Assembly (NCBI GenBank): GCA_018969605.1
Contig: JAGWXY010000009.1
Coordinates: forward strand, 1 to 47,553
Direction: 5' to 3'
Origin: Verrucomicrobiota bacterium
GTDB taxonomy: Bacteria > Verrucomicrobiota > Verrucomicrobiia > Verrucomicrobiales > Akkermansiaceae
DNA: 47,553 nt
Shown here: positions 1 to 47,553 of the stretch, one piece after another
Numbering within the stretch: position 1 is the first letter of the stretch
Layout of the letters: each line of letters begins with the position of its first letter
Translations under genes and position numbers: made by a program
The notes under the pieces: generated by a model
The model's database searches: none
The model's input: only the letters and a program-made list of their open reading frames with translations
What the model was told of the DNA's origin: nothing

Positions 1-262
1 AAAGACAGAGGGACAGACCTTTTGTTGAGACCGGATCGCGCTCAAGTGGGCACTCGGTAGGCACTCGCACTCGAGAAGTCATTTGGGTTCTTTGAGGGCG
101 CTTTTTGTCACTCAACCTAGTAAAAATTGCTTATTTTGACCGAAAATTGGCAAATTTTGGGCTCCTTAAATCAACAAAAATCCAAGTTTGCTTCTTTTTT
201 GATCGTTTTTGATTGCAATTCGCCCGCGAATCCACCAACTTGCGCCTCCCAACCCCAATTTT
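1..262. other. upstream region of ilvB
   Basis: No gene is recognised here. The first 120 bases are GC-balanced with no credible ORF. Bases 120 to 215 are AT-rich, with runs of T and A, and probably hold the ilvB promoter and leader. A TTGACC at 136-141 resembles a -35 element, but no good -10 hexamer lies at the right distance. No leader peptide rich in Leu, Ile or Val, and no T-box-like structure, was seen. Confidence 0.4.
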
Positions 263-1990
263 ATGAGCAAATCGACCATGGACGGCGCGCAAGCGCTCAT
301 CAAGACCCTCGACGATCTCGGCATCGAGTACATTTTCGGGTATTCCGGCGGTGCCGCGATTCCGATTTTCGACGCCTTGGAGACGGTGAAGACCAAGATG
401 AAATTCATCCTCGTGCGTCACGAACAAGGTGCCGTGCACATGGCCGATGGCTATGCCCGCGCGACCGGCCGCCCCGCCGCGGTGCTCGTGACTTCCGGCC
501 CCGGTGCCGGCAACACCGTCACCGGCCTCATGACCGCCATGATGGACTCCGTGCCGATGCTCGTCATCTGCGGTCAGACCGTGACCTGGATGCTCGGCAA
601 GGATGCCTTCCAGGAGGCCGACATTTTTGGCATCACCATTCCTGTGGTGAAGCACAACTACCTCGTGAAGGAAACCAACGCGCTGCCGCGCATCGCCCGC
701 GAGGCTTACCACATTTCGACCACCGGTCGCCCCGGCCCGGTGCTCATCGATGTGCCCAAGGACATTTCGCAAGGCCCCTTCACGGGTGACATGAATGCCC
801 CGCTGCAACTTCCCGGATATCATCCGGAAACAGCAAAGGAAATTTGCGCCAAGTCGGTGAAGCAAGCCGCCGACCTCATCGCCAAGGCCAAGCGTCCGGT
901 GATTCTTGCCGGCCAAGGTTGCATGATCGCGCGCGCCGACAAGGAGCTGCGATATCTCGCAGAGACCCTCAAGGCGCCGGTCACCACCACGCTGCTCGGC
1001 AAGGGTGTTTTCCCCGAGACTCATCCGCTCTCGCTCGGCATGCTCGGCATGCACGGCACCGCCTACGCCAACAAGGCGATGATCGAGTGCGACCTGCTGC
1101 TCAATGTCGGCTCGCGTTTCGATGACCGCATCATCGGCCAACCCGCGAAGTTCTGCAAAGACGCCCAGATCATCCACATCGACATCGATCCCGCCGAGAT
1201 GGGCAAGATGATCCAACCGAATGTGCAAATCGTCGGCGACGCGAAAGCCGCGTTGGCGGAGATCAATGAAAAGATCGGATCGCTCGAAACCTCCGAGTGG
1301 CTCAGCAAGCTCGATGGCTACAAAAAGAAATTTCCGCTCACTTATAAAAAGCAAGGCGGCCTGCGCATGCAGCAGGTGATCGACGAGCTTTACGAACTCA
1401 CCGAAGGCAAGGCGATCGTCTCGACCGATGTTGGCCAGCACCAGATGTGGGCCGCGCAGTTTTACAAGAACCACGAGTCCTTCCATTGGCTCTCTTCCGG
1501 CGGCGCTGGCACGATGGGCTTCGGTTTTCCCGCCGCCATCGGCGCGCAACTCGCGTGCCCGGACAAAATGGTCATCTCGATCTCCGGCGACGGCGGATTC
1601 CAAATGACCCTCTTCGAACTGGCCACCGCGCAGCTTCACAAATTGCCGATCAAAATCGTGGTCCTCAACAACCACTACCTCGGCATGGTGCGCCAATGGC
1701 AGGAGTTGTTCTACGAGGATCGCACCTCCGGCGTCGACCTCATCGGCAATCCCGATTTCTGCAAACTGGCCGCCGCCTACGGCATCCCGTCGGTGCACAT
1801 CAAGCGCCCTGCCGACGTCACCCGCATGCTGGAAAAAGCCCTCGCCTACAACGACGGCCCGATCCTCATCCACGCGGAATGCGTCAAGACCGACAATGTG
1901 TTCCCCATGATCCCCGCCGGCGCGGCTATCGAAGACATGATCACCGAAGCGCCCAAGCAGAAGATGGCCAAACCCGTCGGTTCCACATGA
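263..1990 (+). CDS. ilvB: acetolactate synthase large subunit
   Basis: Thiamine diphosphate enzyme that condenses pyruvate with pyruvate or 2-oxobutyrate in branched-chain amino acid synthesis (575 aa, normal length). The N-terminal Pyr domain has the RHEQGA motif with the cofactor-activating Glu at about residue 54. The central domain and the C-terminal PP domain follow, the latter with GDG at 442-444 and NN at 469-470, which is the GDG-x24-NN cofactor-binding signature. A TTG at 209 would extend the frame by 18 residues, but the ATG at 263 opens the conserved [10 protein letters not shown] start, so it is preferred. ilvN follows 110 bases downstream, and the two should form the holoenzyme. 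The fold alone cannot exclude another ThDP enzyme, but the ilvN neighbour makes the call firm. Confidence 0.96.
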
Positions 1991-2100
1991 TCAAATGACG
2001 AACGGCTTCGGTGTTTGGTTGATTGAAAAATTTTTCAAATCACACCGAGGCCAAACTCCCCGTTCTTCACCCGAATCCTCCATCCGATACTTATTTTCAT

Positions 2101-2643
2101 ATGCCCAACATCGTCACCACCGACACTCCGGTGCCAGCCCCGATCATCGCCCGCGGCCCGAGCCACACGCTTTCGATCCTCGTCAACAACCAGCCCGGCG
2201 TGCTGATGCGCATCTGCCAGGTGTTCTCGCGCCGTGGCTTCAACATCGACTCGCTCGTCGTTTCCGAAGGACGCAACGCGAACTTCTCGCGCATGACCAT
2301 CGGCATCTCCGGCGACCCGCAAGGCCTCAGCCAGATCATCATGCAGGTCGGCAAGCTCATCGATGTGATCCATTGCTTCGAGCACACCTCCGCCGATTCG
2401 GTCACCAAGGAAATGGTGCTCATCAAGATCCAATGTTCGCCCGAGGAACGCTCGATGGCCCTGCAGATCACCGAACACTTCGCCGGCAAAACCGTCGATC
2501 TTACACCAACCTCGATGATCGTCATGATCAACGGCGATAGCCCGAAGGTCGACGCCGCGATCGCGATGTTCTCGCAGTTCAACATCATCGAGACCGTCCG
2601 CACCGGCAAGGTCGTGATGGCCCGCGGCGAACAGCCGACCTGA
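2101..2643 (+). CDS. ilvN: acetolactate synthase small (regulatory) subunit
   Basis: Regulatory subunit of acetolactate synthase (180 aa), expected to carry feedback inhibition by valine. The ACT domain starts near residue 20 (HTLSILVNNQPGVLMRI), with the NIDSLVV segment typical of IlvH/IlvN. The C-terminal small-subunit domain follows (MALQITEHFAGKTVDL to VMARG). An upstream in-frame TTG at 2023 would add 26 low-similarity residues. The ATG at 2101 is chosen, leaving a 110-base gap after ilvB. A terminator follows at once, so ilvBN looks like a two-gene operon. Confidence 0.93.
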   Translation: MPNIVTTDTPVPAPIIARGPSHTLSILVNNQPGVLMRICQVFSRRGFNIDSLVVSEGRNANFSRMTIGISGDPQGLSQIIMQVGKLIDVIHCFEHTSADSVTKEMVLIKIQCSPEERSMALQITEHFAGKTVDLTPTSMIVMINGDSPKVDAAIAMFSQFNIIETVRTGKVVMARGEQPT

Positions 2644-2670
2644 AATCGCGTCTGCAGATTTTTTTCAAAG

Positions 2671-2706
2671 AAGCCATTGGTGCCGCATGCGCCAATGGCT
2701 TTTTTT
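2671..2706 (+). terminator. rho-independent terminator of ilvBN
   Basis: A 13-bp stem (2671-2683 with 2689-2701, one G-T wobble) closes a 5-base loop and runs into a T tract at 2700-2706. The stem core AAGCCATTGG / CCAATGGCTT is nearly the same as that of the terminator at 4570-4608. Confidence 0.9.
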
Positions 2707-2758
2707 GCGGGCGCAAAGACCTCACGGAGGGTTTCGAAAGAATGCCATTTTTTGCAAT

Positions 2759-2792
2759 TCAACGAAATTGTCACATGACAAATTTGTAACTT
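2759..2792. promoter_or_regulatory. Pho-box-like elements upstream of the PEP-CTERM gene
   Basis: Two overlapping 7-4-7 elements are seen: TCAACGA-AATT-GTCACAT (2759-2776) and ATGACAA-ATTT-GTAACTT (2775-2792). The second has the same architecture as the two elements between pstS and phoU. Read on the minus strand it gives AAGTTAC-N4-TTGTCAT, which resembles PhoB direct repeats. The gene starts 62 bases downstream on the plus strand, so the orientation is opposite to that at pstS. PhoB binding is inferred. Confidence 0.45.
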
Positions 2793-2853
2793 TTCACCCG
2801 TTGCAAGAAACGCGCTCCGCTTGCTAAGCACCCCGCGCACTCTCTGCAACACC

Positions 2854-4545
2854 ATGAAAAAAATCATCCATCACACACTCATCACGGCATCAATTGTGCC
2901 CTTCGTCATGCCCGTTGTGGCATCGGCCCAAATTCAGTTCCTCGGCGGCGCAAGCCTTCCATACGGCGGGGAAATCGTTTCGTACTCCAACGGCCAGATC
3001 CTCACCACCAATTCCGGCAACGGCAGCCATGGCATCCAAGCCTACACACTTGGCAGCAATGGCGCGCTTTCGTCCGGCATTTCCATCGACCTCGCATCGG
3101 CCTTTGGCGGAGCTGCCAATATCAGCTCGATTTCCAGCGTGCTCGCCGATAGCCGCGGCTTCGGCGTTGCCTCGATCATACCTACAGGAAAAACATCCAC
3201 GGATCTTGGCCGCATCGCGATCTTCAACAGCTCGACGGGCTCCATCCTCAAAACACTCGATGTCGGATATCACCCGGACTCGGTGGCCATCACGCCCGAT
3301 GGATCGAAACTCATCATCACTAACGAGGGTGAATTCGTCTCGACCGCAGCCGAGGCCACCTTCGCCCGACCGGGATCGATCAGCGTCGTCGACCTCTCGG
3401 GCGTCACCTCGGTGGATAATGTTTCCAACCTCAGTAGCTCGAATGTCGCGACCTACGATTTTTCCGCAGCCAACCTTGCCACAGGCGTGAGCCTCACCGG
3501 CATCCGCGACAACACTTTCGCCGCCAACAATGCGGGCACGACCGCGCTAATGGCCAACATCGAACCGGAATACACCACCGCTTCCAACACCAAGGCCTTT
3601 CTCACGCTTCAGGAAAACAACGCGATCGCGACCTTTGATTTCGCCACCGGAAAGTTTGAGAAAATCAGCAGTTTGGGAACCATCACCCAAACCATCGACG
3701 CCTCGGATCGTGACGGCACGAGCAATACTCCATCCATCAACATCAACGACGTGGTCAAGGGCCTTCCAATGCCGGACACAATCACCCAGTTCTCACGCGG
3801 CAGCAGCACTTATCTGGTGACGGCGAACGAAGGTGATGCACGCCCTGACAATGCCGACATCGCACGGGCAAACACTGCTGGCCTAGTCGACACGAGCGAT
3901 GGCGGCAGTGGTGATCTGTACTATGCAGGCAATGTCGGCAACACCGGCATCGGCCGTCTCAACATCCTCAAGGACATGGGCAACCTCGATGGCGATGCGG
4001 GCATCGAAGAGCCCACCATGATGGGCACCCGAAGTTTCTCAATCTGGAATGCCTCGACCCACGAGCTCTTGTTCGACAGTGGCAGCATGATCGAGCAGTA
4101 CGTCGCTGCCAATGACCCGACGACATTCAACATGAACGACGGACTCACAGCCAATTTCGATACACGCTCGGATGACAAAGGCCCTGAGCCCGAGGCACTG
4201 GCCTTCGGCTCCATCGGTGGTCGCGACTATATTTTCGTCGGGGCGGAGCGACAAAACGGCATCTTCCAGTTCGACATCACCGACTTCGGAAATGTGACCA
4301 TCACCAACTACTTCAACACCACAACCAGCACCGCCGACAGTGGGGGCGCGTTCATTTCGCCCGAGTCGATTGTGTTCGTCGATAGCGCAAGCAATCCGAC
4401 TGGACAGAACTTGCTCGTGGTTGGCTATGAAGGAACTGGCAGCAACGGCTCGATCGCCGTGTTCAGCGTGGTGCCCGAGCCTCATAGCGCCTTGCTTGTC
4501 GGCATTGCTGCGGTGCTTGGTGCCGCGCGCCGCCGTCGCGTCTGA
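2854..4545 (+). CDS. secreted PEP-CTERM protein, choice-of-anchor I-like beta-propeller
   Basis: A 563-aa exported protein. It has a signal peptide (MKKIIHHTLITASIVPF to the ASAQ cleavage region) and repeated beta-propeller-like blades such as HPDSVAITPDGSKLIITNEGE. A segment around GPEPEALAFGSIGGRDYIFVGAER is typical of choice-of-anchor I family proteins. The C-terminus is a PEP-CTERM sorting tail: VPEP at 540-543, a hydrophobic stretch, then ARRRRV. Such tails are known to be processed by exosortase-type systems and to place proteins at the cell surface. No exosortase is in this window. The enzymatic role is unknown, although some family members are named alkaline phosphatase-like. The ATG at 2854 is chosen over a TTG at 2821 because it starts the signal peptide. 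The gene is monocistronic between two terminators. Confidence 0.85.
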   Translation: MKKIIHHTLITASIVPFVMPVVASAQIQFLGGASLPYGGEIVSYSNGQILTTNSGNGSHGIQAYTLGSNGALSSGISIDLASAFGGAANISSISSVLADSRGFGVASIIPTGKTSTDLGRIAIFNSSTGSILKTLDVGYHPDSVAITPDGSKLIITNEGEFVSTAAEATFARPGSISVVDLSGVTSVDNVSNLSSSNVATYDFSAANLATGVSLTGIRDNTFAANNAGTTALMANIEPEYTTASNTKAFLTLQENNAIATFDFATGKFEKISSLGTITQTIDASDRDGTSNTPSININDVVKGLPMPDTITQFSRGSSTYLVTANEGDARPDNADIARANTAGLVDTSDGGSGDLYYAGNVGNTGIGRLNILKDMGNLDGDAGIEEPTMMGTRSFSIWNASTHELLFDSGSMIEQYVAANDPTTFNMNDGLTANFDTRSDDKGPEPEALAFGSIGGRDYIFVGAERQNGIFQFDITDFGNVTITNYFNTTTSTADSGGAFISPESIVFVDSASNPTGQNLLVVGYEGTGSNGSIAVFSVVPEPHSALLVGIAAVLGAARRRRV

Positions 4546-4569
4546 TACTGCATTTCGCATCACCTCCAA

Positions 4570-4608
4570 AGAAGCCATCGGCCACACGCGCCGGTGGCTT
4601 CTTTTTTT
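4570..4608 (+). terminator. rho-independent terminator after the PEP-CTERM gene
   Basis: A 13-bp stem (4570-4582 with 4590-4602, one wobble) has a 7-base loop and is followed by a T tract at 4602-4608. Its sequence is close to that of the ilvBN terminator, including the leading CAAAGAAGCCAT. Confidence 0.9.
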
Positions 4609-4671
4609 GCACAAGAAAAATGAAACAATCCATCGACAAAGTCCCGCTGCGCGTCCCAATTTACGAGCACC

Positions 4672-5694
4672 ATGCTCAACGCCATCATCTTCCTCATCCT
4701 CGGACTTGTCCTTTTGGTTTACGCGGCCGACTACCTCGTTAAAGGCGCATCGCAGATCGCCACGGATCTTGGCATTTCACCGCTCGTCGTCGGCCTCACG
4801 GTGGTCGCCTTCGGCACCAGTGCGCCCGAGCTGGCGGTTTCCATCATGTCGGCATTCAAGGGCGAGGCGGACCTCGCGCTTGGCAATGTCGTGGGCTCCA
4901 ACATTTTCAATGTCCTCTTCATCCTCGGCATCTCGGCGTTGATTGTGCCGCTGATCGTTCATCAGCAACTTGTGCGCTTCGATGTGCCCATCATGATCGG
5001 TGCCTCACTGTTGTTGTACGGAGTCTCGCGTGATGGCAAGATTTCGCTGATCGATGGAGCGGCCCTCTTTGTTCTCGCCCTTGCGTACACCGCGTTTCTC
5101 ATCAGGCAATCGCGCAAGGAAAAGGATGCGGAGGTCATCACGGAATACGAGACGGAGTACGGCAAGCATGGGGAAAAACCCAAGTGGGCGCGCAACATCT
5201 TCTTCATCGTACTGGGTCTTGCAGGTCTCATTCTTGGGTCGCGTTGGCTGGTTGAAGGTGCTGTTTTCATCGCTCGCAACTTCGGTGTTTCGGAACTCGT
5301 CATCGGCCTCACCATCGTCGCTGCAGGCACATCGCTCCCAGAAGTCGCCACCTCGGTCATTGCCGCGATCAAGGGCGAACGCGACATCGCCGTCGGCAAT
5401 GTCGTCGGCTCCAACATCTTTAACATCCTCGTCGTGCTGGGCCTTTCATCGATCATCGCCCCTTCAGGCGTTGCCGTCGATGCCGCAGCCCTCAAGTTCG
5501 ATATCCCCGTCATGATCGGCGTGGCCATCGCCTGCCTCCCGATCTTCTTCCACAACCACATGATTTCACGCACCAACGGCGCGTTCTTTTTCCTCTGCTA
5601 CGTCGCGTATGTGGCTTACCTCATCGCTGAAGCGCGGCAAGAAGCGACCAGCACCCAGGCACCCCAAAGCTGCCCCATCTACCGCGCGGGGTGA
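4672..5694 (+). CDS. calcium/sodium antiporter (CaCA family, YrbG-like)
   Basis: Inner membrane cation exchanger of 340 aa with about ten hydrophobic segments. It has the two inverted alpha-repeats of the CaCA family: FGTSAPELAVSIMSAFKGEADLALGN with VVGSNIFN near residues 45-80, and AGTSLPEVATSVIAAIKGERDIAVGN with VVGSNIFN near residues 220-255. The acidic residue in each PE(L/V)A motif is known to coordinate the cation. A hydrophilic charged loop (RKEKDAEVITEYETEYGKHGEK) separates the halves. It stands alone between the terminator and the mraZ promoter region. Whether it carries Ca2+, Na+ or K+ cannot be told from the sequence. Confidence 0.9.
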   Translation: MLNAIIFLILGLVLLVYAADYLVKGASQIATDLGISPLVVGLTVVAFGTSAPELAVSIMSAFKGEADLALGNVVGSNIFNVLFILGISALIVPLIVHQQLVRFDVPIMIGASLLLYGVSRDGKISLIDGAALFVLALAYTAFLIRQSRKEKDAEVITEYETEYGKHGEKPKWARNIFFIVLGLAGLILGSRWLVEGAVFIARNFGVSELVIGLTIVAAGTSLPEVATSVIAAIKGERDIAVGNVVGSNIFNILVVLGLSSIIAPSGVAVDAAALKFDIPVMIGVAIACLPIFFHNHMISRTNGAFFFLCYVAYVAYLIAEARQEATSTQAPQSCPIYRAG

Positions 5695-5832
5695 GAAATC
5701 CACTGCGGCACCCGCGAAGTACACTCAGGGGCAAAAAGCTTGAAATTTGACCCTAATTTTTCGCTTGGGCGGGCCAATTTTTTCAAATTTCTGACTGAGC
5801 GGGCTGGAAAATTTAGAAAAATCGGGCAGATT

Positions 5833-5926
5833 TTGACTTGCAACCCGTTGATAATCAATCGAATAAAATTATCTTTCGGCAACCCTTATTTTTTCTTGTC
5901 GGTTGAGTGTATTTTGGTGTATTTCA
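5833..5926 (+). promoter_or_regulatory. candidate promoter and MraZ-type repeat upstream of mraZ
   Basis: The AT-rich region before the division cluster holds two tandem 10-bp units, GTGTATTTTG (5907-5916) and GTGTATTTCA (5917-5926). MraZ is known to bind short repeats with 10-bp periodicity upstream of its own operon, so these are candidate autoregulatory boxes. Possible core elements are TTGATA (5848-5853) with TATCTT (5870-5875, 16-bp spacer). A TTGACT at 5833 is an alternative -35 lacking a good partner. The assignment is weak. Confidence 0.35.
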
Positions 5927-5956
5927 CTACCACCCGAGCGTCATCCGGGTTTCGTC

Positions 5957-6409
5957 GTGAGCAGCAATTACCAGCGATACAAGGGATTCACTCCCTACAA
6001 GATGGACCCCAAGTTTCGGGTTTCTGTGCCGACGGCATGGCGCCCGGAAGCGGGGGGCGTTTTGTTTCTGCTGTTTTCCAAGGAGCATGAGATGCCTTTG
6101 GTGAAGGTGCTGAGTCATGAGGCCTACGGCGAAAAAGTTTCGTTGATCCAAAGCAGCGACAAGTCGCCGGTTGAGAAGGGCAAGTTGCTGGGCAAGTTGG
6201 CGATGTTGTGTCGCGAAGTGTCGCTCAACGAGCAGGGCAAATTGTTGGTGCCGAAGGACCTGAGCGAGAAGGCCGGCATCGAGGCCGACTCCGAAGTCGT
6301 GTTGGCCGGCCGTGGCATTCATTTCGAAATTTGGAGCAAAGCGAACTTCGAGCGAGTGCTCAACATCGAGACCCGCGAGGACGAAAGCGACGACCTTGGA
6401 ATTTTCTGA
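5957..6409 (+). CDS. mraZ: MraZ transcriptional regulator
   Basis: Double-AbrB-fold DNA-binding protein that heads the division and cell wall cluster and is known to regulate it. The first repeat contains YKMDPKFRVSVPTAWRPE, matching the family D-x-K-x-R-x-x-[IV]-P core. The second contains LNEQGKLLVPKDLSEKAGI. The GTG at 5957 gives 150 aa, the usual MraZ length, and begins just before the conserved SSNYQRYKGF segment. Earlier in-frame starts (TTG at 5903) run into the candidate operator. rsmH follows, after a 400-base stretch that is open in the rsmH frame. Confidence 0.88.
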   Translation: MSSNYQRYKGFTPYKMDPKFRVSVPTAWRPEAGGVLFLLFSKEHEMPLVKVLSHEAYGEKVSLIQSSDKSPVEKGKLLGKLAMLCREVSLNEQGKLLVPKDLSEKAGIEADSEVVLAGRGIHFEIWSKANFERVLNIETREDESDDLGIF

Positions 6410-6445
6410 TCACTCATTCATCAACCCCATCACGAGCAATCCATC

Positions 6446-6811
6446 ATGTGGCTCACATCATCCGCGCCAATCACCGAGGCGGCCTGCGCGCCGATCGGTG
6501 GAGCTCGCGGTCTGCGCTCGGTGGGGGCGTTGAAAAATTTTCCTGCCACACAAGACTCCGCGCCCGGGACGGCGAGGGGTTTTGGCAACGCAACGGATGT
6601 CCGCGCCGCACCTGGCTGGTTGGCGGCGCGGCGTCCGGGGACTTTCATGGACGGGCAACCGCGATCTCCCGGGACGGAGCATCCGGCGCCTCTTGATACG
6701 ATGGTTCGCGCGGCTTCCGGCTGGTTGTCCGCGCGGCTATCGTGGCTTTCCGAATCGCGCGATGTTTCGCGCAAAACTTCGTGTGCCGCTGCGCAGGCTT
6801 CGAGCATCGTG
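6446..6811 (+). other. open 122-codon extension in frame with rsmH, with an internal repeat
   Basis: From an ATG at 6446 the frame is open and continuous with rsmH, which would give a 447-aa protein instead of 325 aa. The extension is rich in Ala, Arg, Pro, Ser and Gly and has no known domain. It holds two units of the pattern [AS]PGT-x9-VRAA-[PS]-GWL-[AS]-AR, and the differing third codon positions in VRAA are synonymous. It could be a real N-terminal domain, a small separate peptide, or a decayed insertion that happens to be open. Family length argues for the RsmH start at 6812. Confidence 0.4.
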
Positions 6812-7789
6812 ATGAACGAGGCCAATGAGCCAAGTGAGGCGCAAGCCGAAGCACTGAACAAGGGTGGATATCACCTGCCGGTGTTGCCGACGGAGATCGC
6901 CGAGTGGATGAATGCCAAGCCTGGCGATTTCATCATCGATGCGACGCTGGGTGGTGGCGGTCACAGCGAGATGTTTCTTAAGGCCGGTGCCGAAGTGTTG
7001 GGTGTCGATCGCGATCCCGAAGCACTCGAGCACACGCGTGCAAAGTTGGCCGAATACGGGTCGCGCTTTTCGACTTGGGAGGGAAATTTTTCCAACCTGC
7101 TCGAGATCCCAGCGATCAAGGCCGGACGCAAGGCGGATGGCTTGCTGCTGGATTTGGGAGTTTCATCGCGTCAGTTGGATTCCGCCACGCGCGGATTTTC
7201 TTTCATGCGCGAAGGTCCGCTCGACATGCGGATGGGCCCATCGAGTCCGCGCACTGCAGCCGAGTTGGTGAATCAATCGAGCGAGGCCGAGCTCACGCGC
7301 ATATTGTTTGAGTTTGGCGAAGAACCGAAAGCGCGGCGCATCGCAGCGGCCATTGTGAAACAACGCGAAGTGAAACCTTTCGCCACCACGCTCGAGCTCG
7401 CGTCGTGCATCGAAACGGCGGTCGGTCGCCAAGGTCGCATCCACCCCGCGACGCGCGCGTTTCAAGCGATCCGCATGGCAGTCAACGAAGAGCTCGAATC
7501 ACTCGCTACCGCGCTGGCTGCCGTGCCGCAGGTACTCAAGCCGGGCGGCAGGCTCTTGGTGATCACTTTCCACAGCCTTGAGGATCGAATGGTGAAACGC
7601 TATTTGCGCCATCGTTCGACGCCGATGATTGACGAGCCGGGTTGGCCCGCGCCGCGTCCGAATCCCGACCTTCAGTTTGAACTCCTCGCACGCAAGGCCA
7701 TCGCGCCCGGCGCTGCGGAGATCTCCACCAACCCGCGGTCGCGCAGTTCAAAGCTGCGAGTCGCCCGCCTTCTGGAAACAAAGCCATGA
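6812..7789 (+). CDS. rsmH: 16S rRNA (cytosine(1402)-N(4))-methyltransferase
   Basis: SAM-dependent methyltransferase (MraW) acting on C1402 of 16S rRNA. At 325 aa from this ATG it is close to the family norm of about 310. HLPVLPTEI opens the conserved part, and DATLGGGGHSEMFL is the SAM-binding loop. GLLLDLGVSSRQLDSATRGFSF, the AAAIVKQRE region and VITFHSLEDRMVKRYLR are family hallmarks. The stop overlaps the start of the ftsL-like gene by 4 bases (ATGA), which points to translational coupling. The frame is also open for 122 codons upstream (see 6446-6811). Confidence 0.95.
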   Translation: MNEANEPSEAQAEALNKGGYHLPVLPTEIAEWMNAKPGDFIIDATLGGGGHSEMFLKAGAEVLGVDRDPEALEHTRAKLAEYGSRFSTWEGNFSNLLEIPAIKAGRKADGLLLDLGVSSRQLDSATRGFSFMREGPLDMRMGPSSPRTAAELVNQSSEAELTRILFEFGEEPKARRIAAAIVKQREVKPFATTLELASCIETAVGRQGRIHPATRAFQAIRMAVNEELESLATALAAVPQVLKPGGRLLVITFHSLEDRMVKRYLRHRSTPMIDEPGWPAPRPNPDLQFELLARKAIAPGAAEISTNPRSRSSKLRVARLLETKP

Positions 7790-8127
7790 ACCGTCGCCGC
7801 AACGAAACACGCACGCCCGTCTCGGTATTTGCCACCCTCATTCTTGCCGCCGCCCTCATCGCCGGCGGTGGGGTGCTCCACGCCTATTACAAAAACCGTC
7901 AGGTGCAAGCCAGCCGCGAACTCGATAAAATCGAACGCGACATTGAGCAATACCGCCTCGACATGCGCACCACCCAGATGCGCATGGACCAATTGCTCAA
8001 TCGCTTCGTGATCCGCAAACAACTCTCCGAAAATGGATCCGACCTCATCGCGATTTCCAGCGCGGTTGTCGAGGAGGTCAATCCCACTCCCGCCGACCCG
8101 CGTGCCGTCGCGTCCGCCGCACCCTGA
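7786..8127 (+). CDS. ftsL: FtsL-like cell division protein
   Basis: A small bitopic membrane protein (113 aa) with a short basic cytoplasmic N-terminus (MNRRRNETRT) and one transmembrane helix at about residues 12-35. A predicted coiled coil follows (ASRELDKIERDIEQYRLDMRTTQMRMDQLLNRF) and then a low-complexity tail. FtsL sequences diverge strongly, so the call rests on size, topology and its place between rsmH and ftsI, where ftsL normally lies. It probably forms the FtsL/FtsB-type scaffold of the divisome. It overlaps rsmH by 4 bases and precedes ftsI by 3. Confidence 0.75.
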   Translation: MNRRRNETRTPVSVFATLILAAALIAGGGVLHAYYKNRQVQASRELDKIERDIEQYRLDMRTTQMRMDQLLNRFVIRKQLSENGSDLIAISSAVVEEVNPTPADPRAVASAAP

Positions 8128-8130
8128 TTC

Positions 8131-10059
8131 GTGACCTCTTCGTTCCAAGTCCGCTGCATCGCCCTTCTTACGATCCTCGTGATCGGGTTGAGTGTGCTCT
8201 CGTGGCGGCTTGTGCAGATCCAGTTGGTTGATCGCCAGCGTTATGCGGAGAGCTCGCGCAAGGCGTTTCACCGCATCGAAAAACTTCCGGCGGTGCGTGG
8301 CATGATTGTCGATAGCCGCGAGGAACCGATCGCCAAGAGCATTCCTGTTTCGACGCTTTTCCTTGATCGCAAGCACATCGATGACCCGAAGCAGGCGAGT
8401 TATGGTCTTGCCTGCAAAGAGCTGAGCGCGACTGAAGGCTGGGATCGATTGGACTCGGCCGCGCGGAAGCGGCAAATTGTCAGCCTGCGCGGGGAAATCC
8501 TCGAGCGCGACACCGGCGAGGAAATCGTGCGCAAGCATCGGGAATATGCCGTGAGCGTTTTGGCAAGGCCGCTTGGCATGAAGCGCGCGGAATTGATGGA
8601 CAAGATCCAGAAAAGCAAAGGCAATTGGTTTCCGCTCGCCAAGGATCTGCCGGAAGATGTCGCCGATGGACTCCGCGAAACCATCGACCGCAATTACCTT
8701 CAAGGATTCGAATTTCAAAATTCCATCAAACGCTGGTACACTTCGCCCAACCTCGCAACGCACCTGATCGGATTCACCGGTGAGGCCGCGAAGCTGAACG
8801 AAGAAGAGGGCAAGATCGAGACCAAGGTCGTAGGGCGCTTCGGCATTGAGCAGGCGATGCAGGAATATCTCGCCGGCCGTGATGGGTGGCGCCAGCACCA
8901 CCGCGATGCGCGCGGGCTGGTTGTGCCCGGCAATTCCGCCAGTCTCTTGCCGCCGCGCGCGGGACTCAATGTGCAGCTCACCATCGACATGGGATTGCAG
9001 GCAATCGTCGAGGAGGAAATGGAGGCCTGCCTCGCGGAATTCCAATCCGAGCGTGGAGCCGTCATTCTGATGAATCCCAAAAATGGCGAGATCCTCGCGC
9101 TGGCAAGCAGACCGCACTTTGATCTCAATCATCGCAAGGATATCGCGCAGAACGGATTCAACTTTGCCACGCAAGCGATCTACGAGCCAGGATCGACATT
9201 CAAGATTGTGGCCTGCGCGGGCGTGCTCAACGAAGGTCTCGCCAAGCCAACAACGCAGGTTTTCTGTCACAATGGTTTGTATTCCGAAGGCGGCTTCACC
9301 GTGCCGGATCATCACCCTTACGGCAGTCTCACGCTCGAGGGAGTGCTTGCGAAGTCGAGCAACATCGGTGCTTACAAATTCGCAAAACAACTCGGATCCA
9401 AGCGCTTTTACGACTATGTTTCGCGCTGGGGCTTCGGTCGCAAAACCGGCATCATGCTAGGCAATGAAAGCTCGGGCATCGCGCGCAACACCAACAATCC
9501 CGTCGACTTCTCGCGCGCGAGTTATGGCTACGCGCTCAATGTCACGCCCTTGCAAATGGCTTGCGCGTACGCAGTGATCGGCGGCGACGGCCGCTTGCTC
9601 AAACCAAAAATCGTCAAATCACTCGTCGCCAATGACGGCACGGTGGTGGAAACATTTCCCGAAGAAGAAATTTGCCGCGTGCTCAAGCCCGAGACGGCAA
9701 GGCAGATGCGCGAGGCAATGATCAAGACCATCGAGCCCGGAGGCACCGCGACACTAGCCGCCGTGCCAGGCTACAAAGTTTCCGGCAAGACCGGCACCGC
9801 CAAGCGCCACAACCCGAATGGCTCGGGCTACCTCAACAACAGCTACACTGTTTCCTTCGCCGGCATGATGCCCGCACACGATCCGGCCTTTGTCGGCGTG
9901 GTGGTGATCGACGATCCTAAGACGAACAAAGTGTCGCGTTATGGCGGCACCATCGCCGCCCCAGCCTTTGGCCGCATCGCTGCACGCGCTGCCACTTATT
10001 TGAACCTGCCACCCACCGAACCCGTGAATCCCTCGCTGACGAAGGTCGCCAAACCATGA
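8131..10059 (+). CDS. ftsI: peptidoglycan transpeptidase FtsI (PBP3)
   Basis: Division-specific class B penicillin-binding protein (642 aa). It starts at GTG and has one N-terminal transmembrane anchor (residues 9-30), a dimerisation domain with the RGMIVDSR motif, then the transpeptidase domain. The active-site motifs are complete: STFK at 355-358 with catalytic Ser355, SSN at 409-411 and KTGT at 553-556. It cross-links septal peptidoglycan together with FtsW, encoded later in the cluster. It is 3 bases after ftsL and overlaps murE by 4 bases. No PASTA domain is seen at the C-terminus, unlike the sporulation-type paralogs. Confidence 0.95.
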   Translation: MTSSFQVRCIALLTILVIGLSVLSWRLVQIQLVDRQRYAESSRKAFHRIEKLPAVRGMIVDSREEPIAKSIPVSTLFLDRKHIDDPKQASYGLACKELSATEGWDRLDSAARKRQIVSLRGEILERDTGEEIVRKHREYAVSVLARPLGMKRAELMDKIQKSKGNWFPLAKDLPEDVADGLRETIDRNYLQGFEFQNSIKRWYTSPNLATHLIGFTGEAAKLNEEEGKIETKVVGRFGIEQAMQEYLAGRDGWRQHHRDARGLVVPGNSASLLPPRAGLNVQLTIDMGLQAIVEEEMEACLAEFQSERGAVILMNPKNGEILALASRPHFDLNHRKDIAQNGFNFATQAIYEPGSTFKIVACAGVLNEGLAKPTTQVFCHNGLYSEGGFTVPDHHPYGSLTLEGVLAKSSNIGAYKFAKQLGSKRFYDYVSRWGFGRKTGIMLGNESSGIARNTNNPVDFSRASYGYALNVTPLQMACAYAVIGGDGRLLKPKIVKSLVANDGTVVETFPEEEICRVLKPETARQMREAMIKTIEPGGTATLAAVPGYKVSGKTGTAKRHNPNGSGYLNNSYTVSFAGMMPAHDPAFVGVVVIDDPKTNKVSRYGGTIAAPAFGRIAARAATYLNLPPTEPVNPSLTKVAKP

Positions 10060-11555
10060 TTCTGAAGCAACTCGTCGCCAGCCTTGCACGCGTCACCGCC
10101 TCCGGGCCGATGGACGCGGAGATCCTCTCGCTTACCGCATCATCCAAAGAAGTTGGCCCCGGCGTGATGTTTGCCGCGATCCGCGGCAGCGCAAATGATG
10201 GTCATCGTTTCATCGATGATGCCTTGTCAGCCGGCGCTTCGGCGATCCTTGCCGAGACCGCGCCGCCGAGTGACTTTGGAAATACGGTGGCATGGCTGCA
10301 TGTGCCCGACAGCCGTGCGGCGCTTGCCGAAATGGCATCGGCGTTGGCGGGCCATCCGTGGCGCGACCTCGCGATGGCTGGAGTGACCGGCACCAATGGG
10401 AAAACGACCACCGCGTTTCTCATTCATCATGTGATGAAAACCGAATGGCACCGCGCGGGATTGCTCGGCACCGTGTTGGTCGACGATGGCGAAACAGTTT
10501 CGTCCGCCACGCACACCACGCCCGATCCGGTGGCGCTTTTGCAATTGATCGCCCGCATGCGCGACCACGGGTGTCGTGGTGTGGCGATGGAAGTTTCCTC
10601 GCACGGCATTCATCAAAAGCGCGTGGCATCGATCGGATTTGATGCCTGCGTTTTTACCAACCTAAGCCAGGATCATCTCGATTATCATGGCACGATGGAC
10701 GCGTACTTCCGCGCCAAGGCCGATTGGTTTCATGCGCTTGCCGCCGACCCGCACGGCAAAAAACCGGTGGCGGTGATCAACACCGATGATTCGTTCGGCG
10801 CCGAACTTGCGAATGAGCTTGATGGCAAAATGCCGCTCATTCGATTTGGCTTCGGCGTGCATTGCGACTTCCGCGCCAACAACTTCATGCAATCGGCGCG
10901 CGGCATGGAGTTCGAGCTGGCGACCAAGGGGAAATCCTATCTCGTGCGTGCGCCATTGATCGGTCGCTTCAATGCTTACAATTTGCTCGCGGCCTTAGCG
11001 GCGTCCCATGCTTGCGGGATCCGCCCGCGCGAAGCGGTGGCCGCGTTGGCGCATGCGCCGCAAGTGCCGGGCCGCATGGAAAATGTGGGCAATGCCGGCG
11101 GTGCAACGGTGTTTGTCGATTACGCTCACACGCCCGATGCCTTGGAAAACGCATGCCGCACGCTCAAGGAGCTCAACCCGCGCCGCCTGATCACCGTCTT
11201 CGGCTGCGGCGGTGATCGCGATCGCGGCAAGCGTCCGCTCATGGCTGCCGCGGCTGCTCGTCACAGCGATGCCTGTGTATTGACCTCGGACAATCCGCGC
11301 TCGGAAGACCCGCTTGCGATCCTGCGCGAAATGGAGGCAGGCATCGGTGGCAAAAATCATCGCAGCATCGCCGATCGCGCCGAGGCGATTTCATTTGCCG
11401 TGCAAAACTCGCTCTCCGGCGACATCATTCTCGTCGCCGGTAAGGGCCACGAGACGAGCCAGCAATTTTCCGACCACGCCGTCGAATTCGACGACCGCAA
11501 GCACGCCGCCAAGGCCTTGCGCGACAGAGCCCAAGCTATTTCCGCCAACCGATGA
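10056..11555 (+). CDS. murE: UDP-MurNAc-L-Ala-D-Glu--2,6-diaminopimelate ligase
   Basis: Cytoplasmic Mur ligase adding the third stem residue (499 aa). The ATP-binding loop GVTGTNGKTT lies at 109-118. The C-terminal domain holds DNPR at 412-415 followed by SEDP. This motif is known to select meso-diaminopimelate over lysine, so the organism should make A1-gamma type peptidoglycan. Other family segments include the carbamylated-Lys region around FRAKADWFH and HTPDALEN. It overlaps both ftsI and murF by 4 bases. Confidence 0.96.
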   Translation: MILKQLVASLARVTASGPMDAEILSLTASSKEVGPGVMFAAIRGSANDGHRFIDDALSAGASAILAETAPPSDFGNTVAWLHVPDSRAALAEMASALAGHPWRDLAMAGVTGTNGKTTTAFLIHHVMKTEWHRAGLLGTVLVDDGETVSSATHTTPDPVALLQLIARMRDHGCRGVAMEVSSHGIHQKRVASIGFDACVFTNLSQDHLDYHGTMDAYFRAKADWFHALAADPHGKKPVAVINTDDSFGAELANELDGKMPLIRFGFGVHCDFRANNFMQSARGMEFELATKGKSYLVRAPLIGRFNAYNLLAALAASHACGIRPREAVAALAHAPQVPGRMENVGNAGGATVFVDYAHTPDALENACRTLKELNPRRLITVFGCGGDRDRGKRPLMAAAAARHSDACVLTSDNPRSEDPLAILREMEAGIGGKNHRSIADRAEAISFAVQNSLSGDIILVAGKGHETSQQFSDHAVEFDDRKHAAKALRDRAQAISANR

Positions 11556-12916
11556 AGCCACTCAGCGCCCAACAGATCGCGGAAGTCCTCGGCGCTGATG
11601 TCGCCGCGGGAGATCCAGCCGCGGTCGTGTGCGCCGGCGTCTCGACCGACACGCGCAAGCTGCCTGCCGGATGTGCGTTCTTCGCGCTGCGCGGTGAGAA
11701 CTTCGATGGCGATGCCTTTGCGGCGGATGCCTTGGCTGCCGGTGCGGCGCTCGTCGTTGTGCAGCGATGGAGTGGAAATTGCCCTGCAGGCGCGGCGGTG
11801 ATCGTCGTGCCGGACACACTCGCCGCATTGCAACGCCTTGCTTACTGGTGGCGCAGGCAGCTCGACATTCCGATCGTTTGCATCACCGGCTCGAATGGCA
11901 AGACCAGCACCAAGGATCTCACCACCGCGGTACTATCGCAGCGTTTTCGCGTCTCATCCACCAAGGGCAACCTCAACAATCACATCGGACTTCCACTCAC
12001 GGTGTTGGCGACGACATTGGAAGATCAAGCCGCCGTTTGGGAAATCGGCATGAACCATGCGGGCGAGCTCGCGCCCTTGTGCAAAATTGCGCAGCCGAAG
12101 TATGGCATCATCACCAACATCGGCACCGCGCACATCGAGCATCTCGGATCGCGCGATGCGATCGCCGAGGAAAAAGGAACGCTGGCCCGCGCGTTACCCG
12201 AGGATGGGATTCTGTTTATTCCCGCCATCTGCGATTATCATGATTTCCTGCGCAAAAGAACCAAAGCCGCGCTGGTATCGGTAGGCGCAGGTCGCGGCAT
12301 CGTGCGTGCCGAAAACCTGCACCTCGAGCCGGACCGCAGCCACTTCACTCTCGTGATCGAAGGCGACGGCCATGCCGAAGTTTGCCTGCCGTTGCCCGGT
12401 CGCCACATGGTCATCAACGCCCTGCTCGCGGCCGCAGTCGGATGGAGGCTCGGCATGCGGCCGTGCGAAATTGCCTCTGGCTTGAACGAGGCGAAAATTT
12501 CCAGCGGCCGACTTGCGCGACGCGTGGTCGATGGCGTGACGATCATCGACGACACCTACAATGCGAATCCCGAGTCTATGGCCGCAGCGATTGAAACGCT
12601 GGCCGAGGCGCCGATGCCCAATGGCGCGCGACGCTTTGTGGTGCTTGGCCGCATGGGCGAGCTCGGCATTCATGGTCCGGCCGCGCACCATCAGATTGGC
12701 AAACTCGCGGCAAGCCGCGACCTTGTGGTCATCGCCGCCGGCGAAGGTGCCGAGGGCATCGCCGAAGGCGCGGGCGGCGCAAAACATTTTCCCGTACTTG
12801 CCGATGCCGCGAAATGGCTCGCGGCGGAGGTCAAGCCCGGCGACGCGGTGCTCTTCAAGGGCAGCCGCTCCGCCACCATCGAGCGCGTGATGAACGCCGC
12901 ATTCCCACCAAACTGA
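11552..12916 (+). CDS. murF: UDP-MurNAc-tripeptide--D-Ala-D-Ala ligase
   Basis: Mur ligase that adds D-Ala-D-Ala to complete the pentapeptide (454 aa). The N-terminal substrate domain has GVSTDTRKLPAGCAFFALRGENFDG, the ATP loop is CITGSNGKTSTKD (near residue 109), and EIGMNHAGELAPL and IDDTYNANPESM are MurF hallmarks. The ATG overlaps the murE stop by 4 bases, and its own TGA shares one base with the mraY ATG. No irregularity was seen. Confidence 0.95.
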   Translation: MKPLSAQQIAEVLGADVAAGDPAAVVCAGVSTDTRKLPAGCAFFALRGENFDGDAFAADALAAGAALVVVQRWSGNCPAGAAVIVVPDTLAALQRLAYWWRRQLDIPIVCITGSNGKTSTKDLTTAVLSQRFRVSSTKGNLNNHIGLPLTVLATTLEDQAAVWEIGMNHAGELAPLCKIAQPKYGIITNIGTAHIEHLGSRDAIAEEKGTLARALPEDGILFIPAICDYHDFLRKRTKAALVSVGAGRGIVRAENLHLEPDRSHFTLVIEGDGHAEVCLPLPGRHMVINALLAAAVGWRLGMRPCEIASGLNEAKISSGRLARRVVDGVTIIDDTYNANPESMAAAIETLAEAPMPNGARRFVVLGRMGELGIHGPAAHHQIGKLAASRDLVVIAAGEGAEGIAEGAGGAKHFPVLADAAKWLAAEVKPGDAVLFKGSRSATIERVMNAAFPPN

Positions 12917-14133
12917 TGTTACCCGCGATTTACGATTTTTGGTTCCAAGCCTTCGTGGCCGAAAAGGCAGCAGGCCAACAAGGCTGGGCCCACGCGTTTT
13001 CATTTCTCAACCTTTTTCAATACATCACCTTCCGCGCTGCGGGCGCAGGCATTCTGGCCTTCCTGCTCTCGCTGATCTTCGGGCCGCGAGTTATCCGGCG
13101 CCTCATTTCGCTGAAGTTGGGTCAGCCGCTGCGCACGGCGGAAGAAGTCCACAAGCTCGCGGAACTCCATGGCGGCAAGCTCGGCACACCAACGATGGGC
13201 GGGGTGCTGATCCTTGGATCGGTGATCATTGCGACATTGATCTGCGCGCGTCCGCTCAATCCTTTTGTCGCGGTGTGCGCTTGCACGATGGCGGCCTGCG
13301 GATTGCTTGGTTTTTGCGATGATTACAAAAAGGTGCGCGAAAAAAAATCCGATGGTCTGAGCAGCCGCACGAAATTGTTCTGGCAGCTGGTGATCGCGCT
13401 GGTGGCGGCCTTGTTCATCTATTACAAGCCGGAGATCTCGGGTCATGGAGTCGATGCAACTCGTCTCGCCAACAACGAGGCCGGCTTCATGCTTGGGCGC
13501 GGCAAGTCGATCGGCATCGATGCGATTTGTTTTCCTCTTTTCAAAACGCCGCTGCTGGAGCTTGGCCTTTTCATCATTCCGTTCTTCGCGTGGATCATCA
13601 TCGGATGTTCGAACGCGGTGAACCTCACCGATGGCCTCGACGGCCTTGCCACCGGTTGCACGATCAGCACCGCGCTTGCTTACGCGTTGCTCGCCTACCT
13701 TGCCGGGCACTATTTCATGGCGGTCGAGTACCTTGTGATCCCGCACAACCTTTACATCGGCGAGCTTGCCGTGTTCCTGATGGCGCTGGCCGGTGCGGGT
13801 TTCGGTTTCCTTTGGTTCAACTGCCACCCGGCCAAGGTTTTCATGGGCGATACCGGATCACTCGCGATTGGCGGCGCGCTCGGCACTGCGGCGATCTGCA
13901 CGAAGCAGGAACTTCTGCTGGTCATCATCGGCGGCGTCTTCGTGATGGAGGCAATGTCGGTGATCCTGCAGGTCGGCAGTTTCAAACTTCGCAAGAAGCG
14001 CATCTTCAAGATGTCGCCGATCCACCATCACTTCGAACTGCTCGGTTGGCATGAGAGCCAGGTGATCATCCGCTTCTGGATTCTATCGATCATGCTCGCG
14101 CTGTTCGGTCTCGCCATTTTGAAAATCGTTTGA
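12916..14133 (+). CDS. mraY: phospho-N-acetylmuramoyl-pentapeptide-transferase
   Basis: Polytopic membrane enzyme (405 aa) that transfers phospho-MurNAc-pentapeptide to undecaprenyl phosphate to form lipid I. Motifs seen are GTPTMGG, the catalytic CDDYKK, NLTDGLDGLA, MGDTGSLAIGG and the HHHFELLGWHES loop near the C-terminus, with about ten hydrophobic segments between. The ATG at 12916 overlaps the last base of the murF stop. An upstream in-frame start would lie deep inside murF and is rejected. Confidence 0.96.
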   Translation: MLPAIYDFWFQAFVAEKAAGQQGWAHAFSFLNLFQYITFRAAGAGILAFLLSLIFGPRVIRRLISLKLGQPLRTAEEVHKLAELHGGKLGTPTMGGVLILGSVIIATLICARPLNPFVAVCACTMAACGLLGFCDDYKKVREKKSDGLSSRTKLFWQLVIALVAALFIYYKPEISGHGVDATRLANNEAGFMLGRGKSIGIDAICFPLFKTPLLELGLFIIPFFAWIIIGCSNAVNLTDGLDGLATGCTISTALAYALLAYLAGHYFMAVEYLVIPHNLYIGELAVFLMALAGAGFGFLWFNCHPAKVFMGDTGSLAIGGALGTAAICTKQELLLVIIGGVFVMEAMSVILQVGSFKLRKKRIFKMSPIHHHFELLGWHESQVIIRFWILSIMLALFGLAILKIV

Positions 14134-15449
14134 TGTCCATGACGCTTGCCGGAAAACATGTTGCCATTTTGGGTGCGGGTCGCAGTGGCCGGGCCGCGGC
14201 CTTGCTTGCGTTGCGCGAAGGCGCGGAGGTGTCGATCTGGGATGCGGCCGGCGATGAGGCCTTTGCGGGCATGCCCGAAGGTGTGGCGCTCCATCCTCAT
14301 GCGAACGAGGAAACCGGGCGCGGAGTCCATTGCGATTTGTTGGTCGTGAGCCCCGGGATCGACACCTATGGCCCCTATGTCGCAGCGTTTGCAACGCACG
14401 CGGGTGAGGTCATCGGCGAGGTGGAGCTCGCGTCGCGATATTACGATGGAAAAATTGTTGGCATCACCGGCACCAACGGCAAGACCACGACCACCGGCAT
14501 TGTCGGGCGCATTCTTGAACACGCAGGTCTCGGTGGCATACCTTGCGGAAATTTCGGCACGCCCTTCGCCGAAGTTGTTTTGCAATCGCATCCGCCCGCG
14601 GCTGTCGCGCTCGAGCTGAGTTCATTCCAACTCGAAACCATCCGCACGCTGCACCCGGATGTGGCGGTGTGGCTCAACTTCGCGCCGGACCACATGGATC
14701 GCTACCCGACCGTGCAGGCGTACCGTAAGGCGAAGCTGCGCATCTTTCAAAACCTCAAGCCAGACGACGTCGCGGTGATTCCTTTCAGTGGCGAACTTCC
14801 CGCGCCGACGACCAAGCCGATCACATTTTCCACAAGCGATCCCGCAGCCGATTGGTTTTCCGACGGGATTCTGATTTTCCATCGCGGCGAAGTTTGCGCC
14901 GACCTCAACCGCGACAGTTTCCTGCGCGGTCTTCACAATGCGGAAAATGCAATGGCCGCGATGGCTGCCTGCCATGCCTTGGGCGTGCCGATCGATGTGA
15001 TGCGCGAGGCGCTGCACGGCTACAATCCGCCACCGCACCGCTGTGAATTCATCCGCACACTCGACGGCGTCGAATACCTCAACGACTCGAAGGCCACCAA
15101 CCTCCACGCGCTCGAAAGCGCGCTGCGCTCGCAGGTCCGCCCAGTGGTGTTGATCGCCGGCGGCAAGGACAAGGGCCTCGACTACTCGCCGGTGCTGCCC
15201 TTGCTCGGAAAAAAGGCGCTGGCCTGCGTCACCTTCGGCCAAATAGCCCGCCCACTGGCCGAGCTTTTTTCACAAGCAGTTCACAGCGAGGCAGTTTCGA
15301 CACTGGCCGATGCGGTGAATGTCGCACGCAGTCTCGCGCCCCAAGGTTCCACGATTCTGCTCTCGCCAGGCACCTCGTCTTTTGATCAATTCTCCGGCTA
15401 TGAACAACGCGGTGACGCGTTCAGAGATCTCGTCCATCAACTCAACTGA
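14133..15449 (+). CDS. murD: UDP-MurNAc-L-alanine--D-glutamate ligase
   Basis: Mur ligase that adds D-Glu (438 aa). It has an N-terminal Rossmann-like domain (VAILGAGRSGRAAALLAL), the ATP loop GITGTNGKTTTTG, the LELSSFQLE and NFAPDHMDRY segments, and a C-terminal domain with NDSKATN and LIAGGKDKGLDY. The ATG at 14133 shares one base with the mraY stop. A second ATG two codons later (14139) is equally possible. It is the last of the tightly overlapping block, and the LysM gene follows after 7 bases. Confidence 0.95.
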   Translation: MSMTLAGKHVAILGAGRSGRAAALLALREGAEVSIWDAAGDEAFAGMPEGVALHPHANEETGRGVHCDLLVVSPGIDTYGPYVAAFATHAGEVIGEVELASRYYDGKIVGITGTNGKTTTTGIVGRILEHAGLGGIPCGNFGTPFAEVVLQSHPPAAVALELSSFQLETIRTLHPDVAVWLNFAPDHMDRYPTVQAYRKAKLRIFQNLKPDDVAVIPFSGELPAPTTKPITFSTSDPAADWFSDGILIFHRGEVCADLNRDSFLRGLHNAENAMAAMAACHALGVPIDVMREALHGYNPPPHRCEFIRTLDGVEYLNDSKATNLHALESALRSQVRPVVLIAGGKDKGLDYSPVLPLLGKKALACVTFGQIARPLAELFSQAVHSEAVSTLADAVNVARSLAPQGSTILLSPGTSSFDQFSGYEQRGDAFRDLVHQLN

Positions 15450-15456
15450 TACTCAT

Positions 15457-16248
15457 ATGAAATTCCAAACACTACCCGTCAGACGCCGCCCGGTTTCCAA
15501 AGGGATTTTCCACCGCCTCAGTGCCGTCACCCGCAAACGCCAACGCGTCTCCGCCAGCGCCACGATGTCGGGCATGGACATGGATGATGGCGGATCAAAA
15601 ATTTCCCGCGCGTTGACGATCATCTTTCTCATTCACATCGTCGCGATCGCATTGATCTTCATCCACCAGCGTTTTCTCGATGGTCGCCCGAAGGAAAGCA
15701 CCCGCGCTGTCACGCGTGAGGCCGCCACAGCTGCGGCCGCCGCCAAGACGAGCAGCGCTCCCGCCGCGCCGCTCGCTGCGAGCAGCGGTAAGACTCATGT
15801 TACCAAGGATGGCGAAAGCTACGCATCGATCGCCCTGATGCACGGTGTGGCGGAGGCGGACCTTCGCCAGTTGAATCAAGACAAGGCCATGCGCAAAGGG
15901 CTGATCCTCAGCATTCCGGTGCAGAAAGTTGAAGTCGCCACGGTGGCTTCCGAAGCTGTCGCGGGGCCCGTGGCGCAATCCACCGATGCCGTGGTCGCCG
16001 CCCACACCACCGCCGACGAAGGCATGGTCGATGCGGTGCCGGTCGATGTGAGCGCCGCGCCCAAAGCGAAGGCCATCGTGGAAAACGAAAGCCCCAAAGC
16101 CTCGGGCAAGACCCATCTGGTCAAGAAGGGCGACACGATCACCAAGATAGCCAAGCAGTACAAGGTCACGCAAGACGCGCTGATGAGCGCCAATTCCATC
16201 ACCGATCCCACCAAGCTCAAAGCGGGTGCGAATCTGGTGATTCCGTGA
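15457..16248 (+). CDS. membrane-anchored LysM peptidoglycan-binding protein
   Basis: A 263-aa protein with a basic cytoplasmic N-terminus, one transmembrane helix at about residues 50-70 (ALTIIFLIHIVAIALIFI) and an Ala-rich linker. It then has two LysM-type modules. The first (THVTKDGESYASIALMHGV) is divergent. The second (THLVKKGDTITKIAKQYKV to LVIP) is canonical and ends the protein. LysM modules are known to bind peptidoglycan glycan chains. Its place between murD and ftsW suggests a cell wall or division role, perhaps tethering the divisome to peptidoglycan. No catalytic domain is present. It is not a standard dcw cluster member in well-studied bacteria. Confidence 0.85.
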   Translation: MKFQTLPVRRRPVSKGIFHRLSAVTRKRQRVSASATMSGMDMDDGGSKISRALTIIFLIHIVAIALIFIHQRFLDGRPKESTRAVTREAATAAAAAKTSSAPAAPLAASSGKTHVTKDGESYASIALMHGVAEADLRQLNQDKAMRKGLILSIPVQKVEVATVASEAVAGPVAQSTDAVVAAHTTADEGMVDAVPVDVSAAPKAKAIVENESPKASGKTHLVKKGDTITKIAKQYKVTQDALMSANSITDPTKLKAGANLVIP

Positions 16249-16268
16249 TGTGATTTCCACCAATTTCC

Positions 16269-17417
16269 ATGGCTCGCCATTGCTCCACCATCCTCTGCGC
16301 TGCGGTCGCCATTCTGGTTGCCCTCGGGTTGACCATGCTGGCAAGCACAAGCGCGTGGGTGAAGGGAGTCGAGGCTCCTTACCATTTCCTGCAGCGCCAA
16401 GCGGTCATGGTGATGGTCGGCCTGGTGGCTGCATTCGTGGCATCGAAGTTCTCGATGGAGTTTTATCGCAAGCTGGCACCTGCGATGTTTATTGGGGTTT
16501 GCATTCTGCTGGCGCTGTGTTTTGTGCCCGGCATCGGGATTTCAATTTACGGATCCAAGCGCTGGATTGGCGTGCCATTGATAGGCTCGTTCCAACCATC
16601 CGAGCTGGCGCGGATCGTCGTGGTCATCTGCCTTGCGGCGTGGTTCGCGCGCTGGCAGTCGGAGGTGAAAACTTTTTGGCGCGGATTTGTTTTGCCGGGC
16701 GTGATAGCGGGCATTCCGATTTTGCTGATCGCCCTTGAAACCGATGTCGGCACGGCCCTCTCACTTTCGGTATCGGTTGGAGCGATCATGTACTGCGTGG
16801 GCACAAGGCTGCGGCTCATCGTGCCGACCGCGCTGACGGCGATGACGGGTGCCTACCTCTTTGTGCGTCACAACGAAAATCGCTGGGGTCGTATCCAGGC
16901 ATGGCTGGATTTGGAAAACCCCGTGCATCAACTCGATCGCGGCATGCAGCAATGGCGGGCCTTGCTTGCCTTGGGCAATGGTGGCCCGACAGGCGTTGGC
17001 CTTGGCAACGGGGTGGAGAAATTCGGCACGCTCACCTTTGCCCATATCGACTTCATTTTCCCCGTCATCGGCGAAGAGCTTGGACTTGGTGCCACGCTGT
17101 TTGTCGTGCTTTGTTATGTGGCCATCGCGGTGGCCGGTTGCGGCATTGCCTTGCAAACCACCAGCATGTTCAGCCGCTGCATCGCGCTCGGCCTCACTTG
17201 CGTGATCGTGGTGCCCGCGATGGTGAACATCGGCGTGACCACCGCGCTGCTGCCAAATGACGGACTGCCACTGCCGTTCGTCAGCTACGGCGGCACCAGC
17301 CTCATTTTCAGCCTCGCCGCCGTCGGCATGCTAGTCGGCATCCACCGCCGCGCGCAAGTCGGCGTGACCAAAGAGTTCCCGCTCAACCGCCAGACCCGCC
17401 TCGCGGTGAGGTTGTGA
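16269..17417 (+). CDS. ftsW: SEDS peptidoglycan polymerase FtsW
   Basis: Polytopic SEDS-family glycosyltransferase (382 aa), the partner of FtsI in septal wall synthesis. The large extracytoplasmic loop has WRALLALGNGGPTGVGLGNG and AHIDFIFPVIGEELG. Other SEDS motifs are GSKRWIGVPLIGSFQPSELARI and LPLPFVSYGGTSLIF. RodA is the close paralog; the division-cluster position favours FtsW. The expected next genes (murG, murC, ftsQ, ftsA, ftsZ) do not follow. A hairpin and then a Fic gene come instead. Confidence 0.93.
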   Translation: MARHCSTILCAAVAILVALGLTMLASTSAWVKGVEAPYHFLQRQAVMVMVGLVAAFVASKFSMEFYRKLAPAMFIGVCILLALCFVPGIGISIYGSKRWIGVPLIGSFQPSELARIVVVICLAAWFARWQSEVKTFWRGFVLPGVIAGIPILLIALETDVGTALSLSVSVGAIMYCVGTRLRLIVPTALTAMTGAYLFVRHNENRWGRIQAWLDLENPVHQLDRGMQQWRALLALGNGGPTGVGLGNGVEKFGTLTFAHIDFIFPVIGEELGLGATLFVVLCYVAIAVAGCGIALQTTSMFSRCIALGLTCVIVVPAMVNIGVTTALLPNDGLPLPFVSYGGTSLIFSLAAVGMLVGIHRRAQVGVTKEFPLNRQTRLAVRL

Positions 17418-17462
17418 GTGCGAGGGGATAGACGCGTCAGCGGTCAGTTAAAGAGAAAGAGT

Positions 17463-17483
17463 AGGCCGCTTGTTCGGCTTTTT
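17463..17483 (+). terminator. weak terminator after ftsW
   Basis: A short stem AGGCCG / CGGCTT with a 6-base loop runs into five T residues. The stem is only 6 bp with one wobble, so the strength is uncertain. Its position, 46 bases after the ftsW stop, supports it as the end of the division operon. Confidence 0.5.
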
Positions 17484-17539
17484 ATCGATCATCCTTGGTC
17501 GTAGCGCAGGATAAATCGAGATGTGGAAATGAAGTCATT

Positions 17540-17675
17540 GTAACTATTTTTTCGATGAAAGTTTGATTTGTAATAATTCTTGATGCTTATCTAGGCTTTT
17601 TTGACCCAAAATCGATTATTGTAATGAATTATTCTTAATTTTTTTGATTTGTAATCATTTTTTTAATTTCGTAAT
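17540..17675 (+). promoter_or_regulatory. repeated GTAAT motifs upstream of the first fic gene
   Basis: The AT-rich stretch before the Fic gene carries GTAAC at 17540 and GTAAT at 17570, 17621, 17651 and 17671. Spacings are 30, 51, 30 and 20 bases, close to whole helical turns. Two occurrences share 13 of 14 bases (GATTTGTAATAATT at 17565 and GATTTGTAATCATT at 17646). They look like operator sites for a cooperatively binding regulator; the binding protein is unknown. Confidence 0.4.
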
Positions 17676-17684
17676 CAAAACCTC

Positions 17685-19232
17685 ATGGAAATCTCAGAGA
17701 GCAAATCTGCGGGATATCAGTGGTTGGCGGAGAAGTTCGGCGTGGTGGTGATGCCGCATTGGAGGGAGACTCGGATCCTGAATCGGGGTGCTCGACGGTT
17801 TTTGGAGGCTGGCGGCCGACAGGTGGAATATCTTCCCGCCGCACAGGGGCCGGGAGATGATGTGTTCAGCCAACTGGAGTTTGCTTTGCGCAAGGAGGGC
17901 TTGCATCTGGAACTGTTGCGAAAGGTTCTGGTTCGGATACCCAGCCGAGATGTGGTGGAACACCTGATTCAGCGACCGACCGGACGGTATGCGCGTATCG
18001 TTTGGTTTCTCCATGAGGCCTTCACCGGTCAGCGGCTCGACCTTCCTGACCTGAAGGTGGGAAACTATGTGGATCTTCTCGATCCGCAAATTTATGTCAC
18101 CGGGCCGCTGCGTAAGGTGAGGAGGCAAAGGATCAATGTGAACCTGCTGGGCACGGTTGATTTCTCGCCGATGGTGCGGTTGGCCTGTTTGGGTGAATGG
18201 AGTGAGGCGGAATTGCGGAAACGCTGCGGGGACATCGTGGGAGATTGCCCGGCTCAAATTTTCGCGCGCGCTGTCCGTTACCTTTACGCCAAAGAGAGCA
18301 AGAGCAGTCACGAGATCGAGCGGGAAACTCCGGATCAGAAGCGGGCGGAAAAGTTCATCCGTTTGCTGGAGCAAGCATGGCACCGCGATTTCCTCAACAA
18401 GCCCGCTTTGGTGGAACTGCAGCAGGCGATTGTCGATCCGCGCTTCGCGAACCGGGGCTGGCGGAGCGAGTTGGCAGAGCCCGGTGACCGTCAGGTTTAT
18501 GTGGGCGAGACTTTGGGGCCAGGGTTGGAGCGAGTGCATTACGCCGCCCCCAAGCCGGAGGATCTGGACGTACTGATGAGTGAGTTTCTCCAGATGGGCA
18601 GGCGCATGATCGAAGACGACTTCGGCTCTTCGAATGACGGAGTCGTGCCAACGCTGATTGCTGCCGCAGTCGTTTCTTTCGTCTTCAACTTTCTCCACCC
18701 GTTCAGTGATGGGAATGGGCGGATTCACCGCTTCCTTCTTCACCATGTGCTGGCGCGGCGCGCATTCGGGCCAGAGGGCATCATTTTCCCGGTGTCCGCC
18801 GTGATCCTGAATCACCCGCGTGAATACGACCAAGCGCTGGAAAGTTTCTCCAAGCCACTGATGGAGCGTGTGGAATACACGATGGATGAGCGTTTGCGGA
18901 TGACGGTGACCAATAATACGGTGGATTTTTATCGCTACATCGACTGCACAGAAATCACTCGGATCGTTATCGATTTCATTCGCGAAACCATCGAGACGGA
19001 GATTCCCGCCGAGCTGCATTACCTGACAATGCACGACGAGGTCCGCGCCCGCATGCGTGACATTTTGGAGATGCCATCTCGCCACGCCGACCTCTTCATC
19101 GCGCTGGTTCGGCAAAATGGCGGCACGCTGTCGAAAAACAAAAGAAAGTTGCCCGAATTCGAGCTGCTGACAGATGTCGAAGTCGAGCAAATGGAGCGGG
19201 CAATTCGCGACACGCTGGGGATCGTCAAGTAG
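17685..19232 (+). CDS. Fic family protein (canonical motif, class II-like)
   Basis: A 515-aa Fic-domain protein, probably an AMP transferase acting on a protein target. The complete catalytic motif HPFSDGNGRIHR is at 338-349, with catalytic His338. A candidate N-terminal inhibitory helix is at 208-213 (SHEIER), resembling the [ST]xxxE[GN] motif that blocks ATP binding in class II Fic proteins, but with Arg where Gly or Asn is usual. The N-terminal 200 residues are unrecognised. The C-terminal 100 residues look helical and may hold a winged helix. It stands alone, with no antitoxin-like ORF beside it. The AT-rich leader and lack of operon partners fit an acquired gene; the target is unknown. 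Confidence 0.88.
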   Translation: MEISESKSAGYQWLAEKFGVVVMPHWRETRILNRGARRFLEAGGRQVEYLPAAQGPGDDVFSQLEFALRKEGLHLELLRKVLVRIPSRDVVEHLIQRPTGRYARIVWFLHEAFTGQRLDLPDLKVGNYVDLLDPQIYVTGPLRKVRRQRINVNLLGTVDFSPMVRLACLGEWSEAELRKRCGDIVGDCPAQIFARAVRYLYAKESKSSHEIERETPDQKRAEKFIRLLEQAWHRDFLNKPALVELQQAIVDPRFANRGWRSELAEPGDRQVYVGETLGPGLERVHYAAPKPEDLDVLMSEFLQMGRRMIEDDFGSSNDGVVPTLIAAAVVSFVFNFLHPFSDGNGRIHRFLLHHVLARRAFGPEGIIFPVSAVILNHPREYDQALESFSKPLMERVEYTMDERLRMTVTNNTVDFYRYIDCTEITRIVIDFIRETIETEIPAELHYLTMHDEVRARMRDILEMPSRHADLFIALVRQNGGTLSKNKRKLPEFELLTDVEVEQMERAIRDTLGIVK

Positions 19233-19367
19233 GTCGCCTGTGCGAGCTCGGATTGCATCCACGCTGCGCGGCGTAGTCTTTGTTCAGCAGTAAGCAAAAG
19301 GCGATGGAAGAAGACGACTCCCGAACTCTTCATCCATGCCGCCAGCACAATTTGCGTGAGTTCGCAT

Positions 19368-20165
19368 TCAGGTTTGCAAGTCGAACCAAAGAAATCGCCG
19401 CCACAGTCGAGAGGTGCGAAACTGGGCCTGTTCCATGTCGAGGTATTTGTGATTCACGGGATCTGCCTCGAGTAGGCCCAAATTGAAAAGTGGTCGAATG
19501 ACATAGTCGCTCAGCATGGATTCCTCGGTGTCATACGGTGTGATCATGGCATCGCGGAGGTGAAGGAAGGGAATGGGCAGGAGAATCTCCGGAGCGAGGC
19601 CTTTGATAGGTGTCCAATCTTTCATCACGGCGTCCATGCGCCACAGGATGGCCGGCATGGTTTGCTGGATTGAAGGCACATCCTGACGCCGAAGGTCATA
19701 AGCGAGATTGAAATTTCTCAAATAAGCAACGAAGAGCGCTCGATAAAATTCTCCGGCATTTGTATCGGCGAGAAGTTTTTTGCCCTTTGCCGTGAGGACA
19801 AAATGGTTTTTTCGCTTTACGACAAAACCTCCGCAATCCGCAACGACCCGGGCAAGGTGCAGGACACTCACATCCGTTTCGTTGATGACCTTGTTGAGAT
19901 GTCGTATTGTTTCGCGCCACAGCGCGGGCATGTCGAGTTCTTCAAAAACGCGCTCCACAAAATCGCGTTTGAGATTGCCCGTCGCAGTGGCTGCGGTGGA
20001 ACCGCCTTCAGCCTCAATTTGCCGCATGAAAACACGCATGTTGGTCGCAAGTGGGGCGTGCGCATAATCAGCAATCGTCAACTTGCCACTCAATCGCATC
20101 GGCCCATCTTTCTGTGCCCAGTCTTGCTGGATGAGTGAATTGATAAATTGCTGCAATGGAATCAT
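19368..20165 (-). CDS. hypothetical protein with a winged-helix-like segment
   Basis: An unrecognised 265-aa protein from the ATG at 20165. A TTG at 20252 would give 294 aa. The part from TATGNLKRDFVERVFEEL to LHLARVVADCGGFVVKRKNHFVLTAKGKKLL resembles a winged-helix fold with a basic wing. A similar arrangement occurs in some pRiA4b ORF-3/IS1096 passenger-like proteins, but this is from memory and unconfirmed. No signal peptide or membrane segment was seen. It is convergent with the Fic gene (135-base gap) and 104 bases downstream of the AraC gene on the same strand. Function unknown. Confidence 0.6.
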   Translation of the reverse strand: MIPLQQFINSLIQQDWAQKDGPMRLSGKLTIADYAHAPLATNMRVFMRQIEAEGGSTAATATGNLKRDFVERVFEELDMPALWRETIRHLNKVINETDVSVLHLARVVADCGGFVVKRKNHFVLTAKGKKLLADTNAGEFYRALFVAYLRNFNLAYDLRRQDVPSIQQTMPAILWRMDAVMKDWTPIKGLAPEILLPIPFLHLRDAMITPYDTEESMLSDYVIRPLFNLGLLEADPVNHKYLDMEQAQFRTSRLWRRFLWFDLQT

Positions 20166-20269
20166 GAGCGACGCAAAATCCTTAAACGACCCCAAGCCGA
20201 GTGCAATCAAGTTGAATTCAGAGCCAAGTCGCAGACGGTGATTGAAAAACAAGCTGCTTTTTCAATTCT

Positions 20270-21175
20270 TCATTCTCGGCCCCTTCTCTTCACTTCAAGA
20301 TCCGCCTGCTGCTGAGTGACGCGCCATGACTTTGGTGAAATGCCATGGCTTTGTTTGAAAGCCGCAGAAAAATGGGCAGCTGAGTGGAATCCCAACAATG
20401 AGGCGATTTCCTTGATGTTGTGAGTTCCCCCCAAGAGCAGTTTCTCAGCTCGTGCCAGCCTCACTTTTCCCGCAAATTCCTTGGGCGCCAAACCGAGCAA
20501 GCGATGAAAATGCCTATGCAACGTTGGATAGCTCACGCCAAGGGATCGTGCGACAAACCCCACCCCTTCTCCCATTGCCACACGCTCGTGAGCCTGCGCA
20601 ACAAGCCTCCGGATGTGGGCTTCGGACGGTGGTGAGCCATGGCCAGCTCCAAACAAAACTTGCGCCAATATGGACATCGCAAGTCCCGCCATCTCACCCG
20701 TCGAACATAGCGGTTTGCCTGACGCCGTGCGATGCAATTCATCAAATCTCCCCCACGCCTCATCCGCTCCGGTGCCAGAAAACACACGATCCCCAAAGAG
20801 CCCGGAATCAATCCACGCATCCACCTGCGGCCCGCGCAATTCGAACCAATCCTCCGTCCATCCCGTGCTCTCATCTGGGCGATAGCGATGCCACACACCG
20901 GGCAAAATCAGAAACACGGAACCCGCATGAAGAACTTCCTTGCGATCGCGCCATTCGATCACGCCGCCACCTGCACGAATTGCAACCAATTGCAAAGCCG
21001 GAAGAATGCGCCCACGCCGCCACGAAAACTGATAGTCGCCCGGATGATTCGGCAAGGGGTATTCCGAGCCAGCCGCAAGCTTCCAGTGTCCCACGGCGGA
21101 AACATGAAAGCCCCATGCAGACTCCTGCTCGCCCGGCGCGAAATAGCGAAAATAGTTTTTGATAGTTTTTTGCAA
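20270..21175 (-). CDS. AraC-family transcriptional regulator
   Basis: A 301-aa regulator. The N-terminal part looks like an AraC-type cupin sugar-binding domain (HAGSVFLILPGVWHRYRPDESTGWTEDWFELRG). The C-terminal hundred residues carry two helix-turn-helix units (VGFVARSLGVSYPTLHRHFHR and IKEIASLLGFHSAAHFSAAFKQ, ending GISPKSWR). The start is taken at TTG 21175; no ATG lies near the N-terminus, so the exact start is uncertain. It is divergent from the isomerase-like gene 79 bases away, which suggests it controls that gene in response to a sugar. Confidence 0.88.
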   Translation of the reverse strand: MQKTIKNYFRYFAPGEQESAWGFHVSAVGHWKLAAGSEYPLPNHPGDYQFSWRRGRILPALQLVAIRAGGGVIEWRDRKEVLHAGSVFLILPGVWHRYRPDESTGWTEDWFELRGPQVDAWIDSGLFGDRVFSGTGADEAWGRFDELHRTASGKPLCSTGEMAGLAMSILAQVLFGAGHGSPPSEAHIRRLVAQAHERVAMGEGVGFVARSLGVSYPTLHRHFHRLLGLAPKEFAGKVRLARAEKLLLGGTHNIKEIASLLGFHSAAHFSAAFKQSHGISPKSWRVTQQQADLEVKRRGRE

Positions 21176-21227
21176 TTTTTCGAGAGGAAATTAGAAGTTT
21201 TGAACCTGTTCTTCAAGAGAAATGCCC

Positions 21228-21242
21228 ATAGGTTATCGGTTG
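21228..21242 (+). repeat. 15-base motif shared with the 3' region of the outer membrane protein gene
   Basis: ATAGGTTATCGGTTG occurs here, just upstream of the isomerase-like start, and as an exact reverse complement at 40876-40890. Twelve of the bases recur at 33664-33675. Here it includes the small palindrome TATC-GGTT-GATA and could be the AraC operator. Confidence 0.45.
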
Positions 21243-21254
21243 ATACCAACCTGC

Positions 21255-22691
21255 ATGAAATCAGAACCACACCAGCTGCGCATAGGCCTTTTCGGCATCG
21301 GGCTTGAAGCCTATTGGACTCAATTTGAAGGGTTAAAAGATCGCCTCGAGGGATACATCCAGCAAGTTGCCGGGCGCATTGATCGCAAAAATGTGGAAGT
21401 GGTGAACCTCGGACTGATTGATTCCACGGAAAAGGCGTTCGAGGCGGGCCATGCTTTTCGCCGGGCCGACGTTGATATGATTTTTTTGCATGTCACGACC
21501 TATGCGTTGAGCTCCACCGTGTTGCCAGTAGTGCAACGCGCCAAGGTGCCCATCATCATTCTGAACCTGCAACCGACTGCGGCCATTGATTACCAGAGCT
21601 TCAACCGCCTCGGCAACCGCACCAAGATGACCGGTGAGTGGCTCGCCTATTGCGCTGCTTGCCCTGTGCCGGAAATCGCCAACGCGTTCAACCGCGCACG
21701 CATCGGATTTCACCAAGTCACCGGCACGCTCGAAGAATCAAGCAAGGCATGGACGGAGATCGACGAATGGATCGAAGCGGCCAAGGTGGCTCATGCGATG
21801 TCACACAATCGGCTTGGCCTGATGGGGCATTACTACAATGGCATGCTCGATATCTACACCGACACCACGCGGCAAATCAGTTATTTTGGTGGTCACATCG
21901 AGATCATCGAAGTCGAGGAGCTTGCCGCGCTCCGTCGCGATGCAAGCAGGGCGGAAATTGATGCGAAGCTTGAGGAGTTCAAGCGTACGTTCGACATTCA
22001 ACCCGACTGCCCGCAGGAGGAACTCGAGCGCGCGGCAACGACATCAGTCGCACTCGACAAGTTGGCGGCAGTCAAAAATTTGGGATCCTTGGCTTATTAT
22101 CACATGGGCACCGGAAATACGGAGAACGAGGATGTGATGAGCTCGGTGATTCTCGGCACTTCATTGCTTACAGGACGCGGAATCCCCGTCGCTGGTGAAT
22201 ATGAGGTGAAAAACGCGCAGGCGATGAAGATCATGGATACTTTCGGAGCGGGCGGATCTTTTACCGAATACTATGCAATCGATTTCAATGAGGACATCGT
22301 CCTCATGGGGCACGATGGGCCCGGCCATTTGCGGATTGGCGAAGGCAAAACCAAGGTGCGGCCGCTCGATGTTTACCATGGAAAGGTCGGCAAGGGACTC
22401 TCGGTGGAAATGAGCGTGAAACACGGCCCCGTCACTTTGCTCTCTGTCGTCGAGTATGCCGACGGCTCACTCAAGCTTCTCATCGCTGAGGGCGAGTCGG
22501 TGGCGGGCCCGATTCTTGAGATCGGCAACACGAACAGCCGTTACCGTTTCGAGATCGGGGCAAGCGCATTCATCGAAAAATGGAATGCCCAAGGTCCGGC
22601 TCACCATTGCGCGGTCGGGGTTGGTCACATCGCTTCCAAGCTTCGCAAGCTTGCTCACCTCCTCGACATGGAGGTCGTTCAAGTTTGCTGA
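21255..22691 (+). CDS. L-fucose/L-arabinose isomerase family protein
   Basis: A 478-aa protein resembling L-arabinose isomerase-like members of the fucose/arabinose isomerase superfamily. These convert aldoses to ketoses with a divalent metal in the cytoplasm. Supporting segments are RIGLFGIGLEAYWTQFEGL, FLHVTTYALSSTVLPVVQRAKVPIIILNLQP, the metal-site-like GGSFTEYYAIDF and MGHDGPGHL, and a C-terminal HHCAVGVGH. An ATG at 21222 would add 11 residues. The 21255 start puts the conserved RIGLFG segment nearer the N-terminus, though neither start has a strong ribosome site. The divergent AraC gene is its likely regulator. No kinase or transporter for a pentose pathway lies nearby, so the substrate is open. 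Confidence 0.82.
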   Translation: MKSEPHQLRIGLFGIGLEAYWTQFEGLKDRLEGYIQQVAGRIDRKNVEVVNLGLIDSTEKAFEAGHAFRRADVDMIFLHVTTYALSSTVLPVVQRAKVPIIILNLQPTAAIDYQSFNRLGNRTKMTGEWLAYCAACPVPEIANAFNRARIGFHQVTGTLEESSKAWTEIDEWIEAAKVAHAMSHNRLGLMGHYYNGMLDIYTDTTRQISYFGGHIEIIEVEELAALRRDASRAEIDAKLEEFKRTFDIQPDCPQEELERAATTSVALDKLAAVKNLGSLAYYHMGTGNTENEDVMSSVILGTSLLTGRGIPVAGEYEVKNAQAMKIMDTFGAGGSFTEYYAIDFNEDIVLMGHDGPGHLRIGEGKTKVRPLDVYHGKVGKGLSVEMSVKHGPVTLLSVVEYADGSLKLLIAEGESVAGPILEIGNTNSRYRFEIGASAFIEKWNAQGPAHHCAVGVGHIASKLRKLAHLLDMEVVQVC

Positions 22692-22741
22692 TGTGCTCCA
22701 GGATTAGGAAACGACCTGCGACACTTCCATTTTACAGGTTG

Positions 22742-22839
22742 TCCGGCTTGCCGGAAATCGGAAACCCTCCGCGAAGCGGCTAACTGGCACAGCCACCGGA
22801 GACGCAAGGAGCAACGCGACTGGAGGCGGAGGTGGGAAT
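22742..22839. repeat. 98-bp direct repeat, copy 1
   Basis: Perfect copy of 22846-22943, separated by the six bases GCAGCT. It begins with the palindrome TCCGGC-TT-GCCGGA and contains CCGC-GAA-GCGG. It ends with 15 bases matching the 3' end of tRNA-Cys (plus the CCA-encoding TGG), so this copy carries a tRNA fragment with no functional tRNA attached. Confidence 0.95.
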
Positions 22840-22845
22840 GCAGCT

Positions 22846-22943
22846 TCCGGCTTGCCGGAAATCGGAAACCCTCCGCGAAGCGGCTAACTGGCACAGCCAC
22901 CGGAGACGCAAGGAGCAACGCGACTGGAGGCGGAGGTGGGAAT
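22846..22943. repeat. 98-bp direct repeat, copy 2, overlapping the tRNA-Cys 3' end
   Basis: Identical to 22742-22839. Its last 19 bases (22925-22943) are the 3' end of the minus-strand tRNA-Cys, including the encoded CCA. The remaining 79 bases lie downstream of the tRNA and contain REP-like palindromes. Confidence 0.95.
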
Positions 22944-22999
22944 CGAACCCACGGATGACGGTTTTGCAAACCATTGCCTTACCACTTGGCTACTCCGCC
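22925..22999 (-). tRNA. tRNA-Cys (GCA)
   Basis: The minus strand folds as a full cloverleaf. The acceptor stem is GGCGGAG / CTCCGCC, with a short D-arm. The anticodon stem ATGGT / ACCGT closes the loop TTGCAAA, which gives anticodon GCA. The T-loop is GGGTTCGATTCCC. The discriminator is U, as expected for tRNA-Cys, and CCA is encoded at 22927-22925. It lies 47 bases downstream of bioA on the same strand. Confidence 0.96.
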
Positions 23000-23046
23000 G
23001 TGCGCGTGGCGCGGGAGCGATTTGGTAGCGGTGGGCCGGGGCTTTG

Positions 23047-24342
23047 TCAACGCGGGATTCGCGAAATTGCCTTGTCCAGTGCAGTTATGGCGTAATCGAG
23101 CTCTGTCACGCTGGTGCAAAGTGGCGGCATGAGGACGATCGTATCGAGGATGGGGCGTGTGAGAAGGCCGTGATTCCGCGCCTCAAGGCAGACTTGCTCG
23201 CCGATGCGGGACTCGACAGGGAACTTCGTGCCATTGGCCTGGCGCAGCTCGATGCCGGCGACGAATCCGCATTGGCGGACCTCGTGCACCAGCGGGTGCC
23301 TTGCTTTCAAATCGGCGAGACAGGTCCGGAGGTGGTCAATTTTGGCAGGGAGCTTTTCGAGGGTTTTTTCGGTTTCGAAAAGCCCGAGGCTGGCAAGTGC
23401 GGCGGCGCAGCCAAGCGGGTTCGCCGAAAAACTATGTCCATAGTAGAATGCACGATCAGCAGAGCCGAGAAATGCCTCGTACACCTTGCCGGTGGTGATT
23501 GTGGCGGCGAGCGGCAAGTAGCCGCCGGTGAGGCCTTTGGCGAGGCAGAGGAAATCCGGGATCACTTCTTCCCGTTGACAGGCAAACATCGCTCCGGTGC
23601 GGCCGAAGCCGGTCATGACTTCGTCGAGGATCAAGTGGATGCCATGCGCGTCACACCATGCGCGCAGTTGCGCCAGCATGCCAGTTGGCCATGGCCGCAT
23701 TTCATTGACGCCTTGGATGAGCGGCTCGATCACCACGGCTGCGACCTCTTGCAGCTCGCTGTTTGGCAAGCTGCGTAAGGTTTCGAGCGAATCCACATGC
23801 CGCACGGCGTAGCCGTTGCCTTTGAAGCGCTCGAAAAACCGGTTCACGCCGCCCAGCGATGCCGCGCCGAGCGTGTCGCCGTGATAGCCGTCGGCAAAGG
23901 CGATGAAGTTTTTCCGTTCGGGCTCACCGCATTGCTGGCGGTATTGCAGCGCGAGCTTCAGCGCGCACTCGACCGCGGTCGAGCCGTCGTCGGAATAAAA
24001 GACCCGCTCAAGCGTGTCGGGCGGGAAGAAACCGCAAAGTTTTTCCGCGAGCTCGATAGCGGTCGGGTGGGTGAAGCCCAAAAACGACACATGCGAAATT
24101 TGCTCCAGCTGATTGGCGATCGCCTCGTTGATCGCCGGATGCCCGTGGCCATGGATGTTCGTCCAGATTGTCGAATTGCCATCGAGATAGCGCCGACCCT
24201 CCGAATCCCACAGCCACGCACCTTCACCCCGCACGATCACCAAGGGCTCATGCTCCGGCGCGCACCACTCGGCCTGCCGCGTGAACGGATGCCAGCAGTG
24301 CGCGCGGTCGGCCTCAATCCAGCGGCGGGTGTCATCGCGCAT
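23047..24342 (-). CDS. bioA: adenosylmethionine--8-amino-7-oxononanoate aminotransferase
   Basis: PLP-dependent class III aminotransferase of biotin synthesis, converting KAPA to DAPA with S-adenosylmethionine as amino donor (431 aa, normal length). The N-terminal HCWHPFTRQAEW matches the BioA WHPxTQ signature. GYHGDT is at 152-157, LDEVMTGFGRTG contains the PLP-binding Asp, and LAKGLTGG supplies the Schiff-base Lys at 269. No bioB, bioD or bioF is adjacent, so biotin genes are scattered in this genome. It is divergent from the U32 gene. Confidence 0.93.
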   Translation of the reverse strand: MRDDTRRWIEADRAHCWHPFTRQAEWCAPEHEPLVIVRGEGAWLWDSEGRRYLDGNSTIWTNIHGHGHPAINEAIANQLEQISHVSFLGFTHPTAIELAEKLCGFFPPDTLERVFYSDDGSTAVECALKLALQYRQQCGEPERKNFIAFADGYHGDTLGAASLGGVNRFFERFKGNGYAVRHVDSLETLRSLPNSELQEVAAVVIEPLIQGVNEMRPWPTGMLAQLRAWCDAHGIHLILDEVMTGFGRTGAMFACQREEVIPDFLCLAKGLTGGYLPLAATITTGKVYEAFLGSADRAFYYGHSFSANPLGCAAALASLGLFETEKTLEKLPAKIDHLRTCLADLKARHPLVHEVRQCGFVAGIELRQANGTKFPVESRIGEQVCLEARNHGLLTRPILDTIVLMPPLCTSVTELDYAITALDKAISRIPR

Positions 24343-24450
24343 CGCGCCGAGTGTGAACCCATCCCACGCAGCGGCAAAGCCGAAAGCGGTGGGGGCTTAT
24401 GCTTGGTGCCTTCTGCTGGTCATTTGTCGCGAGGCTGGTTCAATGGGCGC

Positions 24451-26919
24451 GTGAACGCCAAAGCGGTGCATGATCAGACTCCCGAGCTCCTGTCGCCTGC
24501 GGGCAACTGGGATTGCGCGCGGGCGGCGGTGGTGGCCGGTGCCGATGCGATTTACTTTGGCCTGCCGCGATTCAATGCGCGGCTGCGTGCCGACAACTTT
24601 GGCGAAGATGACCTGCCGGCATTGATGGATTACCTGCATCGTCACGGCGTGAAAGGTTTTGTCGCGATGAACACGCTGGTGTTCACCGGCGAGCTCGAGG
24701 CGGCGGAAAAGCAACTGCGCCTGATCGCCGAGGCGGGTGTCGACGCCTTGATCATCCAGGATCTTGGCTTGGCAAAGCTCGCGCGTTTGGTTGCGCCCGA
24801 TGTGGAACTGCACGGCTCGACTCAGATGTCGATCACCTCGCCGGAGGGCTTGGAGTTCATCGAATCACTTTTCCCTATGGAGCGCGCGGTGCTGGCACGC
24901 GAACTTTCGGTGCGCGAGATCGAACGATTTCAAAAATCCTCTTCACAAATTCGCACGCCGCTTGAGGTCTTTGTGCACGGCGCTTTGTGCGTTGCTTACT
25001 CGGGCCAATGCCTCACCAGCGAATCGCTCGGTCAGCGCAGCGCGAATCGCGGCGAATGCGCGCAGGCATGCCGCATGCCTTACGAGTTGGTGGTCGATGG
25101 TGAAGTGCGCGACATGGGCGAGCGCCGCTATTTGCTCAGCCCACAGGACCTCGCGGCCGTCGACCTCATTCCCGATTTGGTCCGCGCGGGTGTGAAATCA
25201 TTCAAGATCGAGGGCCGGCTCAAGTCTCCCGAGTATGTCGCGGCGGTCACGCGGGTCTATCGCAAGGCGCTCGATGCGGCGATGGCCGATGCCGCGCCGG
25301 AGGTCACCGATCACGACCGCTACGCGCTCGAAATGACCTTTTCTCGCGGGCTCTCGACCGGCTGGCTCGCGGGGACGAATCATCCTTACCTCACGCACGG
25401 CCGCTTCGGGAAAAAACGCGGACCGCTTCTCGGCGAGATCGCTGAGTGTGGCGAGGGGTGGATCAAGCTCACGAACACCACCGGCGTGCCGCTGGCGGCC
25501 GGCGATGGTGTGGTCTTTGATGCCGGTGAGAACCGCGACCTCGAGCAAGGTGCGCGCATTTGGAAAATGGAAAATGGTCGCATCATTTTTCATCGAACTT
25601 ACAGCGGCATCAATTTCGAGCGCATCCAACCTGGTCACACGGTGTACAAGACCTCGGATCCGAAGCTCGAATCCGAGTTGAGGAAATTTTGGCAGAACAC
25701 GCGACCGCTTGAGAAAAAAATTCCGCTCGAGTTGCAGGTCCTCGGCAGGCCGGGCGATGCGCTTGAGTTGCGTTGTGGCGACATCGTTGTGCGCAGTGAA
25801 ATCGCATTGCAGCCGGCGGCGAAACGCGCGCTCGATGCGGAAACGCTGGCTGCGCAACTCGGGCGTTTGGGCGACACGCCCTTTGAGTTGGCGGCGCTCG
25901 ACAACCAGCTTGAAGGTGATTGCCATTTTCCGCTTTCGGCGCTCAACCAACTGCGTCGCGATCTCGTGGCAAAGCTCGATGCGGGCACGGAAAAACCTTC
26001 GCGGGTTGAGATCAATGCCGGCCGTGAGGATTTGATGCCCGCCAAGCCGCAAAACGATGCCGCCGCCGCGCGTCTGTCGGTGCTTTGCCGCAACTTTGCC
26101 CAGCTCGATGCTGCGATCGCCTCTGGTGTGGAGCTGGTCTATTGCGACTTCGAAGACCCGCGCCGTTACAAGGACGCGGTTGCGGTTTTTAGAAAATCCT
26201 CACATGCGCCCGATGCCAAAATCCTGCTCGCCACGCCACGCATTCTCAAGCCCGGTGAAATCGGCTACCTCAAGCTCGTCGAGAATGCCGCGCCCGATGG
26301 CGCCTTGTTGCGCAATCTCTCGGCGCTGAATTACTACAAACATCGTAATAATTTCATCAAGGTCGGTGATTTCTCGCTCAATGTCTCCAATCCTTTGACC
26401 GCGCGTGTGTTGATGGAAGGTGCGGATCTGGATTTCATGACCGTGTCCTACGATCTCAACATCGGCCAGGTGCTGGATCTGCTCGATGCCGCGCCCTCGC
26501 AGTGGTTTGAACTGTCACTTCACCAGCACATGCCGATGTTTCATATGGAGCACTGTGTGTTCTGTACATTTTTGAGCAACGGCACGACCTACAAGGACTG
26601 CGGCCGGCCCTGCGAAAAGCATGTCGTGCATTTGCGCGACCGCGTCGGCCAGTTGCACCGCCTGCAGGCCGATGTCGGCTGTCGCAACACGCTCTTCAAC
26701 GGTCGAGCTCAGACCGGCGCGAGGTTTTTTGATGAACTGCGCTCGACCGGGCTCTCGAAGTTTCGCGTCGAGTTGCTTGATGAAGACGAAGCCACCGCCA
26801 CCAAGACCATTCGCGCGTATCAAGACCTTCTCGCAGGCCGGGCTGGGGCCATCGATCTGCTTGAGCAGGTCGAAGCGATCGAGAAACTCGGCGTCACTGA
26901 AGGCACCTTGAAAATGTGA
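24451..26919 (+). CDS. U32 peptidase family protein, long form (RlhA-like)
   Basis: An 822-aa protein starting at GTG 24451. The N-terminal half is a U32 domain (PELLSPAGNWDCARAAVVAGADAIYFGL to QMSITSPEGLEF), with the Cys-bearing FVHGALCVAYSGQCLTSESLGQRSANRGECAQACRMPY and IEGRLKSPEYVA. A DUF3656-like middle follows. The C-terminal part has a second conserved block with HCVFCTFLSNGTTYKDCGRPCEKH, a Cys cluster that may bind a metal or Fe-S centre. E. coli RlhA, which hydroxylates C2501 of 23S rRNA, shares the U32-DUF3656 arrangement but is shorter (about 650 aa). An rRNA or tRNA hydroxylation role is inferred; proteolysis is not expected for this branch. The longer frame upstream is antisense to bioA and is rejected. 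Confidence 0.85.
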   Translation: MNAKAVHDQTPELLSPAGNWDCARAAVVAGADAIYFGLPRFNARLRADNFGEDDLPALMDYLHRHGVKGFVAMNTLVFTGELEAAEKQLRLIAEAGVDALIIQDLGLAKLARLVAPDVELHGSTQMSITSPEGLEFIESLFPMERAVLARELSVREIERFQKSSSQIRTPLEVFVHGALCVAYSGQCLTSESLGQRSANRGECAQACRMPYELVVDGEVRDMGERRYLLSPQDLAAVDLIPDLVRAGVKSFKIEGRLKSPEYVAAVTRVYRKALDAAMADAAPEVTDHDRYALEMTFSRGLSTGWLAGTNHPYLTHGRFGKKRGPLLGEIAECGEGWIKLTNTTGVPLAAGDGVVFDAGENRDLEQGARIWKMENGRIIFHRTYSGINFERIQPGHTVYKTSDPKLESELRKFWQNTRPLEKKIPLELQVLGRPGDALELRCGDIVVRSEIALQPAAKRALDAETLAAQLGRLGDTPFELAALDNQLEGDCHFPLSALNQLRRDLVAKLDAGTEKPSRVEINAGREDLMPAKPQNDAAAARLSVLCRNFAQLDAAIASGVELVYCDFEDPRRYKDAVAVFRKSSHAPDAKILLATPRILKPGEIGYLKLVENAAPDGALLRNLSALNYYKHRNNFIKVGDFSLNVSNPLTARVLMEGADLDFMTVSYDLNIGQVLDLLDAAPSQWFELSLHQHMPMFHMEHCVFCTFLSNGTTYKDCGRPCEKHVVHLRDRVGQLHRLQADVGCRNTLFNGRAQTGARFFDELRSTGLSKFRVELLDEDEATATKTIRAYQDLLAGRAGAIDLLEQVEAIEKLGVTEGTLKM

Positions 26920-27003
26920 TGGGGCCACGGAAAGCGGTTTTCTGCTGGCAGATCGGGTGCCGAGGTGCTTTGAAGGGCGCGCTGACAAGCCTGTTCATTT
27001 CCC

Positions 27004-28902
27004 ATGACCGCATCCTCACCAACCCAATCGGGTCAATCGCCCCGCCTTGCCGTGACCACCCTTGCGGCGCTCGGCGTCGTCTACGGCGACATCGGAACCA
27101 GCCCGCTCTACGCGTTTCGTGAGTGCTTCCACGGCATGCACGGCGTGGCCGCCGACCCGCGCAACCTGACAGGTGCCGCGTCCCTGATTGTTTGGTCACT
27201 GCTGCTGGTGGTGACGGTGAAATATCTATTTATCGTCCTGAAATTTGACAACCGCGGCGAGGGCGGGATTCTTGCCTTGTCGGCATTGATCCGTGGCGCG
27301 GTGAAAAGTTTGGGCGGCAAGGATCCGCGAAAGATCATGCTGTTGGGCTTGGCTGGTGCGGCGTTGATTTATGCCGATGGCATGCTGACCCCGGCGATCT
27401 CGGTGCTCAGTGCGGTGGAAGGTCTGGCGGTGAGCGCGCCGATGCTTTCGCATTGGGCGGTGCCGTTGGCGGTGTTGATTCTCGGCGGCCTGTTCGCGAT
27501 CCAGCAATTTGGCACCGGCCATGTGGGCAAACTTTTTGGGCCAGTGGTGGTAACATGGTTTCTTACGCTTGGCATTCTTGGAGCGGCCGAGGTGGTGCAG
27601 AACCCGCAGGTGCTGGTGGCTTTGAGCCCGTACGAAGGTGTTCGGTTTTTGTGTCAGGAGTGGAGGCATGCCCTTCCTTTGCTTGCCGCAGTGTTTCTTG
27701 CATTGACCGGTGGCGAGGCATTGTATGCCGACCTCGGGCATTTCGGCACGAAGCCGATTCGCGTCGGTTGGTTTTCACTGGTTTTGCCCGCGCTGGCGCT
27801 CAATTACCTCGGTCAGGCCGCGCTGCTGACGGCAGACCCCTCGGCGATTCGCAATCCCTTCTTCCTGTTGGCTCCCGAGTCGCTGCGTTTTCCGCTGACC
27901 CTGCTTGCGACGGCGGCAGCGATTGTGGCGAGTCAGGCATTAATTTCCGGTGCGTTTTCCCTCACCACGCAGGCGATCCAGCTTGGTTGTTTGCCGCGCT
28001 TTCGCGTGCGATACACCTCCGAGCATTCGATCGGTCAGGTTTATGTGCCGGCGGTGAACTGGCTGCTAGCGGCATCCTGCATTTTGTTGGTCGTCGAGTT
28101 TCAAACTTCCTCCGCGTTGGCGGGCGCTTACGGCATTGCGATCGCGCTGACGATGGCGATCACGTCGATTCTCTTATACTCTGCGGCGCGCACCGAATGG
28201 AGATGGTCGGCACTCAAGGCCGGGTTGATGACCGGTGTCTTCTTAACGGTTGATGGGGCCTTCCTCGTCGCCAACTCGCTAAAGATTGTGCATGGCGGCT
28301 GGGTGCCCTTGGTCGTTGGCGGCGGCATCATGTCATTGATGATGATTTGGATGTGGGGTCGCGCGCGTCTCTATGCGCGCATTTCGCGTGAGGCACTGCC
28401 CGTCGAGGATTTGCTGCAGGATCTGGAAAAGGGCAGGATCCACCGTGTTTCCGGCACGGCGATTTACATGAGCGGCAAGGGCGCGCAGGTGCCGAATGCC
28501 TTGCTTCACAACCTCAAGCACAACCAGGTTCTTCATGAGCGCGTCATCCTGCTGCATGTGATGACGCTCGATCAACCGCGCGCCAGCCGCGAGGAAATGC
28601 TCGAGCATCAGGAACTCGGCCAAGGCTTGCACCGCGTGATTCTCAAATTCGGTTTTGCCGAAACGCCCGATGTGCCGATGGCGCTCAAGGACCTGCTGCC
28701 CGAGCATGTGCGTTTCCAGCCGGGCAAGGCGACTTACTTCCTCGGCAGCGAAGGGTACGGCGTTAGCAAGAACGCCACACTCATCGACCGTGTGCGACTA
28801 TCGCTCTTTGCCGCCATGGCGCGCAACGCATCGCCGGCCACCGCGTACTTCCAACTTCCGCCCGGCCGCGTCGTCGAGCTTGGTGCACAAATCACGCTGT
28901 GA
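27004..28902 (+). CDS. kup: potassium uptake protein Kup
   Basis: A 632-aa K+/H+ symporter of the KUP/HAK family. About 12 transmembrane segments cover residues 15-450, followed by a soluble C-terminal domain. GVVYGDIGTSPLYAFRECF at the start is the family signature, and GGEALYADLGHFG is also typical. It is preceded by an 84-base gap after the U32 gene and is convergent with pstB, 19 bases away, leaving no obvious terminator between them. Confidence 0.95.
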   Translation: MTASSPTQSGQSPRLAVTTLAALGVVYGDIGTSPLYAFRECFHGMHGVAADPRNLTGAASLIVWSLLLVVTVKYLFIVLKFDNRGEGGILALSALIRGAVKSLGGKDPRKIMLLGLAGAALIYADGMLTPAISVLSAVEGLAVSAPMLSHWAVPLAVLILGGLFAIQQFGTGHVGKLFGPVVVTWFLTLGILGAAEVVQNPQVLVALSPYEGVRFLCQEWRHALPLLAAVFLALTGGEALYADLGHFGTKPIRVGWFSLVLPALALNYLGQAALLTADPSAIRNPFFLLAPESLRFPLTLLATAAAIVASQALISGAFSLTTQAIQLGCLPRFRVRYTSEHSIGQVYVPAVNWLLAASCILLVVEFQTSSALAGAYGIAIALTMAITSILLYSAARTEWRWSALKAGLMTGVFLTVDGAFLVANSLKIVHGGWVPLVVGGGIMSLMMIWMWGRARLYARISREALPVEDLLQDLEKGRIHRVSGTAIYMSGKGAQVPNALLHNLKHNQVLHERVILLHVMTLDQPRASREEMLEHQELGQGLHRVILKFGFAETPDVPMALKDLLPEHVRFQPGKATYFLGSEGYGVSKNATLIDRVRLSLFAAMARNASPATAYFQLPPGRVVELGAQITL

Positions 28903-28921
28903 GTTGGCGCGCGGCGATGGA

Positions 28922-29749
28922 TCAACCAAAGCGGCCGCTGATGTAATCCTCGGTGCGCTTGACGGTCGGGTTGGTGAACATCTTGGTCGTTTCGCCAAAC
29001 TCGATCATTTCGCCCATGTAGAAAAATGCCGTCTTGTCGGAAACGCGCGAGGCCTGGTGCATGTTGTGGGTCACCACGACGAAGGTGTAGTCTTTCTTGA
29101 GGCTCCAAATCAGCTCCTCGACCTTCGCGGTGGCGATCGGGTCGAGCGCGCTGCAGGGTTCATCCATCAGCACGACGAGCGGCTTCACCGCAATGGTTCG
29201 GGCGATGCAGAGGCGTTGTTGCTGACCGCCGGAGAGGCCGAGCGCGGATTCGTTGAGGCGGTCCTTCACTTCGTCCCACAGGGCGGCGGCGCGGAGGCTT
29301 TCTTCGACCGATTGCTCGAGCACCGCTTTGTTGCGGATGCCGCGCATGCGCAGGCCGAAGGCGACATTTTCGAAAATGCTGCGCGGGAATGGATTGGATT
29401 TTTGGAACACCATGCCGACATCGCGGCGGAGCTTCACCACATCGACCGACGGGTCGTGGATCTCGATATCCTCGACGATGATTTTGCCGGCAGTGACGCG
29501 CGCGCCAATGATCTCGTCGTTCATGCGATTGATGCAGCGCAGCAGGGTCGACTTGCCGCAGCCGGAGGGCCCGATGAACGCGGTGACCGCGTTGCGGTCG
29601 AGATCGAGCGTGATGTTTTTGAGCGCCTCGGAAGAACCGTAGCTGAAACTGAGGTTCTGAATTTGCACGGCGCAGTTGCCGCCGGCCTGCGGGGTGCTGG
29701 CGGCGGTTTTCTCCGGGGATTCTTGCATGGAATTGTTGGTCGCGTTCAT
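28922..29749 (-). CDS. pstB: phosphate ABC transporter ATP-binding protein (second copy)
   Basis: A 275-aa ATPase of the PstSCAB phosphate importer. Walker A is GPSGCGKST, then [11 protein letters not shown] (Q-loop), signature [16 protein letters not shown], Walker [14 protein letters not shown] and the H-loop VTHN. A poorly conserved, Gln/Ser/Thr-rich N-terminal leader precedes the ABC domain. The ATG overlaps the stop of the upstream pstB by 4 bases. Two tandem pstB genes may have different regulation or form a heterodimer; this is inference. Confidence 0.93.
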
Positions 29750-30540
29750 CCGAAGCTGCCGGTGATGTAGGCCTCGGTTTGTGGGTCCGAGGGGTTTTCG
29801 AAAATTTTCATCGTGGGGCCGACTTCCACGAGCTTGCCGAGGTACATGAATGCCGTCTGGTCCGAGCAACGGGCGGCTTGTGCCATGTTGTGCGTGACGA
29901 TGACGATGGTGAATTTTTTCTTCAGTTCGGAGATTAGCTCTTCGATGCGCAGTGTCGCGAGCGGGTCGAGCGCGGCGCAGGGTTCGTCCATGAGCAGGAT
30001 CTCGGGTTCGGTGGCGATCGCGCGTGCGATGCAGAGGCGTTGTTGCTGGCCGCCGGAAAGCCCGAACGCCGATGTGTGGAGGCGGTCGCCGACTTCATCC
30101 CAGAGCGCGGCGTTGCGCAGAGATTTTTCGACGGCGTCGTCGATGTCCGAGCGATTTGTCATGCCCGCGATCCGCAGACCGTAGGCAACATTTTCGTAAA
30201 TCGATTTGGCGAAGGGATTGTACTTTTGGAACACCATGCCGACGCGGCGGCGGAGTTCCTGGATGTTGATGTCCTTGCGATAGATGTCGATGCCGTGGAC
30301 CTTGATCGTGCCGGCGGTGACATGTGCGGTAGAGATGCGGTCGTTGATGCGGTTGATGCAGCGGATGAGGGTCGACTTGCCGCAACCCGAGGGGCCGATG
30401 AACGCGGTGACCTTGCGCGCGGGCATGTCGAGGCTGACATCGTGCAGCGCCTGCTTTGAGCCGTAGGCAAATGATAGGTTCTGGATCTGGACGGCGGTCG
30501 ACATGGATGGGTGGGTATCCGCTGCGGGTGAATTTACCAT
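29746..30540 (-). CDS. pstB: phosphate ABC transporter ATP-binding protein (first copy)
   Basis: A 264-aa PstB with Walker [11 protein letters not shown]-loop [21 protein letters not shown], signature [16 protein letters not shown] and Walker [17 protein letters not shown]. It is clearly homologous to the next gene but diverged, so this is an old duplication. The first ATG (30540) overlaps the pstA stop by 7 bases. A second ATG at 30504 would start just before the ABC domain. Confidence 0.93.
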
Positions 30541-31661
30541 TTGAGTTTCTTGCGCATTTTAGCACGAAGGACCATCGAGCCGAAGGAGAGCATGGCGACG
30601 AGGATCAGGAAAACGAGGACCGATCCGAATTGCGCGCGTTGGGTGTATTCCGAGCTCGGGATGCGTGCGGCCAGCGTGTAGATGTGGTAGGGCAGGGCTT
30701 GGACTTGCGAGGAGAGGATGTCAAAGGGGTTGGCGAGTCCTTCCCACGGGAAGTCGTCCTTGGCCGCAACTGCGGCGGTGAACATGATCGGCGCGGTCTC
30801 ACCGGCGACGCGCGTGATGGCCAGCAGTGAGGATGTGAGGATGCCAGGTAGCGAGAAAGGCAGGACGCATTTGCGAATGGTTTGCCAGCGTGTGCCGCCC
30901 ATCGCCAGCGAGGCATCGCGAAACCCTTGGGGCACCGCACGCAGTGATTCTTCCGAGGCGGTGATGACCACCGGCAGGATCATGCAAGCAAGTGTTGCGC
31001 AGCCGGCCATGAGCGATGAGTTCCAACCTTGAAAGCTGAGCGCCCAGCCTTCGATGAAAAGTGGCAGCACCAGCAGCGAGCGATCGACCGGGTTGGCGGT
31101 GATGACCGGCGCGGCGAGCACGAACACCGAAAATCCGAAGAGGCCGAAGACGATCGAGGGGATGCCGGCGAGGTTGAGGATCGCGAGCCGCACGGCATGG
31201 ATGAAGGGGCTTTGTTTTGCGTACTCTGCGAGATAGATCGCAGCGCAAACGCCAAAGAAAAGCGCGAGAATGATCGAGCCGCAGGTCAGCAGCGCGGTGC
31301 CGATGATCGGGCCCGCAATGCCGCCGCCGGAGTAGGAAAAGGTCTGCTCGTTGTAAATTTGCTGACCCGCATGAGCCTCGATGTACTCGTTGTATTTCGA
31401 TGCTGGAAGTTGGTGGCGGGTGCCCTTCGCATCATCGAACACATGCAGCGTTTCGTTTTTCGCGGTGAGGAACTCGGTGTCGACGAAGGGGAACTCCGAG
31501 GTGAAGATTGCGGGTGCGCCGTCGATGATGATTTTGCCAAAGAGCAGCACGGCGATCAGCACCATGAGGTAGGTGATGCCGCCCAGCAGGCTGCGGACAA
31601 GGATGTCCTTGAAATAGCCTTTGGGCAGACCTTTGCGGATCAAATTTTCCGGATTGAACAT
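30534..31661 (-). CDS. pstA: phosphate ABC transporter permease PstA
   Basis: Inner membrane permease (375 aa) of the phosphate importer. TM1 is at about 28-45, followed by a 75-residue extracytoplasmic insert ([17 protein letters not shown] to [12 protein letters not shown]). The five-helix permease core comes next, with the cytoplasmic coupling motif [26 protein letters not shown] that contacts PstB. It starts 3 bases after pstC. The insert is larger than in E. coli PstA. Confidence 0.93.
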
Positions 31662-31664
31662 GGC

Positions 31665-33572
31665 TTATTTTTTCGTCCGGGTGAGGAAATGGTGGGCGGT
31701 GGCGTTGATGCCGAGCACCACGACGAAGAGGGTGATGCCGATCACGAAGAGCGCTCGGTAGTGGACGCTGCCGAGCGGCACTTCGCCGAGCTCTTGAGCG
31801 ATGATGCCGGTGAGGGTGTGCGAGGGTTGGAAGAACGCGCCGATGCCTTCGCTGAAGTCGGGGATCTTGATGCGGTTGCCGGCGACCAGCAGCACGACCA
31901 TCGTTTCGCCGATCACGCGGCCAAGGCCGAGCAGCACGGCGGCGAGAATGCCGGAGAAGGCTGCGGGGACCATCACGCGGAAGGCGGTCTGGAGGCGTGA
32001 GGCGCCGAGCGCTTCGGAGGCTTCGGCATAGGCCGAAGGGACATTGTTGAGCGCGTCCTCGGCGAGCGAAAAAATCGTCGGCACACTCATCAATGCGAGC
32101 AAGCAACCGGCGGTGAAAATGTTGAGTCGCTCGTCGATCGGGAATCCGGGCACCCACCTGAGCGAATCATAGGTAGAAATTTCCCGCAGAATCGTGCCGA
32201 AGACCATGATGCCGATGAAGCCGAGCACCACCGAGGGGATCGCTTGAATGAACTCAATGACTGGCTTGACCAATGCCTGTTCGCGCGGAGCGGCGAATTG
32301 GTTGACATAAATCGCCGCACCGATGCCGACCGGGATGGCGATCGTGAGAGCGACGATGGCAATCATCAGTGAGCCGACCGCCAGCGGAATGATGCCATAA
32401 AAATCCTGCCATTCGCCGCCGGTGACCCATGACTTGCCGGTGAGGAAGGAAATGAATGCGGCGGATAGCGGCACCGGATCGGTATGGGTCCAGCTGTTGA
32501 TCTTGGCCGGTGTGGCCTTGATATCGGAGATCAAGACCGGCCATGCGGCTTTGGCGGCGTTGAGGTAACGCGAGGCTTTGGCTTGCGTGAGCGAGCCGGG
32601 AAGGCTTGGAAAAATTTCGCCGACCGAAGTGGCCAGCTGCTCGTGAACTTTCACGCAGTCGGGCTTTTTCTCCATCAGCGTCGCCATCGGGCCTTCGACA
32701 TCAGGCTTGTCCGCGAGTGCGGCCTTGGCATCGGCGATCAGCTTTTCGCGTTCAATCGGATCCTTGGCATTGGCGGCTGCGGCAAGCAGGGTTTTGCGGT
32801 CTTTTTCGAGAATGTCGGCTGTTTGGATCGCTTCCTTGGTGGCGGTGACCGACTCGGTCATTTCCATCACGATCGAGCCGAGGTCCATGCCGGCAGTCTC
32901 GAAGTTGTCGATCGTTTCACGAAACTTTTGCAGCGGCTCGGCATGCGATTGGCGAGCGGCGGCGAATGCGGCATTTAGCTTGGCCACGAGCGGCGGCTCA
33001 TCGGTCGCCTCGGCGGGCCGGTTGCGCAGCGAATCGATCAGTTCCTGGCGCTCGGCCTCGCTGAGGTGTGGGGTGGCAGGAAGATTGGTGAGGGCCTTGG
33101 CGCGCTGGGCCTCATAGTTGGCGCGCAGCACGGCGAGCATGCCGTCATCGCCGCCAGTCGTGGCAGCGGGATTGTTGAGGATCAGGTCGCGGGTCGGGCC
33201 GACTTGATCGTTGAAAGTGTTGTAGAGCGCGGAAGCTTCCTGCGAGCGAAGCAATTCATCAAGGCATTTGCCGTTGATCTCGGCCTGATAGGCACGGTTG
33301 AGAAGACTGGTGACCTGTTCGTGAGCAGTGAGATTTTTGCGCGAGATGTCGACGAACTCAAGGCCAGCGATGCGATAGACCTCCAGCTCGCGGCGATAAC
33401 CGGGAAAGAAACCCAAGCCCTCGCGCAGGAGGAAAACAATGATCAGAAGAAGAATGAAAATCGTGAGTCCGGCATTCGATGCGAAGAAGAACCGGATTGC
33501 CCGTTCAAAGGAAAAACCCCGCCGTTGGAAGCGATGGCCACTGGATTCGGATTGGGGATTTGGGGAAATCAT
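31665..33572 (-). CDS. pstC: phosphate ABC transporter permease PstC with a large periplasmic insert
   Basis: A 635-aa permease, about twice the usual PstC length of roughly 320. TM1 (LTIFILLLIIVFLL) lies near residues 28-42. The permease core begins at about residue 393 (GIIPLAVGSLMIAI) with the coupling motif EDALNNVPSAYAEASEALGASRLQT. Between them are some 320 mostly charged, helix-prone residues without membrane segments, likely periplasmic and partly coiled coil (EAERQELIDSL, EAIQTADILEKDRKTLLAAA). The insert may help capture PstS; this is inference. The ATG at 33572 is preferred because the 30 codons before it overlap a hairpin. Confidence 0.9.
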   Translation of the reverse strand: MISPNPQSESSGHRFQRRGFSFERAIRFFFASNAGLTIFILLLIIVFLLREGLGFFPGYRRELEVYRIAGLEFVDISRKNLTAHEQVTSLLNRAYQAEINGKCLDELLRSQEASALYNTFNDQVGPTRDLILNNPAATTGGDDGMLAVLRANYEAQRAKALTNLPATPHLSEAERQELIDSLRNRPAEATDEPPLVAKLNAAFAAARQSHAEPLQKFRETIDNFETAGMDLGSIVMEMTESVTATKEAIQTADILEKDRKTLLAAAANAKDPIEREKLIADAKAALADKPDVEGPMATLMEKKPDCVKVHEQLATSVGEIFPSLPGSLTQAKASRYLNAAKAAWPVLISDIKATPAKINSWTHTDPVPLSAAFISFLTGKSWVTGGEWQDFYGIIPLAVGSLMIAIVALTIAIPVGIGAAIYVNQFAAPREQALVKPVIEFIQAIPSVVLGFIGIMVFGTILREISTYDSLRWVPGFPIDERLNIFTAGCLLALMSVPTIFSLAEDALNNVPSAYAEASEALGASRLQTAFRVMVPAAFSGILAAVLLGLGRVIGETMVVLLVAGNRIKIPDFSEGIGAFFQPSHTLTGIIAQELGEVPLGSVHYRALFVIGITLFVVVLGINATAHHFLTRTKK

Positions 33573-33621
33573 GCAGGGCTGGCGAAGTGGAGCGCGGATG
33601 GAGGCTTTCGGCAAGCAAATG

Positions 33622-33657
33622 AAACGGGCATCGCTGGATCTGCAACGATGCCCGTTT
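33622..33657 (-). other. hairpin between pstS and pstC
   Basis: A perfect 12-bp inverted repeat (33622-33633 with 33646-33657) with a 12-base loop lies in the pstS-pstC gap. No strong U tract follows on the minus strand, so it is more likely a partial terminator or mRNA-stabilising structure than a full stop. Such structures are known to raise binding-protein levels over permease levels. A 9-bp direct repeat GGCAAGCAA (33610-33618 and 33658-33666) flanks it. Confidence 0.7.
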
Positions 33658-33663
33658 GGCAAG

Positions 33664-33675
33664 CAACCGATAACC
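33664..33675 (-). repeat. 12-base motif downstream of pstS
   Basis: CAACCGATAACC on the plus strand (GGTTATCGGTTG in pstS mRNA sense) sits between the pstS stop and the hairpin. The same sense-strand sequence lies between the outer membrane protein stop and its terminator at 40876-40890. Confidence 0.4.
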
Positions 33676-33694
33676 GATAATCGTTGACTATGAA

Positions 33695-34495
33695 TCAGTT
33701 AGGAATGAATCCAACCTTCGTGACGATGGCCTGTCCGGCTGGTGATTCGATGAAGTCGAGGAAGGCCTGAGCTTCGGCGGTCGGTTTTTCCGGAGCGTAC
33801 AGGTAGCAGAGGCGGGCATAGGCGAATTTCTTCGCATTTGCGGCGACCGGCTCAACTCCGTCGATGGTGACGGTTTTGGTGCCGGGGGTCTTGGAATAAG
33901 CAAGACCGACATATCCGATGCCGTTCTTGTTCTTGGCCACTTCCTGCGCGATCTGCTCGTTGCCTGCCATCTTGAGCGAGGTGGACGGGTAGTCACGACC
34001 GCCCATGGCGAGCTTCTGCCAATCCTTGTAGGTGCCCGACGAGGTGTTGCGGGTGTAGATCGAGATCGCACCAGGGGCGCCGCCGATTTCCGACCAGTCC
34101 TTGATTTGACCGGTGAAGATCTTGGCGACCTGTGCCTTGGTGAGGTTCGAGACCGGCGAGTTCTTGTTCACGATCACACAAAGCATGTCGTGGCAGATCG
34201 GGTGTTCCTTGAGGTAAACCCCCTTGGTGCGGCAAAAGGTGCGCTCGTCGTCCTTGACCTTGCGCGAGGACATGCCGATCTGGGCAGTGCCGTTGGCAAG
34301 GGCCGGGAACGCGGTGGTCGAACCTTCCGCAGCGATTTCGAACTTCACACCTTTGTTGCCTGCGGCCTTGAAGGCCTCGGCAAGTTGCGGGACGAGCTTG
34401 GCGCCTAGGGTATCGCTACCCTTGATGCTCAGCGTTTGGGCTCCCGCCATGGTAACCAGGGCTGCGGACGCGATCAGTGTGTGTATGGCTTTCAT
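33695..34495 (-). CDS. pstS: phosphate-binding protein PstS
   Basis: Periplasmic substrate-binding protein (266 aa) with a signal peptide (MKAIHTLIASAALVTMAGAQ). It has KGSDTLGAKLVPQLAEAF and ISIYTRNTSSGTYKDW, whose Ser/Thr/Gly/Arg residues bind phosphate in this family, and the EGSTTAFPALANGTAQIGMSSR segment. Shorter than E. coli PstS (about 346 aa), it fits the compact PstS_2 type. No lipobox Cys is present. It is first in the pst operon, and the Pho-box-like elements upstream suggest induction by phosphate limitation. Confidence 0.93.
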   Translation of the reverse strand: MKAIHTLIASAALVTMAGAQTLSIKGSDTLGAKLVPQLAEAFKAAGNKGVKFEIAAEGSTTAFPALANGTAQIGMSSRKVKDDERTFCRTKGVYLKEHPICHDMLCVIVNKNSPVSNLTKAQVAKIFTGQIKDWSEIGGAPGAISIYTRNTSSGTYKDWQKLAMGGRDYPSTSLKMAGNEQIAQEVAKNKNGIGYVGLAYSKTPGTKTVTIDGVEPVAANAKKFAYARLCYLYAPEKPTAEAQAFLDFIESPAGQAIVTKVGFIPN

Positions 34496-34731
34496 TTGTA
34501 TGTTGGTAGTGGAGATGGTTCAGAACGAAAAACTATGCTTGTGAGTGCGTGTTAATCACGAATTTCTGGCGGTGACAATCAACCATTGCAAGCCCGATGG
34601 GACATAAATCCGCAGGGCTACCGACGCGATCGTGCTAAGGCTGTGGATATTGGTCATTATTTCGGGTCATGCGGCCGATAACTTTTAGTGACAAAGCATG
34701 CTTGTATGCGGTTAAAACAGAGAAAATTATC

Positions 34732-34749
34732 GTGACGAAGATGTAACAA
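34732..34749 (-). promoter_or_regulatory. Pho-box-like element 1 of pstS/phoU
   Basis: Plus-strand GTGACGA-AGAT-GTAACAA; on the pstS strand this reads TTGTTAC-ATCT-TCGTCAC. This is two 7-mers 11 bp apart, as in PhoB-type direct repeats (CTGTCAT-N4 pattern). It lies about 240 bases upstream of pstS. No phoB or phoR gene is in the window, so the regulator is inferred. Confidence 0.55.
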
Positions 34750-34804
34750 ATCGTTCCCCGCGGCGCGCATGACTTGACCTTTGTTGGGCGTTATTGGCGA
34801 GGGC

Positions 34805-34833
34805 ATGAGATTTTTATGACGAAATTGTTACAT
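34805..34833 (-). promoter_or_regulatory. Pho-box-like element 2 of pstS/phoU
   Basis: On the pstS strand this is ATGTAAC-AATT-TCGTCAT followed by AAAA and ATCTCAT: three 7-mers with exact 11-bp periodicity and A/T spacers. It is the best Pho-box candidate in the window. It lies 162 bases upstream of phoU and 310 bases upstream of pstS, so it could serve either gene. Confidence 0.6.
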
Positions 34834-34995
34834 TTGGCCTAATTTTGGCTTTATCTCTTGTGCGTCAATTCAGCCTTGATTTGGCTGTGATATGCTCAAT
34901 GTTAGTGATTCCGATACATTCAAAGGCTAAAAGCTCCATTTGTACCTGCCATTACTAAATTCCCTACGGTCGACAGCCCCCAACGACTCAGATCC

Positions 34996-35679
34996 ATGCA
35001 AAACCCCCACATTCTTCACGATTTTGATCAGGCGATCACATCCCTGCGCGCCGAGGTGATCTCGATGGCTGGCAAGGCCCGTCACAACCTCGAGCGGGCC
35101 ATCCGCGCGCTGCTGCAGCGTAACATCGATTTGGCCAACGCGGTGATCGCCGACGACGACGAGGTCGACGAGCACGAGCGCCACATCGACAAGCTCGGCA
35201 TGGAAATGCTGGTCCGCTTCCACCCGCTCGCCTCCGACCTGCGGTTGGTGGTTTCTTCGATGAAAATTTCGATGAACCTCGAGCGCATTTCGGATCACGC
35301 GACCAACATCGCCAAGCGCGCGAAAAAAATCAGCTCGAGCCAGGAGTTGCATGACACGACGCTCATTGAGCCAATTTACACCTTGGCCGACCAATTGCTG
35401 CGCGACGCGATTGCATCCTACTCGGAGCAGGATTCCGCCCTCGGTGCCTCACTGCACGCCCGCGACAAGGAGCTCGACCGAATTTACAAAGAAGCCTCTG
35501 CGACCTTTGCCTCGCGCATCGAGCAATCGGCGGGGCGCAGCCAAGACTACCTGCACTTGATTCTTGTGCTTCGCTCGCTCGAGCGGGTCGGCGATCTCGC
35601 GGTCAATGTCGGTGAGGACGCGGTGTTTCTCGGCACCGCGCGCGACATGCGCCACGAGTCGAACCGCAGCTTGAGCTGA
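34996..35679 (+). CDS. phoU: phosphate signalling protein PhoU
   Basis: A 227-aa cytoplasmic protein with two PhoU three-helix domains. They contain ADDDEVDEHERHIDKLGMEMLVRFHPLASDLRLVVSSMKIS and its second-half counterpart ARDKELDRIYKEA to RSLERVGDLAVNVGEDAVFL. The acidic E/DxxxD clusters are metal ligands in known structures. PhoU links the Pst transporter to the PhoR/PhoB sensor pair and represses the regulon when phosphate is plentiful. Here it is divergent from pstS rather than at the operon end, so it has its own promoter. Confidence 0.94.
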   Translation: MQNPHILHDFDQAITSLRAEVISMAGKARHNLERAIRALLQRNIDLANAVIADDDEVDEHERHIDKLGMEMLVRFHPLASDLRLVVSSMKISMNLERISDHATNIAKRAKKISSSQELHDTTLIEPIYTLADQLLRDAIASYSEQDSALGASLHARDKELDRIYKEASATFASRIEQSAGRSQDYLHLILVLRSLERVGDLAVNVGEDAVFLGTARDMRHESNRSLS

Positions 35680-35758
35680 GTCAGCAATCCGTCGGAGGAT
35701 CTCGCGTCTTGCCGCGTTGACCACTTGCAATTTCGGCGCGAATGACGGAGAAAAAGCC

Positions 35759-36835
35759 ATGCACGGCTCATCCATCGTTATTTTCCGCGCCCTTGCTTTC
35801 AGCGCTTCTCTTGCCTCTGGCAGCCTCGCGGCCGAGGGTCATTCGCCCGATTGGACGCAAGTCGCCAGCGCCGACCTTGACTTGATGGGCGATTATGAGG
35901 GCCGCTGGTTTGATGCGCCGGAGAAACAATATTTCGACATCAACAAACCGCTCGCCGCGCAGGTGATCAATGTTCGCGAGGGCGAATATCTCATCCAATT
36001 TTTCCAACAGCATGATGCGCGCGCCGACACATACTTCGTCGGTACCGGCCGACTCTCCGACGGAGTGATCCGCTTCGAGGGAAATGGTTGGCGTGGCGAG
36101 GTTTCCAAGGATGGCATCAGCGGCAGGGGCAGCGGCCATGGCGGCGAGGCGCGCTTCGAGCTCAAGCGCGTGGTGCGTTCGTCGCCGAGCCTTGGGATGA
36201 AAGCTCCTGCGGGCGCGATCGTGTTGTTTGATGGAAAAAATTTCGACGAATGGCAGCACGCGGATGGTGGTGCGGTGAGCTGGCATTTGGTTGAGGGTGG
36301 CGCGATGGAAGTCCGCAGCGCGGCAAACGATGAAGAGAAGGCAAAAAAAATCGGCGGCGACATCGTCACCAAGCGCAAGTTTGGCAGCTGCCGGGTGCAC
36401 CTTGAGTTCCGCTATCCGGTCGAGCCGGGCAAGGCCGGGCAAGGTCGCGGCAACAGCGGGTTTTTCCTGCAAGATTGTTACGAAGTGCAGGTGCTCAATT
36501 CGTACGGCATGCAAGGGCTTTGGAACGAATGCGGCGCGCTTTACAAGACCGCCCCGCCCAAGGTCAATGCCACCAGGCCACCGATGGAATGGCAAACCTA
36601 CGACATCGATTACACCGCGGCCGTGTGGAAAAACGGCGAGAAAATTTCACCCCCACGCATCACCGTGCGCCTCAATGGAGTGGTAATCCATCGCGACGAA
36701 CCCATCCCGCACGCGACAGCTCATGCCTTTGATCAGCGCCTCAACGAACCGCGCGAAGAAGGGCCGCTCAAGCTGCAGGACCACGGCAACGCGATCCAGT
36801 ACCGCAACATCTGGATCATGCCTGCCGCTCAGTGA
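35759..36835 (+). CDS. secreted DUF1080 (3-keto-disaccharide hydrolase-like) protein
   Basis: A 358-aa exported protein. It has a signal peptide (HGSSIVIFRALAFSASLASGSLAAEG), a roughly 110-residue N-terminal region, then a DUF1080 concanavalin-like domain. This domain starts at GAIVLFDGKNFDEWQHADGGAVSWHLVEGGAMEV and runs through GNSGFFLQDCYEVQVLNSYG and LYKTAPP to GPLKLQDHGNAIQYRNIWI. Such domains are abundant in PVC bacteria and are linked to glycan breakdown; some act on 3-keto-disaccharides. The ATG at 35759 has a GGAG eight bases upstream. The 3' end overlaps the convergent pgsA-type gene by 7 bases. Confidence 0.85.
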   Translation: MHGSSIVIFRALAFSASLASGSLAAEGHSPDWTQVASADLDLMGDYEGRWFDAPEKQYFDINKPLAAQVINVREGEYLIQFFQQHDARADTYFVGTGRLSDGVIRFEGNGWRGEVSKDGISGRGSGHGGEARFELKRVVRSSPSLGMKAPAGAIVLFDGKNFDEWQHADGGAVSWHLVEGGAMEVRSAANDEEKAKKIGGDIVTKRKFGSCRVHLEFRYPVEPGKAGQGRGNSGFFLQDCYEVQVLNSYGMQGLWNECGALYKTAPPKVNATRPPMEWQTYDIDYTAAVWKNGEKISPPRITVRLNGVVIHRDEPIPHATAHAFDQRLNEPREEGPLKLQDHGNAIQYRNIWIMPAAQ

Positions 36836-37413
36836 GCCCTTTCGGCGCCCCGCAAAATCAGCCGGCCTTGGCGGAAGTACTCGACTCCCGACCAAATGGT
36901 GAGCAGCGCCGCAGGGATGCATGCGACGCTTGGCGCAAACAATGGCACTCGCAGCATCACCCAACCGAGCGCAAACATTTGCAACACGGTGCAAAGCTTG
37001 CTGGTCCAATGCGGCACCATCGCGACATGGCGGTGCTTTGACCAAAGCACGCAGATGCCGCCAAGAATCACCGCTTCGCGCAAAAACACCAATGCCACAT
37101 ACCAGAGCGGCAAACGCCACCCAGCTTCACCCCAATCAAACGCGCCCGCCATCACCACGCCGGTGAGCATGAGGCCCTTGTCGGCGATGGGGTCGATGAA
37201 AGCACCGAAATCGGATTTCTGATTGAAACGCCGAGCAATCCAACCATCGACGCCATCACTCGCTGCCGCTATGAGAAAAACTGCCAAAGCCCACCAGCGC
37301 AGTGATTCGTTCGCTTCGCCCGCGGTCACCGATTGACCGTAGCGCCAAGCGAGCGTCACAAACACCGGGATCAGCACGATCCGGCTGACGGTGATTTTGC
37401 TGGCAAGCGTCAT
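36829..37413 (-). CDS. pgsA: CDP-alcohol phosphatidyltransferase (PgsA-like)
   Basis: A 194-aa membrane enzyme of the CDP-alcohol phosphatidyltransferase family, most likely making phosphatidylglycerol phosphate from CDP-diacylglycerol and glycerol-3-phosphate. The full active-site motif DG-x2-AR-x8-G-x3-D-x3-D is at residues 56-78 (D56, R61, G70, D74, D78). About five hydrophobic segments are present. TLASKITVSRI at the start is typical of PgsA. The ATG at 37413 is preferred over an upstream start at 37464 because it opens this segment. It follows the phosphatase-like gene after 61 bases. Confidence 0.87.
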   Translation of the reverse strand: MTLASKITVSRIVLIPVFVTLAWRYGQSVTAGEANESLRWWALAVFLIAAASDGVDGWIARRFNQKSDFGAFIDPIADKGLMLTGVVMAGAFDWGEAGWRLPLWYVALVFLREAVILGGICVLWSKHRHVAMVPHWTSKLCTVLQMFALGWVMLRVPLFAPSVACIPAALLTIWSGVEYFRQGRLILRGAERAH

Positions 37414-37474
37414 TACCCCACTCAAGCACGATCCGCCCGCATGTGAAATGACAAATTCGCGCACATCGTTTGGC

Positions 37475-38833
37475 CTATGCGCCCTTCACGGCATCGATGA
37501 TGACCTGATGAATGTCCTCGGCGCAGTGCGCTGCGGAGTCGGCACCGATCAGCACCGGGCGTTCGTCTGCGGGCACCTTGTCGCGCCCGTGCGAGCCTTT
37601 CACGCATGAGGCATCGAGCGGGATCACATCGAGCAAACACCGCAGGCCGAGTTTTTTTTTCAGGAGAAATCCAGCAATTTTGAGCTTTGGAAAATGCAGC
37701 TTCGGATCGATGAAAAGTTCGCAGGGGTCGTAGCCCGGCTTGCGGTGGATGTCGATGGTGCGCGCGTAGTCGGGCGCGACTTCATCATCATTCCAAAAGT
37801 AATAAGTGAACCACGCATCGGCCTCGGCGATCGCGATCAAGTCCCCTGCCCGTTCGGTGGCCACACCATCGCCCCAGAGCTCGCGCGGCAATCTCACCTC
37901 ATCGATGCCCGGCGTTTGATCGAGCAGGGCACGCACCTCATCGCTGATACTTGGGTCGTTCACATAAACATGCGCGACTTGGTGATCGGCGATTGCAAAG
38001 GCACGCGAGCCACCGCAGTCGAGAGTTTCGCGGCCGAGTTCATTTTTGAGCGAGAGCCAACCTTTTTGCCGAAACAATCGGTTCAGGTGCACCGGTCGGC
38101 TCACCGGTGAAATGCCATATTCGGAAAGCACGATCACGCGCACTCCGCGAGATTGATAGAACGCGATCAGGTCGCTCGCAACGCAATCGATTTGTTGCAA
38201 CTCGGCAGGAATCTCCGACGCATGCGGGCCAAGCTTTTGCAGCGAATAATCCAGATGCGGCAGGTAGACCAAGCTCAGCGTTGGCGAATGTTTTTTTTCG
38301 ATCCACTTCGCGGATGAGGCGATCCATTCGGACGAGGCGATACCCGCGGCCGGACCCCAAAACGCGGGAAACGGAAATTCGCCGAGGTCGCGTTTGAGTT
38401 CGTCGCGAAGCAGCATCGGCTGCGTGTGGATGTCGAAGACCTTGCGTCCGTCGGCCGGATAAAGCGGCCTTGGCGTGATGGAGAAATCCACCGCCGCGTG
38501 CATGTTGTACCACCAGAAAAGTTTCGCGCAGGTGAAGCCCGGGACTTCGCGGCGCAGGCGTTCCCAAATTTTTTCACCGCGCACGATGTGGTTGCTTTGT
38601 TTCCAAAACCGCGGCTCGGCCGACTCGCGATCGTACCAGCCATTGGCCACGATGCCATGTAAGCCGACTGTTTCGCCCGTGGTGATGGCCGACTGCGCGG
38701 TGCAGGTCACGGCAGGAAATGCCGGCGCGTAGGATTGGATCCCCTGCTCGCGGGCAAACGCCGCAAGGCCCGGCGTGTGAACGCCGAGCAGCGACTCGGA
38801 AAGACCGACAATGTTGAGAACGGCGACTCGCAT
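37475..38833 (-). CDS. alkaline phosphatase superfamily nucleotide pyrophosphatase/phosphodiesterase
   Basis: A 452-aa enzyme of the type I phosphodiesterase/nucleotide pyrophosphatase group. MRVAVLNIVGLSESLLG opens the domain. PAVTCTAQSAITTGE supplies the likely Thr nucleophile, and HGIVANGWYDRE, FWKQSNHIVRGEKIW, LPHLDYSLQKLGPHA and VIVLSEYGISPVSRPVHLNR hold probable metal ligands. It resembles the EboF-type phosphatases of the eustigmatophyte/ebo operon, but no other ebo genes are adjacent. No signal peptide is seen, so it should be cytoplasmic. An ATG at 38917 would extend it by 28 residues. It may be cotranscribed with pgsA. Confidence 0.83.
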   Translation of the reverse strand: MRVAVLNIVGLSESLLGVHTPGLAAFAREQGIQSYAPAFPAVTCTAQSAITTGETVGLHGIVANGWYDRESAEPRFWKQSNHIVRGEKIWERLRREVPGFTCAKLFWWYNMHAAVDFSITPRPLYPADGRKVFDIHTQPMLLRDELKRDLGEFPFPAFWGPAAGIASSEWIASSAKWIEKKHSPTLSLVYLPHLDYSLQKLGPHASEIPAELQQIDCVASDLIAFYQSRGVRVIVLSEYGISPVSRPVHLNRLFRQKGWLSLKNELGRETLDCGGSRAFAIADHQVAHVYVNDPSISDEVRALLDQTPGIDEVRLPRELWGDGVATERAGDLIAIAEADAWFTYYFWNDDEVAPDYARTIDIHRKPGYDPCELFIDPKLHFPKLKIAGFLLKKKLGLRCLLDVIPLDASCVKGSHGRDKVPADERPVLIGADSAAHCAEDIHQVIIDAVKGA

Positions 38834-39132
38834 GTTGCGGGGATGCGCGCGAAACTTTGCGCCATGCGCGGCCAACAAGCAAGCGGCCCAGCGCAGCGGA
38901 CCGGAAGCATCTTGCATGGGCGAGCCCGCTTTTACGGTTTGACCCGACGGCGGCCGCTGGTAGCCTTGGCCCGTGAACCTCCTTCCCAACGGCAATTTCC
39001 TGCGCCCCCTGCTTCTAGGGTTGGCCGCCCGTTGACTTTTTCCTGCTTCACATTTTGTCACCGGCCCGCCCATCCTCTTGGCGATTTTCCGGTCCGTTTT
39101 TCCAACCGAATTTTTCCCATCACCCGATCCCC
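38834..39132. other. divergent region between the phosphatase gene and leuA
   Basis: A 299-base gap with no credible ORF. A TTGACT at 39032-39037 followed by an AT-rich stretch is a plausible leuA -35, without a clear -10. No leader peptide with a Leu run, and no attenuator hairpin, was found. Confidence 0.4.
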
Positions 39133-40827
39133 ATGCAACCTGCCTCGCTCAAAAAATACCGGCCCTTTCCGCCGATCCACCTGCCCGACCGCACTTGGCC
39201 GGACAAGGTGATCGATCGCGCCCCGGAGTGGTGCTCGGTCGACCTTCGCGATGGCAACCAGGCTCTGCCGCAGCCGATGTCGGTCGAGGAAAAGCTCGAG
39301 TTCTTCGACCTGCTCGTCGGTGTGGGCTTCAAACAAATCGAAGTCGGCTTTCCGTCTGCCGCCGATACGGAATTCAATTTCCTGCGCCGTCTGATCGATG
39401 AAAACCGCATTCCCGACGATGTCACCATCCAGGTGCTGGTGCAGACCCGCGACCACCTGATCCGCAAGACCTTCGATGCGATCGACGGTGCCAAGCGCGC
39501 GATCGTACACATTTACAACTCGACCTCACCACTGCAGCGCCGCGTCACTTTTGGCGATGCCACCCGCGAATCGATCCGCGACATCGCCCTCGAAGGCGCG
39601 CGCCTCGTGAAAGAACTCGCACCGAGCATTCCGAACACCGAGGTCGTTTTGCAGTACTCGCCCGAATCATTCTCCGACACCGAACTCGACTTCGCGCTCG
39701 AATGCTGCGCGGGCGTGATCGACATCTGGCAACCGACGCCGGAGAAAAAAATGATCATCAACCTGCCGGACACCGTCCAGTGGGCGACTCCCAACATCCA
39801 CGCCGACATGATCGAATGGATGAGCCGCCATCTGCCGCGCCGTGATTCGGTGATCGTCTCACTGCACACGCACAACGACCGCGGCACCGGCGTCGCCGCC
39901 ACCGAGCTTGGCCTGATGGCCGGCGCCGACCGCGTCGAAGGCACGCTCTTCGGCAATGGCGAACGCACCGGCAACCTCGATATCGTCACGGTCGCTCTCA
40001 ACATGAACAGCCACGGCATCGCCACCGGACTGGATTTCTCGAACCTTTCGACGATCCGCGCCGTCTATGAGCGGGTCACGCGCCTGCCCGTGCCGGAGCG
40101 TCAACCCTATGCCGGCGAGCTGGTATTCACCGCGTTCTCCGGCTCGCATCAGGATGCGATCAAAAAAGGCCTCGACCGCCGCGCGCGCGAAGTTGCCAAA
40201 AATCCCGACATCCCTTGGGGCGTGCCCTATCTCACCATCGACCCGCAAGACATCGGCCGCTCGTACGAGGCGATCATCCGCATCAATTCCCAATCGGGCA
40301 AAGGCGGCGTCGCGTATGTGCTTGATCGCGAGCACGGCTTCGATCTGCCAAAAACCATGCACCCGCAGGTTGGCAAGCGCATCTACGACCTCGCCGACGA
40401 ACTCGGCCGCGAACTTTCCCTCGATGAAATCCGCGAGGCCTTCCTCCGCGAATTTGTCAACATCTCCAGCCCGCTTGATGTCACCGACTACGAGCTCGTC
40501 CACCATGTCGGCGAACGCGGGCAAGTGCAATGTACTACGACCATCGTACTTGATGGCGAGTCGCGTCAGTGCGTCGGCACCGGCAACGGGCCGATCAATG
40601 CCTTCGTCCATGCGCTGGAAAACATCGGGCTCAAAAACTTCAAAGTCACCGACTACCGCTCACACGCCGTGCGCGGCGGCTCGGATGCCAGCGCCGCGGC
40701 CTATGTCCAAGTTCAGCAAGAGGACGGCCGCCTGCTCTGGGGTGCCGGCGTCGATCCATCCATCGAGATGGCCGGCCTCAAGGCCCTCGTCACCGCGTGG
40801 AATTTGCTGCGGCGGCAGGGCGCCTGA
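39133..40827 (+). CDS. leuA: 2-isopropylmalate synthase (long type)
   Basis: Catalyses the first committed step of leucine synthesis, acetyl-CoA plus 2-oxoisovalerate to 2-isopropylmalate (564 aa, the LeuA2 type of about 560). The HMGL-like TIM barrel has WCSVDLRDGNQALPQPMS (metal-binding Asp) and SLHTHNDRGTGVAA (metal His). A regulatory C-terminal domain follows, with VRGGSDASAAAYVQVQ. The ATG at 39133 opens the expected MQPASLKKYRPFPPI. Fragments of the 3' end recur at 41776 and 41965 (see there). ilvBN at the start of the window feeds the same pathway. Confidence 0.95.
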   Translation: MQPASLKKYRPFPPIHLPDRTWPDKVIDRAPEWCSVDLRDGNQALPQPMSVEEKLEFFDLLVGVGFKQIEVGFPSAADTEFNFLRRLIDENRIPDDVTIQVLVQTRDHLIRKTFDAIDGAKRAIVHIYNSTSPLQRRVTFGDATRESIRDIALEGARLVKELAPSIPNTEVVLQYSPESFSDTELDFALECCAGVIDIWQPTPEKKMIINLPDTVQWATPNIHADMIEWMSRHLPRRDSVIVSLHTHNDRGTGVAATELGLMAGADRVEGTLFGNGERTGNLDIVTVALNMNSHGIATGLDFSNLSTIRAVYERVTRLPVPERQPYAGELVFTAFSGSHQDAIKKGLDRRAREVAKNPDIPWGVPYLTIDPQDIGRSYEAIIRINSQSGKGGVAYVLDREHGFDLPKTMHPQVGKRIYDLADELGRELSLDEIREAFLREFVNISSPLDVTDYELVHHVGERGQVQCTTTIVLDGESRQCVGTGNGPINAFVHALENIGLKNFKVTDYRSHAVRGGSDASAAAYVQVQQEDGRLLWGAGVDPSIEMAGLKALVTAWNLLRRQGA

Positions 40828-40836
40828 GCGCTGAAA

Positions 40837-40875
40837 AACCAAAAAAATCCACACCCCGATACGAGGTGTGGATTT
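40837..40875 (-). terminator. terminator of the outer membrane protein gene
   Basis: An 11-bp stem AAATCCACACC / GGTGTGGATTT (40845-40855 with 40865-40875) has a 9-base loop. On the minus strand it is followed by a run of T (plus-strand A run at 40841-40847). It may also help stop leuA transcription from the other side, but there is no T tract on that strand. Confidence 0.88.
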
Positions 40876-40890
40876 CAACCGATAACCTAT
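40876..40890 (-). repeat. 15-base motif between the outer membrane protein stop and its terminator
   Basis: Minus-strand ATAGGTTATCGGTTG, an exact match to 21228-21242 on the plus strand. The shorter GGTTATCGGTTG follows pstS in the same sense (33664-33675), directly before a hairpin in both cases. Confidence 0.45.
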
Positions 40891-40907
40891 ATGCAGAACA
40901 GGGCTGC

Positions 40908-41606
40908 TTAGAACTTGTATTGAAGGCCGATTGCGGCAACCCAGTCCTTCTCGATCCAAGTGTCACCAGTGACCTGTGTTTCGACGGAAAGGGTGGCAGC
41001 TAGCTGCTCCGTGATATTGTATCCGACGGTGGCCTCAAGAGATCCCACATCTTCCTCTTCAAGATCAATCCCGCTGACATCAGCCGATTGGGTCAAGCAG
41101 TGGGTGTATACCAAGCTTCCGAAAAGCTGACCACTGTTGAATTTAGCGCCAGCATTAAGGAGAAAGCCATCTCCTGAAATTTCAAGATCTGCCGCCTCAT
41201 GATTCAGCCAGCCGTAACCGATTCCCCCAAAGAGAGAAAGGCCTCCTGTGATTTCTTGCTCGTAATTAACCAAGGCCCGGAACTCATCGCTTTCGATATC
41301 AACATCATAAAGATCGCCTTCCACATGTTCATAACGACCGTCGATGGAAAATCCATTACCGAAGCCAAGACCCCCATTGACGCGGACACCCGCGACATCG
41401 TAAGAGCCGTCCTCGTTTGCAAGCGTAGTGAGCACTGTTTCATCAAACTCACCGAAAACACCGCTGACACCAAGATACGGGCTGAGTCCGTAGCTGTTAG
41501 CGGCGGCAGCTGGAGCCGAGGATTGAGCGGGAGCTGAAACATCCCCTGCGAAAGCCGGGGCGACTCCGAGTACTGGTGCAATCAATGCGATAACTGTTTT
41601 TTTCAT
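40908..41606 (-). CDS. outer membrane beta-barrel protein (porin/OmpA-barrel-like)
   Basis: A 232-aa exported protein. It has a signal peptide (MKKTVIALIAPVLGVAPAFAG) and a short Ala/Pro/Ser linker. Alternating amphipathic strands then run to a C-terminal AAIGLQYKF, whose terminal Phe is the usual signal for outer membrane insertion. Strands such as SIDGRYEHVEGDLYDVDIESDEFRALVNYEQEI and QLAATLSVETQVTGDTWIEKDWVAAIGLQYKF fit an eight-stranded barrel. Base composition looks less GC-rich than in the neighbours. It sits between leuA and leuA-tail remnants, so it may have arrived by recombination. Its ligand is unknown. Confidence 0.82.
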   Translation of the reverse strand: MKKTVIALIAPVLGVAPAFAGDVSAPAQSSAPAAAANSYGLSPYLGVSGVFGEFDETVLTTLANEDGSYDVAGVRVNGGLGFGNGFSIDGRYEHVEGDLYDVDIESDEFRALVNYEQEITGGLSLFGGIGYGWLNHEAADLEISGDGFLLNAGAKFNSGQLFGSLVYTHCLTQSADVSGIDLEEEDVGSLEATVGYNITEQLAATLSVETQVTGDTWIEKDWVAAIGLQYKF

Positions 41607-41775
41607 AATGGGTATACTTAGTTAGTTTTGTGTTTGTTGCTTCCAAAGGCATGTATTCGCGCCTATGGATGTTTCATAAAGCTTTGTAGGTAAGCTCTAT
41701 GTCAGCAACAAAATTACCGAATCGATAATCCGTCAATCAAAAAAATACTGTCATTTTATCACAATTCTGATCCCC

Positions 41776-41808
41776 ACCGCGTGGAACCTGCTGGGACGAG
41801 AGGGCTGA
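41776..41808 (+). pseudogene. leuA 3'-end remnant, divergent copy
   Basis: Encodes TAWNLLGREG followed by TGA, matching the leuA C-terminus TAWNLLRRQGA. The Asn and first Leu codons differ synonymously, so this is a homologous tail rather than a fresh copy. Nothing leuA-like precedes it. Confidence 0.55.
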
Positions 41809-41831
41809 AGTGGGTGAGCACGCGCGCCCTC

Positions 41832-41868
41832 GCAAAAAACGGAGTTGGGTCGTTTTGGCGATTCAACT
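41832..41868 (-). terminator. orphan minus-strand terminator
   Basis: A 12-bp stem (41839-41850 with 41857-41868, two G-T wobbles) has a 6-base loop and is followed on the minus strand by GTTTTTTGC (plus-strand A run 41832-41837). No minus-strand gene lies upstream, since lutC is on the plus strand. It may end a small RNA or be left from a lost gene. Confidence 0.6.
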
Positions 41869-41964
41869 CCAGTCTCGACGACCTCCACGCCGCGGGGGGC
41901 GCGACATGAAACACGCGGGGCGCGTGTGCTATCCCATCAAAAATTCTCGCAGAGCCGCCAAACT

Positions 41965-42015
41965 GGCCTCAAGGCCCTCGTCACCGCGTGGAATTTGCTG
42001 CGAAAAGAAGAGTGA
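41965..42015 (+). pseudogene. leuA 3'-end remnant, recent copy
   Basis: Encodes GLKALVTAWNLLRKEE and a TGA. The first 38 bases (41965-42002) are identical to leuA bases 40774-40811, then the sequence diverges in the last codons. The identity at silent positions points to a recent duplication or gene conversion. The lutC-like start lies 46 bases further on. Confidence 0.8.
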
Positions 42016-42060
42016 AGGTTTGCATGAGCCACTGAAAATCTGTAAAAATTTTCCATCCGC

Positions 42061-42666
42061 ATGAGAGACGCCCTATTTGCCAAAATCGAATCCGCCACGG
42101 CGGCGCTGAAAAACAAAGCTCCGCTACCGGATTACGATCCATCGGTGCTGCATTCACCGCGCAAGCTCGAGGGCTCGGACCTTTGGGAAATTTTCTCGCG
42201 CAATTTCAAGGCGGTGAATGGCAAGGCGATGGACTCGATCGATGAGCTCGCGGAGTTTCTTAAATCATCCGCGCAGACGCATGGTTACTGCGACCCCGCT
42301 TTGTTCGATGCGGTCGGCTTGAAGCTCGCCGCTGCAGGCCTCACCGTAGAGACGTCCTACGATCGCGCGCACTACGATGATTATCAATTTGGCGTCACTC
42401 GCGCGACTGGCGCGATCGCCGAGTCGGGCACGATCATCATCGACGATGACCGCACTTCACACCGCCTCGCCGCGCTCTCGCCATGGGTGCATGTGGCGGT
42501 TTTGGAAAAATCCGAAATCCACCGCACCATTCCCGATGCGATCGCTGCCTTTGGCGACAGCCCGAACATCATCTGGTGCACCGGCCCATCGAAGACTGCC
42601 GATGTTGAGGGCATCCTGATCGAAGGGGTGCACGGCCCGGGCGAGCAAATTGCGTTGCTGGTCTGA
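42061..42666 (+). CDS. LUD-domain protein (LutC/YkgG-like)
   Basis: A 201-aa LUD-domain protein. In known operons LutC works with LutA and LutB in an iron-sulfur L-lactate oxidation complex. Matching parts are AESGTIIIDDDRTSHRLAALSPWVHVAVLE and the terminal WCTGPSKTADVEGILIEGVHGPGEQIALLV, where GPSRTADIE is the usual family signature. The lutA and lutB partners are not in the window, so it is orphaned here or works with distant genes. It starts just after the leuA remnant and ends 74 bases before the second Fic gene. Confidence 0.85.
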   Translation: MRDALFAKIESATAALKNKAPLPDYDPSVLHSPRKLEGSDLWEIFSRNFKAVNGKAMDSIDELAEFLKSSAQTHGYCDPALFDAVGLKLAAAGLTVETSYDRAHYDDYQFGVTRATGAIAESGTIIIDDDRTSHRLAALSPWVHVAVLEKSEIHRTIPDAIAAFGDSPNIIWCTGPSKTADVEGILIEGVHGPGEQIALLV

Positions 42667-42679
42667 GCCTTGCTCGATG

Positions 42680-42790
42680 TGGCACGATTTTTGGAAAACT
42701 GGTGAATTTTTCGAAATAATGCTGGAAATGTTGAGGATTAATGGCACGATTTTTCCCGGAGGCGACTATCGCGCCAAATATCATGCCACA
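42680..42790. promoter_or_regulatory. TGGCA(C/T)GAT repeats around the second fic start
   Basis: TGGCACGATTTTT occurs at 42680-42692 and 42742-42754 (62 bases apart, about six helical turns). TGTGGCATGAT lies inverted at 42780-42790. The copies bracket the start codon of a protein whose N-terminus looks like a winged helix, so autoregulation is possible. Confidence 0.4.
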
Positions 42791-44171
42791 TTTGATTCCA
42801 GAGGCTCAGTATGATGCCATTTTGCAGGCCGTGGAAAAATTTCCGATGGGCGCGTCGGTGAGCACTTTGCTTTCGCTTCCGGGGATCCATCTTCCCAAAC
42901 GAACACTTCAGCGCAGGCTTGATCAATTGGTCGGCGAGGGTCGGCTTTCGGCAATAGGGCGGGCGCGGAGTCGACGCTACACGGTGCTGAGTTCGATGGC
43001 AGAGTCACCTCTGATGCTGCGGGAAGAGCCGACTCAATATGCCACGCGACTGGAATGGCTTTCGCCCGCCGGCCGTGAGGTGCGCGCCTTGGTGAGCCGC
43101 TCGCTTGCAGAACGCAAACCGGTCGGCTACCGGCGCAAGCTGCTGGATGATTATGTGCCGAATGTGACCTTTTATTTGCCGAAGGAGCTGCGTCGGAATT
43201 TGGCGGAGATCGGGCATGTGGGTCTCGCAAATTTGCCAGCCGGCACTTACCTGCGTCAGTTGATGGATCGGTTGTTGATCGATCTTTCATGGAACTCGAG
43301 CCGCCTCGAGGGAAACACGTATTCGCTGCTGGAAACGCAGCGCTTGCTGGAGGTTGGTGTGGGCGTTGAGGGCAAAGGCACGGCGGAAACGCAGATGATT
43401 CTGAATCACAAGGCGGCCATCGAAATGCTGGCGGAGCAGGCGGATGAGATCGGCTTCAATCGCTATACGATCTGCAATCTGCACGCGCTCTTGGCAGACA
43501 ACTTGTTGGCGGATCCCGATGCGATCGGAAGCATCCGCCGCAAGCCGGTAGGCATCAGCGGCACGGTGTATCACCCCTTGTCGGCGCCCCAACAAATCGA
43601 AGAATGCTTTGGCGCAATGCTTTCGAAAGCGGAAGTGATCGAGGATCCCTTCGAGCAGGCATTTTTCACGATGGTGCATCTGCCTTATCTGCAGCCTTTC
43701 GAGGATGCAAACAAACGCGTGTCGCGTCTGGCGGCGAACATCCCGCTGATACGGCACAACCTTTGCCCGCTTTCCTTCGTGGATGTGACGCGTGAGGATT
43801 ATGTGTCAGGATTGATCGGCGTGTACGAGCTCAACCGCGTGGAGTTGCTGCGGGATGTTTTCGAATGGTCCTACCGAAGGTCGTGCCTGCGATACTCGGC
43901 GGTACGCCAAATTTTGGGCGAGCCTGATCCCTTCCGCCTTGAGCACCGCGCGGAAATCGGCCGCACGATTCACGAGGTGGTCGCGACTGGCATGAACAAA
44001 CAAAATGCCGCGCGGCACATCGCTCAGCGTGCAAGGCAATCGCTCACCGCCGAACATCGCGCAAGATTCATCGAAATCACGGAGACCGAACTTGGCGGCC
44101 TGCACGAAGGCAACATCGCGCGTTTTCGAATTCGCCCAAGCGAGTTTCGCTCATGGAAGGCGGCATGGTGA
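42741..44171 (+). CDS. Fic family protein with degenerate active-site motif
   Basis: A 476-aa protein. The N-terminal 80 residues look like a winged helix (LPKRTLQRRLDQLVGEGRLSAIGRARSRRYTV). The inhibitory-helix motif SSRLEGN is at 186-192. The Fic core at 318-329 reads QPFEDANKRVSR: Gln318 replaces the catalytic His and the GNGR glycines are lost, although Arg326, Arg329 and the Phe remain. Standard AMP transfer is therefore unlikely. It may bind nucleotide, act as a transcription regulator, or use other chemistry. The ATG at 42741 has GAGG four bases upstream; an ATG at 42783 is possible. It is convergent with trpC. Confidence 0.85.
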   Translation: MARFFPEATIAPNIMPHLIPEAQYDAILQAVEKFPMGASVSTLLSLPGIHLPKRTLQRRLDQLVGEGRLSAIGRARSRRYTVLSSMAESPLMLREEPTQYATRLEWLSPAGREVRALVSRSLAERKPVGYRRKLLDDYVPNVTFYLPKELRRNLAEIGHVGLANLPAGTYLRQLMDRLLIDLSWNSSRLEGNTYSLLETQRLLEVGVGVEGKGTAETQMILNHKAAIEMLAEQADEIGFNRYTICNLHALLADNLLADPDAIGSIRRKPVGISGTVYHPLSAPQQIEECFGAMLSKAEVIEDPFEQAFFTMVHLPYLQPFEDANKRVSRLAANIPLIRHNLCPLSFVDVTREDYVSGLIGVYELNRVELLRDVFEWSYRRSCLRYSAVRQILGEPDPFRLEHRAEIGRTIHEVVATGMNKQNAARHIAQRARQSLTAEHRARFIEITETELGGLHEGNIARFRIRPSEFRSWKAAW

Positions 44172-44201
44172 ACACGGCGCGTGAGCGTTGGGAAAAATTT
44201 C

Positions 44202-44990
44202 TCAACCCAATTCCAACTCGAGATAGGCCTCGACTTCGCGAGTGGGGTCATTGGCGCGCATCAAGGCCTCGCCGATGAGCACGGCATTGGCACCAGCCTC
44301 AAGCACGCGCATCGCATCCTCCGGCGTCTTGATGCCACTTTCGGAAACGAGCAAAACTTCATCAGGCACCTCCTCTGCCAGAGACTCGGTGGTGGCAAGA
44401 TCGACCTCGAAGGTTTTCAAATTCCGATTGTTAATGCCAATCAGGTCGGCACCGAGCTCAAGAGCGCGTTCCATTTCCGGAAGGTCATGCACCTCGACGA
44501 GGACATCGAGCATCAACGACTTCGCCTCGTCGTACAGACGCCGCAAGTTGTCATCATCGAGCGCCGCAACAATGAGCAGGATCGCATCGGCACCCGACAC
44601 GGCCGCCTCGTGAATTTGCACTTCGTGAATCGTGAAGTCCTTGCGCAGCAGCGGCGCGTCGGAAAAACGCGAAATCTGCGTGAGGTAGCTCAGCGACCCT
44701 TGGAAGTATTTTTCATCGGTCAGAATCGAAAGGCACGACGCTCCACCGTCGAGATATCGCCGCGCCTGTCGCACGGGATCGAAATCCGGATCAATGAGCC
44801 CGACCGATGGCGAGGCCTTCTTCACCTCCGCAATGACCCCGAGGCGTGTCGGCCCGCGATCGATCGCGGCGCGGAAGCCCCCAAAATCATTTCGCTGCAG
44901 GGCGGCGCTGCGCAAATGGGCGGCCCGAGGCATCAGGGCCTCGATTTCAAGGCGCTTGGTGGCGATGATTTCTGCAAGCTTGTCGGACAT
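44202..44990 (-). CDS. trpC: indole-3-glycerol phosphate synthase
   Basis: TIM-barrel enzyme of tryptophan synthesis (262 aa), ring-closing CdRP to indole-3-glycerol phosphate. Motifs are VIAEVKKASPSVGLI (catalytic Lys and phosphate site), SILTDEKYFQGS, LLRKDFTIHEVQIHEA (catalytic Lys), GINNRNLKTFEVDL and LVSESGIKTPEDA. It is complete and monofunctional. No other trp gene is nearby. It is divergent from tRNA-Gly. Confidence 0.96.
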   Translation of the reverse strand: MSDKLAEIIATKRLEIEALMPRAAHLRSAALQRNDFGGFRAAIDRGPTRLGVIAEVKKASPSVGLIDPDFDPVRQARRYLDGGASCLSILTDEKYFQGSLSYLTQISRFSDAPLLRKDFTIHEVQIHEAAVSGADAILLIVAALDDDNLRRLYDEAKSLMLDVLVEVHDLPEMERALELGADLIGINNRNLKTFEVDLATTESLAEEVPDEVLLVSESGIKTPEDAMRVLEAGANAVLIGEALMRANDPTREVEAYLELELG

Positions 44991-45102
44991 GGCGTGACCA
45001 AGGGAATCCCAGACTGCGCGGCAAAGGAACAGGGAAATTTTGCAAATTTTGACTTGCGGCCACCGGCAACCCGATGCAAAAACCCCCCACGCAATTTGCG
45101 TC

Positions 45103-45177
45103 GCGGGCGTAGCTCAGTGGTAGAGCGCCACCTTGCCAAGGTGGATGTCGTGAGTTCGAATCTCATCGCCCGCTCCA
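45103..45177 (+). tRNA. tRNA-Gly (GCC)
   Basis: Full cloverleaf. The acceptor stem is GCGGGCG / CGCCCGC and the D-loop is AGCTCAGTGGTAGAGC. The anticodon stem CCACC / GGTGG closes the loop TTGCCAA, giving anticodon GCC. The T-loop is GAGTTCGAATCTC, the discriminator is U and CCA is encoded. An 8-bp inverted repeat (45175-45182 with 45192-45199) takes in the CCA, without a T tract. A TTGACT at 45049-45054 is a likely -35. Confidence 0.97.
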
Positions 45178-45254
45178 TTTCCCACCATTTCGGAAATGGC
45201 TCGAACCCGTCGGCATCCGCCGAAAAATTATCCGCCAATTTCTCGCTCTTATTC

Positions 45255-46124
45255 ATGTTTGTCTGGTCGAAACTTTCCGCGGAAAAATGGCTCGATGCCT
45301 GGGAAGAACGCTTTGCCGGGAATCCGAATCTGGTCGTCGAATATGTGAAGGGCGGACGCTCGATACGCCTGCAGTTGTTCTGCGAAACCGAAGCCCAAGC
45401 CCAGGCAGTCGCAAAACAATTCGGCGGCAGCATCCGCAAGCTCGCCAAGGCCGACTGGCAAAAGCCCCCTGCCGCGCCCCGACCGATCAAGGTGCGCGAT
45501 GCGATTTTGCTCACCGCCGAAACCGGCGCGCCTCAAATCAAGGCCCTGCGCAAAGCCCACCCGCAGCGCACAATCATCTCGATCCCGCCGGAAATGGCCT
45601 TCGGCACCGGCGATCATGTGACCACTTCGACCTGCCTGCGCATGCTCGTCGACATCGCACGCGAAAGAAAAAATTCCACATGGACGGTCGCAGACCTCGG
45701 CGCAGGCACCGGCGTGCTCGCGATTGCCGCCAAACATCTCGGAGCCGGCGAAACCTTTGCCTGCGATTTCGATCCCTTCGCGGTCTCAGTTGCCCAGCGC
45801 AATGCCGAGCGCAACGGCACGCCCGACATCGTCATCAAGGAACAGGATGTGTTGAAATGGAAACCGCGCGCAAAAGGCTACGATGTCGTGCTCGCCAACA
45901 TTTTCTCCACCGTGCTCATCCAAGCATGGCCGGTGATCGCCCAAGCACTCGCACGCAATGGCGATCTGGTCGTTTCCGGCATCCTCGCCACCCAAGCATG
46001 GGATGTCTTCAAAGCCGCCGCCGCCAACGGACTCGGCTTTACCTCGGTCGTCACCAAAGGCAAGTGGGTCACCGCCCGCGGAGGACACATGACCGACCTG
46101 ATCACCAAGGGAAATGCCCGATGA
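45255..46124 (+). CDS. prmA: ribosomal protein L11 methyltransferase
   Basis: SAM-dependent methyltransferase acting on ribosomal protein L11 (289 aa, normal size). The N-terminal substrate domain is followed by IPPEMAFGTGDHVTTSTCLRML, a PrmA hallmark. The SAM loop is VADLGAGTGVLAIAA, then FACDFDPFAVSVAQRNAERNG and DVVLANIFSTVL. The ATG at 45255 begins MFVWSKLSAEKW, 77 bases after the tRNA-Gly gene. The longer open frame reaching back through the tRNA is rejected. Confidence 0.93.
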   Translation: MFVWSKLSAEKWLDAWEERFAGNPNLVVEYVKGGRSIRLQLFCETEAQAQAVAKQFGGSIRKLAKADWQKPPAAPRPIKVRDAILLTAETGAPQIKALRKAHPQRTIISIPPEMAFGTGDHVTTSTCLRMLVDIARERKNSTWTVADLGAGTGVLAIAAKHLGAGETFACDFDPFAVSVAQRNAERNGTPDIVIKEQDVLKWKPRAKGYDVVLANIFSTVLIQAWPVIAQALARNGDLVVSGILATQAWDVFKAAAANGLGFTSVVTKGKWVTARGGHMTDLITKGNAR

Positions 46125-46180
46125 TCGGCCGACTGGCTTGATCTTTCTGCGGAAACCGTCAGCCTCTGGCGATTGACGCC

Positions 46181-47317
46181 ATGCCCGGAACGCTTCGCTT
46201 CGAAAATGTCACCAAACGCTTCGGCTCGTTCACCGCGGTCGATGATGTGACGCTCGAAATCGAGCATGGCAAAACCTTCTCGCTGCTCGGTCCCTCCGGT
46301 TGCGGCAAAACGACCTTGCTGCGCATGGCCGCAGGTTTCGAAGCACCCGACCAAGGCCGCATCCTGCTCGACGGCCACGACATCACCGAGCTCCCGCCGG
46401 AAAAACGCCCGCTCAACACGGTGTTCCAAAACTACGCGCTTTTCCCCCACCTCAGCGTCCGCGAAAACATCGCCTTCGGCCTCAAGATCGCCAAGCTGCC
46501 GAAAGCCGACATCACACGCCAGGTCGACCGCATGCTCGAGCTCGTCGACCTCGCGGAGCACGCCGACAAAAAACCACACCTGCTATCCGGCGGACAAAAA
46601 CAACGCGTCGGCATCGCCCGCGCACTCGCCAATCAACCCCGCGTCTTGCTGCTCGACGAACCACTCGCCGCACTCGACCTGAAACTCCGTCAACGCCTGC
46701 TAGTCGAGCTCGACGCGATCCACGACGAAGTCGGCATCACCTTCCTCTATGTCACCCACGACCAAGGGGAAGCGATGTCGATCTCCGACACAATCGCCGT
46801 CATGAACCGCGGCCGCATCGAGCAAACCGGCAAACCCGCCGAGATCTACGAGACTCCTCGTACTTCGTTTGTCGCGGCATTTATCGGCGATACGAATTTC
46901 TTCGAAGGACGCGTCACCGACTCGCTCAGCGAACGCTTTTCAAAAGCCGAAATCCCCGGGCTCGGCTCGATCATGATCGACAACGACAAACCGGTCCGCC
47001 CCGGCGATCGCATCCACCTTTCATTGCGCCCGGAAAAAATCATCCTCTCGCGCAACCAACCAAGCCCCGACACCTGGAACAACATCCTTCAAGGCACCAT
47101 CGAGGATGTGATCTATTTCGGATCCCACACCCGCTACTGGGTCCGCTCGGGCGAATACCGCCTCTGCGCCGAACAACAACACCGCACCTTCCTCCTCGAC
47201 GAGACACCGCCAAGCTGGAACGACCCAGTATGGCTGCGCTGGCACGCCAACGACGGATTCCTCCTCGAACAATACCGCGAGGAAGATGAAAATCTCCTCA
47301 CCCTCCCCGAGGACTAA
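46181..47317 (+). CDS. potA: ABC transporter ATP-binding protein, PotA-like
   Basis: A 378-aa ATPase of the CUT/POPT importer group. Walker A is GPSGCGKTT, with Q-loop VFQNYALFPHLSVRENIAFGL, signature LSGGQKQRVGIARALA, Walker B VLLLDEPLAALDLKLR and H-loop YVTHDQGEAMSISD. A C-terminal TOBE-type domain with HLSLRPEKIIL follows. The FIGDTNFFEG segment after the ABC domain is typical of the spermidine/putrescine PotA type. Permease and binding protein genes are not in the window, so polyamine specificity is inferred. The pth gene follows 15 bases later. Confidence 0.85.
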   Translation: MPGTLRFENVTKRFGSFTAVDDVTLEIEHGKTFSLLGPSGCGKTTLLRMAAGFEAPDQGRILLDGHDITELPPEKRPLNTVFQNYALFPHLSVRENIAFGLKIAKLPKADITRQVDRMLELVDLAEHADKKPHLLSGGQKQRVGIARALANQPRVLLLDEPLAALDLKLRQRLLVELDAIHDEVGITFLYVTHDQGEAMSISDTIAVMNRGRIEQTGKPAEIYETPRTSFVAAFIGDTNFFEGRVTDSLSERFSKAEIPGLGSIMIDNDKPVRPGDRIHLSLRPEKIILSRNQPSPDTWNNILQGTIEDVIYFGSHTRYWVRSGEYRLCAEQQHRTFLLDETPPSWNDPVWLRWHANDGFLLEQYREEDENLLTLPED

Positions 47318-47332
47318 AACTTTCATTTCCTC

Positions 47333-47553
47333 ATGAACCTTCGCCTCATCGTTGGCCTCGGCAACCCCGGCCGCCAATACGAAGACACCCGCCACAATGT
47401 CGGCTTCATGATCCTCGACCGCCTCGCCGCCGAATCGCAGACGCCATTTCAATCCGCCCCACGCTTCCAATCCCACCTCGCCCGCCTGCCCGATGCCGGC
47501 CCGTTGCTTGCCAAGCCGCAAACTTTCATGAACCTCAGCGGCCGCGCAGTCCA
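47333..47553 (+). CDS. pth: peptidyl-tRNA hydrolase (partial, cut by the window end)
   Basis: The first 73 codons of Pth, which frees tRNAs from stalled peptidyl-tRNA. MNLRLIVGLGNPGRQYEDTRHNVGFMILD contains the catalytic His (HNVG) and the substrate-binding Asn of GLGNPG. LLAKPQTFMNLSGRAV holds the second conserved Asn. The rest lies beyond the window. There is no sign of disruption. Confidence 0.95.
   Translation, partial: MNLRLIVGLGNPGRQYEDTRHNVGFMILDRLAAESQTPFQSAPRFQSHLARLPDAGPLLAKPQTFMNLSGRAV

Follow-up and report, generated by a model that had tools for sequence, protein, structure and literature searches.

Pho-box-like elements upstream of the pst genes and of a choice-of-anchor I PEP-CTERM gene in Akkermansiaceae

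We analysed a 47.5-kb stretch of an Akkermansiaceae genome (the window) and found three elements to which the phosphate-starvation regulator PhoB very likely binds. Two of them (boxes A and B) lie between the divergent pstS and phoU genes, and the third (element C) precedes a gene for a surface protein of the choice-of-anchor I (choice_anch_I) family that ends in a PEP-CTERM anchor. We consider it highly probable that these elements are PhoB boxes serving the pst genes and the choice_anch_I gene in one regulon. Three things can be read directly in the sequence: the boxes, the fact that they are conserved before phosphate genes throughout the family, and their enrichment ahead of choice_anch_I genes.

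Three elements of one layout in the window

The layout RTGACRA-N4-GTWAC, which the original prediction had assigned to three elements, matches the window exactly three times, at 2775, 34732 and 34816, compared with 0.01 matches expected per window from dinucleotide shuffles. The elements and their common layout are thereby confirmed, and so are the 11-bp-spaced repeats that had been described on the pstS strand, where the sites read as 7-4-7 direct repeats with half-sites of ~7 bp at an 11-bp step. The features of the two loci are as follows.

2768..2774, plus strand: extra TTGTCAC half-site beside element C, at a distance of 16 bp from the TTGTAAC half-site; kept in the close relative G123 (alignment)
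2775..2792, minus strand: Pho-box-like element C, AAGTTAC-aaat-TTGTCAT, ~60 bp ahead of the PEP-CTERM gene of the choice_anch_I family
2854..4545, plus strand: choice-of-anchor I protein, 563 aa; PF22494; NF038117 at 345.3 bits against a cut-off of 300; signal-peptide-like start; C-terminal PEP-CTERM above cut-off
28922..29869, minus strand: pstB ATPase; TIGR00972 above cut-off
29746..30540, minus strand: first ABC ATPase of the pst cluster; PF00005
30534..31661, minus strand: pstA permease; TIGR00974 above cut-off
31665..33662, minus strand: pstC permease; TIGR02138 above cut-off
33695..34495, minus strand: pstS, phosphate-binding protein; PF12849; TIGR02136 at 205 bits, just below the cut-off of 206.6
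34732..34749, minus strand: Pho box A, reading TTGTTAC-atct-TCGTCAC in the direction of pstS, whose start codon it precedes by ~236 bp
34816..34833, minus strand: Pho box B, reading ATGTAAC-aatt-TCGTCAT in the direction of pstS, located between the divergent pstS and phoU genes, ~162 bp ahead of the start codon of phoU
34996..35679, plus strand: phoU, divergent from pstS; PF01895; TIGR02135 above cut-off

The pattern was fitted to the three window sites themselves, and an independent matrix is the fair test. We built ours from the pstS upstream regions of other Akkermansiaceae genomes, with the window's own genome excluded. The top three sites of the window with this relatives-only matrix are box A (18.2, at 34728-34751), box B (18.1, at 34812-34835) and element C (15.8, at 2771-2794), and the same three rank first when the whole genus is left out of the matrix (17.5, 19.7 and 14.1, respectively). 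In simulation, a score of at least 15.8 arises by chance ~0.11 times per window and 5.4 times per genome. The two pst sites are significant on their own scores, and element C alone is modestly significant.

The pst boxes stand at ~236 and ~320 bp from pstS, farther than in most relatives. G123 has a better-preserved box pair (28.2 and 27.7, 83 bp apart) at the equivalent place before phoU, and box B is conserved there in the alignment. We found no sigma-70 -35/-10 pair in the pst region, which fits an activator-dependent promoter. Near the pst-phoU cluster, positions 37475-39073 (minus strand) encode a Type I phosphodiesterase/nucleotide pyrophosphatase, with no nearby Pho box above 8 bits.

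A near-palindromic motif upstream of pstS across the family

An unsupervised motif search of the 600 bp upstream of pstS homologs from 29 other genomes of the family returned TGTGACRNNNYTGTCACA (TGTGAC-R-N3-Y-TGTCACA) as the best motif, present in 24 of the 29 upstream regions and situated mostly 60-150 bp before the gene. The five regions that lack it all come from the window's own genus, and in at least three of these genomes (L111, L113 and L115) a Porin_O_P-type gene before or near pstS bears the box; the porin of L111 is PF07396, the phosphate-selective porin. The family consensus is a near-perfect palindrome, TGTGAC-N6-GTCACA, with G in the left half-site and C in the right. As GTNAC has the same form on either strand, the box is well matched in both directions, and the two orientations are used about equally, both by the best pstS sites (12 plus, 13 minus) and by the choice_anch_I boxes (6 and 6). 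The reversed orientation of element C, which had been counted against it, is therefore no objection.

Box targets in the genome and in its relatives

The window's genome is a 2.43-Mb assembly of 150 contigs. Two search patterns were discarded: RTGACRA-N4-GTWAC was too narrow, giving four matches genome-wide, the fourth of which (C54:24265) precedes an agt-plcP fusion gene, and a half-site score devised by hand was not stringent enough. A sequence model made from the same pstS-upstream sites was used in a non-exhaustive search, in which 150 of 326 first-look candidates were scored and the two pst sites were not listed. Among the candidates scored, matches lie upstream of the agt-plcP fusion, a ShlB/FhaC-like gene, phoB-phoR, a divergent PEP-CTERM-family pair and the choice_anch_I gene (element C). 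Genome-wide, TGTNACN5YGTNAC was matched 12 times, at nine places, and its reversed control once; three of the nine places look unrelated, two being near integrase-like genes and one inside a dehydrogenase-complex gene. A tandem GGTGACAAATTGGTGACAAA-like sequence occurs near the start of two integrase-like genes (L306 and L307, on contigs C71 and C92); despite its resemblance to a Pho box, it probably represents a site of another type.

The agt-plcP fusion (L004:1-1425, minus strand, contig C54) joins a GT4 glycosyltransferase and, behind it, a PlcP-like metallophosphoesterase in one ORF; agt-plcP genes serve the synthesis of phosphate-free lipids. A strong Pho box lies 56-75 bp upstream of the fusion in at least six Akkermansiaceae genomes (C54 of the window's genome, L131, L129, L136, L279 and L288). 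The boxed ShlB/FhaC-like outer-membrane gene (L182:392-3901, contig C12) recurs in L125, L114, L278, L281 and L294. On C12 it is followed by a DUF2341-laminin-MotA/ExbB protein and then by TonB-like and porin-like ORFs, a cluster that may form an energised system for uptake or secretion across the outer membrane during phosphate starvation.

On contig C26 (L180:5908-14051), two divergent PEP-CTERM-family paralogs, one of 306 aa with PEP-CTERM and the other a 1789-aa repeat protein, each have their own strong Pho box, with a DDE transposase gene inserted between them. Similar boxed pairs occur in several relatives, and a second PEP-CTERM family (GDLVLFFQ...YxNLG) carries strong boxes in many of them (26.4, 28.9, 26.7, 22.3 and others). 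A general link between PEP-CTERM proteins and Pho control was rejected: within the stretches scanned, which at two or more loci stopped short of the gene start, only the C26 gene and the window gene have a box among the 11 PEP-CTERM genes of the genome.

Across 18 further genomes, ~31 of 47 places (our own tally) lie before classical phosphate genes, namely pst genes, phoB, Porin_O_P, DUF47 (DUF47/PhoU_div), PHO4 permease, metallophosphoesterase and the agt-plcP fusion; the pstS sites of G036, G059, G096 and G082 belonged to the training set and the other targets did not. ShlB/FhaC-like genes account for five further places, the PEP-CTERM gene pair for three, and GAPDH and a phospholipid methyltransferase-like gene for one each, leaving ~6 others (e.g. 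aminotransferase, CheA). The glyceraldehyde-3-phosphate dehydrogenase gene has a Pho box 51-53 bp before its start in L126 (G096) and L153 (G059), and a Pho-box-like site precedes one aspartate-type aminotransferase in two genomes, L121 (G076) and L293 (G061). The proposed identity as a Pho box is thus borne out by comparison: the motif is conserved upstream of most pstS genes, and matches concentrate before pst, phoB, Porin_O_P, PHO4, DUF47/PhoU_div and agt-plcP. Scanning the genome and its relatives with a matrix gave enrichment before phosphate genes, the opposite of a scatter through gene interiors.

The regulator of the boxes is most likely a PhoB-like protein encoded on contig C54. This response regulator (Response_reg and Trans_reg_C) adjoins a PAS-HisKA-HATPase kinase and is preceded by a box of its own. 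At 215 bits it lies below the TIGR02154 cut-off of 296, and it is one of three full-length PhoB/OmpR-type candidates in the genome. In at least eight genomes, phoB has a box before its start.

The choice-of-anchor I family and element C

In the genus, 21 choice_anch_I genes have a visible start, and for 12 of them the 240 bp upstream contain a match above 13 bits, compared with 0.04-0.07 genes expected by chance; this count ignores relatedness and rests on chosen start codons, so that its p-value should not be read literally. Without the window gene, 11 of 20 are boxed. Elsewhere in these loci, over 81,272 positions, no match above 13 bits occurs, and together with the reversed-pattern control this indicates that the box is rare within genes and elsewhere outside upstream regions. 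In many homologs the box stands 15-95 bp before the start codon. The boxed proteins range from single-domain forms (L080, L084 and L090) to large ones with 5'-nucleotidase-like regions (L076, L085 and L086), and several are fusions of choice_anch_I with UshA/5'-nucleotidase-like regions. With the Akkermansiaceae matrix, the choice_anch_I genes of other phyla have no clear box, which confines the claim to Akkermansiaceae and near relatives.

Element C itself has the lowest score among the boxes found in its genome (the others score 18-28), and a further match at 2755-2778 overlaps it (11.5). The G123 ortholog (86%) has weaker overlapping matches of 12.6 and 12.3, or 13.6 with a symmetric matrix, and the relatives-only matrix finds no match upstream of the G136 ortholog (73%). 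In G123 both strong half-sites are kept, in a core block that lies beside gapped, diverged sequence farther upstream. The claim for element C on its own score is accordingly a modest one, and it is the choice_anch_I family that supplies real evidence. The predicted phosphate regulation of the choice-of-anchor I gene is thus supported for the family by comparison, and the window site by itself is weak. Phosphate control of the family is well supported by the distribution of boxes, and the boxed surface proteins, i.e. the choice_anch_I beta-propeller family and the second PEP-CTERM family, are probably made when phosphate is scarce.

Alternative explanations

One alternative accepts the pst boxes as real and takes element C for a chance match, or a decayed and functionless one, in this species. 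The low score of element C and the chance rate at that score speak for it, as do the weaker match in G123, the lack of one in G136 and the spacing of the half-sites best kept in G123, which at 16 bp is off the 11-bp step. We nevertheless consider it unlikely, because the 60 bp between element C and the start codon match the placement of the box in many homologs, because the family is enriched in boxes with or without the window gene, and because G123 has kept the core block with both half-sites next to diverged sequence.

That another dimeric regulator of palindromes, CRP-like or of the OmpR family, binds the motif and co-regulates the phosphate genes is improbable. The near-perfect palindrome of the consensus is unusual among E. 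coli-type PhoB boxes, and three PhoB/OmpR-type candidates are available; however, the targets form a textbook Pho regulon that includes phoB itself, the 11-bp repeat is better preserved in the window sites than the palindrome, and (C/T)GTNAC repeats are reported to be recognised by the PhoB of D. vulgaris (PMC3333781). Chance similarity, or a general feature of AT-rich promoters, is very improbable indeed: the original pattern was derived post hoc from the three sites, but the independent matrix, the reversed-pattern control and the off-target counts exclude chance as the explanation of its fit, and the AT-rich feature with it. PhoB boxes shared by the pst and choice_anch_I genes are hence the reading that we prefer.

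Fold and possible role of the choice-of-anchor I protein

The window protein is modelled, with moderate confidence (pLDDT 71), as a beta-propeller. Sequence, profile and fold searches returned generic propellers, with no PhoX or phytase among the matches listed, and the fold comparison did not separate a phosphatase from other propellers. The family has invariant acidic motifs throughout, EPE and EGD among them, with many invariant Asp/Glu residues. Our best guess is a role in phosphate scavenging, because the same domain is fused to UshA-like nucleotidases under the same box. A bolder proposal, which we put forward tentatively, is that the choice_anch_I propeller may be an unrecognised surface phosphoesterase or organic-phosphate-binding module of the Pho response, with a PEP-CTERM anchor in one branch and a fused 5'-nucleotidase in others, and that the GDLVLFFQ...YxNLG family may be a dedicated phosphate-starvation surface protein of Akkermansiaceae.

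A proposed model for the phosphate response

We propose that the box consists of two head-to-tail (C/T)GTNAC half-sites at an 11-bp step, one turn of DNA, that would have drifted towards the palindrome TGTGACRNNNYTGTCACA in Akkermansiaceae. Under phosphate starvation, the PhoR-like kinase of C54 would phosphorylate the neighbouring PhoB-like regulator, which would in turn be expected to bind boxes A and B (34732 and 34816) and to activate pstSCAB and possibly the divergent phoU. Through element C, the choice-of-anchor I PEP-CTERM protein would join this regulon, and once anchored at the surface it would probably help to win phosphate from organic matter, as a phosphoesterase or a binding propeller.

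A search of the open-access literature found no published Pho box for Verrucomicrobiota. With the matrix described here, the phosphate response of freshwater Akkermansiaceae can be read from genome sequences. The choice-of-anchor I family, widespread but unstudied, and PEP-CTERM surface proteins would also be linked to phosphate starvation, and proteins so far named only by their anchor would gain a directly testable function.

Comparison with known systems

The E. coli PhoB box consists of CTGTCAT repeats with a 4-bp spacer, as given in PMC3333781. The Akkermansiaceae box shares with it the 7-4-7 direct repeat, the 11-bp step and the position before pst and phoB genes, but its half-site ends in AC rather than AT and its consensus is near-palindromic. 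The same paper reports (c/t)GT(n)AC repeats for PhoB (DVU1083) of D. vulgaris Hildenborough, and our box agrees with these in half-site consensus, tandem layout and location upstream of pstSCA. The suggestion that the box is specific to this lineage is hence not upheld. The targets differ: the portions of that paper considered here note no PEP-CTERM target for PhoB, and there PEP-CTERM genes are targets of DVUA0057.

In marine bacteria, the plcP-agt genes of lipid remodelling have Pho boxes, and PlcP has been noted in Verrucomicrobia (PMC4796936). Akkermansiaceae likewise place a glycosyltransferase and a PlcP-like metallophosphoesterase under a Pho box, but in several members both domains share one ORF. 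Surface 5'-nucleotidases of the UshA/Nt5e type are fused to the choice_anch_I propeller in several boxed homologs, whereas the window protein consists of the propeller and the PEP-CTERM anchor only.
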